A stretch of 64,000 bases of DNA from Candidatus Methylomirabilota bacterium (lineage in GTDB: Bacteria; Methylomirabilota; Methylomirabilia; Rokubacteriales; CSP1-6). The stretch spans positions 124,001 to 188,000 of the forward strand of contig DASTFB010000087.1 in NCBI GenBank assembly GCA_035709005.1, in the 5' to 3' direction. The position numbers were made by a program, and so were the translations under genes. The notes under the pieces are model-generated. The model was not told where the DNA came from. It did no database searches and was given only the letters and a program-made list of their open reading frames with translations. Below are positions 1-64,000 of the stretch, piece after piece (positions within the stretch are counted from its first letter, which is position 1; each line of letters starts with the position of its first letter).

Positions 1-556
1 GTATCGCCTGGGAATAGAGCCGGTGCTCCTCGGCCAGGATCCGCGCGGCCAGCGTCTGTTCAGTGTCGTCCGGTTCCACGGGGACGCTGGATTGTAAGAT
101 GATCGGGCCCGTGTCGACGCCCTCGTCGACGAAGTGCACCGTGGCCCCGGCGACCTTGACCCCATGCTCGAGGGCCTGGCGCTGGGCGTGGAGCCCGGGA
201 AACGCGGGGAGCAACGCGGGGTGGATGTTCATGACGTGGCCGGCCCAGGCCCGGATGAAGCCGCCGCCCAGGATGCGCATGAACCCGGCCAGGCAGACGA
301 GCCCCACCCGCGCCTCCTCCAGCCGGCGGCTGAGCGCGGCGTCGTACGCCTCGCGTTCGCCGAAGTCCTTGGGGTTCAGGAACACGCCGGCCACGCCGTG
401 AGCCGCCGCCCGCTCCAGGGCCGGCGCCCGCTCGCGATCGGAGACGACCAGCACGACCCGAGCCGGGAAGTCGGGGAGCCGGCTCGCCTCGAGGATCGCC
501 TCGAGGTTCGAGCCCCGGCCGGAGGCCAGCACGGCGACGCGGAGCGGCTCGCTCAC
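1..556 (-). CDS. purN: Phosphoribosylglycinamide formyltransferase (partial, C-terminus outside window)
   Basis: This enzyme transfers a formyl group from 10-formyl-THF to glycinamide ribonucleotide, the third step of purine synthesis. The N-terminus begins SEPLRVAVLASGRGSNLEAI, with the phosphate-binding GRGSN loop. The catalytic NIHPALLP segment (Asn, His) and DEGVDTG (Asp) are present. The GTG start at 556 overlaps the TGA of the upstream NADH dehydrogenase gene (GTGA, 4 bases), which supports both the start and translational coupling. About 185 codons are visible and the family is usually 190-220 residues, so only a short C-terminal piece is missing. It is the last visible gene of the purine cluster. 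Confidence 0.95.
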   Translation of the reverse strand, partial: MSEPLRVAVLASGRGSNLEAILEASRLPDFPARVVLVVSDRERAPALERAAAHGVAGVFLNPKDFGEREAYDAALSRRLEEARVGLVCLAGFMRILGGGFIRAWAGHVMNIHPALLPAFPGLHAQRQALEHGVKVAGATVHFVDEGVDTGPIILQSSVPVEPDDTEQTLAARILAEEHRLYSQAI

Positions 557-1857
557 GCCGCGTGGGGCTCGCGGGCTGCGCGCAGCGCCACACAGATGGG
601 ACAGCGGCTGGCTGACCGCATCATGGTGGAATCCCGGGGGAAGACACGGGCCAGCGACCAGTCCAGGGCCACCTGTAGCTGCTTGCGCACGCCTACCAGC
701 TTCAGCAGGTGCAGGGCGTTCCAGAAGAGCCAGGCCAGGTATCCCGAGAACCGGATCCCCATGACCTCCACCACAGCGTCCTTCTCGCCGAGGGACACCA
801 GCATGCCCCGCGGAGCGAACTCGATCGTGGCCAGCGGCCGGCCTTCCAGCTCCGCCACGATGTTCTCGCCGGCGAGCCGACCGTGGGCCAGCGCCGCGGG
901 AATAATGGGAATGGACGTCTCGGGCTTGCCTTCCACGCTCACGGCATCCCCGGCGCCGTAGACCTCCGGGTGGCCGGGGATCTGCAGCCGCCCGTTGACG
1001 ACGATGCGGCCCAGGCGGTCGTGGGCTACCGGCAGATCCGCCAGCAACGGATGACCCTTGACGCCGGCAGCCCAGACGACGAGACCGGCCCGGATGATCT
1101 CGGCGCCCGCGACCTCCACCGCCCCCGGCAGCACTCGGGTGACGCGCGCCGACGTCCTGACCTCGATGCCCTCCCGATTGAGCCGCCGGAGCGCCCGCGC
1201 CGCCAGCGAAGGGTGCACGCCGCGCAGGATCTCGCCGCCCGCCTCGAGCACCATGAGGCGGTAGTCGCGCGCGTCGATCCCCCGGTAGCGCGGCACGACG
1301 TACGAGTGGAAGAAATCCTGAACCTCCGTGATCAGCTCGACGCCGGTGTACCCGCCGCCGACGACGCAGATGGTCAGCAGGCGCCGGCGGATCTCGGCGT
1401 CGGGCTCGTGATCGGCGTGCTCGGCCAGGTCGATGAGATGGTCACGCAGGAGGATGGCGTCCTCGAGCTGCTTGTAGGGCAGCGCATGCTCCTCCACGCC
1501 GGGCACGCCGAACGTCGGGGTCACACCGCCCAGGGCGATGACCAGACGGTCGTAGGCCAGCACGCCCTCACTCAGGGTGAGCCGTCGCGCCGCCAGATCG
1601 ATGGCGACCACGTGGTCCCGCCGGAACCGGAAGTGGCGCGCCCCCCGCAGGTCGCGGATCGGCTGGACGATGTGCCGGGGCTCCACCAGGGACGAGGCGA
1701 CCTGGGGGAGCAGCGGCGTGAAGAGCAGGTAGTTCCGATCACTCACCAGCAGCAGCTCGACGTCGGGCCGGCGGCCCAGGCGCCGTTCCAGCACCCGCAT
1801 GGCCTCCATCCCGGCGAAGCCGCCGCCGAGCACCACGACCCGGGTGAGCGGGTCCAT
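553..1857 (-). CDS. ndh: Type II NADH dehydrogenase (NDH-2), FAD-dependent
   Basis: This is a single-subunit membrane-peripheral NADH:quinone oxidoreductase of about 434 residues. Two dinucleotide-binding motifs are visible: GGGFAG near the N-terminus for FAD and GGGYTGVE near residue 175 for NAD(P)H. AAGV and YGAGDAV are typical of the FAD/quinone side. The C-terminus has the amphipathic LVGVRKQLQVALDW segment expected to sit on the membrane, then an unusual tail with a CPIC pair. The ATG at 1857 lies 8 bases after the purF stop. The gene lies between purF and purN, which is an odd place for a respiratory enzyme. A ferredoxin/sulfide:quinone reductase-like function is less likely because the catalytic cysteines of those families are not evident. 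Confidence 0.9.
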   Translation of the reverse strand: MDPLTRVVVLGGGFAGMEAMRVLERRLGRRPDVELLLVSDRNYLLFTPLLPQVASSLVEPRHIVQPIRDLRGARHFRFRRDHVVAIDLAARRLTLSEGVLAYDRLVIALGGVTPTFGVPGVEEHALPYKQLEDAILLRDHLIDLAEHADHEPDAEIRRRLLTICVVGGGYTGVELITEVQDFFHSYVVPRYRGIDARDYRLMVLEAGGEILRGVHPSLAARALRRLNREGIEVRTSARVTRVLPGAVEVAGAEIIRAGLVVWAAGVKGHPLLADLPVAHDRLGRIVVNGRLQIPGHPEVYGAGDAVSVEGKPETSIPIIPAALAHGRLAGENIVAELEGRPLATIEFAPRGMLVSLGEKDAVVEVMGIRFSGYLAWLFWNALHLLKLVGVRKQLQVALDWSLARVFPRDSTMMRSASRCPICVALRAAREPHAA

Positions 1858-1865
1858 CCCGGGGG

Positions 1866-3278
1866 TCAGGGCTCGAAGAGGCGGAGTTGCGGCGTGGGCT
1901 CGGGCACGATCCCCACCCGGTAGCTCCCCGTGAAGCACGCATGACAGAACTGCGTCGGATCGGATCCGGTGGACTTCAGCATGCCCTCCAGGCTGAGGTA
2001 ACCGAGGGACTCGGCGCCCAGGTAACGTCGGGTCTCGTCCACGCTGTGGCTGGCCGCGATCAGGTCCTTGCGGGTCGGCGTGTCGATCCCGTAATAGCAC
2101 GGCCATTGGATGGGCGGCGATGAGATGCGCATGTGCACCTCGCGAGCCCCCGCGCTCTGGATCATACGCACGATCTTGCGGCTGGTGGTCCCGCGCACGA
2201 TCGAGTCGTCCACGACCACCACGCGCCGGCCTTCGAGCATCTCGGGCATCGGGTTCAGCTTCACCTTGACGCCGAAGTGACGGATACCCTGTTTGGGCTC
2301 GATGAAGGTGCGCCCGACGTAGTGGTTGCGGATCAACCCCATCTCGTACCGGATCCCCGACTGCTCGGCGAAGCCCAGCGCCGCGCTGGTCCCAGAGTCC
2401 GGGACTGGAATGACGACGTCGGCCTCCACCGGGTGCTCGCGGGCCAGCTCGCGGCCCAGGGCTTTGCGCACGGTGTGGACGTTCCGCCCCCACAACACGG
2501 AGTCCGGCCGGGCGAAGTACACGTATTCGAAGACGCACTGCAGCCGCTCGGCCGTCGGGAAGGGCCGGAGAGATTGCAGGCCGGCGTCGGAGATCATGAG
2601 GATCTCCCCCGGATTCACCTCGCGCTCGTAACGGGCCTCGATCAGGTCCAGGGCGCACGTCTCCGACGCCACCACCCAGGCATCCCCCAGCCGCCCCAGC
2701 GTGAGCGGACGGAAGCCGTACGGGTCCCGCACGGCGTACATCGCGTCAGGGGTGAGGATCAGCAGCGAGTACGCCCCGGTGACCTGTCCGAGCGCGTGGG
2801 GCAACTGCTCGGCGAGGGAGCCGGCCGGCGCCCGGGCCAGCAGATGCAGGATCACCTCGGTATCGGAGGTCGACTGGAAGATGGCGCCGTCGCGCTCCAT
2901 CTCCCGCCGCAGGGCGTCGGCGTTCGTCAGGTTCCCGTTGTGGGCGATGGCGATGGGTCCGCGCGCGGTGTTCGCCGTGATGGGCTGGGCGTTGCGCAGC
3001 CGGGAGGCCCCCGCCGTGGAGTAGCGCACGTGGCCGATAGCCCGATGCCCGGGCAGCCGACGCAACCGCTCCGGACTGAACACGTCGGCCACCCAGCCCA
3101 TCGCCTTCTCGGTGTGGAAGCTGGCCCCGTCGGTCGCCGCGATACCGGCGGACTCCTGGCCGCGGTGCTGCAGGGCGTAGAGACCCAGGTAGGTGACATT
3201 CCCGGCTTCCGGGTGGTTCCAGATGCCGAACACCCCGCACTCGTCGTGGAACTTGTCGTCACGCCACGTGGCGCTCAA
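1866..3278 (-). CDS. purF: Amidophosphoribosyltransferase
   Basis: This enzyme commits PRPP and glutamine to purine synthesis. At 470 residues it is of the Bacillus type. A short propeptide ([12 protein letters not shown]) precedes the catalytic cysteine of CGVFGIWNH, so N-terminal processing is expected. The cysteines in QCVFEY, PCYYGID and CHAC match the four ligands of the [4Fe-4S] cluster in the Bacillus enzyme. The PRPP motif [13 protein letters not shown] is intact. The start is a TTG at 3278 inside the 3' end of purL (20-base overlap), and the GGAGGAGG ribosome-binding site is encoded by the last purL codons. This points to coupling of the two genes. Confidence 0.95.
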
Positions 3279-5493
3279 AGCCCCTCCTCCACGCGTGCTC
3301 CAGTCCCTCCACGGCCGCGTCGATGACGATCGTCGACCCGCACTGGATCCGGAGCCTTTCACCCCCGGTGGCTCCGATCCATCGCCAGGGAATCGCCGAC
3401 TCCGCCATCAGGCCCTCGAACTCTGCCGCTCGCGCCGGCTCGACCGTGAGCACCACCCGCGACGGGCCCTCGCCGAACAAGGCGAGCGAGGGTCGCGCCG
3501 CGTCCGGCAGGCGCACCGTGCAACCGACCGTCTCCGGACCCGTGACGCAGCACTCGGCCAGCGCCGTGGCCAGGCCACCCTCGGCGCAGTCGTGGGCCGA
3601 GCGCGCCAGCCCCGCCTGGAGGGCCGCCCGGGTCGCCGCCTGCACGCGCCGTTCGAGCGCCAGGTCCAGCGGTGGCAGCGCTCCGGCAACGAGGCGATGC
3701 AGAGCCCAGAGGTACTCGCTCGCGCTCAGGCTCACCACGTCGGGCCCCAGGAGCGCGATCCGGTGTCCGGCCCCCTTGAACCACTGTGTCGTCAGCCGCT
3801 CGGCGTCCTCCAGGACCCCCACCACGCCGATGATCGGCGTGGGAAAGATCGCCTGCGCCGATCCCGTACCCTGGACAGTCTCATTGTAGAAGGAAACGTT
3901 GCCGCCCACTACCGGCAGGGCCAGCGCCCGGCAGGCCTCGGCGATGCCCTCGACGGCCTCGGCGAACTGCCAGAGGATCTCGGGCCGCTCCGGGGACCCG
4001 AAGTTGAGGCAGTCCGTCACGCCCAGCGGCTCGCCGCCGGCGCACGAGACATTGCGCGCAGCCTCGCAGACGGCCATGGCCGCGCCACGCCGAGGATCCA
4101 CCAGAACCTGCCGGCCGTTGCCATCGGTCGCCGCGGCCAGCGCCCGCCGGGTGCCTTTGATGCGGAGCACGGCCGCGTCCGACCCCGGGAGGACCAGCGT
4201 GTTGATACCGACCTGCTGATCGTACTGCCGGTACGCCCACTCCTTGGAGGCGATGGTCGGGGAGCCCAGCAGCGCGTGCAGCGCGTTGCTGCAGTCCTCC
4301 GGCTCGGGTACCGTGAGCGGATCGAACGCCTGCAGCTGCTTGAGCCCGGCCGGGGGGACCGTCGGCTTTTCGTAGCGGGGGGCTTCGGCCAGCGCGGCGA
4401 CCGGCACGCGTGCGACGACCTCGCCGTGGTCACGGACCGTGAGCATCCCATCCGCGGTCACCCGCCCCACCTCGACGGCGTCCAGCTCCCATTTCGCGAA
4501 GACGCGCCGCACGTCGTCCTCCCGGCCGCGCGCGGCGACCAGGAGCATGCGCTCCTGCGACTCCGACAACAGGATCTCGTAGGGGATCATGGCCTGCTCG
4601 CGCTGAGGCACGTGCGCGAGCTCCACCTCCATCCCGGTGCCCGCGCGCGCTGGCATCTCCGTGGTGCAACAGGCCAGGCCGGCCGCGCCCATGTCCTGGA
4701 TGCCGACCACGGCCCCGCTCTGCATGGCCTCCAGGCAGGCCTCCAGCAGCAGCTTCTCCGTGAACGGATCTCCCACCTGGACCGTGGGCCGGCGCTCCTC
4801 GGCGTGCTCGTCGAAGGTGGCCGAGGCCATCGTGGCCCCATGGATGCCGTCGCGCCCGGTCTTGTTCCCCACGTAGAAGACAGGGTTGCCCACGCCGTCG
4901 GCCCGGGCACGAAAGATCCGATCGGCCCGGACCAGGCCGATGCACATCACGTTGACCAGCGGGTTGCCGGCGTACTCCCGGGCGAAAGCGATCTCCCCGC
5001 CGACCGTCGGACAGCCGAAACAGTTGCCGTACCAGCTGATCCCGGCCACCACACCCTCGATGAGACGGCGGGTCCGGGGGTCGGCCGGATCGCCGAAGCG
5101 GAGGGAGTCGAGAATGGCGATGGGCCGCGCGCCCATCGTGAAGACGTCGCGGAGGATCCCGCCCACGCCGGTGGCCGCGCCCTGGAAGGGCTCGATGAAG
5201 GACGGATGGTTGTGGCTTTCGATCTTGAAGACCACCGCCCAGCCGTCGCCGACGTCCAGGGCGCCGGCGTTCTCACCCGGGCCCTGCAGCACCCGCGGCC
5301 CCTGGGTGGGCAGCCGGGCCAGGAACACGCGGGAGTGCTTGTAGGCGCAGTGCTCGGACCACAACGCGGAGAACAGGCCGAGCTCCGTGTACGTCGGCTC
5401 GCGCCCGAGGCGCTGGATGATGCGATCGTATTCTTCGGCGGTGAGCCCCAGGTCGCGGGCGAGGTCCGGTGTCGCTTTCGGCTCCGCCCTCAC
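3259..5493 (-). CDS. purL: Phosphoribosylformylglycinamidine synthase subunit II
   Basis: This is the ATP-dependent synthetase subunit of FGAM synthase, 744 residues. That is the small PurL form, which needs PurQ as glutaminase and PurS as linker; both are encoded just upstream. Recognisable segments include [26 protein letters not shown] and GGGDWRDIL-equivalent glycine-rich loops such as TGVGGILRD. The GTG start at 5493 follows the purQ stop by 13 bases with a CTGGAG Shine-Dalgarno. Its 3' end carries the purF ribosome-binding site and overlaps the purF start. Confidence 0.95.
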
Positions 5494-5506
5494 TCCGGCT
5501 CCAGCA

Positions 5507-6220
5507 CTAGCGCTTCAGGAAGCTGCCGTCCTCGACGAGGCTGCCGAGGAGCGAGTGGAAGATGAGCAGGCCGTCGGTGCCCCCCATCGCTCGCTCGGCC
5601 GCACGTTCCGGATGGGGCATGAGGCCGAGCACTGTCCCCTCTTCGTTCACGATGCCGGCGATGTTGTCCAGGGAGCCGTTGGGGTTGGCGGCCCGCGTCA
5701 CCTGCCCGTCCACCGTGGCGTACCGGAACACGATCTGGTTGTTGCCCTTGAGCCGGGCCAGCGTTGCTCCGTCGCAATAGTATTTGCCCTCGCCGTGGGA
5801 GATCGGCATGGCCAACACCTGGCCCGACCGCATGCCGCGGGTGAACGGCGTGTCGGCGTTGTCGACAACCAGGTGGGTGGACTGGCAGCGGTACTGCAGG
5901 CACTCGTTGCGCATGAGGGCGCCGGGCAGGAGGCCGGCCTCGCACAGGATCTGAAAGCCATTGCAGGAGCCGAGGACGTGGCCGCCTCGGCCGACGAACC
6001 CGGCCAACGTCTCGACCACCGGAGAGCGGCCGGCCACGGCGCCGGCCCGCAGATAGTCCCCGTACGAGAATCCCCCGGGAAGAATCACGCAATCCACGTC
6101 GTCGAGGTTGCGGTCGCGGTGCCAGACGTACCGGACCGGCTGCCGGAGGACTTCCGAGATGACGTAGTGGAAGTCGCAGTCGCTCCACGTGCCGGGAAAC
6201 ACGACGACGCCGAATCTCAT
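5507..6220 (-). CDS. purQ: Phosphoribosylformylglycinamidine synthase subunit I (glutaminase)
   Basis: This class I glutamine amidotransferase subunit, 237 residues, supplies ammonia to PurL. The nucleophile is the cysteine of GSCNGFQ, and the His/Glu pair is in MPHPERA near the C-terminus. [11 protein letters not shown] is the family signature. The ATG at 6220 starts directly with [14 protein letters not shown], which aligns with other small PurQ proteins. It is followed by purL and preceded by purS, so the complete three-subunit FGAM synthase is encoded in order S-Q-L. Confidence 0.95.
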
Positions 6221-6298
6221 CGGATCGGGCCTCTCCTCGCCACCCGCACTCTCATCTTACCGCCCCCGCGAGGGCCGCAGCAAGGTGACGGCGCGAGC

Positions 6299-6532
6299 TC
6301 ACTCGATCGTGTACTCCTCGAGCACCGGGTTGGCCAACAGCTTCTGGCACATCTCGTCGGCGCGGCGACGGGCCTGGGCCTCGTTGGGGGCGTCCACGTC
6401 CACCTCGATCACCTTGCCGACTCGCAGATCGGCAACGTCGGGAAAGCCCAGACCGACGAGCGCGCGCTTGACCGCGGCCCCCTGCACGTCCAGGATGCCC
6501 GGCTTGAGCCGGACCAGCACGCGGATCTTCAT
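6299..6532 (-). CDS. purS: Phosphoribosylformylglycinamidine synthase subunit PurS
   Basis: This 77-residue protein joins PurL and PurQ and helps channel ammonia. It has the family layout: KIRVLVRLKPGILDVQGAAVKRAL at the N-terminus, then a dimerisation segment with GKVIEVDVDA, and a C-terminal NPVLEEYTIE. The length matches the family (80-85). It lies between purC and purQ with a gap of about 78 bases to purQ. I see no strong promoter or terminator in that gap. Confidence 0.95.
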   Translation of the reverse strand: MKIRVLVRLKPGILDVQGAAVKRALVGLGFPDVADLRVGKVIEVDVDAPNEAQARRRADEMCQKLLANPVLEEYTIE

Positions 6533-6577
6533 TCTAGCGACGACCTGGCGAGCGGCTTGAGCCGTGGGTGGGCTGCT

Positions 6578-7330
6578 CTAGGCACGGGTGGCTCCGTCAC
6601 GCGCGGTCACCAGGCGGCGGTAGACCTCCTGGTAGGCCTCCTCGACCCCGCCCAGATCCTGGCGGAAGCGGTCCTTGTCGAGCTTGGCGCGCGTGCGCGC
6701 GTCCCACAGTCGGCAGGTGTCCGGCGAGATCTCGTCGCCCAGGTAGAGCCGGCCGCGCGCCCGGCCGAACTCCAGCTTGAAATCGACGAGCAGCAGATCG
6801 CGACGGCCCAGCTGCCGACGCAGGACCTGGTTGACGCGCAGAGCGGTCCGCCGGATCCAGCCCAGCTCGCGCGGCGTGGCCAACCGCAGCATGCGCACGT
6901 GGTCGTCGTTGATCATGGGATCGCCCAGCGGGTCGGACTTGTAGTAGAGCTCGGCGATGGGCCGGGCGATCGCGGTGCCCTCGGGGAGTCCGGTGCGCTT
7001 GGCCAGGCTGCCGGCCACGATATTCCGCACGATCGTCTCGATGAGGATGATGTCCAGGCGGCGGCACAGCATCTCGCGCTCGGAAAGCGTGGCCACGTAG
7101 TGCGTCGGCACGCGGGCCCGCTCCAGCAACCGGAACATCGCCGCCGACATCTGGTTGTTCACCACGCCCTTGCCGACGATCGTCCCCCGCTTGAGGGCGT
7201 TGAACGCGGTGGCGTCGTCCTTGAAGTACTGCACGACGAGGTCGGAGCGGGTCGTCGCGTAGACGATCTTGGCCTTGCCCTCGTAGAGCTTCTCCCTCAG
7301 CTCGACTGCCGGAATCGCTGTCGCCGTCAT
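6578..7330 (-). CDS. purC: Phosphoribosylaminoimidazole-succinocarboxamide synthase
   Basis: SAICAR synthetase condenses CAIR with aspartate using ATP. The 250-residue protein opens with REKLYEGKAKIVYAT, the conserved ATP-binding strand. It contains IETIVRNIVAGSL and LVDFKLEFG, followed by LGDEISPDTCRLWD, the substrate and Mg-binding signature. The ATG at 7330 is preceded by an AAGGGG ribosome-binding site. The upstream purB stop is 11 bases away, so purB and purC are cotranscribed. Confidence 0.95.
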   Translation of the reverse strand: MTATAIPAVELREKLYEGKAKIVYATTRSDLVVQYFKDDATAFNALKRGTIVGKGVVNNQMSAAMFRLLERARVPTHYVATLSEREMLCRRLDIILIETIVRNIVAGSLAKRTGLPEGTAIARPIAELYYKSDPLGDPMINDDHVRMLRLATPRELGWIRRTALRVNQVLRRQLGRRDLLLVDFKLEFGRARGRLYLGDEISPDTCRLWDARTRAKLDKDRFRQDLGGVEEAYQEVYRRLVTARDGATRA

Positions 7331-7341
7331 GGCTCGCCCCT

Positions 7342-8637
7342 TCACCGGAGACCCGCACGCGTGAAGATGGTGTCGACGTGACGCAGGAACCACCCCGGGT
7401 CGAAGCACTCCTTGAGCCCGCTCGCGCCCAGCCGGTCGTTGACCTCCGGATCGGCGGCGAGGAGCTCCAGGAACGGCCGGCGCTCGCGCCAGGCCCGCAT
7501 GGCGTGGCGCTGCACGATCTCATAGGCGGCCTGCCGGGGCAGGCCGGCCTCGGTCAGCTTGAGCAGGACCCGTTGCGAGTACACCAGGCCGTAGCTGCGC
7601 TCGAGGTTCTCGGCCATCCGGGCCGGATCGACCTCGAGCCCCTCCACGATGGTCGTGGTCAGGTCGAGCAGGTAGTCGAGCAGGATCGTGGAGTCGGGCA
7701 AGATCACCCGCTCCACCGAGGAATGACTGATGTCGCGCTCGTGCCAGAGGGCCACGTTCTCGAGGGCAGCCAGCGCGTTGCTCCGGATCACCCGGGCCAG
7801 GCCGCAGATCCGCTCGCTGAGCTCGGGATTGCGCTTGTGCGGCATGGCGCTGGATCCCTTCTGGCCTTCGCTGAAGGGCTCCTGGACCTCGAGCACCTCC
7901 GTCCGCTGAAGGCCGCGGATCTCCAGCGCGATCTTCTCCAGGGAGGCGGCGGCGATGGCCAGCGCGGCGCAGAATTCGGCGTGGCGATCCCGCTGCACGA
8001 TCTGGGTGCTCACGGCCGCCGGGGCGAGGCCGAGCTCTCGACACACCTCCTCTTCCACATCGGGATCGACATGGGCGAAGTTGCCCACGGCCCCCGAGAG
8101 CTTCCCCACCATGACCGCCGCGCGGGCCCGCTGCAGCCGCTCCAGGTTGCGGCCGGCCTCCGTGTACCACACGGCGGCCTTGAGGCCGAACGTGGTGGGC
8201 TCGGCGTGCACCCCGTGCGTGCGGCCGACGATCACGGTGTCCTTGTAGCGCCGGGCCAGCGCGGCCAACGCCGTGCGCAGCCGCTCCTGGCCGACGATCA
8301 GCAGCTCGGCGGCCCGGCTCAGCTGGAGCGCCAGCGCGGTGTCCCAGACGTCGTTGCTGGTCAGGCCCTGGTGGACGAAGCGCGAGTCCACGCCCAGCTG
8401 CTCCTCCAGGCTGGTGAGCAGCGCGATCATCTCGTGCTTGACCCGGGCCTGGATCTCCTGGATGCGCGCCACGTCGATGCGGGCCCGGGCCCGGATGCGG
8501 GCCAGGGCGTCGGAGGGGATGCGGCCGCGGCGAGCGTAAGCCTCGCACACGGCCAGCTCCACGCGGAGCCAGGTGGCATACTTTTCCTCATCGGTCCACA
8601 CACGCCCCATGGCCGAACGCGTGTAACGCTCGATCAC
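7342..8637 (-). CDS. purB: Adenylosuccinate lyase
   Basis: This enzyme catalyses two fumarate-releasing steps, SAICAR to AICAR and adenylosuccinate to AMP. The 431 residues equal the usual length of the Bacillus enzyme. Landmarks are the fumarase-superfamily signature SSAMPHKRNPE, the catalytic histidine region GRTHGVHAEP and HQGLTSNDVWDT. The GTG start at 8637 (VIERYTRSAMGRVW) has an AGGTGGGGG ribosome-binding site; an in-frame upstream extension looks non-coding. It is the most upstream member of the purine cluster. Confidence 0.95.
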   Translation of the reverse strand: MIERYTRSAMGRVWTDEEKYATWLRVELAVCEAYARRGRIPSDALARIRARARIDVARIQEIQARVKHEMIALLTSLEEQLGVDSRFVHQGLTSNDVWDTALALQLSRAAELLIVGQERLRTALAALARRYKDTVIVGRTHGVHAEPTTFGLKAAVWYTEAGRNLERLQRARAAVMVGKLSGAVGNFAHVDPDVEEEVCRELGLAPAAVSTQIVQRDRHAEFCAALAIAAASLEKIALEIRGLQRTEVLEVQEPFSEGQKGSSAMPHKRNPELSERICGLARVIRSNALAALENVALWHERDISHSSVERVILPDSTILLDYLLDLTTTIVEGLEVDPARMAENLERSYGLVYSQRVLLKLTEAGLPRQAAYEIVQRHAMRAWRERRPFLELLAADPEVNDRLGASGLKECFDPGWFLRHVDTIFTRAGLR

Positions 8638-8734
8638 GACCCCCACCTTAGAGCAAAACCGGGACGGGGGAAAGACGCTTGCCCGCCGACGAGACCGGGA
8701 CGCGGCACGGAGGCGGTCGCCGCCCCCTCCGCGT

Positions 8735-10018
8735 TCATTGCCCCGGGGAGACTCCGTCGGCGCGGAGCTCGCGCGGTAGGTGGCGCCGGTCCAGGGGCCC
8801 GTAGGTGGTGAGGGCCAGGCGCTCCTCGTCGAGCAGGTCGCTGACGAGGGCCTGCACTTCCTCGTGACGCACCCCATCGATGGAGGCCAGCATGGCGTCC
8901 ATGGTGAGGAACGACCCGAGGTGCATCTCGTGCTTGGCCAGCCGGTTCATGCGGCTGGAAGTGGACTCCAGCGACAGCATGAGGCTGCCCTTGAGGTGAT
9001 CCTTGGCCCGCTTGAGCTCATCCACGGAGACCCCGTTCTTCTTGAGGTCTCGCAGCTCCTTGAGCAGCGCCTTGAGGACCTTCGAGAAGTTGGCGCTGTC
9101 GGTGGCCGCATAGATGTAGAGCAGACCGGTGTCGCGGAACGGCTGCACGCCGGAGTGGATGGAGTAGGCCAGCCCCTGGCGTTCGCGCACCTCCTGGAAC
9201 AGGCGCGACGACATGCTGCCACCCACGATGTCGTTGAGCAGGAACAAGGCGTAGCGCTCGGGAGCGCCGTGGCTCAGGCCGGGGAAGCCAATGACCAGGT
9301 GCACCTGCTCGAGGGGCTTGGGGACGATGTTCACGCCCGGCCGCATCACCGGGAGCTGGCTGGGCGGCTCCACGGCGGGCAGCCGGAACCCGTCGAACCC
9401 GGCTCCGAAGAGCTCCACCGCCCGCGCGTGCGTCACGTTGCCGGCCACGGCGATGATGATCTTGGGAGGCACGTAGTGGCCAACGAAGTGGGCGTGGACG
9501 AGCTCGCGTCGGTAGGCCTCCACCGCCTCTCGAGAGCCCAGAATCGGGCGGCCCAGGGGGTGGCCGGCCCACACGTGGGCGGAGAACAGGTCGTGGATGA
9601 GATCGTCCGGCGTATCCTCCACCATCTTGATCTCCTGCAACACCACGCTCTTCTCCCGCTCCAGCTCATCGGCGTCGAAGCGCGGGTGCAGCAGGATGTC
9701 GGTGAGGAGGTCCACGGCCAGAGGGAGATGCTCGTCCAGGACCTGCACGTAGAAGCACGTGTGCTCCTTGGTGGTGAAGGCATCCATCTGCCCCCCCACC
9801 GAATCCATGGTTCGGGCGATCTCCTCGGCGCTCCGGGTGGCCGTCCCCTTGAAAACCAGGTGCTCGATGAGGTGCGAGATGCCGGCCCGCTCATCGGGCT
9901 CGTGGCGCGAGCCCGTCTCCACCCAGACGCCGACGGCGACCGAGCGGACATGGGACATCTCCTCCGTGATGACCCGGATGCCGTTGGGCAGCAGGCTCTT
10001 CCGGTACTCTTCAGTCAC
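8735..10018 (-). CDS. M16 family zinc metallopeptidase (pitrilysin-like)
   Basis: This soluble metalloprotease of 427 residues resembles the processing-peptidase-like M16 proteins often encoded next to pnp. The inverted zinc motif HLIEH (residues 49-53) supplies two His ligands and the catalytic Glu, and Glu129 in LQEIKMVEDTP is the likely third ligand. The C-terminal half has the inactive M16 domain, including GSMSSRLFQEVRE and GLAYSIHSG. The GTG start at 10018 overlaps the pnp stop by 8 bases, which supports coupling. Substrate is unknown. Confidence 0.9.
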   Translation of the reverse strand: MTEEYRKSLLPNGIRVITEEMSHVRSVAVGVWVETGSRHEPDERAGISHLIEHLVFKGTATRSAEEIARTMDSVGGQMDAFTTKEHTCFYVQVLDEHLPLAVDLLTDILLHPRFDADELEREKSVVLQEIKMVEDTPDDLIHDLFSAHVWAGHPLGRPILGSREAVEAYRRELVHAHFVGHYVPPKIIIAVAGNVTHARAVELFGAGFDGFRLPAVEPPSQLPVMRPGVNIVPKPLEQVHLVIGFPGLSHGAPERYALFLLNDIVGGSMSSRLFQEVRERQGLAYSIHSGVQPFRDTGLLYIYAATDSANFSKVLKALLKELRDLKKNGVSVDELKRAKDHLKGSLMLSLESTSSRMNRLAKHEMHLGSFLTMDAMLASIDGVRHEEVQALVSDLLDEERLALTTYGPLDRRHLPRELRADGVSPGQ

Positions 10019-12149
10019 GGGGCGGGTTCGCCGCGTTGGGGTTCTTGAGCTTCTCCTTCTCGCCGAGCGCGGGCTGCTCGCGGAGCGCGATCTTGCGGCT
10101 CAGCCGCATCTTGCCGTTGCCGTCGATCTCGATGACCTTGACCACGACCTCGTCGCCTTCGCTCAGGACGTCTTGCACGCTACGGATGCGGGATTCCGCG
10201 ATCTGCGAAATGTGCAGCAACCCCTCGGTGTTGGGGATGACCTCCACGAAAGCGCCGAATTCCACGATCTTCTTGACCTTGCCCACGTAGATCCGATCGA
10301 GCTCGACCTCCCGGGTGATGTCCTGGATCATGGAAATCGCCCGCTGGACGGAGGCTGCGTCGGGCGAGAAGACGGTAACCCGGCCATCGTCCTCGATGTC
10401 GATCTTGGTGCCCGTCTGTTCCTGGATCGCCCGGACCACCTTGCCGCCTGGACCGATGATCTCCCTGATCTTCTCGGGCCGGATCTTGATGGTGACGAAC
10501 CGGGGGGCGTGCGGGGCCAGCTCGGGCCGCGGCCGCTCGATGGCTTCCCGCATCTTGGCCAGCACGGACAGCCGGGCCTCGCGGGCCTGGCCCAGGGCGG
10601 CTCGCATGATCTCGGTGGACACCCCGGCGATCTTGATGTCCATCTGCAGCGCGGTGACGCCCCTCTCGGTGCCGGCCACCTTGAAGTCCATGTCCCCGTA
10701 GTGATCCTCGGTCCCCATGATGTCGGTGAGGATGCCGTAGCGGTCGCCTTCCTTCACCAGGCCCATGGCGATTCCCGCCACGTGGCTCTTGAGCGGCACC
10801 CCGGCATCCATCAACGCCAGCGAGGCCCCGCACACCGTGGCCATCGAGCTCGAGCCGTTACTCTCCAGAATGTCGGAGACGACCCGGATCGTGTAGGGGA
10901 AGTCCTCCCGGGAGGGCAGCACCGCCGACACCGCTCGTTCGGCCAGCGCCCCGTGGCCGATCTCCCGCCGTCCCGGAGAACCGAAGCGACGGACCTCGCC
11001 CACCGAGAACGAGGGAAAGTTGTAGTGCAGCATGAAGCGCCGGTACATCTCGCCTTCCAGCAACTCGATCTTCTGCTCGTCGGACTTCGTGCCCAGCGTG
11101 GCCGCGACCAGGGCCTGGGTCTCACCACGGGTGAAGACGGCGGAGCCGTGCGCGCGGGGCAGGTACGCCATGTCCACGGAGATGGGCCGGATCTCGCTGA
11201 CCTTGCGGCCGTCGATGCGGACGCCCCGATCCACGATCATCCGGCGGACCTCGAGGGCCTCCAGCGCTTCGAACGCCTCGCGGACGGCCGGCTGCTTGCC
11301 GTCGTCGCCCAGGGCCTGCGCCACCTCCTCGAAGAGCCTCTGCACCGCGTCGCCGCGGGCCTGCTTCTCGACGATCCCCAGCACCGCCGTCAGGCGGTCG
11401 CCGACGATGGCGGCCACCCGGGCTTCCAGCTGGCGGTCGCGCCCGGCTTCGGGATCGACGGCCCAGCGGGGCTTGCCCGCCCGTTGCACCAACTCTCGCT
11501 GAATGCCCGCCAGGCGTCTGCACTCGGCATGGCCGAAGGCGATCGCCTCGATCATGACGTCCTCGGACACTTCCTGCGCGCCGGCCTCCACCATCAGCAC
11601 GGCGTCCGCCGTTCCCGCGATCACCAGCTCCAGGGTGCAGAGCTGCTGCTGGGCCACCGTGGGATTGGCCACCAGCTTGCCGTCGACCAGGCCCACCCGC
11701 ACCGCGCCCACCGGGCCGTCGAACGGGATGCCCGACAGACAGAGCGCCGCGGAGGCCCCGTTCATCGCCAGGACGTCGGCCTCGTTCTGCCCGTCGGCCG
11801 AGATGGTGAGGCAGATCACCTGGACCTCGTTGCGAAAGCCCTTGGGAAACAGGGGGCGGATGGGGCGATCGATCAGCCGCGAGGTGAGGACCTCGTGCTC
11901 GGCCGGTCGGCCCTCGCGCTTGAAGTACCCGCCGGGGATCCGGCCGCCCGCATAGGCCCGTTCGCGGTACTCGACGGTGAGCGGAAAGAAGTCCTGCCCT
12001 TCGGTGGCGCTCCGGGCGGCGACACAGGTGGCGAGCACCATGGTTCCGCCGTGCCGGACGATGACCGCCCCTTCCGCCTGCTTGGCGACCTTGCCGGTCT
12101 CCAGGGACAGGGGCTGGCCGTTGATCTCCATGTGAACGCTGTGACTCAT
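10011..12149 (-). CDS. pnp: Polyribonucleotide nucleotidyltransferase (PNPase)
   Basis: This is a phosphorolytic 3'-5' exoribonuclease of the RNA-decay machinery, 712 residues. Two RNase PH domains flank a helical linker; the second carries FTRGETQALV and GTEDHYGDMDFK. A KH domain follows near residue 560 with IREIIGPGGKVVRAI, and then an S1 domain with GAFVEVIPNTEGLLHISQIAESR. The ATG at 12149 gives MSHSVHMEINGQPLSLETGK. It follows rpsO, the widely conserved rpsO-pnp order, across a 193-base spacer with two strong hairpins. Confidence 0.97.
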   Translation of the reverse strand: MSHSVHMEINGQPLSLETGKVAKQAEGAVIVRHGGTMVLATCVAARSATEGQDFFPLTVEYRERAYAGGRIPGGYFKREGRPAEHEVLTSRLIDRPIRPLFPKGFRNEVQVICLTISADGQNEADVLAMNGASAALCLSGIPFDGPVGAVRVGLVDGKLVANPTVAQQQLCTLELVIAGTADAVLMVEAGAQEVSEDVMIEAIAFGHAECRRLAGIQRELVQRAGKPRWAVDPEAGRDRQLEARVAAIVGDRLTAVLGIVEKQARGDAVQRLFEEVAQALGDDGKQPAVREAFEALEALEVRRMIVDRGVRIDGRKVSEIRPISVDMAYLPRAHGSAVFTRGETQALVAATLGTKSDEQKIELLEGEMYRRFMLHYNFPSFSVGEVRRFGSPGRREIGHGALAERAVSAVLPSREDFPYTIRVVSDILESNGSSSMATVCGASLALMDAGVPLKSHVAGIAMGLVKEGDRYGILTDIMGTEDHYGDMDFKVAGTERGVTALQMDIKIAGVSTEIMRAALGQAREARLSVLAKMREAIERPRPELAPHAPRFVTIKIRPEKIREIIGPGGKVVRAIQEQTGTKIDIEDDGRVTVFSPDAASVQRAISMIQDITREVELDRIYVGKVKKIVEFGAFVEVIPNTEGLLHISQIAESRIRSVQDVLSEGDEVVVKVIEIDGNGKMRLSRKIALREQPALGEKEKLKNPNAANPPRD

Positions 12150-12263
12150 GTGGATGCTTGTCCTCGCGTATCGGCCGGAGTCCGGCGAACGCCGTATGCG
12201 AGCGTCAACGTTGCGGGCGCGGCGTGCAGGTGCCGGCCGAGCGCTGGACCAACTCGCAGTTCA

Positions 12264-12298
12264 GCGGGCCCTGGCACGGCCCGCCCGGGGGCCCCCGG
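12264..12298 (-). promoter_or_regulatory. Tandem hairpins in the rpsO-pnp spacer
   Basis: Two adjacent perfect inverted repeats lie between rpsO and pnp. The first has 7-bp arms GCGGGCC/GGCCCGC (12264-12270 and 12278-12284) around a 7-base loop. The second is the 14-base palindrome CCGGGGGCCCCCGG at 12285-12298. No U-tract follows, so they are not intrinsic terminators. In other bacteria the pnp leader is a double-stranded RNase III target used for autoregulation. The same role here is an inference. Confidence 0.55.
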
Positions 12299-12342
12299 AG
12301 TCGTCGCGTCCGAGGACCAGTCCTTTTCCAGTGAACCCGCCG

Positions 12343-12612
12343 TCAACGGCGGATTCCGAGCTTCTCGATGATCCCGCGGTACCTCTCGGGGTCCTTCTTG
12401 TGCAGATATTCCAGCAGGCTGCGTCGCTTGCCGATCAGCATGAGCAACCCCCGCCGGGAGTGATGGTCCTTCGTATGCTGCTTGAAGTGCTCCGTGAGGC
12501 CGTTGATGCGCTCGGTGAGAAGCGCGATCTGCACCTCGGGCGATCCCGTATCACCATCGTGCACGCGGAACTGCTGGATCAGGTTGCGCTTCTTCTCAAT
12601 GGGCAGCGGCAT
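12343..12612 (-). CDS. rpsO: 30S ribosomal protein S15
   Basis: S15 binds the central domain of 16S rRNA. The 89-residue product starting [15 protein letters not shown] equals the usual family length, which favours the ATG at 12612 over an in-frame ATG six codons upstream. The ribosome-binding site GGAGAAGGGG precedes it. The segments [19 protein letters not shown] and [21 protein letters not shown] are diagnostic. Followed by pnp in the standard order. Confidence 0.97.
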
Positions 12613-12702
12613 GGAAGTCCCCTTCTCCAATCGCCTCGCCCCGGGCAGGCACCCCGCTCCAGGACGGGTTCAAAAACTCTTGTTTTATCGGCAATTATCG
12701 GC

Positions 12703-12731
12703 ATGCTACCACCGAACGCCCAGCGAGTAAA
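12703..12731 (-). promoter_or_regulatory. Candidate sigma-70 promoter for rpsO-pnp
   Basis: On the minus strand TTTACT (12731-12726) and TAGCAT (12708-12703) are separated by exactly 17 bases, each matching four of six consensus positions. Transcription would start near 12696 and leave a leader of about 84 bases before rpsO. The leader contains the direct repeat GCCGATAA-TT-GCCGATAA. The call rests on hexamers alone. Confidence 0.4.
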
Positions 12732-12738
12732 GCTGAGC

Positions 12739-13656
12739 TCAGACCCGTTCGCGGGCGGCGGCGATGTCGCGGCTGATCTGCTCGCGCAGAGCCTCGGGGC
12801 CCGCGAAGCGTCGCTCGTCCCTGAGCCGGCTGACGAACTCGAGCCGTAGCAGGCAGCCGTAGAGCGCTCCCGCAAAATCGAGGAGATGGGCCTCGATGAC
12901 CAGGGCGGTCTCCCCGAAGGTCGGTCGCTTGCCGATGTTCACCACTGCCCGATACCGGTCGGCGCCGATGACCGCCCGGCAGGCGTATACCCCTGGGGCC
13001 AGGATGACGCCGCGGTCTGGCTTGACGTTGGCGGTGGGAAAGCCCAGCTCGCGACCGCGTCCGGCCCCCCGGACAATCTCGCCGTTGATCGTGTAGCTCC
13101 TACCCAGATAGCGGCTGGCCCGCTCGACGTCCCCAGCCCGCAGCGCCGCCCGGATCGCCGTCGAAGAGACCGGAACGCCGTCCACCATGAGGGGTGGAAC
13201 CACGTGGGCGCGGAACCCCAGCTGGCCGGCCAGCTCCTGAAGGAGCCGGGCGTTGCCCCGGGCCCCGCGCCCGAACGTGTGGTTGTAGCCGACGACGACG
13301 TCGTGGGCGTGCAGGCGGTCGAGCAGAACGTCCTTGACGAACGCCTCGGGCTCCATGGCCGCGAGTTGCGGCGTGAAGGCCAGGACGACGGTGGCGTCCA
13401 CGCCGGTTTCGGCCAGCAGCTCGAGCCTCTCAGCGAGCGTGGAGATGGGCGCCGGAGTCTGGTTCGGGCGGAGGACCTCGGCGGGATGCGGATCGAACGT
13501 GCAGGCCAGCGCGCGAAGTCCGCCCTCCCGGGCCCGAGCCACGGCGGCGGCGAGGATCGCCCGGTGAGCGAGGTGTATGCCGTCGAAGGTGCCCAGCGCC
13601 ACGGCGGCAGAGGGAGCGTCAGGCGGGTAAGACTCGAGGCCCTGGACGGTCTGCAT
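12739..13656 (-). CDS. ribF: Bifunctional riboflavin kinase / FAD synthetase
   Basis: This enzyme converts riboflavin to FMN and then FAD. The 305-residue protein has an N-terminal nucleotidyltransferase domain with LGTFDGIHLAHRAI and the conserved FDPHP, and a C-terminal flavokinase domain with GRSYTINGEIVRGAGRGRELGFPTANV and PGVYACRA. The ATG at 13656 lies inside the 3' end of truB (38-base overlap). The truB-ribF-rpsO-pnp order is common in bacteria. Confidence 0.95.
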   Translation of the reverse strand: MQTVQGLESYPPDAPSAAVALGTFDGIHLAHRAILAAAVARAREGGLRALACTFDPHPAEVLRPNQTPAPISTLAERLELLAETGVDATVVLAFTPQLAAMEPEAFVKDVLLDRLHAHDVVVGYNHTFGRGARGNARLLQELAGQLGFRAHVVPPLMVDGVPVSSTAIRAALRAGDVERASRYLGRSYTINGEIVRGAGRGRELGFPTANVKPDRGVILAPGVYACRAVIGADRYRAVVNIGKRPTFGETALVIEAHLLDFAGALYGCLLRLEFVSRLRDERRFAGPEALREQISRDIAAARERV

Positions 13657-14542
13657 GAAGGATTCGCGCCGGCTTCACCCGGCCGCCGAGGAACTCCCCG
13701 ACGCCGAGGAAGCCGCTGGTGGAGGCGTGCACGGCGACGAACCGCGCTGCGCCGGGAGGGTACGGCACCGCAGTCACGGACTGGCCGTTCAGGAACGCCG
13801 CCGCCACCCGGGGCTCGAGCCGGACGACGGGCCATCCGGCCACCGCTGCCTCCGGAGGCAGCACCCGCGCCCACAACGCCGGGGCCGGGCTCGACGCCAC
13901 CTCGGCGGAAGGCACGGCGTCGCGTACCGCGAACGGCCCCACGCGCACCCGCACCAGGTGCTCCACGGCGGCTCCGCACCCCAGCGCATCACCGAGATCG
14001 GCCACGAGGGAGCGGACATACGCGCCCTTGCCGCAGACGATCCTCAACGTGGCCCGCGGCAGCTCCACCCCGGCGACGTCGATTGAATGAACCACCACGG
14101 TCCTGGGCTCCCTCGGCACCTCCACACCCTTTCGGGCCAGCTCGTACAGACGCTGGCCCTCGTGGTGGAGGGCCGAGTACATCGGCGGGATCTGCTTGAT
14201 GCGCCCGACGAACGGGCGGGTGGCCTTGATCAAGCGCTCGCGATCAAGCGCGGGCACGGGGGCGGTGGCCAGCACCCGGCCGGACAGATCCAGCGTGTCG
14301 GTTCGGACCCCGAAGCGCACGGTGACGACGTACTCCTTGTCGAATTCCTGCATGTACGCCATCAGCTTGGTGGCTTCCCCGATGAGGATGGGCAGGACGC
14401 CGGTGGCGTCCGGATCCAGCGTGCCGGCGTGACCGACTCGACGGGCGCCGAGCCGTCGGCGGACCAGCGCGACGACGTCGAACGACGTCATGCCGGCCGC
14501 CTTGGCCACGACGAGGACGCCGGAGCGGGTCGCCCGGCTCAT
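13619..14542 (-). CDS. truB: tRNA pseudouridine-55 synthase
   Basis: This enzyme isomerises U55 in the T-loop of tRNAs. The 307-residue protein begins SRATRSGVLVVAKAAGMTSFDVV. The catalytic aspartate lies in VGHAGTLDPDATGVLPI, and KEYVVTVRFGVRTDTLD is also typical. The C-terminal stretch after about residue 220 looks like a short PUA-like extension. Its ATG overlaps the TGA of the upstream nrnA gene (ATGA). Confidence 0.95.
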   Translation of the reverse strand: MSRATRSGVLVVAKAAGMTSFDVVALVRRRLGARRVGHAGTLDPDATGVLPILIGEATKLMAYMQEFDKEYVVTVRFGVRTDTLDLSGRVLATAPVPALDRERLIKATRPFVGRIKQIPPMYSALHHEGQRLYELARKGVEVPREPRTVVVHSIDVAGVELPRATLRIVCGKGAYVRSLVADLGDALGCGAAVEHLVRVRVGPFAVRDAVPSAEVASSPAPALWARVLPPEAAVAGWPVVRLEPRVAAAFLNGQSVTAVPYPPGAARFVAVHASTSGFLGVGEFLGGRVKPARILHADRPGPRVLPA

Positions 14543-15501
14543 GGCACGCCCAGCTCGGCCTCCACGGCGGCCAGCACGTCGCGGGTGACGGTGTCGAGCG
14601 CACCCGCCACCGTGCAGCCGGCCGCGTTGGGGTGGCCGCCTCCACCGAATCTGGCCGCGATACGACTCACGTCGATGTCGCCCTTGCCGCGCAGGCTGAC
14701 CTTCACCGTGTCGCCGCGCTCCCGCAACAGGCAGGCCACGCGCACGGACGCCAGCGAACGGGGGTAGCTGACGAGGTCCTCCGCCTCGACGAAGGACTCG
14801 GGGACGGCGCCGGCCCGCAGGGCCAGCCAGGCCACGCGCCCGTCCGCGCTCAGCTGCACGCGAGCCAGCGTCTCGCCCAGCAGCCGGAGGGCCTGAGCCG
14901 GGCGACGCTCGTACAGCCGGTTGGAGACGAACGCGGGCTCGACTCCGGCGGCGACCAGCGCTCCCGCGATGCGGAACGTCTCGGGCGTTACGTTGGAGTA
15001 CCGGAAGGAGCCCGTGTCCATGTGGATGGCCGTGAACAGATTCAGGGCGATCGGCGGGGTGATGGGCACGTCCAGCGCACGGCACAGCTCGTAGACCATT
15101 TCCCCGGCGGCCGCCGCCGTCGGATCGACCCAGTTCACGTCTCCGTATCGCCGGTTGTCGTGGTGATGATCGATGTTGACGACCTCGGCTCCGGCCTGGC
15201 GGGCCTGCCCGAGCAGGCCCTGGGTCCGATCGGGATTCGGGCAGTCGGTCAGCACGACGACGTCGAGGGGGCCGCTCACGCCGGTGAGTCGGCGATAACG
15301 CTCGATACCGGGCAGGAAGGACAGAACCTCCGGCGCGGGGTCCGGGCCCCCCCAGGACACCGTCCAGCCCCGGGCGCTCAGACCGAGTCCCAGGGCCAGC
15401 AGGGTACCCAGCACGTCGGCATCCGGGTGGACGTGGCCCAGCATGAGGGCGCGCCGGGGCGCGTGCCGGAACGGGACGAGAACCTCGGCAGGGACGCGCA
15501 C
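14539..15501 (-). CDS. nrnA: DHH/DHHA1 phosphoesterase, NrnA-like nanoRNase
   Basis: This is a bifunctional oligoribonuclease and pAp phosphatase-like enzyme of about 320 residues. The DHH domain shows HVHPDADVLG, VVLTDCPNPD and the family triad in VVNIDHHHDNRRYG, with the later Asp in HMDTGSFRYSNV. The DHHA1 domain ends with ARFGGGGHPNAAGC. The GTG at 15501 is the best start because there is no in-frame start upstream and the N-terminal strand fits, but the ribosome-binding site is poor. The rbfA-nrnA-truB order is widespread. Confidence 0.9.
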   Translation of the reverse strand: MRVPAEVLVPFRHAPRRALMLGHVHPDADVLGTLLALGLGLSARGWTVSWGGPDPAPEVLSFLPGIERYRRLTGVSGPLDVVVLTDCPNPDRTQGLLGQARQAGAEVVNIDHHHDNRRYGDVNWVDPTAAAAGEMVYELCRALDVPITPPIALNLFTAIHMDTGSFRYSNVTPETFRIAGALVAAGVEPAFVSNRLYERRPAQALRLLGETLARVQLSADGRVAWLALRAGAVPESFVEAEDLVSYPRSLASVRVACLLRERGDTVKVSLRGKGDIDVSRIAARFGGGGHPNAAGCTVAGALDTVTRDVLAAVEAELGVP

Positions 15502-15509
15502 CTCAGCGC

Positions 15510-15857
15510 CTAGCGGTCGCCGCCGAGCCGCTTGAGCAGTTGTTGGATGCGGGCCGCGTGCTCCATCGACCGGTCGGCCCGAAACTCCAGCTCGGGCGTC
15601 ACGCGCAGGTCCAGATGCTCGCGGAGCCAGTTGCGGATGAATCCCCGGGCCCGGGTCAAGGCGGCCAGGGAGGCGGTCCACTGCCCCTCGTCGCCCAGCA
15701 CCGAGACGAAGATCTTGGCCGACCTGAGATCCTTGGTCGTCTCCACCTCCGTCACGGTGACGAACCCCAGTCCCGGGTCCTTGAGCTCGCGCTGGAGCAG
15801 CAGCGAGATCTCCTCGCGGATGAGCTGGTTGACGCGATCCAGGCGCTTGCCCTGCAT
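15510..15857 (-). CDS. rbfA: 30S ribosome-binding factor A
   Basis: RbfA is a single KH-like domain protein needed for late 30S maturation. The 115 residues match the family (110-130). Characteristic segments are RVNQLIREEISLLLQRELKDP, FVTVTEVETTKDLRSAKIFVSVLG and LRVTPELEFRADRSMEHAARI. The ATG at 15857 shares one base with the stop of the upstream DUF503 gene (TGATG), so reinitiation is likely. Confidence 0.95.
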   Translation of the reverse strand: MQGKRLDRVNQLIREEISLLLQRELKDPGLGFVTVTEVETTKDLRSAKIFVSVLGDEGQWTASLAALTRARGFIRNWLREHLDLRVTPELEFRADRSMEHAARIQQLLKRLGGDR

Positions 15858-16147
15858 CAGAGGATCTCCAGGCTCGTCTCGATCACGGACCCGTCCACGT
15901 TGGCCTCGATGAAGCCCATGGCCTTGGAGACCACCTCGTTGGCGTGGCGGGAGTCGTGGGAGACGCAGGCCACGGCCAGTGTCGCCCGCTGCCAGACATC
16001 GTGGTGATCGACCTCGGCCACCGCCACCTCGAAGCGGGCGCGCACCCGCTCCTTGAGGCCCTTGAGGACGTGGCGCTTGCCCTTCAGCGAGTCGACGTCC
16101 GGCAGGTGCAGCTCGATCGTGCCGACAGCGACGCGTGCAACAGACAT
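15857..16147 (-). CDS. DUF503 (YlxP-like) protein
   Basis: This is a small protein of 96 residues of the DUF503 family, which is regularly found between infB and rbfA. It opens with ARVAVGTIELHLPDVDSLKGKRHVLKGLKERVRARF, the family signature, and then AVAEVDHHDVWQRATLAVACVS. Biochemical function is not established; genomic context suggests ribosome maturation or RNA-related work. The ATG lies 21 bases after the infB stop. Confidence 0.9.
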   Translation of the reverse strand: MSVARVAVGTIELHLPDVDSLKGKRHVLKGLKERVRARFEVAVAEVDHHDVWQRATLAVACVSHDSRHANEVVSKAMGFIEANVDGSVIETSLEIL

Positions 16148-16168
16148 GACGCTTCGCCCATCCCGGCG

Positions 16169-18736
16169 CTACAGCGTGCGCGCGACTTCCTCGGTGCTGA
16201 AGACCTCGAGGATATCGCCCGGCTGGAGCCCCTTCACCGCATCGACGCCGATTCCGCACTCCAACCCGGCCAGCACCTCGCGGACGTCTTCCTTGAATCG
16301 CTTGAGCGAGGTCACGGTCCCCTCGCCGACCACGCTGTCGCCGCGCCGGACACGCACCCGGGCGCCGCGCAGGATCTTGCCTTCCTGGACGTAACTGCCG
16401 GCGATGGGGCCGAGTTTGGAAATGACGAAGATCTGCCGGGCCTGGGCCCGGCCCAGCACCGTCTCCCGGATCTCGGGTGCCAGCAGTCCGGCCAGCGCGG
16501 CCTTCAGGTCATTGATGACGTCGTAGATGATGTTGTAGTGGCGGAGATCGACGCCGTTGGCCTGGGCCTGGCTCTGGGCTTTGGGATCCGCTTTGATGTT
16601 GAACCCGATCACGATGGCGTTGGAGGCCGAGGCCAGCATGACGTCGCTCTCGTTGATCGCGCCCACCGAGGCGTGGATGACTTTGAGCTTGACCTCGTCG
16701 GTGCTCAGCCGCTCCAGGGCCTCCCCCAGCGCTTCCACCGAGCCCTGCACGTCGGCCTTGAGCACCAGCCGCAGCTCCTTGACCTCCCCACTGACGATCT
16801 GCTTGTGCAGACTCTCCAGCGTGACCCGCGTGGCCGCCTTGATCTTGGCGCGTTCCCGCTCAGCCCGCATCTGGGCGATCTGCCGGGCCTTGCGCTCATC
16901 GGAGACCGCCACCAGCACGTCGCCGGCGGCGGGGACACCTCCGAGGCCGAGCAGCTCCACCGGGTCCGACGGCCCCGCCGACTTCACCTTGCGGCCGGCC
17001 GGGTCGATGAGGGCGCGGATCCGTCCGGCATGGGCGCCCACTACCACCGCATCGCCTTCCCGCAACGTTCCGGTCTGCACCAGGACGGTGGCCACGGGAC
17101 CACGGCCGCGATCCAGCCGGCCTTCGATGATCACGCCCTTGGCCGCCCGATTGGGGGCAGCCTTGAGCTCGAGGATCTCGGCCTGCAGGGCAGTCATCTC
17201 CAGCAGCTGGTCGACCCCGGTACCCTTCTTGGCCGAGGTCGGTACGAAGATCGTCTGGCCGCCCCACTCTTCCGGCACGAGCCCGTGGTTGGCCAGCTCG
17301 CGCTTGACCCGCTCGGGGTCGGCTTCCGGCCGGTCGATCTTGTTCACGGCTACGATGATCGGGACATTCGCGGCCCGGGCGTGGTTGAGGGCCTCGACGG
17401 TCTGAGGCATCACCCCGTCGTCGGCGGCCACCACCAGGATCACGATGTCCGTCGCCTGGGCCCCCCGGGCCCGCATCGCGGTGAAGGCCTCGTGGCCGGG
17501 AGTGTCCAGGAACGTCACCTTGCCGTGCGAGGTCATCACCTGATAGGCGCCGATGTGCTGGGTGATACCGCCGAACTCCTTTTCGGCGATCTTCGTCTTG
17601 CGGACGTAGTCCAGCAGGGAGGTCTTGCCGTGATCGACGTGTCCCATCACGGTGACCACCGGCGGTCGCAAGCTGAGCTGGCTCGGATCGACCTCGTCCT
17701 CGTCGAGGACGTCGCCTTCGACCGAGCGGATCTCCAGGTCGAAGCCCAACCTGTCGGCCACGAGCTTGGCCTCGGTGGGATCCAGCAGGTCATTGACCAT
17801 CCGCATGACACCCAGCTCGAGCAGGGTCTTGATCACTTCGCCCGATTTGCGCCTCATCTTCTCGGCCAGCTCCGCCACCGTCACGGATTCGGGTACGCGG
17901 ACGAGCTCGCGTTTGACTTCGACCACGGGCTGCGGCGGCGGAGCCGGGACGCTGACCCGGGCCGGCGGGACGTCGACCGGCGCGGCCGGCGGCGGCGCCA
18001 CAATCGAGGGTGCGGCGCTGGCCGCGGGCGGCACGACCTCACGCGGCGGCTCGCGACGCGGCTCTCGCGGCGGCGGCGCCGGCCGGGGCGGGGCCTGGAC
18101 GACACGCGGCGGTGCGAACGGGGTGGCCGGCTGACGCGGGGCCGGACGCCCGGGCGGAGGCGGTGCCGGCGCCGGCCGCTCGAGCGGACGGAAGGGAACG
18201 ATCTTCGGCTCGGGCTTCGGCGGCGCGGCCGGTCGGGGCGGAGGCGGCGGTGCGGTCACGAGCGGCTTCACGGACGGTGGCGGCGGCTCGGGCGCCGGCG
18301 GGGCCGGCTTCACCTCGACGGTCTCGGCGACCGGCGCGACGGGCTCCGGCATCTCCGGAACGGCTTCGGCCGGCTTCTCGCTCGGCTTGGGCTTGACGAT
18401 CGTCGCCGCCGGCTTCAGCTCCACGGGCTCGGAGGGCACCTCGCCCGGCACTTCGGCCTTCGGTTTGCGGACGCGAGCCGTCTTCTTCGGCGCTTCGCCC
18501 TCCGCCCCCTCGGGCGCGGTGGCGCGGACGCGAGCGGGACGCTTGGGACGAGCCTCCTCCGGGATCTCACGGCCCTTGCCCAGCTTGACGCGGAGCTCGT
18601 GAGCGAGGGTGGCATCGAGGGGGGTCATGGCCCGGACACCTTTGCGGCCCATCTCCTCGGCCGCCAGCATGATGTCTTTGCTCGTCACCCCGAGCTCCTT
18701 CGCCAGATCGATGACTTTGATCTTCGTTGCCGCCAA
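16169..18736 (-). CDS. infB: Translation initiation factor IF-2
   Basis: IF-2 is the GTPase that places initiator tRNA on the ribosome. The 855-residue protein has an N-terminal IF2_N helix domain ([19 protein letters not shown]), a long Pro/Ala-rich linker of about residues 60-290, a second IF2_N domain, and then the G domain with [20 protein letters not shown] and NKID. The TTG start at 18736 is supported by a GGGAG ribosome-binding site just after the ylxR stop; the in-frame extension upstream overlaps ylxR and looks non-coding. Confidence 0.95.
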
Positions 18737-18743
18737 AGCTCCC

Positions 18744-19022
18744 TCACCTCCCCCGGAGTGGTTTCGGATCCCGCCGGCCGCCGCTTGCCAGCTCCGGCCC
18801 CGGCACACTGGGTTGCCTGAATGCGTGGCTGAGCCGTCCCGGCTGGGTGGCTCGCTCCAGGCACTCGGTGTCCGGACAGACATAGGCGCCTCGGCCGAGG
18901 CCGGTGGCATCCCGCACCACGGCCCCGTCCGGTCGCCGTACCAACCGCATCAGCTCAGCCTTGAGCCTCACCTTCCGGCACCCGATACACGTCCGCCACG
19001 GACCCCGCTGCTCGTGCGCCAT
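18744..19022 (-). CDS. YlxR family RNA-binding protein
   Basis: This small protein of 92 residues belongs to the YlxR (DUF448) family. The signature RTCIGCRKVRLKAELMRLVRRPDG is followed by GRGAYVCPDTECLERA, which gives two cysteine pairs. It lies between nusA and infB, the universal position of this family. Members bind RNA or act as nucleoid-associated regulators in some species; the role here is unproven. The C-terminus contains the infB ribosome-binding site. Confidence 0.92.
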   Translation of the reverse strand: MAHEQRGPWRTCIGCRKVRLKAELMRLVRRPDGAVVRDATGLGRGAYVCPDTECLERATQPGRLSHAFRQPSVPGPELASGGRRDPKPLRGR

Positions 19023-19032
19023 GCCTTCGGCC

Positions 19033-20355
19033 TCACGCGGAGATCGCGTCCTCCGGGCCGCGGCCTTCAGGGGTGCCGGTGTCGGCCTGGGTGTGGGCAG
19101 TCAGCCATTTCGCCGCCGCCGCATAGATCGCCTCGGCACGGTCAGCCACCGCGGGGATGCCGGCCAGACGTTCACGCCCCGCCCGCACGATGGCCCGGGG
19201 AGAGCCGAGGCCGGCCGTGAGCAGCGCCTCTACGGTCTCGTCGTCTCCACCGGTCAACTCGGCTAGCGCGGCGCCGTTCGCGGCGTCCTCGGGCTCGGCC
19301 CGCTGGGTCTCCAGCTCGGACTCGCTCTTGATGTCGATCCGCATGCCGGTGAGCTTGGCCGCCAGGCGGGCGTTCTGGCCTTTCTTGCCGATCGCCAGGG
19401 ACAGCTGGTTGTCGGGCACGACGACGAAGGCCGAGGGTTGGCCGTCGGCGTCGGACTCCTCGCTGATCGTCACCGACGACACCTTGGCCGGAGACAGCGC
19501 CCGGGCCACGAAGGTGGCGGGGTCGTGGGACCACTCGATGATGTCGATCTTCTCGCCTCGCAGCTCCCGGCTGATCACCTGGATGCGGGTGCCCCGCAGG
19601 CCGACACAGGCGCCGATCGGGTCGACGTCGCGCTTGGTCGAGGCGACCGCCACTTTGGCTCGCTCGCCCGGCTCCCGGGAGGCCGCCTTGACGACGACGA
19701 TGCCTTCCTGGATCTCCGGGATCTCCGTCTCGAACAGCCGAACGAGGAACCCCGGGTGAGTCCGCGAGAGCGTGATCTGGGGCCCCTTGATGGTCCGCCG
19801 CACCTCCAGCACGTACGCCCGCACGCGGTCGCTCGGATTGTACCGCTCGCCGGGGATCTGCTCCCGCTCGGGCAGGATGGCCTCGGCTTTGCCGATCTCG
19901 AGGATCACGTTGCGCTTCTCGATGCGGTGGATGAGGCCGCGCAGGATCTGCCCTTCCTTGCCCTCGAACTCCTTGTAGATGCGCTCCCGCTCGGCATCCC
20001 GGACCCGCTGCAAGATCACCTGCTTCGCCGTCTGGGCGGCGATGCGGCCGAACTCCTGGGGCGGCAGCTCCTGCTCGAGCTCGTCGTCCAGCTCGGCTTC
20101 CGGGTTGAGGGCTTTGGCTTCGGCCAGCGCGATCTCCAGCTTGGGATCGCCGACCACCTCGACGACCTTTTTCCGCCCGAAGACCCGGAGGGCGCCCGTC
20201 TTGCGGTCGATCTCCATGCGGACGTTCTCGGCCGCCCCCAGCGTCTTCCGCGAAGCCGACAGCAGGGCGGACTCCAGCGCCTCGAAGAGGACCTCCGGAT
20301 CGATCCCCTTCTCGCGTCCGAGCTGTTCAATGACCATCAACAATTCGCGGTTCAT
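19033..20355 (-). CDS. nusA: Transcription termination/antitermination protein NusA
   Basis: NusA binds RNA polymerase and modulates pausing, termination and antitermination. The 440 residues carry the N-terminal polymerase-binding domain (MNRELLMVIEQLGREKGID), an S1 domain around residues 135-200, and two KH domains with CVGLRGTRIQVISRELRGEKIDII and LAIGKKGQNARLAAKLTG. The C-terminus has one helix-hairpin-helix-like repeat rather than the two acidic repeats of E. coli. The rimP-nusA gap is only 6 bases. Confidence 0.96.
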   Translation of the reverse strand: MNRELLMVIEQLGREKGIDPEVLFEALESALLSASRKTLGAAENVRMEIDRKTGALRVFGRKKVVEVVGDPKLEIALAEAKALNPEAELDDELEQELPPQEFGRIAAQTAKQVILQRVRDAERERIYKEFEGKEGQILRGLIHRIEKRNVILEIGKAEAILPEREQIPGERYNPSDRVRAYVLEVRRTIKGPQITLSRTHPGFLVRLFETEIPEIQEGIVVVKAASREPGERAKVAVASTKRDVDPIGACVGLRGTRIQVISRELRGEKIDIIEWSHDPATFVARALSPAKVSSVTISEESDADGQPSAFVVVPDNQLSLAIGKKGQNARLAAKLTGMRIDIKSESELETQRAEPEDAANGAALAELTGGDDETVEALLTAGLGSPRAIVRAGRERLAGIPAVADRAEAIYAAAAKWLTAHTQADTGTPEGRGPEDAISA

Positions 20356-20361
20356 CCCACC

Positions 20362-20829
20362 TCATCCCCGCCGGGGCCACGGCACCTCGGCATCCAGGCG
20401 CGCCTTGGTCACGCCGGCCCGGGGGACCTCCACTCGCTGACCGTCCTGGTCGAGCACCAGCCCCTCGGCCGCAACCTCGATCAGGCGACCACGCACCTCG
20501 CGCCCGTCGCGCAGCCAGCAGCGAACACGCCGGCCACGCGCCCACTGGTACTCCCGCTCGCTTCTGAGCAGCCGGTCGAGGCCCGGCGACGACACTTCGA
20601 GATCGTACGATCCCTCGATCACCCCCGCCACCTCGAGCAGGTCGCCGACCTCGCGACTCAGCCGCTCGCAATCCCCGATGCCGACGCCCCCGGGTTTGTC
20701 GACGAAGACGCGCAGGACGGACCGGGGGGCCCGAGCCCGCCACTCCAGGTCCACCAGCTCCACCCCGTGATCCCGCAGCACCGGCTCGATCACCTGCTCG
20801 ATCCGCGCGCTCCGCTCGCCTTCCTCCAC
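20362..20829 (-). CDS. rimP: Ribosome maturation factor RimP
   Basis: RimP assists 30S assembly. The 155-residue protein shows VIEPVLRDHGVELVDLEWR, the VLRVFVDKPGGVGIGDCERLSREVG region and YDLEVSSPGLDRLL, all family landmarks. The start is GTG at 20829 with a weak GGGGAG site. It is the first gene of the rimP-nusA-ylxR-infB block. A hairpin with a T-tract lies 16 bases upstream and a candidate promoter lies just beyond it. Confidence 0.93.
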   Translation of the reverse strand: MEEGERSARIEQVIEPVLRDHGVELVDLEWRARAPRSVLRVFVDKPGGVGIGDCERLSREVGDLLEVAGVIEGSYDLEVSSPGLDRLLRSEREYQWARGRRVRCWLRDGREVRGRLIEVAAEGLVLDQDGQRVEVPRAGVTKARLDAEVPWPRRG

Positions 20830-20845
20830 CGCTCCCCGTGAAATA

Positions 20846-20870
20846 AAAAACTGGGCTGGGCCCAGTTTTT
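20846..20870 (-). terminator. Intrinsic terminator or leader attenuator between proS and rimP
   Basis: An 11-bp perfect stem, AAAAACTGGGC/GCCCAGTTTTT with loop TGG, spans this interval, and on the minus strand it runs into TTTTTTATTT. It could end transcripts coming from proS. Because the best rimP promoter (20875-20903) starts just upstream, the hairpin would also form the first nucleotides of the rimP-nusA mRNA, so an attenuator role is possible. Confidence 0.8.
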
Positions 20871-20874
20871 CAAG

Positions 20875-20903
20875 ACTTTAGCACGTGCCTCCCGGGGAGG
20901 CAA
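20875..20903 (-). promoter_or_regulatory. Candidate promoter of the rimP-nusA-infB operon
   Basis: On the minus strand TTGCCT (20903-20898) and TAAAGT (20880-20875) are spaced exactly 17 bases. The spacer contains most of a second palindrome at 20886-20902 (TGCCTCC/GGAGGCA). The -35 lies only a few bases after the proS stop. The predicted start, near 20868, falls in the outer arm of the terminator-like hairpin. Confidence 0.5.
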
Positions 20904-20905
20904 GC

Positions 20906-22600
20906 TCAGGGTTGCCGAAATGCCTCGCTGGCCGCGATCGCCGCCATCACCTCTCCCCGCCCGACCCGCGTCTGCCGGCGGGTCCGCCGCTCGCGCAATT
21001 CGACGACTCCCTCTTTGACGAAGGCGTTTCCCACGGTGACCCGAAGGGGCACGCCCAACAGGTCGGCGTCCTTGAATTTTACGCCCGGGCGCTCGTCCCG
21101 GTCGTCGAGAACGGCCTCGATCCCCTGCCGCCAGCACTCGGCGTAGATCTCGTCAGCGGCGCGGGCCTGCCTCCCCTCGCGGACGTTGACCGCCACGATG
21201 TGGACCTGGAAGGGAGCGATGGCGGGCGGCCAGACGATCCCGTCGCTGTCGGCCAGCTGCTCGATGGCGGCCGCCGCGATGCGGGCCGGGCCGATGCCGT
21301 AGCTGCCCATCACCACGGGACGCTGTTGGCCCGACTCGTCGAGGTAGGTGGCGCCGAGGGCTTCGGAGAACTTCGTCCCCAGCTTGAAGATGTTGCCGAC
21401 CTCGATCACGCGCTCGATGGCCAGGGGGGCTCCGCACTGCGGGCATCCCTCGCCCGCCACCGCCGTGTGAAGGTCGGCGAAGCGGCAGGGGAAATCGTGA
21501 CCGGGCCGCACCCCGCGGACGTGGAAGCCCTCGCGATTCGCGCCCACCACGTACACCCCCTGGCGTAGCGCCTCGTCGGCCACGACGGGGACGGCGACCC
21601 CGAGCGGCCCCACCGACCCCACGGGAGCCCCCAGGTGCTGGCGGACCTCATCGGGATGCGCGGGACGACACTCTTCGCCCACGGCCCGCATGAGCTTGCG
21701 CTCGTGCAGGTTGTGATCGCCACGGAGGAGGACCAGCACGGGCCCCGCCCGGGGCGCCACGTAGAGCAGCGACTTGATGGTGAGCCGGGGGTCGACCTTC
21801 AGATAGGCTGCGACCTCGGCGATGGTTCGGGCCCCGGGGGTGGCCACCTCCTCCCGCGGGTCGTCGGCGAACGTCGGGACCGGCGCGACGGCACGAGCCA
21901 GCTCGACGTTGGCGGCGTAGCCGCACCGCCCGCACATGGCGATCTCGTCCTCGCCCGCCGCGCTGGGGGCCATGAACTCGTGCGCGCTGTGGCCGCCCAT
22001 CATCCCTGTGTCGGACTGCACCACGTGGAACCGCAAGCCGCAGCGCGTGAAGATCCGTACGTAGGCCTGCTCGTGCGCGGTGTACGAGCGGTCGAGCGAG
22101 GCCAGATCGGGATCCAGGGTGTAGGAATCCTTCATGAGGAATTCGCGGGTACGCAACACGCCCGAGCGCGGCCGTGCCTCGTCGCGCTCCTTGGTCTGGA
22201 TCTGGTACCAGATCTGGGGCAGGTCCCGGTAGGACCGGATCTCCCGCGCGGCCAGCCAGGCGATGACCTCTTCGTGCGTCATCCCCAGGCAGAGCTCCCG
22301 GCCGTGCCGGTCCTTGAGCTTGAACATCTCGGGGATGCCCTCCCAGCGGCCCGACTGTTTCCAGATCTCCGCCGGGTGCAGGACGGGCATGGTGATCTCC
22401 TGCCCGCCGATGGCGTTCATCTCTTCGCGGATGATGGCGGTGATCTTGTCGATCACGCGCTGGCCCAAGGGCAGGTACACGAAGATGCCTGCGGCGAGCT
22501 GGCGAGCCAGGCCGGCCCGCAACATCAGCTTGTGGCTCACCGCCTCGGCCTCGGCGGGGTCCTCCCGCAACGTGGCCACGAGCGAGCGGCTCAGGCGCAT
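20906..22600 (-). CDS. proS: Prolyl-tRNA synthetase (bacterial type)
   Basis: This enzyme charges tRNA-Pro. The 564-residue protein has the bacterial layout with an INS editing domain of about residues 220-400 inserted between class II motifs 2 and 3. Motif 1 lies around GIFVYLPLGQRVIDKI, motif 2 in IWYQIQTKERDEARPRSGVLRTREFLMKDSY and motif 3 in VVMGSYGIGPARI. A zinc-like CPQCG is present before motif 3. The ATG at 22600 (MRLSRSLVATLRED) matches typical N-termini, although its ribosome-binding site is weak. Confidence 0.96.
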   Translation of the reverse strand: MRLSRSLVATLREDPAEAEAVSHKLMLRAGLARQLAAGIFVYLPLGQRVIDKITAIIREEMNAIGGQEITMPVLHPAEIWKQSGRWEGIPEMFKLKDRHGRELCLGMTHEEVIAWLAAREIRSYRDLPQIWYQIQTKERDEARPRSGVLRTREFLMKDSYTLDPDLASLDRSYTAHEQAYVRIFTRCGLRFHVVQSDTGMMGGHSAHEFMAPSAAGEDEIAMCGRCGYAANVELARAVAPVPTFADDPREEVATPGARTIAEVAAYLKVDPRLTIKSLLYVAPRAGPVLVLLRGDHNLHERKLMRAVGEECRPAHPDEVRQHLGAPVGSVGPLGVAVPVVADEALRQGVYVVGANREGFHVRGVRPGHDFPCRFADLHTAVAGEGCPQCGAPLAIERVIEVGNIFKLGTKFSEALGATYLDESGQQRPVVMGSYGIGPARIAAAAIEQLADSDGIVWPPAIAPFQVHIVAVNVREGRQARAADEIYAECWRQGIEAVLDDRDERPGVKFKDADLLGVPLRVTVGNAFVKEGVVELRERRTRRQTRVGRGEVMAAIAASEAFRQP

Positions 22601-22613
22601 CGAATCCGCGGAC

Positions 22614-22946
22614 TCAGTGAGCGCCGGGCTTCTTGTTGGGTCCCTTGACGCCGGGGTCGTAGCGCAGCCGGTCCACGGGGACGCCACCCACGATGTGAGA
22701 GCGGAAGATCTCCTCGAGATCGGAGGCCTGGACGCCCGCGTACCAGACGTCGTCGGGGTAGACGACCAGCATCGGCCCGTGGCCGCACTGCGAGAAGCAA
22801 CCGGCCTTGTTGATGCGCACCTCGCTCTTGAGACCGGCCTTGACCGCTTCGCCGCGAAGGTAGCTGACGAACCGCTCGACGTCGCCCTGCGTGGGACAGG
22901 TATCGCCGCTGGTGCACACGAAGACGTGGGTGCGATATTGGCCCAT
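22614..22946 (-). CDS. Thioredoxin-like [2Fe-2S] ferredoxin
   Basis: This 110-residue protein has the cysteine pattern of thioredoxin-like [2Fe-2S] ferredoxins: VCTSGDTC (C-x5-C) near the N-terminus and GCFSQCG (C-x3-C) about 35 residues later, followed by PMLVVYPDDVWYAGV. It resembles the NuoE C-terminal domain family. Its ATG shares one base with the ispG stop (TGATG). That context makes it a candidate electron donor for the [4Fe-4S] enzyme IspG; this is an inference. Confidence 0.88.
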   Translation of the reverse strand: MGQYRTHVFVCTSGDTCPTQGDVERFVSYLRGEAVKAGLKSEVRINKAGCFSQCGHGPMLVVYPDDVWYAGVQASDLEEIFRSHIVGGVPVDRLRYDPGVKGPNKKPGAH

Positions 22947-24043
22947 CAGCGCTTGTCCGCGCCGGGGGCGCTGGCCGCGCGCCGGTCGGTCAGGAAGCGG
23001 TCGACCTCCTCGCGCATGGCCTGGACGATCTCCTGTTCCGGCACCTTCCGGATCACCTCGCCGTTGCGGAAGATGAGCCCGATGCCGCGGCCGCCGGCGA
23101 CGCCGATGTCGGCCGCCCGGGCCTCCCCGGGACCGTTGACCTCGCAGCCCATCACGGCGATGTGGATCTCTTCGTTGAGACCTTTGAACTCGTTCTCCAC
23201 CTCGCGGGCCAAGCGGACCAGGTCCACGTCGGCGCGCCCGCAGGAGGGACAGGCCACGAAGGTGAGGCCGCCCTTGCGCAGGCCCAGCGATTTCAAGATG
23301 TCGATACCTACGCGAACCTCCTCGGTGGGGTCGGCCGACAGCGAGACGCGGATGGTGTCGCCGATGCCTTCGCTCAGCAGGGCGCCCAGTCCCACCGCCG
23401 ACTTGATGGTGCCCACCCCGGGGGTGCCTGCCTCGGTCACCCCCAGATGGAACGGGTAGTCGACCTGGCCGGCCAGCATCCGGTAGGCCTCGATCATCAT
23501 CGACGGGTCGGAGGCCTTCAGTGAGATCTTCATCTCGGGGTAGTTCAAGTCCTCCAGGATGCGGATGTGCCGCAGCGCGGACTCCACCATGCCCTGGGCC
23601 GTGGGGCCGCCGTATTTGGCGAGCAGATCCTTCTCCAGCGAGCCGGCATTGACCCCGATGCGGATGGGGATCCTCCGCTCCTTGGCGGTGTTGATCACCT
23701 CCTGCACGAAGGCCTTGCCCCCGATGTTGCCGGGGTTCAGGCGCAGGCCGTCCACGCCCTGCTCGAGGGCGAGCAGGGCCAGCTTGTAGTTGAAGTGGAT
23801 GTCGGCCACCAGCGGAATCCGGATCTGCCGCTTGATCTCGCCGAGCCTTTCGGCGGCCTCTCGAACCGGCACCGCGCAGCGGACGATGTCACAGCCCGCC
23901 GCCTCCAGCGACCAGATCTCGAGCAGCGTGGCCTGGACGTCGCGGGTATCGGTCTTGGTCATGGACTGCACGGTGATGGGGGCGTCGCCTCCGACCGTGA
24001 GCCCGCCCAGCCGAATCTGTCGCGTGGGGCGCCGTTTCATCAT
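22946..24043 (-). CDS. ispG: 4-hydroxy-3-methylbut-2-enyl diphosphate synthase
   Basis: IspG (GcpE) carries out the penultimate MEP-pathway step with a [4Fe-4S] cluster. The 365-residue protein has the TIM-barrel part (PITVQSMTKTDTRDV, LVADIHFNYKLAL, LRLNPGNIG) and the cluster-binding part, with CPSCGR and, about 30 residues later, MGCEVNGPGEARAADIG. Length is typical of the short bacterial form. Start is one of two consecutive ATGs at 24043/24040. It follows rseP by 12 bases. Confidence 0.96.
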   Translation of the reverse strand: MMKRRPTRQIRLGGLTVGGDAPITVQSMTKTDTRDVQATLLEIWSLEAAGCDIVRCAVPVREAAERLGEIKRQIRIPLVADIHFNYKLALLALEQGVDGLRLNPGNIGGKAFVQEVINTAKERRIPIRIGVNAGSLEKDLLAKYGGPTAQGMVESALRHIRILEDLNYPEMKISLKASDPSMMIEAYRMLAGQVDYPFHLGVTEAGTPGVGTIKSAVGLGALLSEGIGDTIRVSLSADPTEEVRVGIDILKSLGLRKGGLTFVACPSCGRADVDLVRLAREVENEFKGLNEEIHIAVMGCEVNGPGEARAADIGVAGGRGIGLIFRNGEVIRKVPEQEIVQAMREEVDRFLTDRRAASAPGADKR

Positions 24044-24055
24044 CGTGTCCTGACC

Positions 24056-25414
24056 TTATCTGAACAGTCGAAACGCGTCGATCCTGACGAGGTCATTGTA
24101 GAGCGCGAGAACCATGATCAGCATCAAGAGCACGAAGCCGACCTGCTGGGCCAGCTCGCGTTTGCGCACGGACAGGGGCCGGCCCAGGACGGCCTCGATG
24201 AGGAAGAAGAAGAGATGGCCGCCGTCCAGCATGGGGACCGGCAACAGGTTCAGCACCGCCAGGTTCACGCTGATGACCGCGGTGAAGATCGCCAGCGGCG
24301 CCGCTCCCTCCTGGGCCTGGCGCCCGGTCTCGGAGGCGATCTGCACGGGCCCGCCCAGGTTCGACAGCGGGATCTGCCCGCTGACGATCTTCCAGAACCC
24401 CTTTACGGTCAGCACGGTCATGTCCCAGGTCCGGACCAGGCCGTACCACACGGCCACGGGCGGAGAGTACGAGGCGTAGCTCACCGCCCTGGTGACGATG
24501 CTGACGCCGATGCGACCGACCTCGATCTCCTCGCCGAGCGGCCCCTTGTCGCGCACGGGACTCGCCGTCACCTCGAGCCGGACGGCCTGGTTGTTGCGCC
24601 GGACGGTCACCTCGAAGCTCTTGCCCGGCCGCTTCTGGATCGCCTGCATGAGCTCTTCGGGCGTGTACACCGGCTGCCCCTCCACCGCCACCACCTGATC
24701 GCCGGGCTTGAATCCCGCCCGCTCGGCCGGCGAGCCGGGATTCACCACCCCGATGTGCGGGATGAGCCGGGGGCCGGCCCCGATGTCCCACATGCTCTGT
24801 TCCTCGCGGAAGATGGGATCGCGCACGGTCGTGCGCTGCGGGGTGACCGTCAGGACCAGACCGTCCCGACTGACGCGCAGGGCCAGCGGCCGACCGCCGG
24901 AGCGTGAGATGGCCCGCTCCACGTCTTCCCAGTACCTGACGGGCCGGCCGTCCACGGCCTCGATGACGTCGCCGGTCCGGAGTCCAGCCTCGGCGGCCGG
25001 CGTTCCTTCGCCCACCCGCCCCACCACCGGGGGCCAGACGGGACGACCGATCGTGCCTAGCGCCACGATGAAGATCACGGCGGCCAGCACGAAATTCATG
25101 CCCGGACCCGCGAACACGATGAGGAACCGCGCCCACAGGGGCTTGAGCGCGAAGGCCTTGGCGGGATCGTAGGCCAGCCCGGCACCGCCCTCGAGCGGAT
25201 TCTCCTCTCCCATCATCTTGACGTAGCCGCCCATCGGGATCGCGCTCAGGCAGTACTCCGTCTCCTTGCCGCGCCAGCGCAAGAGGACGGGACCAAAGCC
25301 GATCGAGAATCGCTCCACCCCTACGCCCACCCAGCGCGCGACAATGAAGTGGCCCAGCTCGTGAATCAGGATCAGCACGCCGATAACGACGATGAACGAG
25401 ATGATTGTGGTCAC
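24056..25414 (-). CDS. rseP: RseP-type site-2 protease (RIP metalloprotease)
   Basis: This is an intramembrane zinc protease of 452 residues. The first membrane helix carries ILIHELGHFIVARW (HExxH variant HELGH). Two PDZ domains follow, around residues 125-205 and 215-300, with the GDVIEAVDGRPV and GDQVVAVEGQPV loops. The C-terminal active-site helix has NLLPVPMLDGGHL, whose Asp completes the zinc site. The start is GTG at 25414. Its usual job is to cleave anti-sigma factors or signal-peptide remnants; the substrate here is unknown. Confidence 0.95.
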   Translation of the reverse strand: MTTIISFIVVIGVLILIHELGHFIVARWVGVGVERFSIGFGPVLLRWRGKETEYCLSAIPMGGYVKMMGEENPLEGGAGLAYDPAKAFALKPLWARFLIVFAGPGMNFVLAAVIFIVALGTIGRPVWPPVVGRVGEGTPAAEAGLRTGDVIEAVDGRPVRYWEDVERAISRSGGRPLALRVSRDGLVLTVTPQRTTVRDPIFREEQSMWDIGAGPRLIPHIGVVNPGSPAERAGFKPGDQVVAVEGQPVYTPEELMQAIQKRPGKSFEVTVRRNNQAVRLEVTASPVRDKGPLGEEIEVGRIGVSIVTRAVSYASYSPPVAVWYGLVRTWDMTVLTVKGFWKIVSGQIPLSNLGGPVQIASETGRQAQEGAAPLAIFTAVISVNLAVLNLLPVPMLDGGHLFFFLIEAVLGRPLSVRKRELAQQVGFVLLMLIMVLALYNDLVRIDAFRLFR

Positions 25415-25420
25415 GCCGAT

Positions 25421-26590
25421 TTACCGCCTCCCGCCAATCTCGTGGACGAACGCCTCCGTCCGCCGCCGGACGTCGGCGTCGATCGCCACGCAGTCTTCGA
25501 TCCCCTGGAGCGGGCTGGCCGGATACGCCGCCAGGGCTCGCTCGATCAACTCGGAGATGGCGACAAAGGGAATCTTCCGGTCCAGGAACGCCGCGACCGC
25601 CACCTCGTTGGCCGCGTTGAGCACCACCGGGGCGGCGCCGCCCCGGTCCAGAGCAGCCCGGGCCAGCCTCAGACAGGGAAACCGCTCGGCGTCCGGCTCG
25701 AAGAACGTGAGCGCGCCGACCCGGCTGAGATCCAGGCGGGCCGCCGGGGCGGGGCGCCGTTCGGGGTACGTCAGCGCGTAGAGGATCGGCACGCCCATGT
25801 CGGCCACGCCGAGCTGGGCGATCACCGAGCCGTCGATGTACTCCACCATCGAGTGCACGATCGACTGGGGATGCACGAGCACCTGCACCTGGTGTGGCTC
25901 CACGTCGAACAGCCAGCGCGCTTCGATGATCTCCAATCCCTTGTTCATCAGGGTCGCCGAGTCGATCGTGATCTTCGGTCCCATCTTCCACGTCGGGTGC
26001 CGGAGGGCGTCCTCCACCGTCACGTGGGCGAATTGCTCCCGGGGCAACTCGCGGAAGGGCCCCCCGGACGCCGTCAGCATCACCCGGTGGACATCGCTCT
26101 TATTGTGCCCGATGAGGCACTGGAAGATCGCGCTGTGTTCGGAGTCGACCGGAAGCAGCGGCACCCGGTGGCGGCGGGCGGCCGCCGTCATGAGGTCCCC
26201 GGCCATGACCAGCGTCTCCTTGTTGGCCAGGGCCACCGTCCGGCCCGCTTCGATGGCGGCCATGGTGGGTAGCAGCCCCGCCCCTCCCACGAGCGCGGAG
26301 AGCAGGACGTCGGCCGGCACCTGACGGGCCAGGGTCACCAGGCCCTCCGGCCCGGCGAGCAGCTCCGGACGCGGCGCCGGCAGGAGGCGGGCGAGCCGGT
26401 CGACGGCCGTGGGGTCGAGGAGGGCGACCGCGGCCGGGGCGTACTTGCGACAGAGGTCGGCGATGCCCTCGACGTTCGATCCCCGCGCGGCCAGCCCGGC
26501 CACGGCGAACTCGTCGGGAAAGCTCGAGACCAGCTCCAGCGTGCGCAGCCCGATCGAGCCGGTGGCACCGAGCACGGTGATCCGCTTCAC
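25421..26590 (-). CDS. dxr: 1-deoxy-D-xylulose 5-phosphate reductoisomerase
   Basis: This is the second enzyme of the MEP isoprenoid pathway, which uses NADPH and a divalent metal. The 389 residues start VKRITVLGATGSIGLRTLELV, with the NADPH-binding GATGSIG loop. The metal and substrate segments VDSEHSAIFQCL, MLTASGGPFRE and LNAANEVAVAAF are intact. The GTG start at 26590 overlaps the cdsA stop (GTGA). With ispG it shows that the cell makes isoprenoids by MEP. Confidence 0.96.
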   Translation of the reverse strand: MKRITVLGATGSIGLRTLELVSSFPDEFAVAGLAARGSNVEGIADLCRKYAPAAVALLDPTAVDRLARLLPAPRPELLAGPEGLVTLARQVPADVLLSALVGGAGLLPTMAAIEAGRTVALANKETLVMAGDLMTAAARRHRVPLLPVDSEHSAIFQCLIGHNKSDVHRVMLTASGGPFRELPREQFAHVTVEDALRHPTWKMGPKITIDSATLMNKGLEIIEARWLFDVEPHQVQVLVHPQSIVHSMVEYIDGSVIAQLGVADMGVPILYALTYPERRPAPAARLDLSRVGALTFFEPDAERFPCLRLARAALDRGGAAPVVLNAANEVAVAAFLDRKIPFVAISELIERALAAYPASPLQGIEDCVAIDADVRRRTEAFVHEIGGRR

Positions 26591-27420
26591 GCCAGCGCTC
26601 CCAGCACCGCGTAGTAGTAGAGCGCTGGGGTATTGAGGAGCAGGCCGTCCACGCGGTCCAGCAGCCCCCCGTGGCCGGGAATGAGATGGCCGGTGTCCTT
26701 GACGCCGACGCTCCGCTTGATCACGGACTCGATCAAATCGCCCACCTGCCCGACCACGCCCAGCAGCAAGCCGGCTCCCAGTGTCTGCGCCGGGCTCCAC
26801 CCCGGCAGCAACCACACGCTCAGGACGAGGGCGCCGAGGAGCGAGGCGACCGCCTGGGCGACGGCGCCTTCGACCGTCTTGTTGGGACTGATGACCGGGG
26901 CGAGTTTGTGGCGGCCCATCGTGGAGCCCACGAAGTATGCCGCCGACTCTCCCAGCCAGGTGAGGCCGACGAGCAAGAGGATGAGCGGCCCGCCGTCGGC
27001 CAGGCGGTAGAGCAGGACGGCATGGCCCAGGAACCAGCCCACGTACAGGATGCCCGGCAGGGTCGTCAGCACGGAGTCGACCGACGGCGTCCCCCCTGTG
27101 CGCAGCGAAGCTGCGAACACGATCGCCACCGCCAGCGTGAGCGCGATCATGGCCGCCGGGGGATCCACGTCGGGAAGGGCGAAGCTGATCGTCACGAAGA
27201 CGGCGGCGGCCGGGCCGAGCCGGGCATAGGTCGGCATCCCGGCGTGCGCGAACATGCGGGCCAGCTCCCACGCCGCGGTGCCGGCCACCGCGGCCACGAA
27301 GGCCACGAAGAGCCACTGCGGACCCCGGGTGACCATCCACACGAAAACCGGGATGAAGACGACAGCGCTGGCCACGCGCTTCACCACATCGGCAGGGAGC
27401 GAGTGGCGGCTCAGCGTCAT
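26587..27420 (-). CDS. cdsA: Phosphatidate cytidylyltransferase
   Basis: This integral membrane enzyme makes CDP-diacylglycerol from phosphatidate and CTP. The 277 residues contain about seven hydrophobic segments and the C-terminal family signature SVIKRSVGVKDTGHLIPGHG followed by GLLDRVD. The ATG at 27420 gives MTLSRHSLPADVVKRVASAVVF. It sits between uppS and dxr, the standard order in many bacteria. Confidence 0.94.
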   Translation of the reverse strand: MTLSRHSLPADVVKRVASAVVFIPVFVWMVTRGPQWLFVAFVAAVAGTAAWELARMFAHAGMPTYARLGPAAAVFVTISFALPDVDPPAAMIALTLAVAIVFAASLRTGGTPSVDSVLTTLPGILYVGWFLGHAVLLYRLADGGPLILLLVGLTWLGESAAYFVGSTMGRHKLAPVISPNKTVEGAVAQAVASLLGALVLSVWLLPGWSPAQTLGAGLLLGVVGQVGDLIESVIKRSVGVKDTGHLIPGHGGLLDRVDGLLLNTPALYYYAVLGALA

Positions 27421-27436
27421 CGCGGCGGCGCCCACG

Positions 27437-28219
27437 TCACACCCCACCGAACCGGCGGGTACGCCCCTGGAAATCGGCCACCGCACGGTAGAGGTCGATC
27501 GCCTGGAAGTCGGGCCACAGCGTGGGCGTCACCCACAGCTCGGTGTAGGCGATCTGCCAGAGCAGGAAATTCGAGATGCGCAGCTCCCCGCTGGTGCGGA
27601 TGAGCAGATCGGGATCCGGGATACCGGCCGTGTAGAGCGCGCCGCTCACGTGCTCCTCGGTGATCGACCCGGCCGCCAGCTCGCCGGCGGCCACTCGACG
27701 GGCCAGGGCGCGGAAGGCGTCCACCAGCTCGTCCCGGCCGCCGTAATTGAAGGCCATGATGAGGTGCAGGCCGGTGTTCCCGCGGGTGGCCTCCACCACA
27801 CGCTCGATCCCCCGCCGCACCGCGGCCGGAACGCCGGTCGGACGGCCGATCACGCTGAGCCGGACGTTGCGCTCCATCAGCTCGCGCAACTCCCGGGACA
27901 TCGAGTCTTCCAGGAGCTTCATCAACGTGGTGACCTCGTCCTCGGGCCGGCTCCAGTTCTCGGTGGAGAACGCATAGAGGGTCAGGTACCGCAGTCCGAG
28001 CTGCCCGGCCGCGCGCACGATGGCCCGCGCCGTTTCCACCCCCTTGTGATGACCGGCGACCCGGGGCAGCCCGCGGGCAGTCGCCCAGCGCCCGTTGCCG
28101 TCCATGATGACGGCCACGTGCTCGGGAACCGGCCGGCTCCGGGCGAGCTCCAGCCACTCGTGCTCGGTGAGGGACGGCTGTTCGACCCGCGGCCGCTCGC
28201 TACGTGTGCGCAGCGCCAT
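27437..28219 (-). CDS. uppS: Isoprenyl (undecaprenyl) diphosphate synthase, cis-type
   Basis: This enzyme builds the C55 lipid carrier for cell-wall synthesis from IPP and FPP. The 260-residue protein shows HVAVIMDGNGRWA, with the catalytic Asp, then LTLYAFSTENWSRP and the C-terminal DLLIRTSGELRISNFLLWQ and ELWVTPTLWPDF. A 28-residue N-terminal extension precedes the catalytic core. It lies between frr and cdsA. Confidence 0.95.
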   Translation of the reverse strand: MALRTRSERPRVEQPSLTEHEWLELARSRPVPEHVAVIMDGNGRWATARGLPRVAGHHKGVETARAIVRAAGQLGLRYLTLYAFSTENWSRPEDEVTTLMKLLEDSMSRELRELMERNVRLSVIGRPTGVPAAVRRGIERVVEATRGNTGLHLIMAFNYGGRDELVDAFRALARRVAAGELAAGSITEEHVSGALYTAGIPDPDLLIRTSGELRISNFLLWQIAYTELWVTPTLWPDFQAIDLYRAVADFQGRTRRFGGV

Positions 28220-28233
28220 GGAAATTCATCGTA

Positions 28234-28788
28234 TTAGAACGCCAGGATTTCCTGCTCCTTTTTCTTCAGGAGCTCGTCCACCCTGGCGATGAACTTGTCG
28301 GTGATCTTCTGGATCTGATCGTGGCCTCGCCGCTCCTCGTCCTCCGATACCTTCTTGTCCTTGGCCATGGCCTTGAGCTTGTCGTTGGCCTCGCGCCGGA
28401 TGTTGCGCACCGCGATTCGGGCGTCTTCGGCGATCTTGTGCACGGTCTTGGCCAGCTGCTTGCGCCGTTCTTCGGTCAGGGGCGGCAGATTGAGCCGGAT
28501 CACCTTGCCATCATTGATCGGTGTCAAGCCGAGGTCCGACTTCATGATCGCCTTCTCGATGGCCGGGAGCTGAGCCGACTCCCACGGCTGGATGACGAGG
28601 GTCCGGGCGTCGGGCACGGACACCGAGGCGGTCTGGGTCACCGGGGTCGGCGTGCCGTAGTAGTCCACGCGGACGCTCTCCAGCAGCGCGGTCGAGGCGC
28701 GGCCCGTCCGCACGGCGGCGAACTCCCGGGTCAGCGTCTCCAGCGTCCCATTCATCCGGCTCTCGATGTCCTTCAGCAGCGCTTGCAT
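28234..28788 (-). CDS. frr: Ribosome recycling factor
   Basis: RRF works with EF-G to split post-termination ribosomes. The 184 residues are the normal length. Family landmarks are MNGTLETLTREFAAVRTGRAS, LVIQPWE and the C-terminal helix with VRNIRREANDKLKAM, EDEERRGHDQIQKITD and FIARVDELLKKKEQEI. It follows pyrH, the conserved rpsB-tsf-pyrH-frr order. Confidence 0.97.
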   Translation of the reverse strand: MQALLKDIESRMNGTLETLTREFAAVRTGRASTALLESVRVDYYGTPTPVTQTASVSVPDARTLVIQPWESAQLPAIEKAIMKSDLGLTPINDGKVIRLNLPPLTEERRKQLAKTVHKIAEDARIAVRNIRREANDKLKAMAKDKKVSEDEERRGHDQIQKITDKFIARVDELLKKKEQEILAF

Positions 28789-28809
28789 GCCTCCCCTCCC
28801 ACGCGTGGC

Positions 28810-29550
28810 TCACGCCGACACGATCGATCCCACGGCCTCTCCCAGCACGATCCGCTTGATATTCCCCGAACGAGTGAGATCGAACACGATGATGGGCAAG
28901 GCGTTCTCCATGCACAGGGAAATCGCGGTGGAGTCCATCACCTGCAGCCGTCGATTGAGCACGTCCTGATATGTCGTGCGAGCCAGCCGCTCGGCGCTGC
29001 GGTCCTGCTTGGGATCGGCCGAGTAGATCCCGTCGACTTTGGTGGCCTTGATGATGGCGTCGGCGCCGATCTCGATAGCCCGCAGCGCGCCGGCGGTGTC
29101 GGTGGTGAAGAACGGGTTGCCCGTGCCCGCGGCGAAGATGACGACGCGCCCCTTCTCCAGGTGGCGGATGGCCCGCCGGCGGATATAGGGCTCGGCCACC
29201 GCCCGCATCTCGATCGCCGACAGCACCCGCGTCTGGAGCCCGACCTTCTCCAGGGCGTCCTGCAAGGCCAGCGCGTTGATCACCGTGGCCAGCATCCCCA
29301 TGTAGTCGGCGGTCGCCCGGTCCATCCCGTTCACGCTGGCGGCGACGCCCCGGAAGATGTTGCCGCCCCCGATCACGATGGCCACCTGGACACCCAGCGC
29401 GGTCACCTCGCGGGTCTCCCGCGCGATCCGCTCCAGCACGGCGGGGTCGATGCCGTAGCCCTGCGTGCCGGCCAGCGCTTCCCCGGACAGCTTGAGGACG
29501 ATGCGGCGGTACGCCGGACGCGGGGTGCCGGCCTCCGCCGTCACGGTCAC
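28810..29550 (-). CDS. pyrH: Uridylate kinase
   Basis: This is the bacterial UMP kinase of the amino-acid-kinase fold, 246 residues. [13 protein letters not shown] carries the phosphate-binding lysine, and [32 protein letters not shown] and [19 protein letters not shown] are family motifs. The GTG at 29550 overlaps the TGA of tsf (GTGA). A second GTG two codons on is possible. Confidence 0.96.
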
Positions 29551-30152
29551 TGTCCCTCGCCGACCTGGAAGCGGGCGAACCGCCTCACCACGATGTGCTC
29601 GCCGGTCTTGGCGTTCAGAGCGGCGACCAGGTCCTTGACCTTCGTCTTGCCCGAGGCATCCTTGATGAAGGGCTGCTCCAGCAGGCACTGCTCGGTATAG
29701 AACTTCTCCAGCTTGCCCTCGATGATCTTGTCCAGCACCTGGGCGGGTTTCTTCTGGTCGGCCATCTGGCCGCGGTAGATCTCGCGCTCCTTGTCGATCA
29801 CCGTGGCGGGGACGTCCTCGCGAGAGACGTAGGCGGGGTTGGCCGCCGCCACTTGCATCGCCAGATCCTTGACCAGCTCCTGGAAGCTCTCGGTGCGGGC
29901 CACGAAGTCGGTTTCGCAGTCGACTTCCACCAGCACGCCCAGCCGGGCCCCGGGGTGGATGTAGGCGCCCACCGCGCCCTCGCGGGCTTCGCGATGCGCC
30001 CGCTTGGCCGCGTCGGCCAGCCCCTTTTTCCGGAGCAGCTCCACGGCCGACTCGAGATTTCCCTTGGTCTGCTCCAGCGCGGCCTTGCAGTCCATCACAC
30101 CGGCCCCGGTACGGTCCCGGAGCTCCCTGACGAGCTGAGCCGAGGCGGCCAT
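29547..30152 (-). CDS. tsf: Elongation factor Ts
   Basis: EF-Ts exchanges GDP for GTP on EF-Tu. The 201-residue protein begins with a UBA-like domain, [20 protein letters not shown], then has [16 protein letters not shown], the conserved TDFV of the core. It is about 80 residues shorter than the E. coli protein and resembles the short Thermus-type EF-Ts with one core subdomain. Follows rpsB by two bases. Confidence 0.96.
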
Positions 30153-30154
30153 CC

Positions 30155-30916
30155 CTAGCTCTCGGCCTCGGCGGCGGCCATCTCGGAGTCGGCGACCACC
30201 TCGGCCGCGCCCTCCTCGCCCTCCTCCTTGGCCAGCGCGCCCCGTCCTTCCAGGATCGCATCGGCGATACGCGACGTGATGAGGCGTACCGCCCGGATCG
30301 CGTCGTCGTTCCCCGGAATGGGGTAATCGATCCCGGTGGGATCGCAGTTGGTGTCGACGATGGCGACGATGGGAATGCCCAGGCGCTGCGCCTCGGCGAC
30401 GGCGATCCGCTCCTTGCGCGGGTCGATGATGAACACGGCCGAGGGCAGCTGCTCCATCGCCTTGATCCCGATCAGCGCCTTCTCCAGCTTCTGGCGCTCG
30501 CGGTCCAGCTCCAGCGCTTCCTTCTTGGGCAGGCGGTCCCATTCGCCCGCCTCCTTCATCTCCTCGAGCTTCTTGAGGCGCGCGATCGACTTGCGGATCG
30601 TCTCGAAGTTGGTGAGGGTTCCCCCCAGCCAGCGCTGGTTGACATAGAACATGGCGCAGCGCGTGGCCTCGTCGAGCACGGTGTCCTGGGCCTGCTTCTT
30701 GGTGCCGATGAACAGGACGCTCCCCCCGTTGCCGGCCAGGTCGCGGACGAACGCGTACGCTTCCCGGAACTTCTTGAGCGTCTTCTGGAGGTCGATGATG
30801 TAGATGCCGTTTCGCTCACCGAAGATGTACTTCTGCATCTTCGGGTTCCAACGCTTGGTCTGATGGCCGAAATGCACCCCGGCCTCGAGCAACTCCTTCA
30901 TCGTCAGTGCCGCCAT
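30155..30916 (-). CDS. rpsB: 30S ribosomal protein S2
   Basis: S2 sits on the 30S head-body junction. The 253-residue product shows [45 protein letters not shown] and [19 protein letters not shown], all diagnostic. The acidic Ala/Glu-rich tail is typical. The ATG at 30916 has a strong GGAGGAG ribosome-binding site. It is the first gene of the rpsB-to-proS run. Confidence 0.97.
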
Positions 30917-30979
30917 GTCTCCTCCTTCGGTTGAGCCTCCGCCGAGCCCCCGGAACTTTTCATAGGCTCGCCTCGGACG

Positions 30980-30997
30980 GTGGGGCCCCAGCCCCAC
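30980..30997 (-). promoter_or_regulatory. Hairpin in the rpsB leader
   Basis: A perfect 7-bp stem, GTGGGGC/GCCCCAC around a 4-base loop, lies 64 bases upstream of rpsB within the 141-base argJ-rpsB gap. There is no T-tract. It could be part of an S2-binding autoregulatory leader, as known for rpsB in other bacteria, but I cannot match it to a described motif by eye. No convincing promoter hexamers were found nearby. Confidence 0.35.
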
Positions 30998-31057
30998 GAC
31001 GTCCTGCGGCTCGCACAACGGCTCCGGACCGAGTCCGCCCGGCGTGCGTGATGGTGA

Positions 31058-32308
31058 CTACGTCGTGTACTTGGCGTTGATTCGAACGTACTCCTCACTG
31101 AGGTCGCACGTCCATACCCGATCTTCGCCGTGTCCGAGGTCGAGATCGACGGTGATCGTGTACTCCGGCCGGCCCATGACCTCGCGAACCCGGTCCATTC
31201 GCGCTCCCGGACGAAGGATGCCCCGCTCGACCACGGGCTCGTCCTCGAAGAGGATGCTGACCCGGTCGGGATCGACCTTGGCCGGCGACTTGCCGAGCGC
31301 CATCATGATCCGACCCCAGTTGGGGTCCTGGCCGTTGAGGGCCGTCTTGACCAGGGGCGAGTTGGCCACGCTGCGCGCCGCCAGCACGGCGTCCCGACGG
31401 CTGGCCGCCCTCCGGACGGCGATGGTGACGAGCTTGGTGGCCCCCTCGCCGTCGCTGACCAGCAGGCGCGCCATGCGCTGGGTCAGCGCGGCCAGCCCGC
31501 GGGCGAAATCCCGCAGCCCGCGGCTGCCCTCGACCGGCGCGTGCTCGGCCAGGCCGTTGGCCAGCAGCGCGACGGTATCGCTGGTGGACTGGTCACCGTC
31601 GACGGTGATGCGGTTGAAGGAGCGCTCCACGTCCTGCTGGAGCACCCGGCGAAGCGCTGCCGGCTCGATGACGACGTCGCTGGTGATGAAACAGAACATC
31701 GTGGCCAGGTGCGGCTCGATCATCCCCACGCCCTTGGCGATCGCCCCGATGGTCACCGGCCGGCCGTTGACCTCGACGCGGAGCGCGGCCTCCTTGGGCC
31801 GCGTGTCCGTCGTCATGATGGCCTCGGCGGCCGCCCGGCTGCCCTGCGGGGACAGCGCCTTGACCAGTCGGGGGAGCGCGCCCCGGATCCTGTCCATCGG
31901 CAGCGGCGCCCCGATCACCCCCGTGGCGCCGATCAGCACGTGCCGGGCGGGGATTCTCAGCAATTCGCCGATGAGGCGGGTGATCTCCCGGGCGTCGCGC
32001 ACGCCCTGCTCCCCGGTGCACACGTTGGCGCAGCCGCTGGAGGCCACGATGGCCTGGGCCACCCCGCCGCGGACGTGCTCCATGGAAACCTGCACCGGAG
32101 CGCCCTTGATCTGGCTGGAGGTGAACACCGCGGCCGCCCGGGCCGGCGTGGGCGAATAGATCAGCGCCAGGTCCTTACGACCGCTGGGCTTGATCCCTCC
32201 CGCCACGCCGCCAGCGAGGATGCCCGGCACGGCCGTGACCCCGCCGTCCAACCACTCGATGTCGCTCGCAGCCGCGTCGGCGGAGGACGAGCGCGCGGAT
32301 CGTGCCAC
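31058..32308 (-). CDS. argJ: Bifunctional glutamate N-acetyltransferase / acetylornithine acetyltransferase
   Basis: ArgJ recycles the acetyl group in arginine synthesis. The 416-residue precursor cleaves itself before the nucleophilic threonine in AIMTTDTRPKEA, giving two chains. GVTAVPGILAGGVAGGIK and ASSGCANVCTGEQG mark the N-terminal half. QDPNWGRIMMALGKS and the C-terminal YVRINAKYTT mark the rest. The GTG start at 32308 shares one base with the argC stop (TAGTG). The start matches a true ArgJ N-terminus. Confidence 0.95.
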   Translation of the reverse strand: MARSARSSSADAAASDIEWLDGGVTAVPGILAGGVAGGIKPSGRKDLALIYSPTPARAAAVFTSSQIKGAPVQVSMEHVRGGVAQAIVASSGCANVCTGEQGVRDAREITRLIGELLRIPARHVLIGATGVIGAPLPMDRIRGALPRLVKALSPQGSRAAAEAIMTTDTRPKEAALRVEVNGRPVTIGAIAKGVGMIEPHLATMFCFITSDVVIEPAALRRVLQQDVERSFNRITVDGDQSTSDTVALLANGLAEHAPVEGSRGLRDFARGLAALTQRMARLLVSDGEGATKLVTIAVRRAASRRDAVLAARSVANSPLVKTALNGQDPNWGRIMMALGKSPAKVDPDRVSILFEDEPVVERGILRPGARMDRVREVMGRPEYTITVDLDLGHGEDRVWTCDLSEEYVRINAKYTT

Positions 32309-33366
32309 TAGGGGTACACCGGCGGCGCTTCGAGGCCCGCCCGCTCGCTCCAGCCGGCCAGAAGGTTCAGGTTCTGGACGCCATTGGCGGCGCCGCCCTT
32401 GCCCAGGTTGTCCAGCGCCGACAGGCAGACGGCCCGGCCGGTGCGGGTATCGGCGACCACGGCCACATCGCAGTAGTTCGAGCCCAGCACGGCTCGCGTC
32501 GTCGGTCGCTGGCCCTCGTCCAGCACCCTGACGAAGGGCTCGCCGGCGTAGAAGTCTCGATAGACGGCGAGCAGCTCCCGCGTGGTGGCGTCGGTGGCCA
32601 GCGGCACGACGGCCGTCGTGAACAGGCCGCGGTTGAGGGGCACCAGGTGCGGGGTGAACGTGACACGGACCGGCGAGCCGGCCAGGGCCGAGAGCTCCTG
32701 CTCGATCTCGGGCGTGTGGCGGTGCACGCCGACCCCGTAGGCCTGGACGTTCTCGTTGGCCTCCGTGTAGAGATACATCGGGTCCATCTTCCGTCCCTGG
32801 GCCCCCGCTCCGCTCACACCGGACTTGCCGTCGATCACGATGCCATCCGGCCTGGCCAACCCGGTCTTCAACAGCGGCGCCACGGCCAGGACGGCCCCGG
32901 CCGGGTAGCATCCCGGCGCCGCCACCAGACAAGCGCCAGCGATCGCCTTGCGGTGCAGCTCGGGCAGCCCGTACACCGCCTCGCCCAGTCCTGGCCGATC
33001 GATGTGGGGCGCGTTGTACCAGACCGTGTAGTCGTCGGCGTCGTGCAGGCGGTAGTCGGCCGAGAGATCGATGGCCCGCACGCGGCGCTGCCGCAGCACG
33101 GGCACGATCCTTTGAGACTCCATGTGAGGCAGGGCCAGCACGACGATGTCGGCCGCGCCGGCAAGCCACTCGGCCTCGAGGTCGTGAAAACGCAGGTCGC
33201 TGAACCCCCTGAGATGCGGGAAGGCGCTGGACAGCGGCTGTCCGGAGAGCCGATCCGAGGTGACGCCGGTCAGCTCCAGATGCGGGTGGCGGAGGACCAG
33301 CCGCAGGAGCTCGGCGCCCATGTAACCGCTGGCGCCGGCAACAGCCACGCGAAGGGTCGCCGCCAC
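32308..33366 (-). CDS. argC: N-acetyl-gamma-glutamyl-phosphate reductase
   Basis: ArgC reduces N-acetylglutamyl phosphate to the semialdehyde. The 352-residue protein has the NADP-binding VAVAGASGYMGAELLRL loop and the catalytic cysteine in AAPGCYPAGAVLA. GKSGVSGAGAQGRK and FTPHLVPLNRGLFTT are family landmarks. The start is GTG at 33366, only 5 bases after rpsI. Linkage of argCJ to rplM-rpsI recurs in several high-GC phyla. Confidence 0.95.
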   Translation of the reverse strand: MAATLRVAVAGASGYMGAELLRLVLRHPHLELTGVTSDRLSGQPLSSAFPHLRGFSDLRFHDLEAEWLAGAADIVVLALPHMESQRIVPVLRQRRVRAIDLSADYRLHDADDYTVWYNAPHIDRPGLGEAVYGLPELHRKAIAGACLVAAPGCYPAGAVLAVAPLLKTGLARPDGIVIDGKSGVSGAGAQGRKMDPMYLYTEANENVQAYGVGVHRHTPEIEQELSALAGSPVRVTFTPHLVPLNRGLFTTAVVPLATDATTRELLAVYRDFYAGEPFVRVLDEGQRPTTRAVLGSNYCDVAVVADTRTGRAVCLSALDNLGKGGAANGVQNLNLLAGWSERAGLEAPPVYP

Positions 33367-33371
33367 GACGC

Positions 33372-33770
33372 TTACCGCTTGGAGTACTGGAACTTCTGGC
33401 GGGCGCCTGGCTGCCCGTACTTCTTGCGCTCGCGCATCCGTGGATCACGGGTGAGCAGCCCGGCCTTCTTGAGAACCTGCCGCAAGTTCTCGTCGAACCG
33501 GACGAGCGCTCGGGCCAACCCGTGCCGCAGCGCACCCGCCTGGCCGGTGGGCCCTCCCCCGAAGACGGTGGCCAGCACGTCGAACTGCTCCGCCGTGTTG
33601 GTGACTTGAAGCGGCTGGGCGATGATCATCCGCAGCGTCTCACGGGGAAAGTAATCCTCGAACGTGCGCCGATTGATGGTGACCCGTCCCGAGCCCGGCC
33701 GGATCCAGACCCGGGCCACGGATGTCTTGCGGCGCCCGGTGCCGTAGAAGCGCTCGACGACGGCTGCCAT
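33372..33770 (-). CDS. rpsI: 30S ribosomal protein S9
   Basis: S9 contacts P-site tRNA with its C-terminal tail. The 132-residue protein shows [41 protein letters not shown] and [20 protein letters not shown], ending KFQYSKR as expected. The ATG overlaps the rplM stop by one base (TAATG). Confidence 0.97.
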
Positions 33771-34186
33771 TACCGCTGGCCCGCCGCCAGCGGCTCGGGA
33801 CGCTGGGCCTGGTGCGGATGGGCGCTTCCCCGGTAGACCTTGAGCTTCTTGGCCATCGCCCGGCCCAGCCGATTCTTGGGCAGCATGCCCTGCACGGCCC
33901 ACTCGATGACCCGCTCGGGATGAGTCCGGAGCATCGTCTCGGCGTTCACCTCGCGGAGCGCGCCGATGTAGCCGGTGTGCCAGCGGTACATCTTGTCGCG
34001 AAGCTTGCGCCCGGTGAGGTGGACCTTCTCGGCATTGACGACGATGACGTGGTCGCCGCCATCCAGGTGCGGGCTGAACGTCGGCTTGTGCTTGCCCCTC
34101 AGGATCGTCGCCACCCGCGTCGCCAGGCGCCCCAGCACCTGGTCCTGGGCGTCGACGACGAACCACTTCCTCTCGCTCTCACTCAT
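33770..34186 (-). CDS. rplM: 50S ribosomal protein L13
   Basis: L13 is an early 50S assembly protein. The 138-residue product has [39 protein letters not shown] and [19 protein letters not shown]. Two in-frame ATGs exist (34192 and 34186); the second is preferred because the GAGG ribosome-binding site is correctly spaced for it. A consensus promoter and a structured leader lie just upstream. Confidence 0.96.
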
Positions 34187-34205
34187 CCTCATCCTCGTGC
34201 GATCC

Positions 34206-34258
34206 GGCGTTGCGATAGCTCGGCTAAGTGGGCCTCAGACCAGCCAAATTGCAACGCC
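34206..34258 (-). promoter_or_regulatory. Structured leader of rplM, possible L13 autoregulatory element
   Basis: Complementary arms GGCGTTGC (34258-34251) and GCAACGCC (34213-34206) close a 37-base internal region that contains a second helix, GGCT/AGCC. The structure directly follows the rplM promoter, so depending on the exact start at least the inner five pairs form in the mRNA. L13 leaders that bind their own protein are known in other bacteria; equivalence is unproven. Confidence 0.4.
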
Positions 34259-34260
34259 AT

Positions 34261-34289
34261 ACTCTACGGGAAAATGCAGGGGCTGTCAA
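34261..34289 (-). promoter_or_regulatory. Sigma-70 promoter of rplM-rpsI-argC-argJ
   Basis: On the minus strand a perfect TTGACA (34289-34284) and TAGAGT (34266-34261) are 17 bases apart. This is one of the two consensus -35 elements I found in the window. The predicted start is near 34255, giving a leader of about 70 bases before rplM. Confidence 0.75.
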
Positions 34290-34312
34290 CGAACTGGCCA
34301 CACCTTCCCGAC

Positions 34313-34975
34313 TCACGCCCTCGTCTTGTCCCGCCAGGGGCAGAGCGTCAGGACCGGGCAGACGGGACAACGGGGCTTGCGGGCCACACAGGTGCGGCGT
34401 CCGTGCGCCTGGAAGAGGTGGCAGGTTCGAGTCCACCTGGCCCGCGGGAGCACCTCGGCCAGCTCGTCGTGGACCGGGTCGGGGTCCCTGGAGCGGGCCA
34501 GCCCCAGGCGTTGCGAGACGCGGAGCACATGGGTGTCGACGGCGATGGCGGGCTGGCCGAAGGCGTTGCCGAGAACCACGTTGGCCGTCTTGAGCCCGAC
34601 GCCGGGCAGCGCGGTAAGCAGCGCGCGCTCGGCCGGCACCTGGCCGCCGTGCTTGTCGACCAGCATCCTGGCCATGGCGACGATGGCGCGGGCCTTGGAT
34701 CGGAAGAACCCCGTCGGGCGAATGTCCCGCTCCAGCGCGGCGGGGTCGGCCCGCGCGTAATCCTCGGCCGTCCGATACTTTCGGAAGAGCGACCGGGTGA
34801 CCGTGTTCACACGCTCGTCGGTGCACTGCGCGGACAGAATGGTCGCCACGAGCAGCTCGAGCGACGTCGTGAACTCCAGCGCGATCCTGGCGTCGGGATA
34901 GGCCCGCTCCAGTGCCGCGATGATGCGCCGGGCCCTGGCCTTCGTGGCCTCCCGAGACTCCCGCGCCCTGCTCAC
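34313..34975 (-). CDS. nth: Endonuclease III (DNA glycosylase/AP lyase)
   Basis: This enzyme removes oxidised pyrimidines. The 220-residue protein has the HhH motif LPGVGLKTANVVL with the catalytic lysine, and the catalytic aspartate in AIAVDTHVLRV. The C-terminal [4Fe-4S] cluster motif CVARKPRCPVCPVLTLC is C-x6-C-x2-C-x5-C as in E. coli Nth. The GTG start at 34975 overlaps the stop of the HIT gene (GTGA). Only the promoter region of rplM lies downstream. Confidence 0.95.
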   Translation of the reverse strand: MSRARESREATKARARRIIAALERAYPDARIALEFTTSLELLVATILSAQCTDERVNTVTRSLFRKYRTAEDYARADPAALERDIRPTGFFRSKARAIVAMARMLVDKHGGQVPAERALLTALPGVGLKTANVVLGNAFGQPAIAVDTHVLRVSQRLGLARSRDPDPVHDELAEVLPRARWTRTCHLFQAHGRRTCVARKPRCPVCPVLTLCPWRDKTRA

Positions 34976-35406
34976 CGACCCAGCTGTGCGCGGAGCCGGG
35001 CCAGGCGCTCCGTGAGGTCGGCGCCCTCCAGCGGCTGCGGCGCATGGTGGACGAGCCAGGCCGGCTCCCGGGGAGCAGGGTCGCGGGCCAGGCGGGGAAC
35101 GATGTGCCAGTGGATGTGGGGAATCTGGTTGCCGAGCAGCTCGTAATTGACCTTGATGGCGTGGAAGGTCGTGGCCAGGACCCGAGCGACCTCGCTGACC
35201 TCTTCCATCAGCGCGGCGCGTTCCTCGTGGCTCAGCTCGTAGAGCTCGGTGGCGTGACGCTTGAGGACCAGCACCGTCCAGCCGGGAAAGAACTGATCGG
35301 CGTGCAAGTAGGCGACGGACACCCCGAGATCGGCGATACGATGATCGGCCCGCGGCCAGCGACCGCTGCAGGCCAGGCAGCTCCCCGGGTCAACCGCGGG
35401 CGGCAA
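34972..35406 (-). CDS. HIT family hydrolase/nucleotidyl transferase
   Basis: This is a small histidine-triad protein of about 144 residues. The triad HIHWHIVPR is present, preceded by ELLGNQIPH. A CLAC pair near the N-terminus may bind zinc. The start is uncertain: the TTG at 35406 is the best in-frame choice upstream of CLAC and overlaps the end of the aminotransferase gene, but has no good ribosome-binding site. Substrate is unknown; HIT proteins usually act on nucleoside phosphoramidates or dinucleoside polyphosphates. Confidence 0.82.
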   Translation of the reverse strand: MPPAVDPGSCLACSGRWPRADHRIADLGVSVAYLHADQFFPGWTVLVLKRHATELYELSHEERAALMEEVSEVARVLATTFHAIKVNYELLGNQIPHIHWHIVPRLARDPAPREPAWLVHHAPQPLEGADLTERLARLRAQLGR

Positions 35407-36553
35407 GGAACGGGCCCAGGCGGCGCAGGCCTTCCTGGATGCGCTCGAGCGCCGCCGCATAGGAAAAGCGCAGGTACCCTTCGGCGTTGGCCCCGAACGC
35501 CGCTCCCGGGGTGACGGCCACGCGAGCGCTCTCGAGCATCTCGTACACGAAGCTCGTGGAGTCGCCCGTGTAGCGCCGAGCATTGGCCAGCACGTAAAAC
35601 GCCCCCGTCGGCTCGCGGGCCACGCCCAGTCCGACGGCCCTCAGCCCCTCCACCATGACGTGCCGGCGCTCGTCGAAGACGCTGCGGAACCGCCGCGCGT
35701 CGTCGCCGGCTTCGCGCAGGGCGGCCACCCCGGCCCACTGGACGAACTCGTTCGTCGAGATGAAGAAGTTCCCGGCGAGTGTCTGCAGGGCGCGGACGTG
35801 CTCGCGCGGGGCGATGAGGTAGCCGAGCCTCCAGCCCGTCATCGCGAAGGCCTTGGAAAAGCCATTCAACACGAACGCCCGGTCGGTGAATTCCAGCATC
35901 GTGCGATCGCGGCCGACGTAGGACAGGCCGTGGTAGATCTCGTCGGACACCACGAACAGATCGCGCTCCTGGGCGAGGTCGGCGATCGCGGCCAGGCGTT
36001 CGGGCTGCAGCACGGTGCCCGTCGGGTTGGCCGGGGAGTTGACCACGATGGCGCGCGTGCGCGGCCCCAGGCGTTCGCGGATGGCCTCGGCCCGGTACTG
36101 AAACGCATCCTCCTCGCTCACGCCGACCCAGGCCGGCACTCCCCCCGCGTAGCGGACGAAGTTAGGGTAGCAGGCATAGGAGGGGTCGGAGAGCACCACC
36201 TCGTCTCCGGCGTCCAGCAGATAACCGAAGAGCAAGAGCATCGCGGGAGACGTGCCCGGCGTGACGAGGATCTGGTCGGGCGACACCGCGACGCCATAGG
36301 TGCAGGCGTAGTGCTCGGCGATCGCCTCCCGGAGCGGCAGGATCCCCAGGCTGGCGGTGTAGCGCGTGCGGCCGTCCTTGATGGCCCGGGTGGCGGCTTC
36401 CACGATGGCCGGTGGGGTGTCGAAGTCGGGCTCGCCGAACTCCAGGTGAACGACGTCCGCCCCCGCCCGCTCCAGAGCCTGGGCCCGCTCGAAGACCTCT
36501 ACGGCCAGGAAGGGCTCGATCGTGGACGAGCGGCGCGCCGGCCTCGGCGTCAT
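35390..36553 (-). CDS. Class I/II pyridoxal-phosphate aminotransferase
   Basis: This fold-type I aminotransferase has 387 residues. The PLP lysine is in [17 protein letters not shown], the PLP-contacting [10 protein letters not shown] is present, and the C-terminal LRFSYA holds the carboxylate-binding arginine. [11 protein letters not shown] near the N-terminus is typical of the aspartate aminotransferase subfamily. Substrate (aspartate, alanine or aromatic amino acids) cannot be assigned. The ATG at 36553 overlaps the malic enzyme stop (ATGA). Confidence 0.9.
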
Positions 36554-37983
36554 CCGCCGCGATGGCTCGTGCGGTGACGGCGACGGGCCGCGCCCGTCTG
36601 CCAGGCCGCCCGGGCCACCCCTTCGGCCACCACAGGCGCCACGGTCTTGTTGAACACGCTGGGAATGATGTACTCGCGGCTGAGCTCGCTCCGGCCCACG
36701 CAGGCGGCCAGGGCGCGGGCTGCCGCGATCTTCATCTCGTCGTTCACCGACCGGGCCCGGGAATCGAGCAGACCCCGGAAGAACCCGGGGAAGCACAGGA
36801 CGTTGTTGATCTGGTTGGGATAGTCCGAGCGGCCGGTCGCCATCACGCCGACGTGCCGTTCGGCCTCCTCGGGCTGGACTTCGGGCACTGGATTGGCCAT
36901 GGCGAAGACAACCGGGCGGCGAGCCATCCGCTTGATGTCCCGTACCGAGAGGATGCCCGGCACGCTCAGGCCGATGAAGACGTCGGCCCGGTGCACGGCG
37001 TCCGCCAGTGTACCCCGGACCTGACGGGGGTTGGTCACCGAGGCCACCCAGCGCTTCATGAAGTCCATGCCGGCCGCCCGGCTGGGGGAGATGATGCCAT
37101 GCTCGTCGACGCCGATGATGTCGCGGACGCCGCTCGACAGTAGGATCTTGATGGTGGCGGTGCCGGCGGCGCCGACGCCGGCGACGACCACCCGGATCTT
37201 CTGCAGCTCTTTGCGGACGATCTTCAGGGCGTTCAGGAGGGCGGCCAGTACGACCACGGCCGTGCCGTGCTGGTCGTCGTGGAAGACCGGGATGTCCAGG
37301 TCCTTGCGTAGCCGGTCCTCCACCTCGAAGCAGCGGGGCGCGGAGATATCCTCCAGGTTGATCCCCCCGAAGCCGGGCGAGATGAGCTTGACCGTCTCTA
37401 CGATCCTGTCGACGTCCTTCGTGGCCAGGCAGATCGGGAAGGCGTCGACGTCGGCGAACTCCTTGAAGAGCATGGCCTTGCCCTCCATGACCGGCATGGC
37501 CGCTTCCGGTCCGATGTCGCCCAGGCCCAGGACGGCGGTGCCGTCGGTTACGACGGCCACGCTGTTCTGCTTGATGGTCAGGGCGAAGGCCCGCTCACGA
37601 TCGTCCTGGATGGCCAGGCACACCCGGGCCACGCCCGGGGTGTAAGCCATGGAAAGATCGTCCCGAGTCCGGACCGGCACCTTGTTGCGGATCTCGATCT
37701 TGCCTCCCAGGTGCATGAGGAAGGTGCGATCCGAAATGTTGACGATGCGGACCCCCGCGACATGCTTGAGACGGCTGACCACCTGCTGGCCGTGGTGGCT
37801 GTCTCTGGCCTTGATGGTGATGTCGCGGACCACGCGGTCGCGCTGCGACTCGACGAGGTCCACCGCGCCGATGTCACCGCCTGCCCCGCCGATGGCCGAG
37901 GCCACCCTCCCCAGCATGCCGGGGCGGTTCTTGATCTCCAGGCGCACGGTGAGGCTGTAGCTGGCGCTGGGCGCGACGGCCAT
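36550..37983 (-). CDS. NAD(P)-dependent malic enzyme with N-terminal ACT domain
   Basis: This enzyme decarboxylates malate to pyruvate. The 477-residue protein begins with an ACT-like regulatory domain (residues about 10-85, YSLTVRLEIKNRPGMLGRVAS), followed by the malic domain with MAYTPGVARVC, GFGGINLEDISAPRCF, HDDQHGTAVVVLAA and the Rossmann loop VVVAGVGAAGTATIK. The ACT fusion implies allosteric control by a small ligand, perhaps an amino acid. The gene starts a short operon with the aminotransferase, HIT and nth genes. Confidence 0.93.
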   Translation of the reverse strand: MAVAPSASYSLTVRLEIKNRPGMLGRVASAIGGAGGDIGAVDLVESQRDRVVRDITIKARDSHHGQQVVSRLKHVAGVRIVNISDRTFLMHLGGKIEIRNKVPVRTRDDLSMAYTPGVARVCLAIQDDRERAFALTIKQNSVAVVTDGTAVLGLGDIGPEAAMPVMEGKAMLFKEFADVDAFPICLATKDVDRIVETVKLISPGFGGINLEDISAPRCFEVEDRLRKDLDIPVFHDDQHGTAVVVLAALLNALKIVRKELQKIRVVVAGVGAAGTATIKILLSSGVRDIIGVDEHGIISPSRAAGMDFMKRWVASVTNPRQVRGTLADAVHRADVFIGLSVPGILSVRDIKRMARRPVVFAMANPVPEVQPEEAERHVGVMATGRSDYPNQINNVLCFPGFFRGLLDSRARSVNDEMKIAAARALAACVGRSELSREYIIPSVFNKTVAPVVAEGVARAAWQTGAARRRHRTSHRGG

Positions 37984-38316
37984 CAGCGACCCCCGGTCCG
38001 GGGGGAGGCTACGGTTGCGAGCAGGTGGTTGATTTTGCAGGGAACTACCGAGGGGGTCATTACGGTTCTAGTTCTTGCTCCTGCGGTGAGGGTGCTCGTG
38101 TCGCCGTCGTCGGACCTTCCGGGAACCCATCATAGCAGAGCAAGACGGCGCTGAATATGTGAAGGCGCTTACCCAGTCTTACAACGGGAGCGTCGGAGGC
38201 AGGCACCGGAATATCAGGACTTGCCGAGCCCGCTTTTGTGCTGGCTCGGTTCTTGAAGTTTCGCAGTGAAACGAACCGTGTCCCGGCTGCATCTAACGTG
38301 AGGAAGATCCGGTGAC
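37984..38316. promoter_or_regulatory. Divergent intergenic region between malic enzyme and rpoD (333 bases)
   Basis: No gene is visible. A 7-bp palindrome CCCCCGG-T-CCGGGGG (37990-38004) lies directly over the position expected for the malic-enzyme ribosome-binding site. Near rpoD there is a hairpin CCGAGCC/GGCTCGG (38224-38230 and 38243-38249) and the inverted repeat GTTTC-GCAGT-GAAAC. A weak TATTCA-17-TATGAT pair reads toward the malic gene from about 38160. I found no convincing sigma-70 promoter for rpoD, so it may use another sigma factor. Confidence 0.5.
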
Positions 38317-39831
<1,515 letters not shown>

Positions 39832-39843
39832 GCCCGGCCCCGC

Positions 39844-40368
39844 TCAGCCCGGGATCTGACCCGACTTCACCAGGTGGTACGTCACCACACCGGTGTCGGG
39901 CGGCGACTTGCTGATCAGGGTGATCATCGTCGCGATCTCGCTCCGGTGGTGGGTGGCGTGGTTCGCCACATGCTGCAGGAGCGGCCACAGCGTCATCCGA
40001 CACGGGATGCCGTCCAGGTTGGTGTAGGCGACCACGCCAGTGAGGTCGTCCGGCGTGAGATTCTCGATGAACGCCCGCTGTTGCTGCTCCAGCGGATCCC
40101 ACCGCTCGCGGAGCGCGCTCAGGGTGGGAATGTCGCCGCCCGGAAGCCCCCGGGTGGGTTGTCCCTGCCAGCGGCTCAGCCAGGCCGCGTCGGCCCCGTA
40201 GAGGTGGGCGAACATACGGGTCAGCGTGGGTAGGCTGAAATGCCGACCCATCTCGCGGCTGGCGGCCTCTTCGCCCAGCGAGAGGGCCACGCCGAAGAGA
40301 CGCCGATTCGCCCACCGGTGATAGTCGTAGAGACTTCGGATCATCTCGAAGATCGTGACCTCGGCCAT
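39844..40368 (-). CDS. DinB family protein
   Basis: This 174-residue protein has the DinB/YfiT four-helix fold. The helix-1 motif MIRSLYDYHRWANRRLF carries a His. HLYGADAAWLSRW supplies the second position, and HVANHATHHRSEIATMI gives the third, so a metal triad is plausible. Such proteins act as thiol-dependent S-transferases or are of unknown function. It ends 12 bases from the convergent rpoD stop with no obvious terminator between. Confidence 0.85.
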   Translation of the reverse strand: MAEVTIFEMIRSLYDYHRWANRRLFGVALSLGEEAASREMGRHFSLPTLTRMFAHLYGADAAWLSRWQGQPTRGLPGGDIPTLSALRERWDPLEQQQRAFIENLTPDDLTGVVAYTNLDGIPCRMTLWPLLQHVANHATHHRSEIATMITLISKSPPDTGVVTYHLVKSGQIPG

Positions 40369-40379
40369 CCTCTACCTCC

Positions 40380-40595
40380 TCAGTCGAGCACGGCGACGGT
40401 GTCCCCTTCCTGGACCGTCTGGCCTTCCTGCACCCGGATCTCCCGCACAGAACCGGCCCGCGGGGCCTCCACCGGGATCTCCATCTTCATCGACTCCAGC
40501 ACGATCACGGGGTCACCGGCCTGGACCGCGTCCCCGGGCTGGGCAGTGACCTGGAACACCACCCCGGTGATGTGCGCCCTGATCTCTTCAGCCAT
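40380..40595 (-). CDS. Stand-alone biotinyl (BCCP-like) domain protein
   Basis: This 71-residue protein is just one biotinyl/lipoyl domain. It has the biotin attachment site VLESMKMEIPVEAP with the lysine between two methionines, and the mirror strand REIRVQEGQTVQEGDTVAVLD. It is predicted to carry biotin for a carboxylase or decarboxylase. No biotin carboxylase or carboxyltransferase gene is present in the window, so its partner enzyme lies elsewhere. Confidence 0.9.
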   Translation of the reverse strand: MAEEIRAHITGVVFQVTAQPGDAVQAGDPVIVLESMKMEIPVEAPRAGSVREIRVQEGQTVQEGDTVAVLD

Positions 40596-40610
40596 CGAAG
40601 GCTCCTTGCC

Positions 40611-41573
40611 TTAGCGGCCACCGGACGGTGTCAACCGCTCGGCCGCGGCGACCCGCCACCGACCATCTACGCTCTCCCAGCGCTCGACGACGAGCCAGCA
40701 CCCCTCGGGGCCACGGAGGCGAAGCTTGATGAGCCGATAGGCGCCGACCTTGGCCTGGGCCACGACCTCGTACCTCTGGCCGGCGGCCGGGCGACCGCAC
40801 GCTTCCAGCGCCGACGCGCGGGCCGGCTCGGCGATCTGCTCGATCAGCCGCGCCGTGTCCCCCTCGGCGAGAGCGCGGACGTGGTCGTCGATGGCCGCCT
40901 GCAGATCCGGGGCGACGACCGCCGGGTCGAAGACCGAGTGCAGGGCGACGAGATCGCGGCTGGGGTCGGCGGCGCCGGTGTCGAACGCGCGGCCCGGTGC
41001 GGCCTCGTCACCGGTCACACCACCGGCCCGGGTCAGCGCCTCGCCGAGAACACCCTCCCAGGCGGCGGTCCGTCGTCGCGCCTGCTCGTCGGTGAGCAGT
41101 CGGACCAGGACGGCGGCGCCGGCGGCGACGTGGCGGCGCTCCTCGGCGATGCACCGCTCGAGGATGCGCCGGGTGGGCGGCTCGTACACCGGGTTGGCTA
41201 CGGCCAGGTGCGCCTGGTAGGTGGCGAGCAGGTGCGGCTTGAGTACCCGGTACACGCCGACCACTCGTTCCAGCGATTCCGTGGGACCGTCCCGGGCCTC
41301 CAGCCGGTCCAGGACCTGAACGACCTGGTCGTTGGCCGGCTCCGACTGCTGCGCGGCAGCCCGCAGCTCGGGCAGCCGGCGGCCCCAGAGGTCCGCATGC
41401 TGCGCGCAGTCCCAGACGTGGCGGCCGAACAGGACCTTCACCGGCAGCTCGGGGGTGAGCGCGATCCACCCGCCGAGCATCCGCATCACCCGTTCCTCGA
41501 CGTAGCGATAGTGGCGAACCCGCCGCGCGGACGCCTCGACAGAGAAGGCGCCGGCCAGCGGATGCGCGCTCAC
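40611..41573 (-). CDS. Ferritin-like domain protein with C-terminal NTF2-like domain
   Basis: I do not recognise a named family. Residues about 20-190 look like a ferritin-like four-helix bundle, with carboxylate/His positions in YVEERVMRML, HVWDCAQHADLW and AEERRHVAAG. Residues about 210-320 look like an NTF2/SnoaL-type domain ending ERWESVDGRWRVAAAERL. The start is GTG 41573 or TTG 41576, both spaced from GGATGG. It lies 18-21 bases after the second ferritin-like gene, so the two are probably cotranscribed and may form a pair. Confidence 0.7.
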   Translation of the reverse strand: MSAHPLAGAFSVEASARRVRHYRYVEERVMRMLGGWIALTPELPVKVLFGRHVWDCAQHADLWGRRLPELRAAAQQSEPANDQVVQVLDRLEARDGPTESLERVVGVYRVLKPHLLATYQAHLAVANPVYEPPTRRILERCIAEERRHVAAGAAVLVRLLTDEQARRRTAAWEGVLGEALTRAGGVTGDEAAPGRAFDTGAADPSRDLVALHSVFDPAVVAPDLQAAIDDHVRALAEGDTARLIEQIAEPARASALEACGRPAAGQRYEVVAQAKVGAYRLIKLRLRGPEGCWLVVERWESVDGRWRVAAAERLTPSGGR

Positions 41574-41594
41574 CAAGGCACCATCCGCAACCGG

Positions 41595-42353
41595 TCAGTA
41601 GACGGGCGAGCGCTGGGTGCTACGGACGAGGCGGTCGATTTCTTCGGCGGTGAAGCCGGCCAGGAGGCGCGCGTCCCTGGCGATGGAGATCGCGACGTCG
41701 TCGTGGTGCCCGTCCCGGCGCAGGCCGCCCAGGTTGAAGCGCTCGTCGATGGACTCCTGGAACTCCACGGCCCGGCGGCGGCGCTCGGGATCGTCCCTGG
41801 TGAGCTCGTTGAGCCACTTGGAGCCCATGCGCACGTGGGTGATCTCATCGGCCAGGACGTAGTCCACGGCCCGCTCGACGATGGGGTCGCCGATCTTGCG
41901 TGCGACGTGTACCAGTTGGGTGAAGACGTCGCAGGCCAGCCCCTCCAGCCCCCGGTTCACCCCGGCCACCCGGGCGGCGGCGTCCTCGGCGCCGGCGCAC
42001 CGCCAGAGGATCGTCGACTCGGGGAACTCCCCGACGTACCCGCCCAGGTGCTCGAGCAGGCCCAGGTAGATCTCCACGTGGCGGGACTCATCCCAGACCT
42101 GACGCGCCATGTCCATGGTGAACTCCCACGGCGCATCGGGAAAATCGCACACCGTGCGGCCGGCACCTTCCATGGCCTGTAGCTCGCCGACCAGGATTCC
42201 GTGGAGACGCTCTCGAATGGAGTCTCGGCTGGCCAGATCGGCCATCGGGGGCAGGCCCTGGGCGAGCCTGAGCGCGCCCACCTCGCGGGCCCGCGCGCGC
42301 ACGAAACGGTCCTCGCGGGCCAGCCTGTCGTACGCGATCGGCCGCTCCATCAT
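41595..42353 (-). CDS. Ferritin-like diiron protein (DUF455-like)
   Basis: This 252-residue protein has the four-helix diiron pattern: Glu in VGELQAMEGAG, ExxH in DESRHVEIYLG, Glu in RGLEGLACDVF and ExxH in ADEITHVRMGSKWL. The order and spacing resemble DUF455/ferritin-like proteins. Substrate and reaction are unknown. Two ATGs open the gene; a perfect TATAAT ends only five bases upstream of the first, so the mRNA may be leaderless. Confidence 0.8.
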   Translation of the reverse strand: MMERPIAYDRLAREDRFVRARAREVGALRLAQGLPPMADLASRDSIRERLHGILVGELQAMEGAGRTVCDFPDAPWEFTMDMARQVWDESRHVEIYLGLLEHLGGYVGEFPESTILWRCAGAEDAAARVAGVNRGLEGLACDVFTQLVHVARKIGDPIVERAVDYVLADEITHVRMGSKWLNELTRDDPERRRRAVEFQESIDERFNLGGLRRDGHHDDVAISIARDARLLAGFTAEEIDRLVRSTQRSPVY

Positions 42354-42358
42354 CCGGT

Positions 42359-42364
42359 ATTATA
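42359..42364 (-). promoter_or_regulatory. Consensus -10 element (TATAAT) immediately upstream of the ferritin-like gene
   Basis: TATAAT on the minus strand is separated from the start ATG by five bases, so transcription would begin at or next to the A of ATG. No -35 hexamer is recognisable at 16-19 bases upstream, where the sequence is very GC-rich. A leaderless transcript is the simplest reading. Confidence 0.5.
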
Positions 42365-42434
42365 CGCGTCCCGCGCGGGCGGGCCCGAGGCCCGGGGGGA
42401 TCACGTGTAGCTCAGAGACCGTGAGGTCACCCTC

Positions 42435-42644
42435 TCAAGCGCGGGACTGCTGGGACTGGCTCCGCCACTTGTCGATGGATTTCTTCGAGAAGACCCAGGT
42501 GCCGTTCATTTCCAGGCACGGGATCCGGCGCTGGCTAGCCAGGAGGGTCAGCGCCGCCTCGTCGATGTCGAGGTACACGCAGACCTCTTTGATGGTCATG
42601 ACGTCCTTGGGTGTCACCGATGCGTCCCCCCCTCCTTGACTCAT
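42435..42644 (-). CDS. Excisionase/MerR-type helix-turn-helix protein
   Basis: This 69-residue protein is a single winged helix-turn-helix of the HTH_17 (excisionase) type: [21 protein letters not shown] then [21 protein letters not shown]. Such small proteins bind DNA but are often of unknown target. Its ATG overlaps the cysE TGA (ATGA), so it is the last gene of the iscS-iscU-like-cysE operon and a candidate regulator of it. No integrase is nearby, which argues against a phage excisionase. Confidence 0.85.
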
Positions 42645-43306
42645 TCGAACCGTTCAGATTCAGCCGTCCTCCGCAGGGAGTCGACCTCCGCTTCGAGGAC
42701 CCGCAGGCGCTCCATGAGTTGCTCGATGGCCTTGGCCACGGGATCGGGAAGATCCGTCTGGTTCAGATCGATGGCCCCGGCGACCCTCTGGCCGTCGCGG
42801 TATGTTACGCGCCCGGGCACGCCGACCACAACGGAGTTCGGCGGAACCTCGCGTACCACCACCGAGCCGGCGCCGATGCGGCTGCCGTCGCCGATCTTGA
42901 AGGCGCCGATGATCTTGGCCCCTGCCCCCACCACGACGCCGTTGCCCAGGGTGGGATGGCGCTTCTCCCGCATGAGGCTCGTCCCGCCCAGGGTCACCCC
43001 TTGCAACAACGTCACGTTCTCACCGATTTCGGCTGTCTCCCCGATCACGACTCCCATGCCGTGATCGATGAAGAGCCCGGGGCCCAGCTTGGCCGCCGGA
43101 TGGATCTCGATCCCGGTCAGGAAGCGCGCAATCTGCATGAGGAACCGCGCCGACGTGGTCCACCCGCGGTGCCAGAGCCGATGGGCGACGCGGTGAAAGA
43201 TCAGCACGTGGACCCCGGAATAACAGAGCACGACCTCCAGGGCCGACCGAGCGGCCGGGTCGCGGTCCAGCACGGCTCGTACGTCTCGACGGATCGCCTC
43301 AAACAC
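42641..43306 (-). CDS. cysE: Serine O-acetyltransferase
   Basis: CysE makes O-acetylserine, the carbon skeleton for cysteine. The 221-residue protein has the left-handed beta-helix hexapeptide repeats, with [39 protein letters not shown] and LGGT, and the usual [18 protein letters not shown] coiled-coil-like tail follows. The start is GTG at 43306, overlapping the iscU-like gene by 8 bases. Linkage of cysE to nifU/nifS-type genes is known in other bacteria and ties cysteine supply to desulfuration. Confidence 0.93.
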
Positions 43307-43679
43307 GGTGGTCCTCCCGCCGGCGCCAGTCGTGAGCGGCGGCCTGCAGCGCCTGCGCCACCACGTCGGCCGCGTGCCGGCGATCCTCAGGCAGGCCGTC
43401 CAGCGCCTGCTCGATCTCCTGGGCCTTGACGTGCAGCAGATCCTCGACCGCGCGCCCGGCCATCCGCTCGCTGGCCACGCTGGCCGCGGCGATGGTGGGG
43501 CCGCAACCGTAGGCCTGGAAGCGCAACTCGGTGGCCCGGCCGGCCCGCACCCGGAGGAAGAACCGCGCGAGGTCGCCGCACCCCGCGTACTCGCCCTCGC
43601 CCACCGCGTCGGGCTGACGCATAAGCCCGGCGTTGCGTGGGTTCAGAAAGTGATCGATCACCGTCGCACTGTACCTCAT
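43299..43679 (-). CDS. IscU/NifU-like scaffold protein lacking the third cluster cysteine
   Basis: This IscU-fold protein has 126 residues. Cys34 and Asp36 (AGCGD) and Cys59 ([11 protein letters not shown]) are conserved. At the place of the third cluster cysteine (HCS in IscU) it has His102-Ala103 in [12 protein letters not shown]; the codons read CAC GCG. It also lacks the LPPVK chaperone-binding motif. So it cannot hold a cluster exactly as IscU does. It may be a partner or regulator of the desulfurase next door. The ATG overlaps the iscS stop (ATGA). Compare the complete IscU at 49439-49840. Confidence 0.85.
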
Positions 43680-44833
43680 ACCGTCCCCGTGGGCCTGACC
43701 CGCCGGAGCTTGCCCACGACGCTGTCGATGCACTCGATCACGAAGTCGACATCCTCGGCCGTGGTCGCCGAGCCCAGCGAGAACCGCACGGCTCCCATCG
43801 CCCAGGGCCGCGGCAGGCCCAGCGCGGTCAGCACATGGGACGGCTCCACATGGCCCGACATGCACGCCGAGCCGGCCGACACGGCGACGCCCTTGAGGTC
43901 GAGACCGAGGACGATGGACTCCGACTCCACTTGGCGGAAGGCGAGATTCACCGTGCCCGGCAGCCGCTCGACGGCGTGCCCGCTGAGGCGGACGTCATCG
44001 ACGCGGGCCCGGACGCCATCGCCGAGCCGGTCGCGCAGGGGCCGCAGCCGCTCGGCCTCCACCTGCATCGTCCGAGCCCGGATCTCCACGGCTCTGCCGA
44101 AGCCCACGATGGCCGGCACGTTCTCCGTACCGGCCCGGCGCCGCCGCTCGTGCTCGCCGCCATGCTGGATCGCCACCATGCGCATCCCGCGGCGAATGTA
44201 GAGGGCCCCCACTCCCTTGGGGCCGTAGATCTTGTGCGAGGAGACCGACATCACGTCGATGCCCGCTTCGTCCGGGTCCACGGGAATCTTCCCGAAGGTC
44301 TGGACGGCGTCGACGTGGACGGCGACGCCGCGCTCACGGGCGATCGCGCCGATGGCCGCGATCGGCTGCACGGTGCCGATCTCGCTGTTGGCGTGCATGA
44401 CGCTGATGGCGACGGTGTCGGGCCGGATCGCCCGTTTGACGTCGTCGGGATCGACCAGGCCATTCTGGTCCACCGGCAGGTACGTCACGGCGAATCCGTC
44501 GGCCTCCAGGGCCTGGCAGGTGCGCAGCACCGCGTGGTGCTCGATCTGCGTGGTGATGAGATGGCCCCGGGGACCGGCCAGGGCCAGGCCCTTGATGCCC
44601 AGGTTGTCCGACTCCGTACCGCCCGACGTGAAGACGATCTCCTCGGGCGTCGCGCCCAGAAAGCCCGCGATCCGCTCTCGGGCCCCGTCGACGGCGTCCC
44701 GGGCCTCACGACCGAAGGCGTGGACGCTGGAGGGGTTGCCGAAGCGCTCGGTGAAATACGGCAGCATCGCGGCCACGACGTCCGGGTGGACCGGGGTCGA
44801 CGCGTTGTGGTCGAGGTACACGCGGCGGCTCAT
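43676..44833 (-). CDS. iscS: Cysteine desulfurase with intact active site
   Basis: This is a class I cysteine desulfurase of 385 residues. The catalytic residues are all present: His99 in QIEHHAV, PLP lysine Lys201 in SSHKIYGPKG, and the persulfide cysteine Cys324 in AGSACMSG. YLDHNASTP near the N-terminus is typical. The ATG at 44833 has a GGAG ribosome-binding site and gives a compact N-terminus; an upstream in-frame start adds 16 odd residues. It leads an operon with an IscU-like gene, cysE and an HTH gene, divergent from dsrEFH-like genes. Confidence 0.93.
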   Translation of the reverse strand: MSRRVYLDHNASTPVHPDVVAAMLPYFTERFGNPSSVHAFGREARDAVDGARERIAGFLGATPEEIVFTSGGTESDNLGIKGLALAGPRGHLITTQIEHHAVLRTCQALEADGFAVTYLPVDQNGLVDPDDVKRAIRPDTVAISVMHANSEIGTVQPIAAIGAIARERGVAVHVDAVQTFGKIPVDPDEAGIDVMSVSSHKIYGPKGVGALYIRRGMRMVAIQHGGEHERRRRAGTENVPAIVGFGRAVEIRARTMQVEAERLRPLRDRLGDGVRARVDDVRLSGHAVERLPGTVNLAFRQVESESIVLGLDLKGVAVSAGSACMSGHVEPSHVLTALGLPRPWAMGAVRFSLGSATTAEDVDFVIECIDSVVGKLRRVRPTGTV

Positions 44834-44836
44834 CGG

Positions 44837-44865
44837 TTGCTCCGGTCCCTGCCGGGTGCTAGGCT
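44837..44865 (+). promoter_or_regulatory. Candidate promoter for the dsrEFH-like trio
   Basis: In the 41-base gap between the divergent iscS and dsrE-like genes, TTGCTC (44837-44842) and TAGGCT (44860-44865) are spaced 17 bases on the plus strand. Each matches only three consensus positions. The start codon at 44875 has no Shine-Dalgarno and lies 9 bases after the -10, so a nearly leaderless mRNA is possible. Confidence 0.3.
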
Positions 44866-44874
44866 CGCGCGGCG

Positions 44875-45198
44875 ATGGCACCGGCCCGGAGGAAGCTCGG
44901 CCTGCTGCTCTCGACCGGCCCCGAACACCCCAACGTGGAGACGGCGCTCGGGCTCGCCGCCGCCGCGCTGGACAACGGCACCGACCTCTACATGTACCTC
45001 ATCGACGACGGCGTTCGCGTGGTGAGCGACGTCCGGATCCGCGCCCTGCCGGCGCGGGGAGCCAAGCTCTTCGTGTGCGCCTATGGCTGCCAGAAACGTC
45101 GCATCGCCCTCCAGGAATCTTCGGACCTGACCTACTGTGGCCTGGTCGTCCTGACCGACATCATCAACGCGACCGATCGATTCATCGCGCTGAACTGA
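44875..45198 (+). CDS. DsrE/TusD-like sulfur-carrier protein
   Basis: This 107-residue protein has the DsrE fold pattern: KLGLLLSTGPEHPNVETALGLAAAALDNG then LYMYLIDDGVR. Cysteines lie in LFVCAYGCQKRR and LTYCGLVVL; one of the first pair sits where the persulfide-carrying cysteine of DsrE/TusD is expected. It is the first gene of a trio with DsrF-like and DsrH-like genes, the order of DsrEFH and TusDCB, which pass sulfane sulfur between proteins. Confidence 0.75.
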   Translation: MAPARRKLGLLLSTGPEHPNVETALGLAAAALDNGTDLYMYLIDDGVRVVSDVRIRALPARGAKLFVCAYGCQKRRIALQESSDLTYCGLVVLTDIINATDRFIALN

Positions 45199-45205
45199 CC
45201 CCGCC

Positions 45206-45562
45206 GTGGCCGGCTCCCACCCCGTCGTCGTCGTGATCTCTGCCGACCCGCGCGTCAGCCACCGGGCCTTCGAGGCGATGCGCATCGGCACCGGTATCGT
45301 GGCCGGCGAGAACCAGGTCGCCTTCGTGCTCACCGGCTCAGGCGTGCATCTCCTGGACGAGGACACCGAGGCCCTGGTGGACGGCGATGAGATCGCCAGG
45401 TTCCGCGCCACCCTCCGGGACCTGGGCGTGACGTTCCAGGTGGAGGCGACGGCGGTGCCCACCGATCCCACCTGGAACGCGGACAAACATCCCATCGTCC
45501 CGGTCAGCCGAGACCGCATCGCGGCCCTCCTGCGGGGCGCCGGCCGAACCCTGGTCTTCTGA
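45206..45562 (+). CDS. DsrF/TusC-like protein
   Basis: This 118-residue protein resembles the DsrF/TusC subunit: VVVVISADPRVSHRAFEAMRIGTGIVAG and FVLTGSGVHLLDEDTEALVDGDEI. It has no cysteine, in keeping with the structural rather than carrier role of TusC. The start is GTG at 45206, seven bases after the DsrE-like gene. It overlaps the next gene by one base (TGATG). Confidence 0.72.
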   Translation: MAGSHPVVVVISADPRVSHRAFEAMRIGTGIVAGENQVAFVLTGSGVHLLDEDTEALVDGDEIARFRATLRDLGVTFQVEATAVPTDPTWNADKHPIVPVSRDRIAALLRGAGRTLVF

Positions 45563-45786
45563 TGGCAGCGATGCTCCATCTGGTGAAAGGCGACCACACC
45601 GAGATGCTCCTCACCACCATCGGCCAACAACTCGCAGCGCATGAGGCGGTGACGGTGGCGCTGCTGCACGGCGCCCTGCCGCCGGCCCTGCCCCCGGCCG
45701 TGCGGGTCCTCCGGGTCCCGGACGACCTCTCCTACGCCGGCCTGCTGGACCTGATCTTCGCCTCCGACCACGTCGTCACATGGTAG
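45562..45786 (+). CDS. DsrH/TusB-like protein
   Basis: This small protein of 74 residues has the TusB pattern MLHLVKGDHTEMLLTTIGQQLAAHEAVTVALLHGA and ends in LLDLIFASDHVVTW, the typical terminal tryptophan. DsrH usually keeps a cysteine near its end, but none is present here. An internal ATG at 45571 would give MLHLV directly. A 28-base-arm inverted repeat begins a few bases after its stop. Confidence 0.7.
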   Translation: MAAMLHLVKGDHTEMLLTTIGQQLAAHEAVTVALLHGALPPALPPAVRVLRVPDDLSYAGLLDLIFASDHVVTW

Positions 45787-45791
45787 ATCGG

Positions 45792-45949
45792 ACCGAGAGT
45801 GGCGTCGGCCGGGGGTGGTGGATGCTGTGAGACCCGTTTCCCTGGCGTGTTCAGCCCTCGCGGGTCGATGGCCAAGCGCGAGGCATCGGTCGGCACCGAC
45901 CTCGTGGTCGAACAGCCTCCACCACCCCCGGCCGACGCCGCTCATCGGT
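45792..45949. repeat. Long imperfect inverted repeat between convergent dsrH-like and iscX genes
   Basis: Bases 45801-45822 are perfectly complementary to 45918-45939 (22 bp). After one mismatch (45823/45917) five more pairs follow (45824-45828 with 45912-45916). With a G-U pair and one bulge the stem extends outward to 45792/45949. The 83-base interior contains a 7-bp hairpin CCTCGCG/CGCGAGG (45856-45862, 45877-45883), the palindrome around GGTCGG-CA-CCGACC (45888-45901), and a competing helix GACCCG/CGGGTC (45831-45836, 45861-45866). There is no T-tract on either strand. The right arm abuts the iscX stop. Confidence 0.85.
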
Positions 45950-46154
45950 TCCGGTACTCCTCCAGCCACGCCATCTGGATCTTCTCGAGGGCGGCCTCGG
46001 TAGACACCTTGGGATCGTCGGTGAATCCGGGCAGCTCGGTCACCCAGCGGTGGAGGTCGGTGAACCGCACCGCCAGCGGATCGGTGTCGGGGAAGCGCTC
46101 GGACAAGGCGATCCCGAGCTCCTCCGCGTCCCGCCACGTCAGCTTCAGCGTCAA
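45942..46154 (-). CDS. iscX: Fe-S assembly protein IscX
   Basis: IscX is a small acidic modulator of IscS that also binds iron. The 70 residues align with the E. coli protein: LTWRDAEELGIALSERFPDTDP, VRFTDLHRWV, and PGFTDDPKVS with a C-terminal EKIQMAWLEEY. The start is a TTG at 46154 overlapping the fdx stop (TTGA). It is the last gene of the hscB-hscA-fdx-iscX group, as in proteobacteria. Confidence 0.92.
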   Translation of the reverse strand: MTLKLTWRDAEELGIALSERFPDTDPLAVRFTDLHRWVTELPGFTDDPKVSTEAALEKIQMAWLEEYRNR

Positions 46155-46474
46155 CTCGGAATCTCCACCACCACGTCTCCCTGCACCACCGCCTGGCAGC
46201 CCAGGCGCGAGTGGATCGTGAGCCCTGTCGCCGTGTCCAGGCGATCCTCCTCGTCCGCCTCCATCTCCGAGAGGTTCTTGTCGCCCTCCCTCACGATCAC
46301 GTGGCACGTCGTGCAGGCGCAGTTGCCCCCACAGTTGTGCTCGAGGCCGATGTGGTGGGCGAGGGCGACGCCCAGGAGCGACCCCGGCTTGCCGTGATCG
46401 GCCAGGGGGTACTTCGCGTCGTCGACCTCGACGGTGACGTTCAGGGGCAAGAAGGTCACGCGATGCACGGCCAT
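46151..46474 (-). CDS. fdx: ISC-type [2Fe-2S] ferredoxin
   Basis: This adrenodoxin-type ferredoxin of 107 residues supplies electrons for cluster assembly. The cluster cysteines are in HNCGGNCACTTCHV (C-x5-C-x2-C) and LGCQAVV. DEEDRLDTATG is the acidic interaction helix. The ATG shares one base with the hscA stop. Confidence 0.94.
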   Translation of the reverse strand: MAVHRVTFLPLNVTVEVDDAKYPLADHGKPGSLLGVALAHHIGLEHNCGGNCACTTCHVIVREGDKNLSEMEADEEDRLDTATGLTIHSRLGCQAVVQGDVVVEIPS

Positions 46475-48309
46475 CAGTCCGTTCCCAGGATTTCCGCCGC
46501 CCGCCGGGTTCCCAGGGCCGTCCGGAGCGCCGCATCCATCAGCGCCTGGGCCAGGCCCTCGGTCACACGATTCAGCTCGCCGGTCCGGGCGCGGATCAGA
46601 TCGCGATCGGCCGTCTCCCGCGCCCGTTCCAACGCCTCGAGGGCGGCCGTGATCCGGGCGACGTCGGTGGGCGTGGCCAGGTGCCCGCCCTGCTTGAGGG
46701 CGCGGCGGACGTGCGTCATGACGGTATCGGCCTCGTTGCAGACCTCGATCAGCATCCGGGTCTCCACGTCGGCCTCGGCGTACTGGAAGGACTCGTCCAC
46801 CATGCGTTCGACGTCGGCCTCGCTGAGCCCGTAGGTCGGCTTCACGTCGATGGCCGCCGCCTTCCCCGTCCGCAACTCCTTGGCCGTGACCCGGAGGATG
46901 CCGTCGGCATCGATGAGGAACGTCACCTCCAGCTTGGGCATCCCCGCCGGCATGGGGTCGATCCCCCGGAGCTCGAAGCGGGCGAGGGACCGACAGTCTC
47001 CGGCCAGCTCGCGCTCCCCCTGCACCACGTGCAGGTCGACGACCGTCTGCCCGTCCACCGACGTCGTGAACAGTTCGCGGGCACTGGTGGGGATGGTGGT
47101 GTTGCGGGGAATGAGGACGCTGACGATCCCCCCCAACGTCTCGATCCCCAGCGACAGGGGCGTCACGTCGAGCAGCAGCATGCTGGTGATGCCGCCGGCC
47201 AGGATATGGGCCTGCACGGCCGCGCCCAGCGCCACCACCTCGTCCGGGCTCAGCCGGCTATGCGGGGTGCGGCCGAACAGCTCCTCGACGCGACGCCGGA
47301 CCAGCGGCACGCGCGTGGAGCCGCCCACCAGCACGACCTCGTCGATCTGCGCGGGGGGCAGGCCGGCGTCGGACAGGGCCAGGCGGCAGGGCTCCAGCGT
47401 GAGCGCGACCAGCGGCTCGAGGAGCCGCTCCACCTCGGTCCGCTTGATCTCCACCCGATAGGTGAGGTCGTCGAAGGGAATGGTGAGCGTGGTCCGCTCC
47501 TCGGTCGACAGTCGCACCTTGGCGGCCTCGGCGCCGAGCCGCAGCTCCTGGATCGCTTGGGCGTCCCCGGCCACGTCGACGCCGTGACGCCGCCGGAGAT
47601 CGTCGAGCAACCAGGCCACGAGGGCCCGGTCGAAGTCGTCGCCGCCCAGGCGGGTGTTGCCATTGGTCGCCAGCACTTCGAAGATGCCGTCCTTGACGCG
47701 GAGAATGGAGATGTCGAAGGTCCCCCCGCCCAGGTCGTAGACGGCGATGACGCCGTCCGGGAGGTGGTGCAGACCGTAGGCCAGGGAGGCGGCGGTCGGC
47801 TCGTTCAGGATGCGCACCACGTCGAGGCCGGCGATCCGTCCGGCGTCCCGGGTGGCCGCGCGCTGGCTGTCGTTGAAGTAGGCGGGGACCGTGATCACGG
47901 CCTTGTGCACGGGCTCACCGAAGTGGGCCTCCGCCCGCTCCTTGAGGCTCCGCAGGATGATGGCCGACACCTCGGGAGGCGTGACCAGGCGATCGCCGAC
48001 CGCGAGCCGGACGATCCCGTCGGACGGCTGCACGGCGAACGGAAAGTATCCGAGCTCGTCCTTGACATCGTCGTAGCCGCGCCCCATGAGGCGCTTCACC
48101 GAGTAGACGGTGGCGTCGGGGCGGCGAACCAGATACCGCCTGGCGGCGTCGCCGACCACGATGCCGGCCGGCGTGAAGGCGACGATCGACGGCAAGAGGG
48201 GCCGGCCTTCGGTATCGGCGATGACCCGGGGCAGCCCACCGCCACCGTCGTCCACGTAGGCGATCAGGCTATTGGTCGTGCCCAGGTCGATGCCGACGAT
48301 GCGCTCCAC
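46474..48309 (-). CDS. hscA: Fe-S protein chaperone HscA (Hsp70 family)
   Basis: HscA is an ATP-dependent chaperone that releases clusters from IscU. The 611-residue protein has the actin-like ATPase motifs VGIDLGTTNSLIAYV, IAVYDLGGGTFDIS and VVLVGGSTRVPLV. The substrate domain has DVTPLSLGIETLGG. NPSYGL-like KPTYGLSEADVERM is characteristic of HscA rather than DnaK, and the Gly/Met-rich DnaK tail is absent. The start is GTG at 48309, two bases after hscB. Its client motif LPPVK is present in the IscU at 49439-49840. Confidence 0.95.
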   Translation of the reverse strand: MERIVGIDLGTTNSLIAYVDDGGGGLPRVIADTEGRPLLPSIVAFTPAGIVVGDAARRYLVRRPDATVYSVKRLMGRGYDDVKDELGYFPFAVQPSDGIVRLAVGDRLVTPPEVSAIILRSLKERAEAHFGEPVHKAVITVPAYFNDSQRAATRDAGRIAGLDVVRILNEPTAASLAYGLHHLPDGVIAVYDLGGGTFDISILRVKDGIFEVLATNGNTRLGGDDFDRALVAWLLDDLRRRHGVDVAGDAQAIQELRLGAEAAKVRLSTEERTTLTIPFDDLTYRVEIKRTEVERLLEPLVALTLEPCRLALSDAGLPPAQIDEVVLVGGSTRVPLVRRRVEELFGRTPHSRLSPDEVVALGAAVQAHILAGGITSMLLLDVTPLSLGIETLGGIVSVLIPRNTTIPTSARELFTTSVDGQTVVDLHVVQGERELAGDCRSLARFELRGIDPMPAGMPKLEVTFLIDADGILRVTAKELRTGKAAAIDVKPTYGLSEADVERMVDESFQYAEADVETRMLIEVCNEADTVMTHVRRALKQGGHLATPTDVARITAALEALERARETADRDLIRARTGELNRVTEGLAQALMDAALRTALGTRRAAEILGTD

Positions 48310-48311
48310 GA

Positions 48312-48884
48312 CTAGACCGCCTCGGCTTCGCGCAGGGTCTCGCCGAGATCGTCGATGACCGTCTTGAGGTACGCGCGCACGGCCAGTCCCCGCTTGAGCT
48401 GCTCGAGCAGGGCGGGCCGTTCACCCGGAACGGCGGTGTCCCAGGCCGCGGTCAAGGGGCCGCTGAGCCGGACCTCCTCGTCCCGGCGCCGGGCGATCAG
48501 CCGTTCGCGCTGCTCGCGGAGCGCGCGGCGTGCGGCCGCGTCGAGCTGGCCGGCCCGCGCCTCGGCCAGCGCTTCCTGGATCTCGAACATCTCGCCGAGC
48601 AACTCCGGGGGCGCCGCCGGCTGCGCGGCGCCGCCATCACCGGTCTCGCGGCCGTCTTCGAGCTGCACCAGGTATTCGATGCGCGCCATGGGGTCGCGCA
48701 AGACCCGATACGCGGCGTTCAGTCGCGCCGACGTCTCCAGCACGCGGGCCTGGTCTTCGGGGGCAGCGGAGCCGTGGAAATCGGGATGGTAACGGCGTGA
48801 CAGCTCGTAGAACCGCCGCTGTAGCGCTTCGGCGTCGACCCCCAGGCGGCGGGGTAGCCCGAAGACCTGGAAGTAGTCTGTCAT
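48312..48884 (-). CDS. hscB: Fe-S co-chaperone HscB
   Basis: This is the J-domain partner of HscA, 190 residues. The J domain (DYFQVFGLPRRLGVDAEALQRRFY) has the HPD motif in RRYHPDFHG. The C-terminal three-helix IscU-binding domain contains RIEYLVQLEDG, LLGEMFEIQEALAEA and AYLKTVIDDL. The ATG at 48884 gives the normal N-terminus; an upstream ATG at 48926 would add 14 residues. About 150 bases of leader separate it from the terminator behind iscA. Confidence 0.92.
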   Translation of the reverse strand: MTDYFQVFGLPRRLGVDAEALQRRFYELSRRYHPDFHGSAAPEDQARVLETSARLNAAYRVLRDPMARIEYLVQLEDGRETGDGGAAQPAAPPELLGEMFEIQEALAEARAGQLDAAARRALREQRERLIARRRDEEVRLSGPLTAAWDTAVPGERPALLEQLKRGLAVRAYLKTVIDDLGETLREAEAV

Positions 48885-49042
48885 TGACAGGGCACGGGCA
48901 CCCGGGCCCTCACCCGCCTCGATCATTTCACCGCTCGCCTCGCGGCACGGCGCGCCTCGGCTCGCACGGCGGCCCCGCCGCGATCACCCGCGGAGCTGAT
49001 TCGCTGGTCGGTCTGAGTCGTAACCCTGCCCCCCTAAAAAAT

Positions 49043-49068
49043 GAACGGGCCCGCCGGCGGGCCCGTTC
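49043..49068 (-). terminator. Intrinsic terminator between iscA and hscB
   Basis: A perfect 26-base palindrome, with 13-bp arms GAACGGGCCCGCC/GGCGGGCCCGTTC, is followed on the minus strand by ATTTTTT. It lies 20 bases after the iscA stop and should end most rrf2-iscS-iscU-iscA transcripts before hscB. No convincing hscB promoter is visible in the following 150 bases, so hscBA-fdx-iscX expression may depend on read-through. Confidence 0.85.
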
Positions 49069-49088
49069 GACGACGCTCGCCGGGCCGC

Positions 49089-49418
49089 CTACCCCGAGAA
49101 CGACGACCCACAGCCACAGGTCGATTTCGCGTTCGGGTTCACGAACGCGAAGCCGCCGGTGAGCCCCTGCTTGACGTAGTCCAGCGTGGTCCCGTTCAAG
49201 TACAGATAGCTCTTCTTGTCGACGACGACGGTGATCCCGTCCACGACGAACTCCCGGTCGTGGGCGGTCTTCTCGGTGTCGAACTCCAGGGCATACGACA
49301 TCCCCGAGCAGCCACCGCCCCGGACCCCCATCCTGAGAAAGACCTCGTCGCCCAGGCTCTGGGCCCGCTTGAGCTCCCGCACCTGCTGCACGGCCGTTTC
49401 CGTCAGTGACACCGCCAT
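49089..49418 (-). CDS. iscA: A-type Fe-S carrier IscA
   Basis: This 109-residue carrier passes clusters to apoproteins. The three conserved cysteines are in RGGGCSGMSY and STCGCGSSF. The middle has VVDKKSYLYLNGTTLDYV. The ATG at 49418 gives MAVSLTETAVQQV. It follows iscU by 20 bases and precedes the strong terminator. Confidence 0.94.
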   Translation of the reverse strand: MAVSLTETAVQQVRELKRAQSLGDEVFLRMGVRGGGCSGMSYALEFDTEKTAHDREFVVDGITVVVDKKSYLYLNGTTLDYVKQGLTGGFAFVNPNAKSTCGCGSSFSG

Positions 49419-49438
49419 CGCACTCGACCTCCCGGTCC

Positions 49439-49840
49439 CTACGTTGCCGCCGTCACGGCGCTGTGCCTGGCCTGATAGTCGGCCAGCGCGGCCTTGATCG
49501 CGTCCTCGGCCAGCACCGAACAGTGGATCTTGACGGGCGGCAGCTTGAGCTCGTTCACGATCTCCGTGTTCCGGATCTTGGCCGCTTCGTCCAGCGTCTT
49601 GCCCTTCAACCACTCAGTGGCGAGGCTCGAGGACGCGATGGCGCTGCCGCACCCGAAGGTCTTGAACCTGGCGTCCTCGATGACACCGGTTGTGGGGTTC
49701 ACCTTGATCTGGAGCTTCATGACGTCGCCGCACTCCGGAGCCCCTACGAGCCCGGTCCCCACGTTCGGCATGTCCTTGGCGAAGGACCCGACGTTCCGCG
49801 GGTTGTTGTAGTGGTCGACGACCTTCTCGCTGTAGGCCAT
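49439..49840 (-). CDS. iscU: Fe-S cluster scaffold IscU (complete)
   Basis: This is a canonical scaffold of 133 residues. Cys37 and Asp39 (ECGD), Cys64 (FGCGSAIASSS) and Cys107 (HCSVLAED) are all present, and the HscA recognition motif LPPVK lies at residues 100-104. It is therefore competent for cluster building and for hand-off by HscA. It lies between an iscS gene that has lost its PLP lysine and iscA. Confidence 0.96.
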   Translation of the reverse strand: MAYSEKVVDHYNNPRNVGSFAKDMPNVGTGLVGAPECGDVMKLQIKVNPTTGVIEDARFKTFGCGSAIASSSLATEWLKGKTLDEAAKIRNTEIVNELKLPPVKIHCSVLAEDAIKAALADYQARHSAVTAAT

Positions 49841-49850
49841 GGCCCGCCCC

Positions 49851-51077
49851 CTAATCGGCCTTCCACTGGATGGACTTCAGATCGATCCCTTCCCTGGCCA
49901 GCTCGTAGAGCGGCGACATGTCGCGCAGCCGTTTGACGACGTCGACCGTCCGCCGCCCGACCCAGTCGATCTCCTCCTCGGTGCTGAACCGGTGGAGACT
50001 GAACCGGATCGACGAGTGGGCGAGCTCGGCGCTGGCGCCCAGGGCGGCGATCACGTACGACGGCTCCAGCGTCGCCGACGTGCACGCCGAGCCAGAGCTG
50101 AGCGCGGTCTCTTTGTTCAAGCCCATCAGCACCGATTCCCCCTCCACGTACGCGAACGAGACGTTCACGTTGTGAGGCAGCCGGCGGTCGGGGTCGCCGT
50201 TGAGGTACGCCTCGTCGACATTGGAGAGGATGAGATCTTGCAGCCGGTCACGCAACGTCCGCAGCCGCTCGCTCTCGGCCGGCATGACCTCCTGGCAGAT
50301 CTCAGCCGCTTTGCCGAACCCCACGCAGAGCGGAACCGGAAGCGTGCCGGGGCGCATCCCGCGCTCGTGGCCGCCACCGTCGAACAGTGCGGCCAGGCGA
50401 ACCCGGGGCGCCTTGCGACGGACGTAGAGCGCGCCCACCCCTTTGGGTCCGTACAGCAGATGCGCGGTACACGACAGCAGGTCGATCCCCATCGCCTCCA
50501 CGTCGATGGGGATCTTGCCGACCGCCTGGGTGGCGTCGGTGTGGAAGAGGACAGCCCGCTCCTTGGCGAGCTTCCCGATGGCCGCCACGTCCTGGATGGT
50601 GCCGATCTCGTTGTTGGCGAACATCGCCGAGATGAGAATCGTCTTGTCGGTGAGGGCTCGGGCGATGTCCGCGACGTCGACCAGCCCGTTGGGCCGCACG
50701 GGCACGTACGTCACCTGGAAGCCCTGCCGCTCCAGGCGCTTGCAGGTGTCGAGCCCGGCCCGCTGCTCGATCGCGGTGGTGACGATGTGGCTGCCCTTCT
50801 CCCGGTACATCTCGGCCACACCTTTGAGGGCGAGATTGATCGACTCCGTGCCGCCCGAGGTGAACACGACCTCCTTGGCGTCGCGGGCGCCGATCAGCCG
50901 GGCGATGCTGGCGCGGGCCGCGTCGCAGGCGGCCTCCGCTTCCCAGCCGAAGGCGTGGCTGCGGCTGGCCGGATGCCCGAACTTCTCGGTGAAGTAGGGC
51001 ATCATAGCCTCGACCACGCGCGGGTCGCAGGGGGTGGTCGACTGGGCGTCCAGAAAGATGGGGAACTTCAGGGCCAT
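49851..51077 (-). CDS. iscS: IscS homologue lacking the PLP lysine (probable pseudo-desulfurase)
   Basis: The 408-residue protein aligns end to end with E. coli IscS, including the C-terminal DLKSIQW segment. Two catalytic residues are changed. The PLP Schiff-base lysine of SGHKIYGPKG is Leu207 here (CTAHLLYGPKG, codons CAT CTG CTG TAC), and the active-site His of TEHKAV is Gln105 (AIEQRAG). RSGT is also RPGT. The persulfide cysteine Cys332 (SSGSACTSA), Asp181 and Gln184 remain. It should fold and bind IscU but cannot work by the normal PLP mechanism. The Archaeoglobus fulgidus IscS, with Asp for this Lys, is a known parallel. The ATG at 51077 is preferred; an upstream start exists at 51113. 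Confidence 0.92.
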   Translation of the reverse strand: MALKFPIFLDAQSTTPCDPRVVEAMMPYFTEKFGHPASRSHAFGWEAEAACDAARASIARLIGARDAKEVVFTSGGTESINLALKGVAEMYREKGSHIVTTAIEQRAGLDTCKRLERQGFQVTYVPVRPNGLVDVADIARALTDKTILISAMFANNEIGTIQDVAAIGKLAKERAVLFHTDATQAVGKIPIDVEAMGIDLLSCTAHLLYGPKGVGALYVRRKAPRVRLAALFDGGGHERGMRPGTLPVPLCVGFGKAAEICQEVMPAESERLRTLRDRLQDLILSNVDEAYLNGDPDRRLPHNVNVSFAYVEGESVLMGLNKETALSSGSACTSATLEPSYVIAALGASAELAHSSIRFSLHRFSTEEEIDWVGRRTVDVVKRLRDMSPLYELAREGIDLKSIQWKAD

Positions 51078-51096
51078 GGATCCGATCCCCGTGCCG

Positions 51097-51528
51097 TCAT
51101 CCCTTGATGGCAAGCAGCGTTGGCACGTCCTCGCCGACCAGCTCGGCCAGGCTCATGGTATCCAGCAGCTGGGTGATGGCCGCCTGGATCTTCTGGACCG
51201 GGCGCCGCAGGTTGCAGCGCTCCATCTGCGGGCAATCGGCGTCCTCCAGGCAGCTGACGATGTTGATCGGGCCTTCCAGCGCCCTGACCACCTGCCCGAT
51301 CGTGACCTCGCTCGGCCGGCGCGCCAGAACGTAGCCGCCCTTGGGACCGTTCTGGCTGACGATCAACCGCTCACGCGCCAGCCGCTGGAGAATCTTGGCC
51401 AGCAGCTCCGGCGGGATCCCGAACTCCTCGGCGATACGCTTGGCGCTGACCGCGCCGCCGTCCTCGTGGACAGCGATGTAGTGGATCGCCATCAGGCCGT
51501 AGTCGGCGCGCTTGGTGAACCGAAGCAT
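51097..51528 (-). CDS. iscR: Rrf2/IscR-family Fe-S-sensing transcriptional regulator
   Basis: This 143-residue winged-helix regulator starts with MLRFTKRADYGLMAIHYIAVHE. The cluster-binding cysteines are CLEDADCPQMERC (C-x5-C-x5-C) as in IscR, but the His ligand that follows in E. coli is replaced by Arg (CNLRR). It leads the isc operon and is likely to repress it when clusters are plentiful. A perfect inverted repeat lies over its promoter. IscR is chosen over NsrR or CymR from context and cysteine spacing. Confidence 0.9.
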   Translation of the reverse strand: MLRFTKRADYGLMAIHYIAVHEDGGAVSAKRIAEEFGIPPELLAKILQRLARERLIVSQNGPKGGYVLARRPSEVTIGQVVRALEGPINIVSCLEDADCPQMERCNLRRPVQKIQAAITQLLDTMSLAELVGEDVPTLLAIKG

Positions 51529-51551
51529 CTATCGGCGACCTTTTCAGTCGG

Positions 51552-51580
51552 AGTTTGACACCAGACACAGGAGGTGTCAA
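51552..51580 (-). promoter_or_regulatory. isc operon promoter overlapped by a perfect inverted repeat (putative Rrf2 operator)
   Basis: On the minus strand a consensus TTGACA (51580-51575) is followed after 17 bases by a weak CAAACT -10 (51557-51552). The inverted repeat TTGACACC-10 bases-GGTGTCAA (51555-51580) spans from the -35 to the -10, so a dimer bound there would block polymerase. The repeat is a good candidate for the IscR/Rrf2 binding site of this operon. Confidence 0.65.
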
Positions 51581-51597
51581 GCAAAACCTCGTCGAAC

Positions 51598-52581
51598 TTA
51601 GCCTTCCCAGGCCTCCCTGAGCTCGGCCGCGGTCGCCTCCGGGGGCTTCTCGTTCACGAAGATGCCACCGACCCGGTTCGTCCGCTCAGGATTGGCGACG
51701 ACCTCGATGTGCCAGTGGTAGTCGTCCCGGATGGTGGCCCAATCGCCCTGCAGGATCCGGGACTTCAGATTCGGGGCGTTGTGCAGGACCATCTCGTACC
51801 CGGGGTCGCCGAAACTCTTGGCCAGTGTCCGGAAGTACTGGGACAGCAGGAGGGCCAGATCACCGGCCGTCTGCGGTGTAACGGCCTCCTCGTACGTGCA
51901 GGCGTGCCGCCGTGGGAGGATCCAGGTCTCCAGCGAGGCCCGGGCGGCGTATGGAACCAGAACGACGAAAGCTGGCGTCATTTTGATCACCCGCTCCTCG
52001 GCGGCGATCTCCTGACGCACCATGTCGCAGTAGAGGCAGCGGCGCTTGTACTGGTAGTATTCGCGGGCCTCTCGCAGCTCGCGCCGGGTCTCGTCGAAGA
52101 CGATCGGAATAGCGGTCACCCGGGAGTAGGGATGATGCGGCGGGACACCGACCTTCTTGTGGTGTCGCAGCACCAGGATGTCGCGGATCTGGCTATCCCG
52201 CTTGAGATCGAGGATCCGGTCGCGGTACATCCACAGGACCGCCTCGATCTGGCTCGGGTCCATCGTGGCCAGGGTGTCGTCGTGACGGGGGGACTCCAGA
52301 ATGAGCTCGCCCGCGCCCCGGGGCGTGATCATGTCGAACATGCCGACACCCTCGCGGATGAGCTCTCGCTCGATACGGAAGTAGGGATCGGCGGCGGGCA
52401 CGACCCTCACCGTCCAGCCGGGCCCGCCCGGGGGGGCGCCATTGTCGCGGTAGGCGGCGATCTCCGTCGTCGGGCCTTCGTTGCCCGGACAGTAGGGACA
52501 CTCTCCGTCTGCTTCGAGCCGCGGCTTGGGCCTGACCAGCACCCAGCGCCCGCGTGTCGGATCCTTTCTCAGCTCGTCCAC
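51598..52581 (-). CDS. GalT-like nucleotidyltransferase with altered active-site motif
   Basis: This 327-residue protein has the galactose-1-phosphate uridylyltransferase fold: zinc-type ECPYCPGNEGP at residues 27-37, a second CLYC pair near 182, and the C-terminal DDYHWHIEVVA. The family active site HPH(S/G)Q reads HHPYSR at residues 149-154, so the nucleophilic second His is Tyr152. Normal uridylyl transfer is therefore doubtful; a related phosphorylase or transferase activity on another sugar phosphate is possible. The start is GTG at 52581 with GGGAGGA upstream. It is divergent from the selenoprotein gene. Confidence 0.8.
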   Translation of the reverse strand: MDELRKDPTRGRWVLVRPKPRLEADGECPYCPGNEGPTTEIAAYRDNGAPPGGPGWTVRVVPAADPYFRIERELIREGVGMFDMITPRGAGELILESPRHDDTLATMDPSQIEAVLWMYRDRILDLKRDSQIRDILVLRHHKKVGVPPHHPYSRVTAIPIVFDETRRELREAREYYQYKRRCLYCDMVRQEIAAEERVIKMTPAFVVLVPYAARASLETWILPRRHACTYEEAVTPQTAGDLALLLSQYFRTLAKSFGDPGYEMVLHNAPNLKSRILQGDWATIRDDYHWHIEVVANPERTNRVGGIFVNEKPPEATAAELREAWEG

Positions 52582-52694
52582 GTGTCCTCCCGCATGCCAA
52601 CCGGCTGCCGAACCGACGCCCCGGATCCTGGCATCCTAAGATACGATCATACGGAGGCTGCCCAGCCCGACGCCACAAATCGGAGGAGCAGACT

Positions 52695-52934
52695 ATGGCC
52701 CGTGATGTCGTTGTGTACTCCAGCCCCACCTGAGGCCCCTGCCGCGCGGCGAAAGAGTTTCTTTCGTCTCAGGGTGTCCCGTATCGGGACGTGAACGTCG
52801 TCGAGAGCGCCGAAGCCAGGGAAGAACTGGCCCGCCTCACCGGACGGATGTCCATCCCCGTCATCGTGGTCGACGGTCAGGTCGTCGTCGGCTTCGACAA
52901 GACCCGACTGGAGCGGCTACTGGCTAGTCCTTGA
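52695..52934 (+). CDS. Selenocysteine-containing glutaredoxin-like protein (in-frame TGA = Sec)
   Basis: The frame is MARDVVVYSSPT-U-GPCRAAKEF and continues with LTGRMSIPVIVVDGQVVVGF to a final TGA at 52932, 79 residues in all. The TGA at 52731-52733 (codon 13) falls exactly on the first cysteine of the CxxC active site, giving UGPC with Cys16 as resolving residue. IPV is the cis-proline motif of the thioredoxin fold. The ATG has a strong GGAGGAG ribosome-binding site seven bases away. A hairpin suited to a bacterial SECIS follows. Without recoding, the product would be a 12-residue peptide. It overlaps the convergent TPR gene by 11 bases. Confidence 0.85.
52737..52774 (+). promoter_or_regulatory. 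Candidate bacterial SECIS element
   Basis: Starting 4 bases after the TGA, CCCTG (52737-52741) pairs with CAGGG (52770-52774). An inner stem CGAAAG/CTTTCG (52750-52755, 52761-52766), extendable by two pairs, closes a five-base loop AGTTT. The G at the second loop position lies 24 bases after the TGA, within the 16-37-base window of the general bacterial SECIS model. The bulged U of the E. coli fdhF element is not obvious. Confidence 0.6.
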
Positions 52935-54279
52935 GCTGGCTCTTCAGCTTGCGAAGGTGCTGACGAGCGACATCGACCCAGTCCTTCTGGGCGGGGATCT
53001 GTGAGGCCAATGCGATGTAGCGCTCCCACTGGGCGATCGCTTCCCGCGGATCCACCTTCTCGTAGACGAGGGCCAGGTTGTAGAGCGCCTCCGCGTGCGC
53101 GGGCTCGGCCTCGATCACCCGCCCGTACTCCTCGATGGCCTCCTTGTACAGTCCTTTCTCCTCGTAGACCTCGCCCAGCCCCATCCGCGCCTCGACGGAC
53201 CGCGGGTCCAGCTCGATCGCGCGCTTGTAGGCGTTCACCGATTCATAGTAGAGACCCTTTTCGCTGTGATAGATCTTCCCGAGGCTCACGTGGACGCGGG
53301 GACTGACCGCGTTGAAGGTCAGGGCCCGCTGATACGCGTTGATGGCGCCGTCCACGTCCCCTTTGGCGGCGAGCGCGTCGCCCAGTCCGACATGCGCCTC
53401 GGCGTAGAACGGACGGCGCTCGATGGCCTTCTGATACGCCTCCACCGCCTGGTCGAACAGCCGCCGGGGCGCGGACAGGAGCAGATCTCCCAACGCCTTG
53501 TAGGGCTCGGGATACGTCGCGTCGAGCTGTGTGGCCGCCCGGTACTGGGCGGCCGCCTTCCAGCGGTTGCCGAGGGCTTGATGCACCCGCCCCAGCGAGT
53601 ACTGCGCCACCACGAAGTTGGGGTCGGCCTCGATGGCCCGCGCCAGAAGATCGGCCGCGCTCTCGTTGCCTTCTTGACCGCCGCGAGCGGCCGCCTGCTG
53701 GCTCCGCGAGTACAGCTCCAGCGCGCGGACCGATGTGGTGGGGCGTGTCGCCTTCTCGATGCGGGCCGTGTCGGCCTCGCTCAGCGTCACCTTCATGGTT
53801 CGGATGTAGGCAATGACGAGGGCCGGCAACCGGGTGGCCAGCTCATCGGCAGGAACAGTCAAGGGTTCCAGCCCCAGCGCGTCGCCTCCGGCGGCCTTCA
53901 CGTTGAGCAGCCGGGCGTTCACGGTGAGGTCGGAGCCGACCCGGACCACTGTTCCGAACAGGGCCATGTCGGCGCCTAGAGAGCGGGCGGCCTGGCCCAC
54001 GGCACCCTCGCCCCAGGCCTCCGGCTGCCCGAATGCCTTGAGCCGGGCCGGGTCGATCTGGACGACCCCCGCGTGCTGGGTCAGCCCCAGGCGTAGTACC
54101 TCGGCCACTCCCTGCCCCGTCCAGGACCAGTCCGGCCCGGCGGCCGCCGCGTCGAACGGAACCACGAGCACGACGTGCGTCTTGACCGCGGGGGCGGCCC
54201 CGGCCGGCTGCTGCATTACCAGGACCGTCAGCACGACAGTCAAGAGTGCGAACCGGTGCCGGAGGTCACGTACCATCAC
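52924..54279 (-). CDS. Secreted TPR-repeat protein with N-terminal FlgO/CsgG-like domain
   Basis: This 451-residue protein has a signal peptide (hydrophobic ALLTVVLTVLVMQQPAGA). Residues about 35-165 look like the alpha/beta domain of FlgO/TolB-type periplasmic proteins (VVLVVPFDAAA, SLGADMALFGTVVRVG). At least six TPR repeats follow from about residue 200, such as EAHVGLGDALAAKGDVDGAINAYQRAL. The gene overlaps the end of the VWA fusion gene, so it is the last member of the MoxR/VWA module and may scaffold it. The GTG at 54279 precedes an ATG. Confidence 0.8.
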   Translation of the reverse strand: MMVRDLRHRFALLTVVLTVLVMQQPAGAAPAVKTHVVLVVPFDAAAAGPDWSWTGQGVAEVLRLGLTQHAGVVQIDPARLKAFGQPEAWGEGAVGQAARSLGADMALFGTVVRVGSDLTVNARLLNVKAAGGDALGLEPLTVPADELATRLPALVIAYIRTMKVTLSEADTARIEKATRPTTSVRALELYSRSQQAAARGGQEGNESAADLLARAIEADPNFVVAQYSLGRVHQALGNRWKAAAQYRAATQLDATYPEPYKALGDLLLSAPRRLFDQAVEAYQKAIERRPFYAEAHVGLGDALAAKGDVDGAINAYQRALTFNAVSPRVHVSLGKIYHSEKGLYYESVNAYKRAIELDPRSVEARMGLGEVYEEKGLYKEAIEEYGRVIEAEPAHAEALYNLALVYEKVDPREAIAQWERYIALASQIPAQKDWVDVARQHLRKLKSQLKD

Positions 54280-57200
54280 GCCCTCCCTCCGCTGGTCGAG
54301 CTCCGCGACGCCGGGGCCGGAGCGCCGTCACCCACCGCACGGTTCCGGCGCCGAGCCGCCGCAGCGCGATCTCCGGAATCAACAGCACCGCCACCGCCCC
54401 GACCAGCCAGGGCCACACGTCGACGGGAATCCGGGATTGGCGGCGTGACTTCAAAAATGCCTCGCGCGGCTGGCCGAGCGGGCCGCCGTTGGACAGCTCG
54501 GCCAGCTCCCGCAGGGCCGTCTCGTCCACCCCGAGGTCCCGGAGCTCTTGAGCATACGGTATCACCAGTCCGGCCAGTTGCGAGCCGATCACGCGATCGT
54601 TCCGGCGCTGGGCGGTCCCGATCAGGTAGACCCCCTCCTGAGGGGCCGGAAAGCGGCCCCGGTACTTGCCGGGCGCCACCTGCTCGAGATCGATGACCGT
54701 GCGCTCACGATTGGGCGCCACGACGCCGACCTGCGAATCGAGGAAGTTGATGAACTCCCCTTTGGCGTCGACGGCATCGACCACGACCTCACCCATGCCG
54801 TCGCGGCGCTCCACCAGGGCGACGGTATCCGAGCGCGAGGAGCTCCGCAGCGTCCACCGGGTGAGCTGGGCCCAAAACTTGTTGAAGTCCCGCCAGCGCA
54901 GCCACAGGACGCCCCACTTGGCCTTGGCGTCGGAGGTGAACGCCGCCGTCCGCCCCAGTCCGTAACGCCACGTGGCCAGGACGGGATCCTCCTGATGGCT
55001 CATGAGGACGAGCTCGGCGCTGCCCTTCACGGTCGTGGCCACGTAGCCGCCCAGCGGCGGCGCCGCGCGCCAGTCGATGTCCTGCATGGCCTCGTGAGCC
55101 GGCGCGGTGAGCTGGGGACGGAACGGCTGCTCGATCAACGAGGCCTTGGACGCCAGTTGCGTCTCCAGGGTGAAGATGCGGGGGATCGTCTGGGAGTCCT
55201 CGGTGTAATAGAACCGCCCCCGCCCCCACTTGGCGATGTCGACCATGAGCTGCAGGTCGGCGTCCTTGCCGATGGCCACCGTCGACACGGTGATCTTGTC
55301 CTTGGCCATGCGGCGGAGGAGGCCGCTGAAGTCGCCGCGCGTCATCTGGCCATCGGACAGGAAGATGACGTGCTTGAGTAGCGCGGGACGCTCGAACAAT
55401 ACCGAATAGGAGTCCTTGAGCGCGGGATACCCGTCCGTGCCCCCGCCGGCTTTGATCGTGGCGATGGCGTGGTGGACGGCCGCCCGGTCGCGGGCCGTCC
55501 GGATGGCGGAATCCCAGAGGAACTCGGTGTCCCAGCTCTGCACGCCGACCTCGTTGCGGTCGTCGAGGAGGTCCACGACGAGGTGGGCCGCCTCCTTGGC
55601 AACGTCGAGCTTGGTGACCTTCTCATCGCCGGTCGACATGGCCATCGAGCCCGACCGGTCGATCGACAGGACGACGGCCAGACTCGGGATCTCGACCTTC
55701 TGCTTGACCTCCATCGTGACCGGCAGGGCTTCCTCGACCGGGGTGCGATAGTAGCCGCCCAGGCCGAAGCTCTCCTCGCCGCCAACCATGATGAGGCCGC
55801 CCCCGTAATCGCGGACGTAATCCCGGATGTTGCCCATCTGGGATCGGCTGAGCTTGAGCGAGGAGACGTTGGAGAGAATGAGGCCGTCGTACCTCTGCAA
55901 GCCCGCCACGTCCTTGGGGATCCCGCTGGCCTCGACCACGGTCACGTCGATGTTCTGTGAGCGCAGGGCGGCGACCAGGGACCGGGCGTGGCTCTTGTCC
56001 TTCTCGGCGAGCAATACCTGGGGCCGGCCGCGCACGACCACCGTTCCGACCGCGCGGTTGTTGTCCTCGATGGTGTCGCCGCCGACCTCGAGCGCCGCCT
56101 GGTAGACGTGGATCCCGCTGTGATCCAGCGACTGGCGATAGCTGAAGACGTTCTTGCCGGCGGTGAGGCGGACCACCTGGGAGCCCAGGAACTCGCCGTT
56201 CCGGAACAGGGACAGGCGACCCTGCGTGTCCTTGAGGCTCCACGCCACCACCTTGGCCTGGAAGGGTTCGCCGAACTTCACCTCCTGTGGCAGGACCAGC
56301 GACTCGGCGACCACCTCCTGCTCGAACGTGAGCGGGGCCGGCACATAATAGATGTCCGCGCCGGCCGCCTTGGCGGCCTGGGCGGCGGCCAAGGCGGTGC
56401 CGCTGGTCTGACGACCGTCGGTGAGCATGACGATCCGGTTGGCGTGTCCGGGTGGCAGCGTGGCCAGGGCCAACTGGACAGCCTGGAACAGGTTCGTCCC
56501 CCGTCCGGCCACCTCGGCCTTGGGCCGCTCCAGCGTGGTGCGACTGGCCAGGGGTTGATCGACGACGGCGTCCTCCCCGAAGACGACCACGCCCGCCCGG
56601 TCGCCGCTGCGCATGGACTTCACGGACTCGGCGGCGAACCGCCAGGCCCGTTCCCGCGCGGCCAGGCTGACGCTGTCCGAGTGGTCGAGGAGGAAGACGA
56701 CGTTCTGGCGATCGACGAATCGCGGCAAGGTCGGCTTCAGCAGCGTGGAGCACAGGACGACGAGCAGCGCGGCCCGCAATCCCAGGGCCCAGCGGTCGCC
56801 GGACGCCCGGGGCAGCAGCGGCCACTGCCCGCTCTGCCGGCGCCAATAGAGCAGCGCTTCGACCAGGAGCAGGAGCACGGCCAGCAGGACGAACAGCTGC
56901 CAGAGCTCGCGGTGCACCGGCACCGGCGCCGTCGCCGCGGTTGGCGTGCTCGCGGAGGTCGGCAGCGGTCGGGGCTGGACGTTCGACTCTTCGGCGTTGG
57001 ACAGGTTGACGGCGACGCGCATCTCGCCCCGTGCCGTGTTGAAGCGATAGATGCCGACGTCCTCGGTATCGGGGAAGCTCACGACGCCGCGGGTGATCTG
57101 GGCCTTGATGGTGCGACCGCTCGGGGTGGTGACCGTCACCGAGCTCACCCCGTGCTCTACGGGCAGGAGGATGGGCTGCCCGGTAGCCAGCTGCAGGCTA

Positions 57201-58663
57201 GACTGATCGAGGGCGGCCGGGTGCAGCCAGCGGAGGCTGTTGGACAGGATCAGCGGAAAGGCCACCCGCAGGGGGAAGTCTGTCTTGAACAGGTCGAAGC
57301 CGATGAAGATCGCTTTCCGTTCCGGCTCCTCCAGGGCGTAGACGAGCGGACCGCCGATAGCCTCCACCAGCGGCCGCCCCGGAGCCAGGGGCCGGATGCG
57401 CAGCGCGTCCTCGATCACCACCTTGGCCAGCTCGACGTGTCGCATGACCGCGTGGGACCGGTCCCAATCCATGATGCTCGGCCGCTCCAGGCGGCCCAAC
57501 ACCTCCAACGGCACGTCGGGCGGAACCACGTTGACGAAGAAGAAGCGGCCCGGCCCGACCCGGGCCGGCGTCGTCGAGTCCAGCATGACGATGTCGGCCT
57601 CGGCCATGCCGCCCTCGTACTGATCAGGCGTGCGGACCTCCAGCGAAACCTGGGGATCCGTCCGGAGGACCTTCTCGAGGAACAGATTGCCGCGGCTGAC
57701 CAGCAGCACCTGGATCTTGCGCGGGGGCGGGAGCACCGCGAAGGCGACGTCGTCCGATGCCAGGTCGTCGCGCACGTCGATACCCGCCTTCAGCGTGCCG
57801 CCCCCCGTATGGCTGAAGGGCAGGACGACCGACCGGCGGATGTTGGGCTCGAGGCTCAACGAGCGTTCGGCGATCGGCGAGCCGTCGAGCTCCAGCCGCA
57901 GTGTGAAGGTCTGAGGCTCGGCGGAATAGTTCACCAGTGAGGCGAAGGCCTGATATTCCAGCGCGCCCTGATAGCTCTTGCGGACCGCCAGATTGGTCAG
58001 GCCGACGTTGCGCCCGCCGCGCCCGACAGCGATCCAGCGCAGCCGGCTATCGGTCGTCTCCGGCGCCTGGGACAGCGTGAAGGCGCCGTCCGTGAACACG
58101 TAGATCTCGGCGCGGGGGTCGGCGCCGACGAGGGCCCGGGCCGTCCGCAGCGCCTCGGGCAGCCGGTTGGGCAGATCGCGCGCCTGGGCCGAGCGAATGG
58201 CGGCCAGCGCCCGGTCGCGATCCCGCGACAGCGGCGCCAGCACCCGGGGGTGCGCGCCGGTCTCCACCACCAGGACCTCGGCGCCCTCACCCAGCCGACC
58301 GACGAGGGCCGCCGCTTCCGCGCGGGCCGTCGCGAACCGGGACCCGCTACTGTCGCGGGACTTCATCGACGCCGAGGCGTCGAGCACGATCGCCACCTTG
58401 CGAGCCCCGTGCCCCATGATGGTCAGCGCGGGCCGGGCCAGGGCCAGGGTCAGCGCCAGCAAGGCCAGGAGTTGGAGCACGAGGAGCGGATCCCGCTGTA
58501 ACCGCTGAAAGAAGGCCGAAGCCTGCCGGTCGTGCAGCGTCGTCTCCCAGAACAGGAGGCTGGGCACGCGCTGATCGCGACGCCGCACCTTGAGGAAGTA
58601 GAGCAGCACCAGGGGCAGCGAGAGGCCGAGAAGGGCGAAGGCCAGCGGTGTCAGAAAGCTCAT
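54266..58663 (-). CDS. Fused BatA-like/VWA/amidotransferase-fold membrane protein
   Basis: This single open frame of 1465 residues contains three VWA domains. Residues 1-80 have two membrane helices as in BatA. VWA-1 has MIDAS DASAS at 95-99. TM helices lie near 586-606 and 628-646. VWA-2 has DHSDS at 660-664 with TDG at 748. Residues about 880-980 look like a glutamine-amidotransferase fold without catalytic residues, and VWA-3 has DRSGS at 1002-1006 with SDG at 1103. A last TM helix lies near 1415. Elsewhere the two halves (break near 610-620) are usually separate proteins. It is likely a large periplasmic metal-dependent binding or assembly platform working with MoxR. Confidence 0.85.
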   Translation of the reverse strand: MSFLTPLAFALLGLSLPLVLLYFLKVRRRDQRVPSLLFWETTLHDRQASAFFQRLQRDPLLVLQLLALLALTLALARPALTIMGHGARKVAIVLDASASMKSRDSSGSRFATARAEAAALVGRLGEGAEVLVVETGAHPRVLAPLSRDRDRALAAIRSAQARDLPNRLPEALRTARALVGADPRAEIYVFTDGAFTLSQAPETTDSRLRWIAVGRGGRNVGLTNLAVRKSYQGALEYQAFASLVNYSAEPQTFTLRLELDGSPIAERSLSLEPNIRRSVVLPFSHTGGGTLKAGIDVRDDLASDDVAFAVLPPPRKIQVLLVSRGNLFLEKVLRTDPQVSLEVRTPDQYEGGMAEADIVMLDSTTPARVGPGRFFFVNVVPPDVPLEVLGRLERPSIMDWDRSHAVMRHVELAKVVIEDALRIRPLAPGRPLVEAIGGPLVYALEEPERKAIFIGFDLFKTDFPLRVAFPLILSNSLRWLHPAALDQSSLQLATGQPILLPVEHGVSSVTVTTPSGRTIKAQITRGVVSFPDTEDVGIYRFNTARGEMRVAVNLSNAEESNVQPRPLPTSASTPTAATAPVPVHRELWQLFVLLAVLLLLVEALLYWRRQSGQWPLLPRASGDRWALGLRAALLVVLCSTLLKPTLPRFVDRQNVVFLLDHSDSVSLAARERAWRFAAESVKSMRSGDRAGVVVFGEDAVVDQPLASRTTLERPKAEVAGRGTNLFQAVQLALATLPPGHANRIVMLTDGRQTSGTALAAAQAAKAAGADIYYVPAPLTFEQEVVAESLVLPQEVKFGEPFQAKVVAWSLKDTQGRLSLFRNGEFLGSQVVRLTAGKNVFSYRQSLDHSGIHVYQAALEVGGDTIEDNNRAVGTVVVRGRPQVLLAEKDKSHARSLVAALRSQNIDVTVVEASGIPKDVAGLQRYDGLILSNVSSLKLSRSQMGNIRDYVRDYGGGLIMVGGEESFGLGGYYRTPVEEALPVTMEVKQKVEIPSLAVVLSIDRSGSMAMSTGDEKVTKLDVAKEAAHLVVDLLDDRNEVGVQSWDTEFLWDSAIRTARDRAAVHHAIATIKAGGGTDGYPALKDSYSVLFERPALLKHVIFLSDGQMTRGDFSGLLRRMAKDKITVSTVAIGKDADLQLMVDIAKWGRGRFYYTEDSQTIPRIFTLETQLASKASLIEQPFRPQLTAPAHEAMQDIDWRAAPPLGGYVATTVKGSAELVLMSHQEDPVLATWRYGLGRTAAFTSDAKAKWGVLWLRWRDFNKFWAQLTRWTLRSSSRSDTVALVERRDGMGEVVVDAVDAKGEFINFLDSQVGVVAPNRERTVIDLEQVAPGKYRGRFPAPQEGVYLIGTAQRRNDRVIGSQLAGLVIPYAQELRDLGVDETALRELAELSNGGPLGQPREAFLKSRRQSRIPVDVWPWLVGAVAVLLIPEIALRRLGAGTVRWVTALRPRRRGARPAEGGRDGT

Positions 58664-58673
58664 GCCCGCTCCG

Positions 58674-59564
58674 TCACCCCAGGACCAGACCCCGCAGGTG
58701 GGACAGGACGAACTCCTCCACCGGAGTCTCCGTGCTCACCCGCCGGTATCCGATCTCCTGGGATCGGCAGAAATCTTCGACGCGCTGCAGGAACTCACCG
58801 AGGCGCTGGCGATATCTGCGTAGAGCCTCGCCGTCCACGGTGATCTCGAGCATGCTGTCGGTCTCGCTGTCGTGCAGGCGCAGGTCTCCGGCCAGCGTCG
58901 GCTGCAACTCCTCGGCGGCCAGGACGTGGATCACGTGCACCTCGAACCGGCGCTCCAGCAGCGCTCGCACCCCGCTCTCGAAGCCGCCGGGGTCGAGCAG
59001 GTCGGAGATGACGATGGCCAGCCCCGGCTCGTGGGCGCGGCGGGCGTAGTCGCTGAGCCCCCGGTTGAGGTTGGTGGCCCCGTCGGCCTCCAGCCGCGCC
59101 AGGAAATCGACCAGCGTCACGAACTGGTTCCGGCCCCGCGTGGGTGCCCAGCCTTCCGTCACCTTCTCGCGGAGGACACCGACGCCGACGCGCTCCAGGC
59201 TGACCAGCCCCACGAAGCCCAGGGCGGACGCGACCCGAGCCGCGTAGCGCAGCTTGGTCGGCTCGCCGAAGGCCATGGAGCTGGACCCGTCGACGAGCAG
59301 ATGCACGCAGAGGTCTTCCTCGTCGACGAAGAGCTTCACGTGCAGGCGGTTCAGCCGGCCGTAGATGTTCCAGTCGACGTACCGGAGGTCGTCGCCCATC
59401 CCGTACGGCCGGTAGTCGGAGAATTCCACGCTCTGCCCTTTGCGGGGGCTGCGTCGTTCCCCCTTCACCCGGCCCCGGAAGGTGCGGCGGGAAGCCAGGG
59501 TGAGGCGCTCCAACTGAGCCAGGAACTCTGAGCTGAAGAAGCCGCGGTAGGTGGCCGCCGGCAC
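58674..59564 (-). CDS. DUF58 domain protein
   Basis: This 296-residue protein has the DUF58 signature RRSPRKGQSVEFSDYRPYGMGDDLRYVDWNIYGR followed by a VWA-like part starting VHLLVDGSSSMAFG (DxSxS). DUF58 proteins are regularly encoded between MoxR ATPases and VWA proteins. The start is GTG at 59564, only 3 bases after the upstream gene. Exact function is unknown. Confidence 0.9.
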   Translation of the reverse strand: MPAATYRGFFSSEFLAQLERLTLASRRTFRGRVKGERRSPRKGQSVEFSDYRPYGMGDDLRYVDWNIYGRLNRLHVKLFVDEEDLCVHLLVDGSSSMAFGEPTKLRYAARVASALGFVGLVSLERVGVGVLREKVTEGWAPTRGRNQFVTLVDFLARLEADGATNLNRGLSDYARRAHEPGLAIVISDLLDPGGFESGVRALLERRFEVHVIHVLAAEELQPTLAGDLRLHDSETDSMLEITVDGEALRRYRQRLGEFLQRVEDFCRSQEIGYRRVSTETPVEEFVLSHLRGLVLG

Positions 59565-59567
59565 CGA

Positions 59568-61028
59568 TTATCGCTCGTCGAGCGACTGGAAGTAGTCGCG
59601 GATCTGCTCGTGATAGTCGCGGGGCACCTGTTCCCGGACCAACGAATCCTCCATGGCCTTGCGATACTGTCCGATGACGCCCAGATACGTCAGCCGCGAG
59701 GGTGTGTGACCGCCACGACCCGTCAGGTTCGTGTCGTAGCCGTCCTTGCGACCCTGGCGGGACTCCCCCTCCACGCCCACGTCGTAGGGGTTGGCGCGCA
59801 GGCGCTGGGAGGCCTCGCCCTTGGGCGTGGGGTTCTTGCCCTTGCCCGGCAGCATTCCCTCGCCCTCGCCGAAATCGGGATCCTCGCCCCCCGCCCCGGA
59901 GCCGCCGCTACGGCGGTCGCGGTCACGATCGGTCTCCTTCCCGCCGCGGAGCCCGCGCCCCGAGCGCTGCCCTTCCTCCATGGCCCGCAGCTTGTCGAGC
60001 GCCTTCTCCATCGCTTCCAGCGCGCGGTCCTGGTCGCCGTACTCCAGCGCCTCCATGCCCTCGCCGACGTCGGAGCTCCAGTCGCCTCCGCCTTTGCGGC
60101 CCAGCCGCTCCATCTCCTGCAAGAGTTCGCGCAGCTTCTGCGGGGAGATCTGATCCGGGCGCAAGCCGTCGCGCAGGGCTTTGGACTTGCGGAAGACCAT
60201 CTTGTACTGGCTGGTGGTGAAGTCCGATTGAAGGTCCGGCAGGCGGTCCACCTGCTCGAGCAGCTTGAGGCGCTCGTCCCCCTTCTTGAGGAAGCTGTTG
60301 AAATCTGGCCGCTGATTGCCCAGCGAGGTGTCCTTGAAGAGGGCGCTGAGATCTCCGGCCGTCGGCGCCCCGCCGCCCGCCGTGCGCGCCATGTAATCCC
60401 GCTCTTCCAACGGGGACCGCCGCAGGCGGTCCCGCGTCGCCGCGGGCTGGTCCTGCTGCAGCAGGTCGCCGCCCGAACGGTCCACCGCATCCTCGTCCTC
60501 GGTCGTGGAGGTGAGGTCGAACAGGCTGGCGGACGGCAGGGGCACGGCCGGACTCAAGAAGAGGATGAGCACCACCAGCGCCAGCGCCGGCAGCCACTTC
60601 ACCTCACGGGGCAGCACCCGCGGCACGATTTGACGCGGGGTCAGTCGGGCCGCGTGAGCGCGGGCATCGGCGATCAGAGCCTCCACCAGCGGAGTCCGGT
60701 CGGCGCGGCCCGCCCACTCCAGGGCGGTGGTGGCGCGGTCGTGGAGCCCGAAGGCGCGATCGCCCAGCCGGGCCGCGTCCAGCGAACTGACGCCGCGGCT
60801 CAAACCCCAGAGACCACCGGCCAGCAGCCCGGCCAGCACGACCGCACCGGCCACGACCGGCGCCCACGGACCGATCACCACCTTGAAGAGCAGGACGACG
60901 ACGCCGGTCACGGCGCCCCAGAACACGCCGCGCAGGGCGAAGTGCTCGGCCCGGCGCCAGCGTACCTGGCTGGCGATACCGCGTACGAGCGCGTCGAGCT
61001 CGGGATGCAGGTCGCTGTCGGCCATCAT
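59568..61028 (-). CDS. Membrane protein of the MoxR/DUF58 cluster (DUF4175-like)
   Basis: This 486-residue protein has two N-terminal membrane helices (about residues 33-52 and 57-76) and a third near 145-165. A long hydrophilic tail rich in Gly, Arg and Asp (about 360-430, GGKETDRDRDRRSGGSGAGG) is probably disordered. The final segment YLGVIGQYRKAMEDSLVREQVPRDYHEQIRDYFQSL is a conserved-looking helix. It resembles the DUF4175-type proteins often found in these clusters; the match is by layout only. Start is ATG 61028 or 61025 behind a GGAGG site. Confidence 0.7.
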   Translation of the reverse strand: MMADSDLHPELDALVRGIASQVRWRRAEHFALRGVFWGAVTGVVVLLFKVVIGPWAPVVAGAVVLAGLLAGGLWGLSRGVSSLDAARLGDRAFGLHDRATTALEWAGRADRTPLVEALIADARAHAARLTPRQIVPRVLPREVKWLPALALVVLILFLSPAVPLPSASLFDLTSTTEDEDAVDRSGGDLLQQDQPAATRDRLRRSPLEERDYMARTAGGGAPTAGDLSALFKDTSLGNQRPDFNSFLKKGDERLKLLEQVDRLPDLQSDFTTSQYKMVFRKSKALRDGLRPDQISPQKLRELLQEMERLGRKGGGDWSSDVGEGMEALEYGDQDRALEAMEKALDKLRAMEEGQRSGRGLRGGKETDRDRDRRSGGSGAGGEDPDFGEGEGMLPGKGKNPTPKGEASQRLRANPYDVGVEGESRQGRKDGYDTNLTGRGGHTPSRLTYLGVIGQYRKAMEDSLVREQVPRDYHEQIRDYFQSLDER

Positions 61029-61043
61029 GACCTCCGGCTGCGA

Positions 61044-62057
61044 TCAGCGGAGAAAGGGCTCTTTGCTCCGCGCCGTGTGCTGCTCGATGCTCTCGACGAC
61101 GTCGCCGATGAGCGAGTCGATGTCCACGGCCTCGGCTTCGCCCTCGAAGTTCAGGATCACGCGGTGCCGCAGCGCCGGCGCGGCCAGCGCCTTCAAGTCG
61201 TCAGCGCTCACATTGAACCGTCCCTGACACAGCGCTCGCACCTTGGCGCCCAGCACGAGGGCCTGGGCGCCCCGCGGGCTCGCGCCGTAGCGGACGAAAC
61301 GCCGCGTGACGTCGGGGGCGTGCTCCCACTCCGGATGCGTGGCCATGATGATGGCCGAAGCGAAGTCGCGCACGTGGGAGGCGATCGGCACTTCACGGAT
61401 CAGCTCCCGGTAGCCGAGCACCGCCGGCCCGTTCATCACCCGGTTCACCGCCACCTGGCGGGTCTGGGTCGTGCGCTCGACGATCGCGTTGAGCTCCTCG
61501 ATGGCCGGATACCGCACGCGCAGCTTGAAGATGAAGCGGTCCAGCTGAGCCTCGGGCAGCGGGTAGGTTCCCTCCATCTCGATGGGATTCTGCGTGGCCA
61601 GGACGAAGAACGGCCCCGGCAGTGGCCGGGAAGCCCCGCCCACCGTGACGTAGCCTTCCTGCATGCCCTCGAGCAACGCCGACTGCGTCTTGGGAGTGGC
61701 CCGGTTGATCTCGTCGGCCAGCAGGATGTGGGCGAAGATGGGACCGTGCTGAAATTCGAAGTGCTTTCGACCCGCGGCATCCTCGACGATCATGTTCGTG
61801 CCGATGATGTCGGCGGGCATGAGGTCCGGTGTGAACTGGATGCGCGAGAAGGACAGCTCCAGGCCTTCGGCCAGCGTCTTGATGAGCAGTGTCTTGCCGA
61901 GGCCGGGCACGCCTTCCAGCAGCAGGTGCCCGCCCGCGAACATCCCGATGAGCACGTGCTCGATGATCTCGCGCTGCCCGACGATGACCTTCTCGACCTC
62001 ACCGCGCAGCGCGTTGAAGCCGCCGACGAACTCCTGGACCCGGGCCTCCTGCGTCAT
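61044..62057 (-). CDS. MoxR family AAA+ ATPase
   Basis: This 337-residue AAA+ protein has Walker A GVPGLGKT, Walker B HILLADEINR, sensor 1 VLATQNPIEMEGTYPLPEAQLDRF and the sensor 2 area RYGASPRGAQAL. MoxR ATPases act as chaperones or regulators with VWA proteins encoded alongside, which fits the module here. The ATG at 62057 is the first gene after a candidate promoter at 62122-62152. Confidence 0.95.
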   Translation of the reverse strand: MTQEARVQEFVGGFNALRGEVEKVIVGQREIIEHVLIGMFAGGHLLLEGVPGLGKTLLIKTLAEGLELSFSRIQFTPDLMPADIIGTNMIVEDAAGRKHFEFQHGPIFAHILLADEINRATPKTQSALLEGMQEGYVTVGGASRPLPGPFFVLATQNPIEMEGTYPLPEAQLDRFIFKLRVRYPAIEELNAIVERTTQTRQVAVNRVMNGPAVLGYRELIREVPIASHVRDFASAIIMATHPEWEHAPDVTRRFVRYGASPRGAQALVLGAKVRALCQGRFNVSADDLKALAAPALRHRVILNFEGEAEAVDIDSLIGDVVESIEQHTARSKEPFLR

Positions 62058-62121
62058 CGAGCCCTCCGCTCTCCGGGAGCGGGGGTGACACCCCAGGCGC
62101 CCGGCCGCTTGATCTGTCTTG

Positions 62122-62152
62122 ATTCTATCGTCAGACGCAAGGTGCTTGCCAA
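62122..62152 (-). promoter_or_regulatory. Candidate promoter of the MoxR/VWA operon
   Basis: On the minus strand TAGAAT (62127-62122) matches five of six -10 positions, with TTGGCA (62152-62147) upstream. The spacing is 19 bases, longer than ideal. The predicted mRNA leader is about 60 bases and contains the palindromic GGTGTCACCC. Confidence 0.4.
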
Positions 62153-62196
62153 AAGAACCGACGCACCCGGCCGCCAACCCGACGGGGACAGCGCCG

Positions 62197-63255
62197 TCAC
62201 CCGGCGGTTCCCAGGTGCAAGACCGGCAGCAGGCGTCGATAGACCTCGACGTAGCCGCTGATTTCCCGCTCGGGCGGATAGAGCGTGGTCACCCGGGCGC
62301 GCCCGGCGGCACCCAGGCGCGCGCGGAGCACGGGATCGGCGGCGAGCCGCGCGGCCTGGGCCTCGAGCTCGTCGTCGCTTCTGAAGAGGAGGCCGGTGAC
62401 GTCATCCTCGATGAGCGAGCGGTTGCCCTCGATGTCGGCCGCGAGCACGGCGCGGCCGGCCGCGAGCGCCTCCAGCACCGAGTTGGCCATGCCGCCCTCG
62501 GAGAGCGAGCAGTTCAGGACGACGTCGGCCTGGGCGAGCAGCGAGGCCATCTGGGCGTGCGGCACGACCCCCAGGAAGCGCGTCCACGGCCGGTCCGCGA
62601 GCGCGGCGAGCAAGGCCTGACCCTCGTCGGCATCGAGGATCGGCCCCGCGTAGAGCAGCCGCAACTCCGGTCGTCGCGCGGCCAGCCGACCGAGGGGGGC
62701 CAGGGGCAGCCGCGGCCGCTTCACCGCACGGATCCCGCCGGGGAGGACGATGAGCAGCCGATCGTCGGGCAACGACCACCGGACCGCGAGATCGAACGGC
62801 TCACCCTCGGGGGGCGCCGCGGCCTGGGGCACCACCACCAGCCGGGAGCGCACATCGGGCAGCGTGGCGGCGACACGCTCGCCGATGGAGCCGTGAAACA
62901 CCACGGTCGTCGCGGCTCCTTCCAGCACGCGACGCACCGCGGGGGCGCGTTCGGGATCGAAGAGGTCGTGGTTGACGTCCGTCCCTGTCAGCGTCACGAC
63001 CAGGGGAAGCTCCATCCGACGGGCCAGTCGGAGGGCGAAGGGGCCGACGCGAAACGCGTGGAAGGCGTGAATCACGCCCGGTCGATACGCCTCGACGGCG
63101 ACCTCGACCTCCGCCTCGGGCGTGGCCGAGAGATCCCAGAGGCGGAGCTCTACACCGCGCTGGCGCAGGCCGCGGGCCACACGATCGGCGGTGACGGCAT
63201 TGCCGCGGACCGACGGAAAGGCGAATGGCGCGAGCAGCGCGATCCGCGACGCCAT
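62197..63255 (-). CDS. Group 1 family (GT-B) glycosyltransferase
   Basis: This 352-residue protein has the GT4 layout. An N-terminal Rossmann domain starts MASRIALLAPFAFPSVRGNAVTADRVARGL and includes PLVVTLTGTDVNHDLFD. The C-terminal domain has LLIVLPGGIRAVKRP, FLGVVPHAQMASLLAQADVVLNCSLSEGGMANSVLEALAAG and RAVLAADIEGNRSLI, with the EGGMANSVLEA donor-binding motif. The acceptor is unknown. The ATG at 63255 has a weak ribosome-binding site; upstream in-frame sequence looks non-coding. Confidence 0.9.
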   Translation of the reverse strand: MASRIALLAPFAFPSVRGNAVTADRVARGLRQRGVELRLWDLSATPEAEVEVAVEAYRPGVIHAFHAFRVGPFALRLARRMELPLVVTLTGTDVNHDLFDPERAPAVRRVLEGAATTVVFHGSIGERVAATLPDVRSRLVVVPQAAAPPEGEPFDLAVRWSLPDDRLLIVLPGGIRAVKRPRLPLAPLGRLAARRPELRLLYAGPILDADEGQALLAALADRPWTRFLGVVPHAQMASLLAQADVVLNCSLSEGGMANSVLEALAAGRAVLAADIEGNRSLIEDDVTGLLFRSDDELEAQAARLAADPVLRARLGAAGRARVTTLYPPEREISGYVEVYRRLLPVLHLGTAG

Positions 63256-63334
63256 GCGTCCCGAGGATACGTTGAACGCGTGGGGCCGTCCAGAGGCCGG
63301 GAAAGAATCCCCCCGGCGTGGTCCGACATCTCCA

Positions 63335-63340
63335 TATAAT
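63335..63340 (+). promoter_or_regulatory. Consensus -10 (TATAAT) directly upstream of the zinc-finger gene
   Basis: TATAAT is followed by seven bases and then an ATG (63348), so transcription would start at or beside the start codon. No -35 hexamer and no Shine-Dalgarno are visible. This is the same arrangement seen at 42359-42364. Confidence 0.5.
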
Positions 63341-63347
63341 GATGGCG

Positions 63348-63632
63348 ATGGCGGACGCTCGGGAGCCCTCAGGCCCGGCCGGGGCGACACCCTCCGAGAT
63401 GGAGTGCCGCCGGATTGCGGAGCTGTTGGCGGACTATCTCGATGGTTCCCTTCCCCGACATACCGCCGAGCTGCTGGAGTGGCACATCGACGGCTGCGCT
63501 CCCTGCGTCGCCTTCCTCAACACGTATCGCGGGACCATTCGCGCCACCCGCAGCCTCATGCACGTCGAGGTACCACCCGAGCTGAAGCAACGCCTGCTGA
63601 CCGTTTTGCGGTCTCAGCGTCCCTCGCCGTAG
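63348..63632 (+). CDS. Zinc-finger (zf-HC2) anti-sigma-like protein
   Basis: This soluble protein of about 94 residues has the anti-sigma zinc motif: Cys in MECRRIAELLADYLDGSLP, then WHIDGCAPC (H-x3-C-x2-C). No membrane helix follows, so it would act in the cytoplasm. No ECF sigma gene is adjacent in the window. ATGs at 63339 and 63342 are alternative starts; 63348 fits a leaderless transcript from the TATAAT at 63335. Confidence 0.8.
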   Translation: MADAREPSGPAGATPSEMECRRIAELLADYLDGSLPRHTAELLEWHIDGCAPCVAFLNTYRGTIRATRSLMHVEVPPELKQRLLTVLRSQRPSP

Positions 63633-63787
63633 CTGCCGAAGCCGGCACTGACATCGGTCTTCCCGATAACCCCACTGTGATTCGATCTATATTTCCGATT
63701 TGGCCTCAGCAGAAATCGTCGCATCATTTCGGGTCGTTCCACCACACCGCTGTCAGCGGCCGCCCCGACTGGGAAAGGAGCTTCAGC

Positions 63788-64000
63788 ATGAATCGACGTA
63801 CGTTCCTGAAGACCACGACGGCGCTCTCGGGGCTTGCCACTTTGTCGGGCTGGCCAGCCGGCGGCTCGCCGGCCCACGCGCAGGACAAGACGTTCGATCC
63901 TCGTCCGGGCAACTGGCGGACCTTCGAGGTCACGCATCGCATCGAGGTCCAGTGGCCCAAGGGCGTGACCCGGGCATGGCTGCCGGTGCCGTCGGTGAAC
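63788..64000 (+). CDS. Tat-exported transglutaminase-like protein (partial, C-terminus outside window)
   Basis: The first 71 codons are visible. The N-terminus MNRRTFLKTTTALSGLATLSG is a twin-arginine signal, with a cleavage site likely after AHAQ. The mature start TFEVTHRIEVQWPKGVTRAWLPVP resembles the N-terminal strand of bacterial transglutaminase-fold proteins. The catalytic Cys-His-Asp region lies beyond the edge, so the assignment is tentative. An AAGGAG ribosome-binding site precedes the ATG. Confidence 0.7.
   Translation, partial: MNRRTFLKTTTALSGLATLSGWPAGGSPAHAQDKTFDPRPGNWRTFEVTHRIEVQWPKGVTRAWLPVPSVN

Follow-up and report, generated by a model that had tools for sequence, protein, structure and literature searches.

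A predicted selenocysteine-containing glutaredoxin gene with a covarying SECIS hairpin in an uncultured Methylomirabilota genome

The locus and its predicted product

The window analysed here is a continuous 64-kb stretch of DNA (G000:C87:124001-188000) from a genome of 4.59 Mb that is 95% complete and assembled in 134 contigs. By sequence match, the closest named loci belong to metagenome-assembled Candidatus Rokubacteria / Rokuibacteriota, and relatives were searched in the same family, order and class. The features of the locus are listed below, in window coordinates unless a contig is given.

51598-52581, minus strand: divergent neighbour encoding a GalT-like (GalP_UDP_tr_C) protein, conserved flank
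52682-52687, plus strand: Shine-Dalgarno sequence GGAGGA, 7 nt 5' of the ATG
52695-52934, plus strand: predicted selenocysteine (Sec) glutaredoxin gene, Sec-Grx, 79 residues, UGPC active site, TGA terminator
52731-52733, plus strand: TGA codon predicted to be read as Sec, residue 13; TGA in 54 aligned loci and a Cys codon in 6 more distant homologues
52740-52742, plus strand: TGC codon of the putative resolving cysteine, residue 16; Cys invariant in 26 orthologues
52748-52768, plus strand: predicted bacterial SECIS hairpin, stem of 8-9 bp, GUU loop at 52757-52759 starting 23 nt after the TGA
52924-54279, minus strand: convergent neighbour encoding a TPR-repeat protein, conserved flank, its end overlapping the Grx end by 11 bp
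G000:C87:189561-190505, minus strand: SelD, about 1.5 kb to the right of the window end, 336 bits

The glutaredoxin frame starts at the ATG at 52695, ends at the TGA at 52932-52934 and encodes MARDVVVYSSPT-U-GPCRAAKEFLSSQGVPYRDVNVVESAEAREELARLTGRMSIPVIVVDGQVVVGFDKTRLERLLASP. Its sole internal TGA falls exactly where the CxxC motif has its first Cys. The first-pass annotation of this DNA had proposed a glutaredoxin frame that continues through a TGA at the first active-site position (UGPC) behind a strong ribosome-binding site, and both parts of this proposal were confirmed with the same coordinates. When U was replaced by C, the protein matched the Pfam Glutaredoxin model PF00462 over residues 5-64 with an E-value of 1.2e-20, scoring 73.9 bits against a gathering cut-off of 22.9, and GGAGG-like sites precede most of the orthologues as well. 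The U13/C16 redox pair and P55 of the fold are invariant among the Sec-Grx orthologues, and the C-terminus of the window protein is LLASP-stop. A single-sequence structure prediction, of low confidence (pLDDT 63.5), placed the strands and helices in the order that the fold expects, with a helix at residues 14-25 directly behind residue 13. From its sequence, Sec-Grx very probably encodes a selenoprotein with the glutaredoxin/thioredoxin fold, a new example of a family that is already known.

It is plausible that gene callers miss this gene, since only a 12-codon frame precedes the TGA and a possible 47-codon fragment with a GTG start follows it. Reading the raw sequence can thus bring to light selenoprotein genes that would probably be shortened or lost in standard gene calling. 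Two other open reading frames at the locus (51574-52794 on the plus strand and 52193-52729 on the minus strand) overlap conserved genes and were rejected as chance frames of GC-rich DNA.

The gene order GalT-like, Sec-Grx and TPR, in which the Grx gene runs against both neighbours, is kept in 24 of the 26 orthologues, which makes the Sec-glutaredoxin a conserved and syntenic gene in a large uncultured phylum of soil and groundwater. In the loci whose flanks reach further, Isc genes are found on the far side of GalT, matching the arrangement in the window. There, an Isc-type Fe-S cluster region occupies 43676-51528 on the minus strand and contains two class-V aminotransferase (IscS-like) genes, IscU-like and HscA/HscB-like genes and an Rrf2 regulator; several relatives keep this region next to GalT and Sec-Grx.

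Conservation of the internal TGA codon

We carried out a six-frame search of 60 relatives, and in most genomes the best match was broken by exactly one TGA. In every fetched locus we then read the codon aligned to residue 13, which was TGA in 54 loci and TGC or TGT in six. The 54 TGA loci come mostly from Rokubacteria/Methylomirabilota, and some of them are one species present in two collections. The six Cys loci are distant homologues from Dehalococcoidia, Kaiserbacteria, Verrucomicrobiota, Terrisporobacter and Patescibacteria, together with one distant paralogue in the class. In the phylum as a whole, 75 of 95 genomes had a match at 1e-9. Among the matches listed at E <= 1e-9, no Cys orthologue was found in the 95 genomes, and the TGA was missing only from three fragments whose start lies downstream of residue 13. 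The reason for keeping Sec in this phylum thereby becomes a testable question. The long branches of the Cys rows prevented a tree of 77 columns from showing whether the Sec or the Cys state came first.

The internal codon can also be compared with the terminators of the same genes. In 26 distinct orthologues the terminator varies (15 TGA, 10 TAG and 1 TAA), whereas the internal codon is invariably TGA, indicating that chance does not account for the internal TGA and that TGA is still a working stop. When we calculated pairwise dN/dS values (Nei-Gojobori) for these orthologues, the codons upstream of the TGA had a median of 0.31, those downstream of the hairpin 0.26, and all codons downstream of the TGA together 0.27, which indicates protein-level selection on either side of the codon.

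Here, we need to consider that the TGA might have arisen as an error in sequencing or assembly, or might be a stop codon in a decaying pseudogene. The assembly is indeed fragmented, and one relative holds a fragment (G078:C1:124369-124497) that is 81% identical to the window protein and contains two TGA codons and one TAG; it may be a copy that has decayed or shifted frame. However, the identical TGA recurs in dozens of independent assemblies whose proteins are 55-80% identical, which rules out a base-call error; moreover, the dN/dS value beyond the codon is low, and the phylum-wide search described above gave no Cys version. The conservation of the TGA refutes this explanation, and we give it practically no weight.

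The predicted SECIS hairpin

A hairpin downstream of the TGA had been reported in the first-pass annotation, and we located it at 52748-52768. The published bacterial SECIS model (PMC13188914) has a loop of 3-9 nt with G in the first two loop positions, a stem of 4-16 bp, 16-37 nt from the UGA to the loop and a minimum free energy of at most -7.5 kcal/mol. The hairpin, with an energy of -9.2 kcal/mol when folded alone, agrees with all of these published constraints. Folding of the window sequence makes it only mildly unusual, as 3.3% of its synonymous recodings fold equally well. The strong evidence for the predicted element is its conservation together with its covariation across aligned sequences, one sequence being insufficient.

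First, all 26 main-group orthologues have the hairpin, compared with 15 cases of such a structure behind the 4305 ordinary codons in genes of the window. Second, standard pairs make up 99.7% of the pair cells in 41 distinct sequences, and three stem pairs show double-sided changes (CG to AU; AU to UA or CG; GC to AU). Cells with double-sided changes numbered 21, compared with 1.8 in shuffles, and the covariation score was 0.278 against 0.133 in shuffles (0/500), while sliding the stem partner led to loss of pairing. Such SECIS variants with compensatory changes would be useful to SECIS predictors. Third, the synonymous choice is frozen inside the hairpin, where TTT and CTT are each kept in 26 of 26 orthologues and AAA in 24 of 26. 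Sampled window genes, on the contrary, prefer TTC over TTT by 124:9 and AAG over AAA by 117:15, and the mean synonymous difference is 0.27 in the hairpin and 0.52 elsewhere. Finally, the Cys homologues align their Cys to the TGA and do not keep the hairpin, which upholds the earlier inference of Sec at this position.

When the genome was searched with a SECIS covariance model, the window gene scored 66.7 bits (its sequence is in the training set), a paralogue on contig C21 scored 57.1 and the next hit 18 bits. As the model finds only these two genes, it is family-specific and unable to list the selenoproteome. No Rfam family matched the window at gathering thresholds.

Sec machinery and decoding of the UGA

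The first-pass annotation had also deduced that the lineage has a Sec machinery, and had named the absence of selB or selC as evidence against the proposed selenoprotein. Both genes are present in the genome, as are selA and selD. A single tRNASec (selC) with a UCA anticodon exceeded the cut-off, at 68.9 bits. SelA (596 bits) is encoded on the same contig as the tRNASec, and selB (361 bits) lies at the start of another contig. In selD itself, an in-frame TGA occupies the catalytic Cys position (CAG-U-ASK) and has a hairpin behind it; SelD proteins with Sec are already known.

Among the 60 relatives, 52 have a tRNASec over threshold, and five of the eight others have selB. In the remaining three (G021, G031 and G032), neither tRNASec nor selB was found, yet the TGA gene is present. 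This is probably a recurrent assembly gap, since selA and selB are at contig ends in the window genome too.

We also considered whether UGA is read as Cys or Trp through a suppressor tRNA or a changed genetic code. Because the other catalytic position is Cys, an inserted Cys would also yield an active protein. Nevertheless, UGA is an ordinary terminator in four of eight sampled window genes, as it is in the 15 orthologues mentioned above, and the tRNASec is the only UCA tRNA among the loci scanned. The covarying hairpin, moreover, stands behind the UGA and is missing behind Cys codons. We regard a Cys or Trp reading as very improbable.

We suggest instead that the UGA at 52731-52733 is very probably decoded as Sec, judging from the sequence evidence. 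The gene set and the RNA element suggest that SelA and SelD make Sec-tRNASec on selC and that SelB brings it to the ribosome and binds the hairpin at 52748-52768. The UGA would then be read as Sec rather than as a stop, and translation would end at the TGA at 52932-52934. By homology to Grx1 of Clostridium oremlandii, Sec13 at the start of helix 1 would provide the selenolate that attacks a disulfide or other oxidised substrates, and Cys16 would act as the resolving thiol.

Comparison with known Sec-glutaredoxins

The nearest solved structures were 7c10 (4.9e-17) and 7c12/7c13 (1.3e-15), followed by other redoxins. We infer that these three entries are Grx1 of Clostridium (Alkaliphilus) oremlandii, cGrx1, since the chain sequences match the dithiol and monothiol forms, Cys13/Cys16, Asn11, Thr12 and His15 of the structure paper of 2020 (PMC7642778). 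According to that paper, cGrx1 is natively a selenoprotein, and Cys was put in the place of its catalytic Sec. Chain 7c10, taken here as cGrx1, shares 47% identity with the window Sec-Grx over the full length, with a single one-residue gap. Its native Sec13 aligns with the window TGA, and Cys16 is common to both proteins. The two proteins differ in that the solved Sec-to-Cys chain has CPHC where the window protein has UGPC, and they come from different phyla. C. oremlandii, moreover, has an MsrA partner with tandem Sec, which is absent from the window genome: our search for a Sec MsrA found a single MsrA with no in-frame stop.

According to the available text of four sources, Sec-glutaredoxin (UxxC) is a known family listed since 2005 (PMC1088965, PMC1794560, PMC9312934, PMC13188914). 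As in the window gene, the bacterial members catalogued there (UxxC, PF00462) have Sec first in the CxxC motif and a SECIS element just behind the UGA. The examples given in that text come from marine metagenomes, Geobacter, Alkaliphilus and Moorella, and Rokubacteria are not named in it for this family. A review of 2026 refers to 63 predicted selenoproteins in one Methylomirabilota genome, so the phylum is already recognised as selenoprotein-rich.

The window protein also shows sequence similarity to the UXX-star families (NF041114, NF041211 and NF041212), which are glutaredoxin-like proteins with Sec. Its scores are under their cut-offs, at 64.6 of 66, 51 of 100 and 37.1 of 72 bits, respectively, and it lacks the C-terminal U-x-x-stop, which is how we read the name UXX-star. 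The best NCBIfam match, with C for U, was the YruB-family model TIGR02196 (3.2e-25), where the score of 88.4 bits just missed the cut-off of 88.55. This model was built from Cys proteins.

Redox function and electron donor

Sec decoding is compatible with a classical glutathione-dependent glutaredoxin in which Sec merely speeds the usual reaction with GSH. The Pfam Glutaredoxin match, the dithiol UxxC motif and the invariant Pro55 are in line with such an enzyme, and cGrx1 was described with GSH as the reductant (PMC7642778). However, the protein scores just below the YruB cut-off and far below that of glutaredoxin 3, and a TIGR01380 search for a prokaryotic (gshB-type) glutathione synthetase found none in this 95%-complete genome, although several glutaredoxin-like proteins are encoded. 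The electron donor may thus be other than glutathione, and we consider a classical GSH-dependent enzyme possible but doubtful.

An obligately selenium-dependent lineage can be proposed with similar reserve. The Sec form would be the only one throughout Methylomirabilota, in genomes that possibly lack glutathione, and electrons might come from another thiol or from a thioredoxin reductase. Sec-Grx would then act on a dedicated partner and not in the general exchange of disulfides. We put this forward tentatively.

Other candidate selenoproteins

Several further candidates were observed in the window genome. At G000:C41:68479-69240 (L072:1480-2241, plus strand), a glutaredoxin domain with a TGA at the first active-site position (USSC) is fused to DinB_2. 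The Pfam E-values are 1.7e-14 for glutaredoxin and 2.2e-11 for DinB_2, and a hairpin lies behind the TGA. Many relatives have weak matches with one TGA, in frames 250-390 aa long, which suggests that this fusion is conserved, and our literature search found no published description of such a fusion selenoprotein. On contig C21 (G000:C21:2500-6500, L073), a second putative Sec-glutaredoxin has the motif UQSC and a SECIS element as in the window gene, and a rhodanese on the same contig has a TGA at the catalytic Cys position (CHDYQ-U-DMSAR).

Candidates were also seen in relatives. In Methylomirabilaceae-like genomes and a related family (L074, L075 and L076), a short glutaredoxin-like protein resembling UXX-star family 1 has two TGA codons, one at UPYT and the other shortly before its end (e.g. 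GGT-U-AV-stop). Five further loci (L078, L079, L089, L090 and L091) form a separate Sec-Grx clade with UGPC or UTGC motifs and approximately 35-39% identity to the window protein, and their covarying SECIS has the loop GUA in place of GUU.
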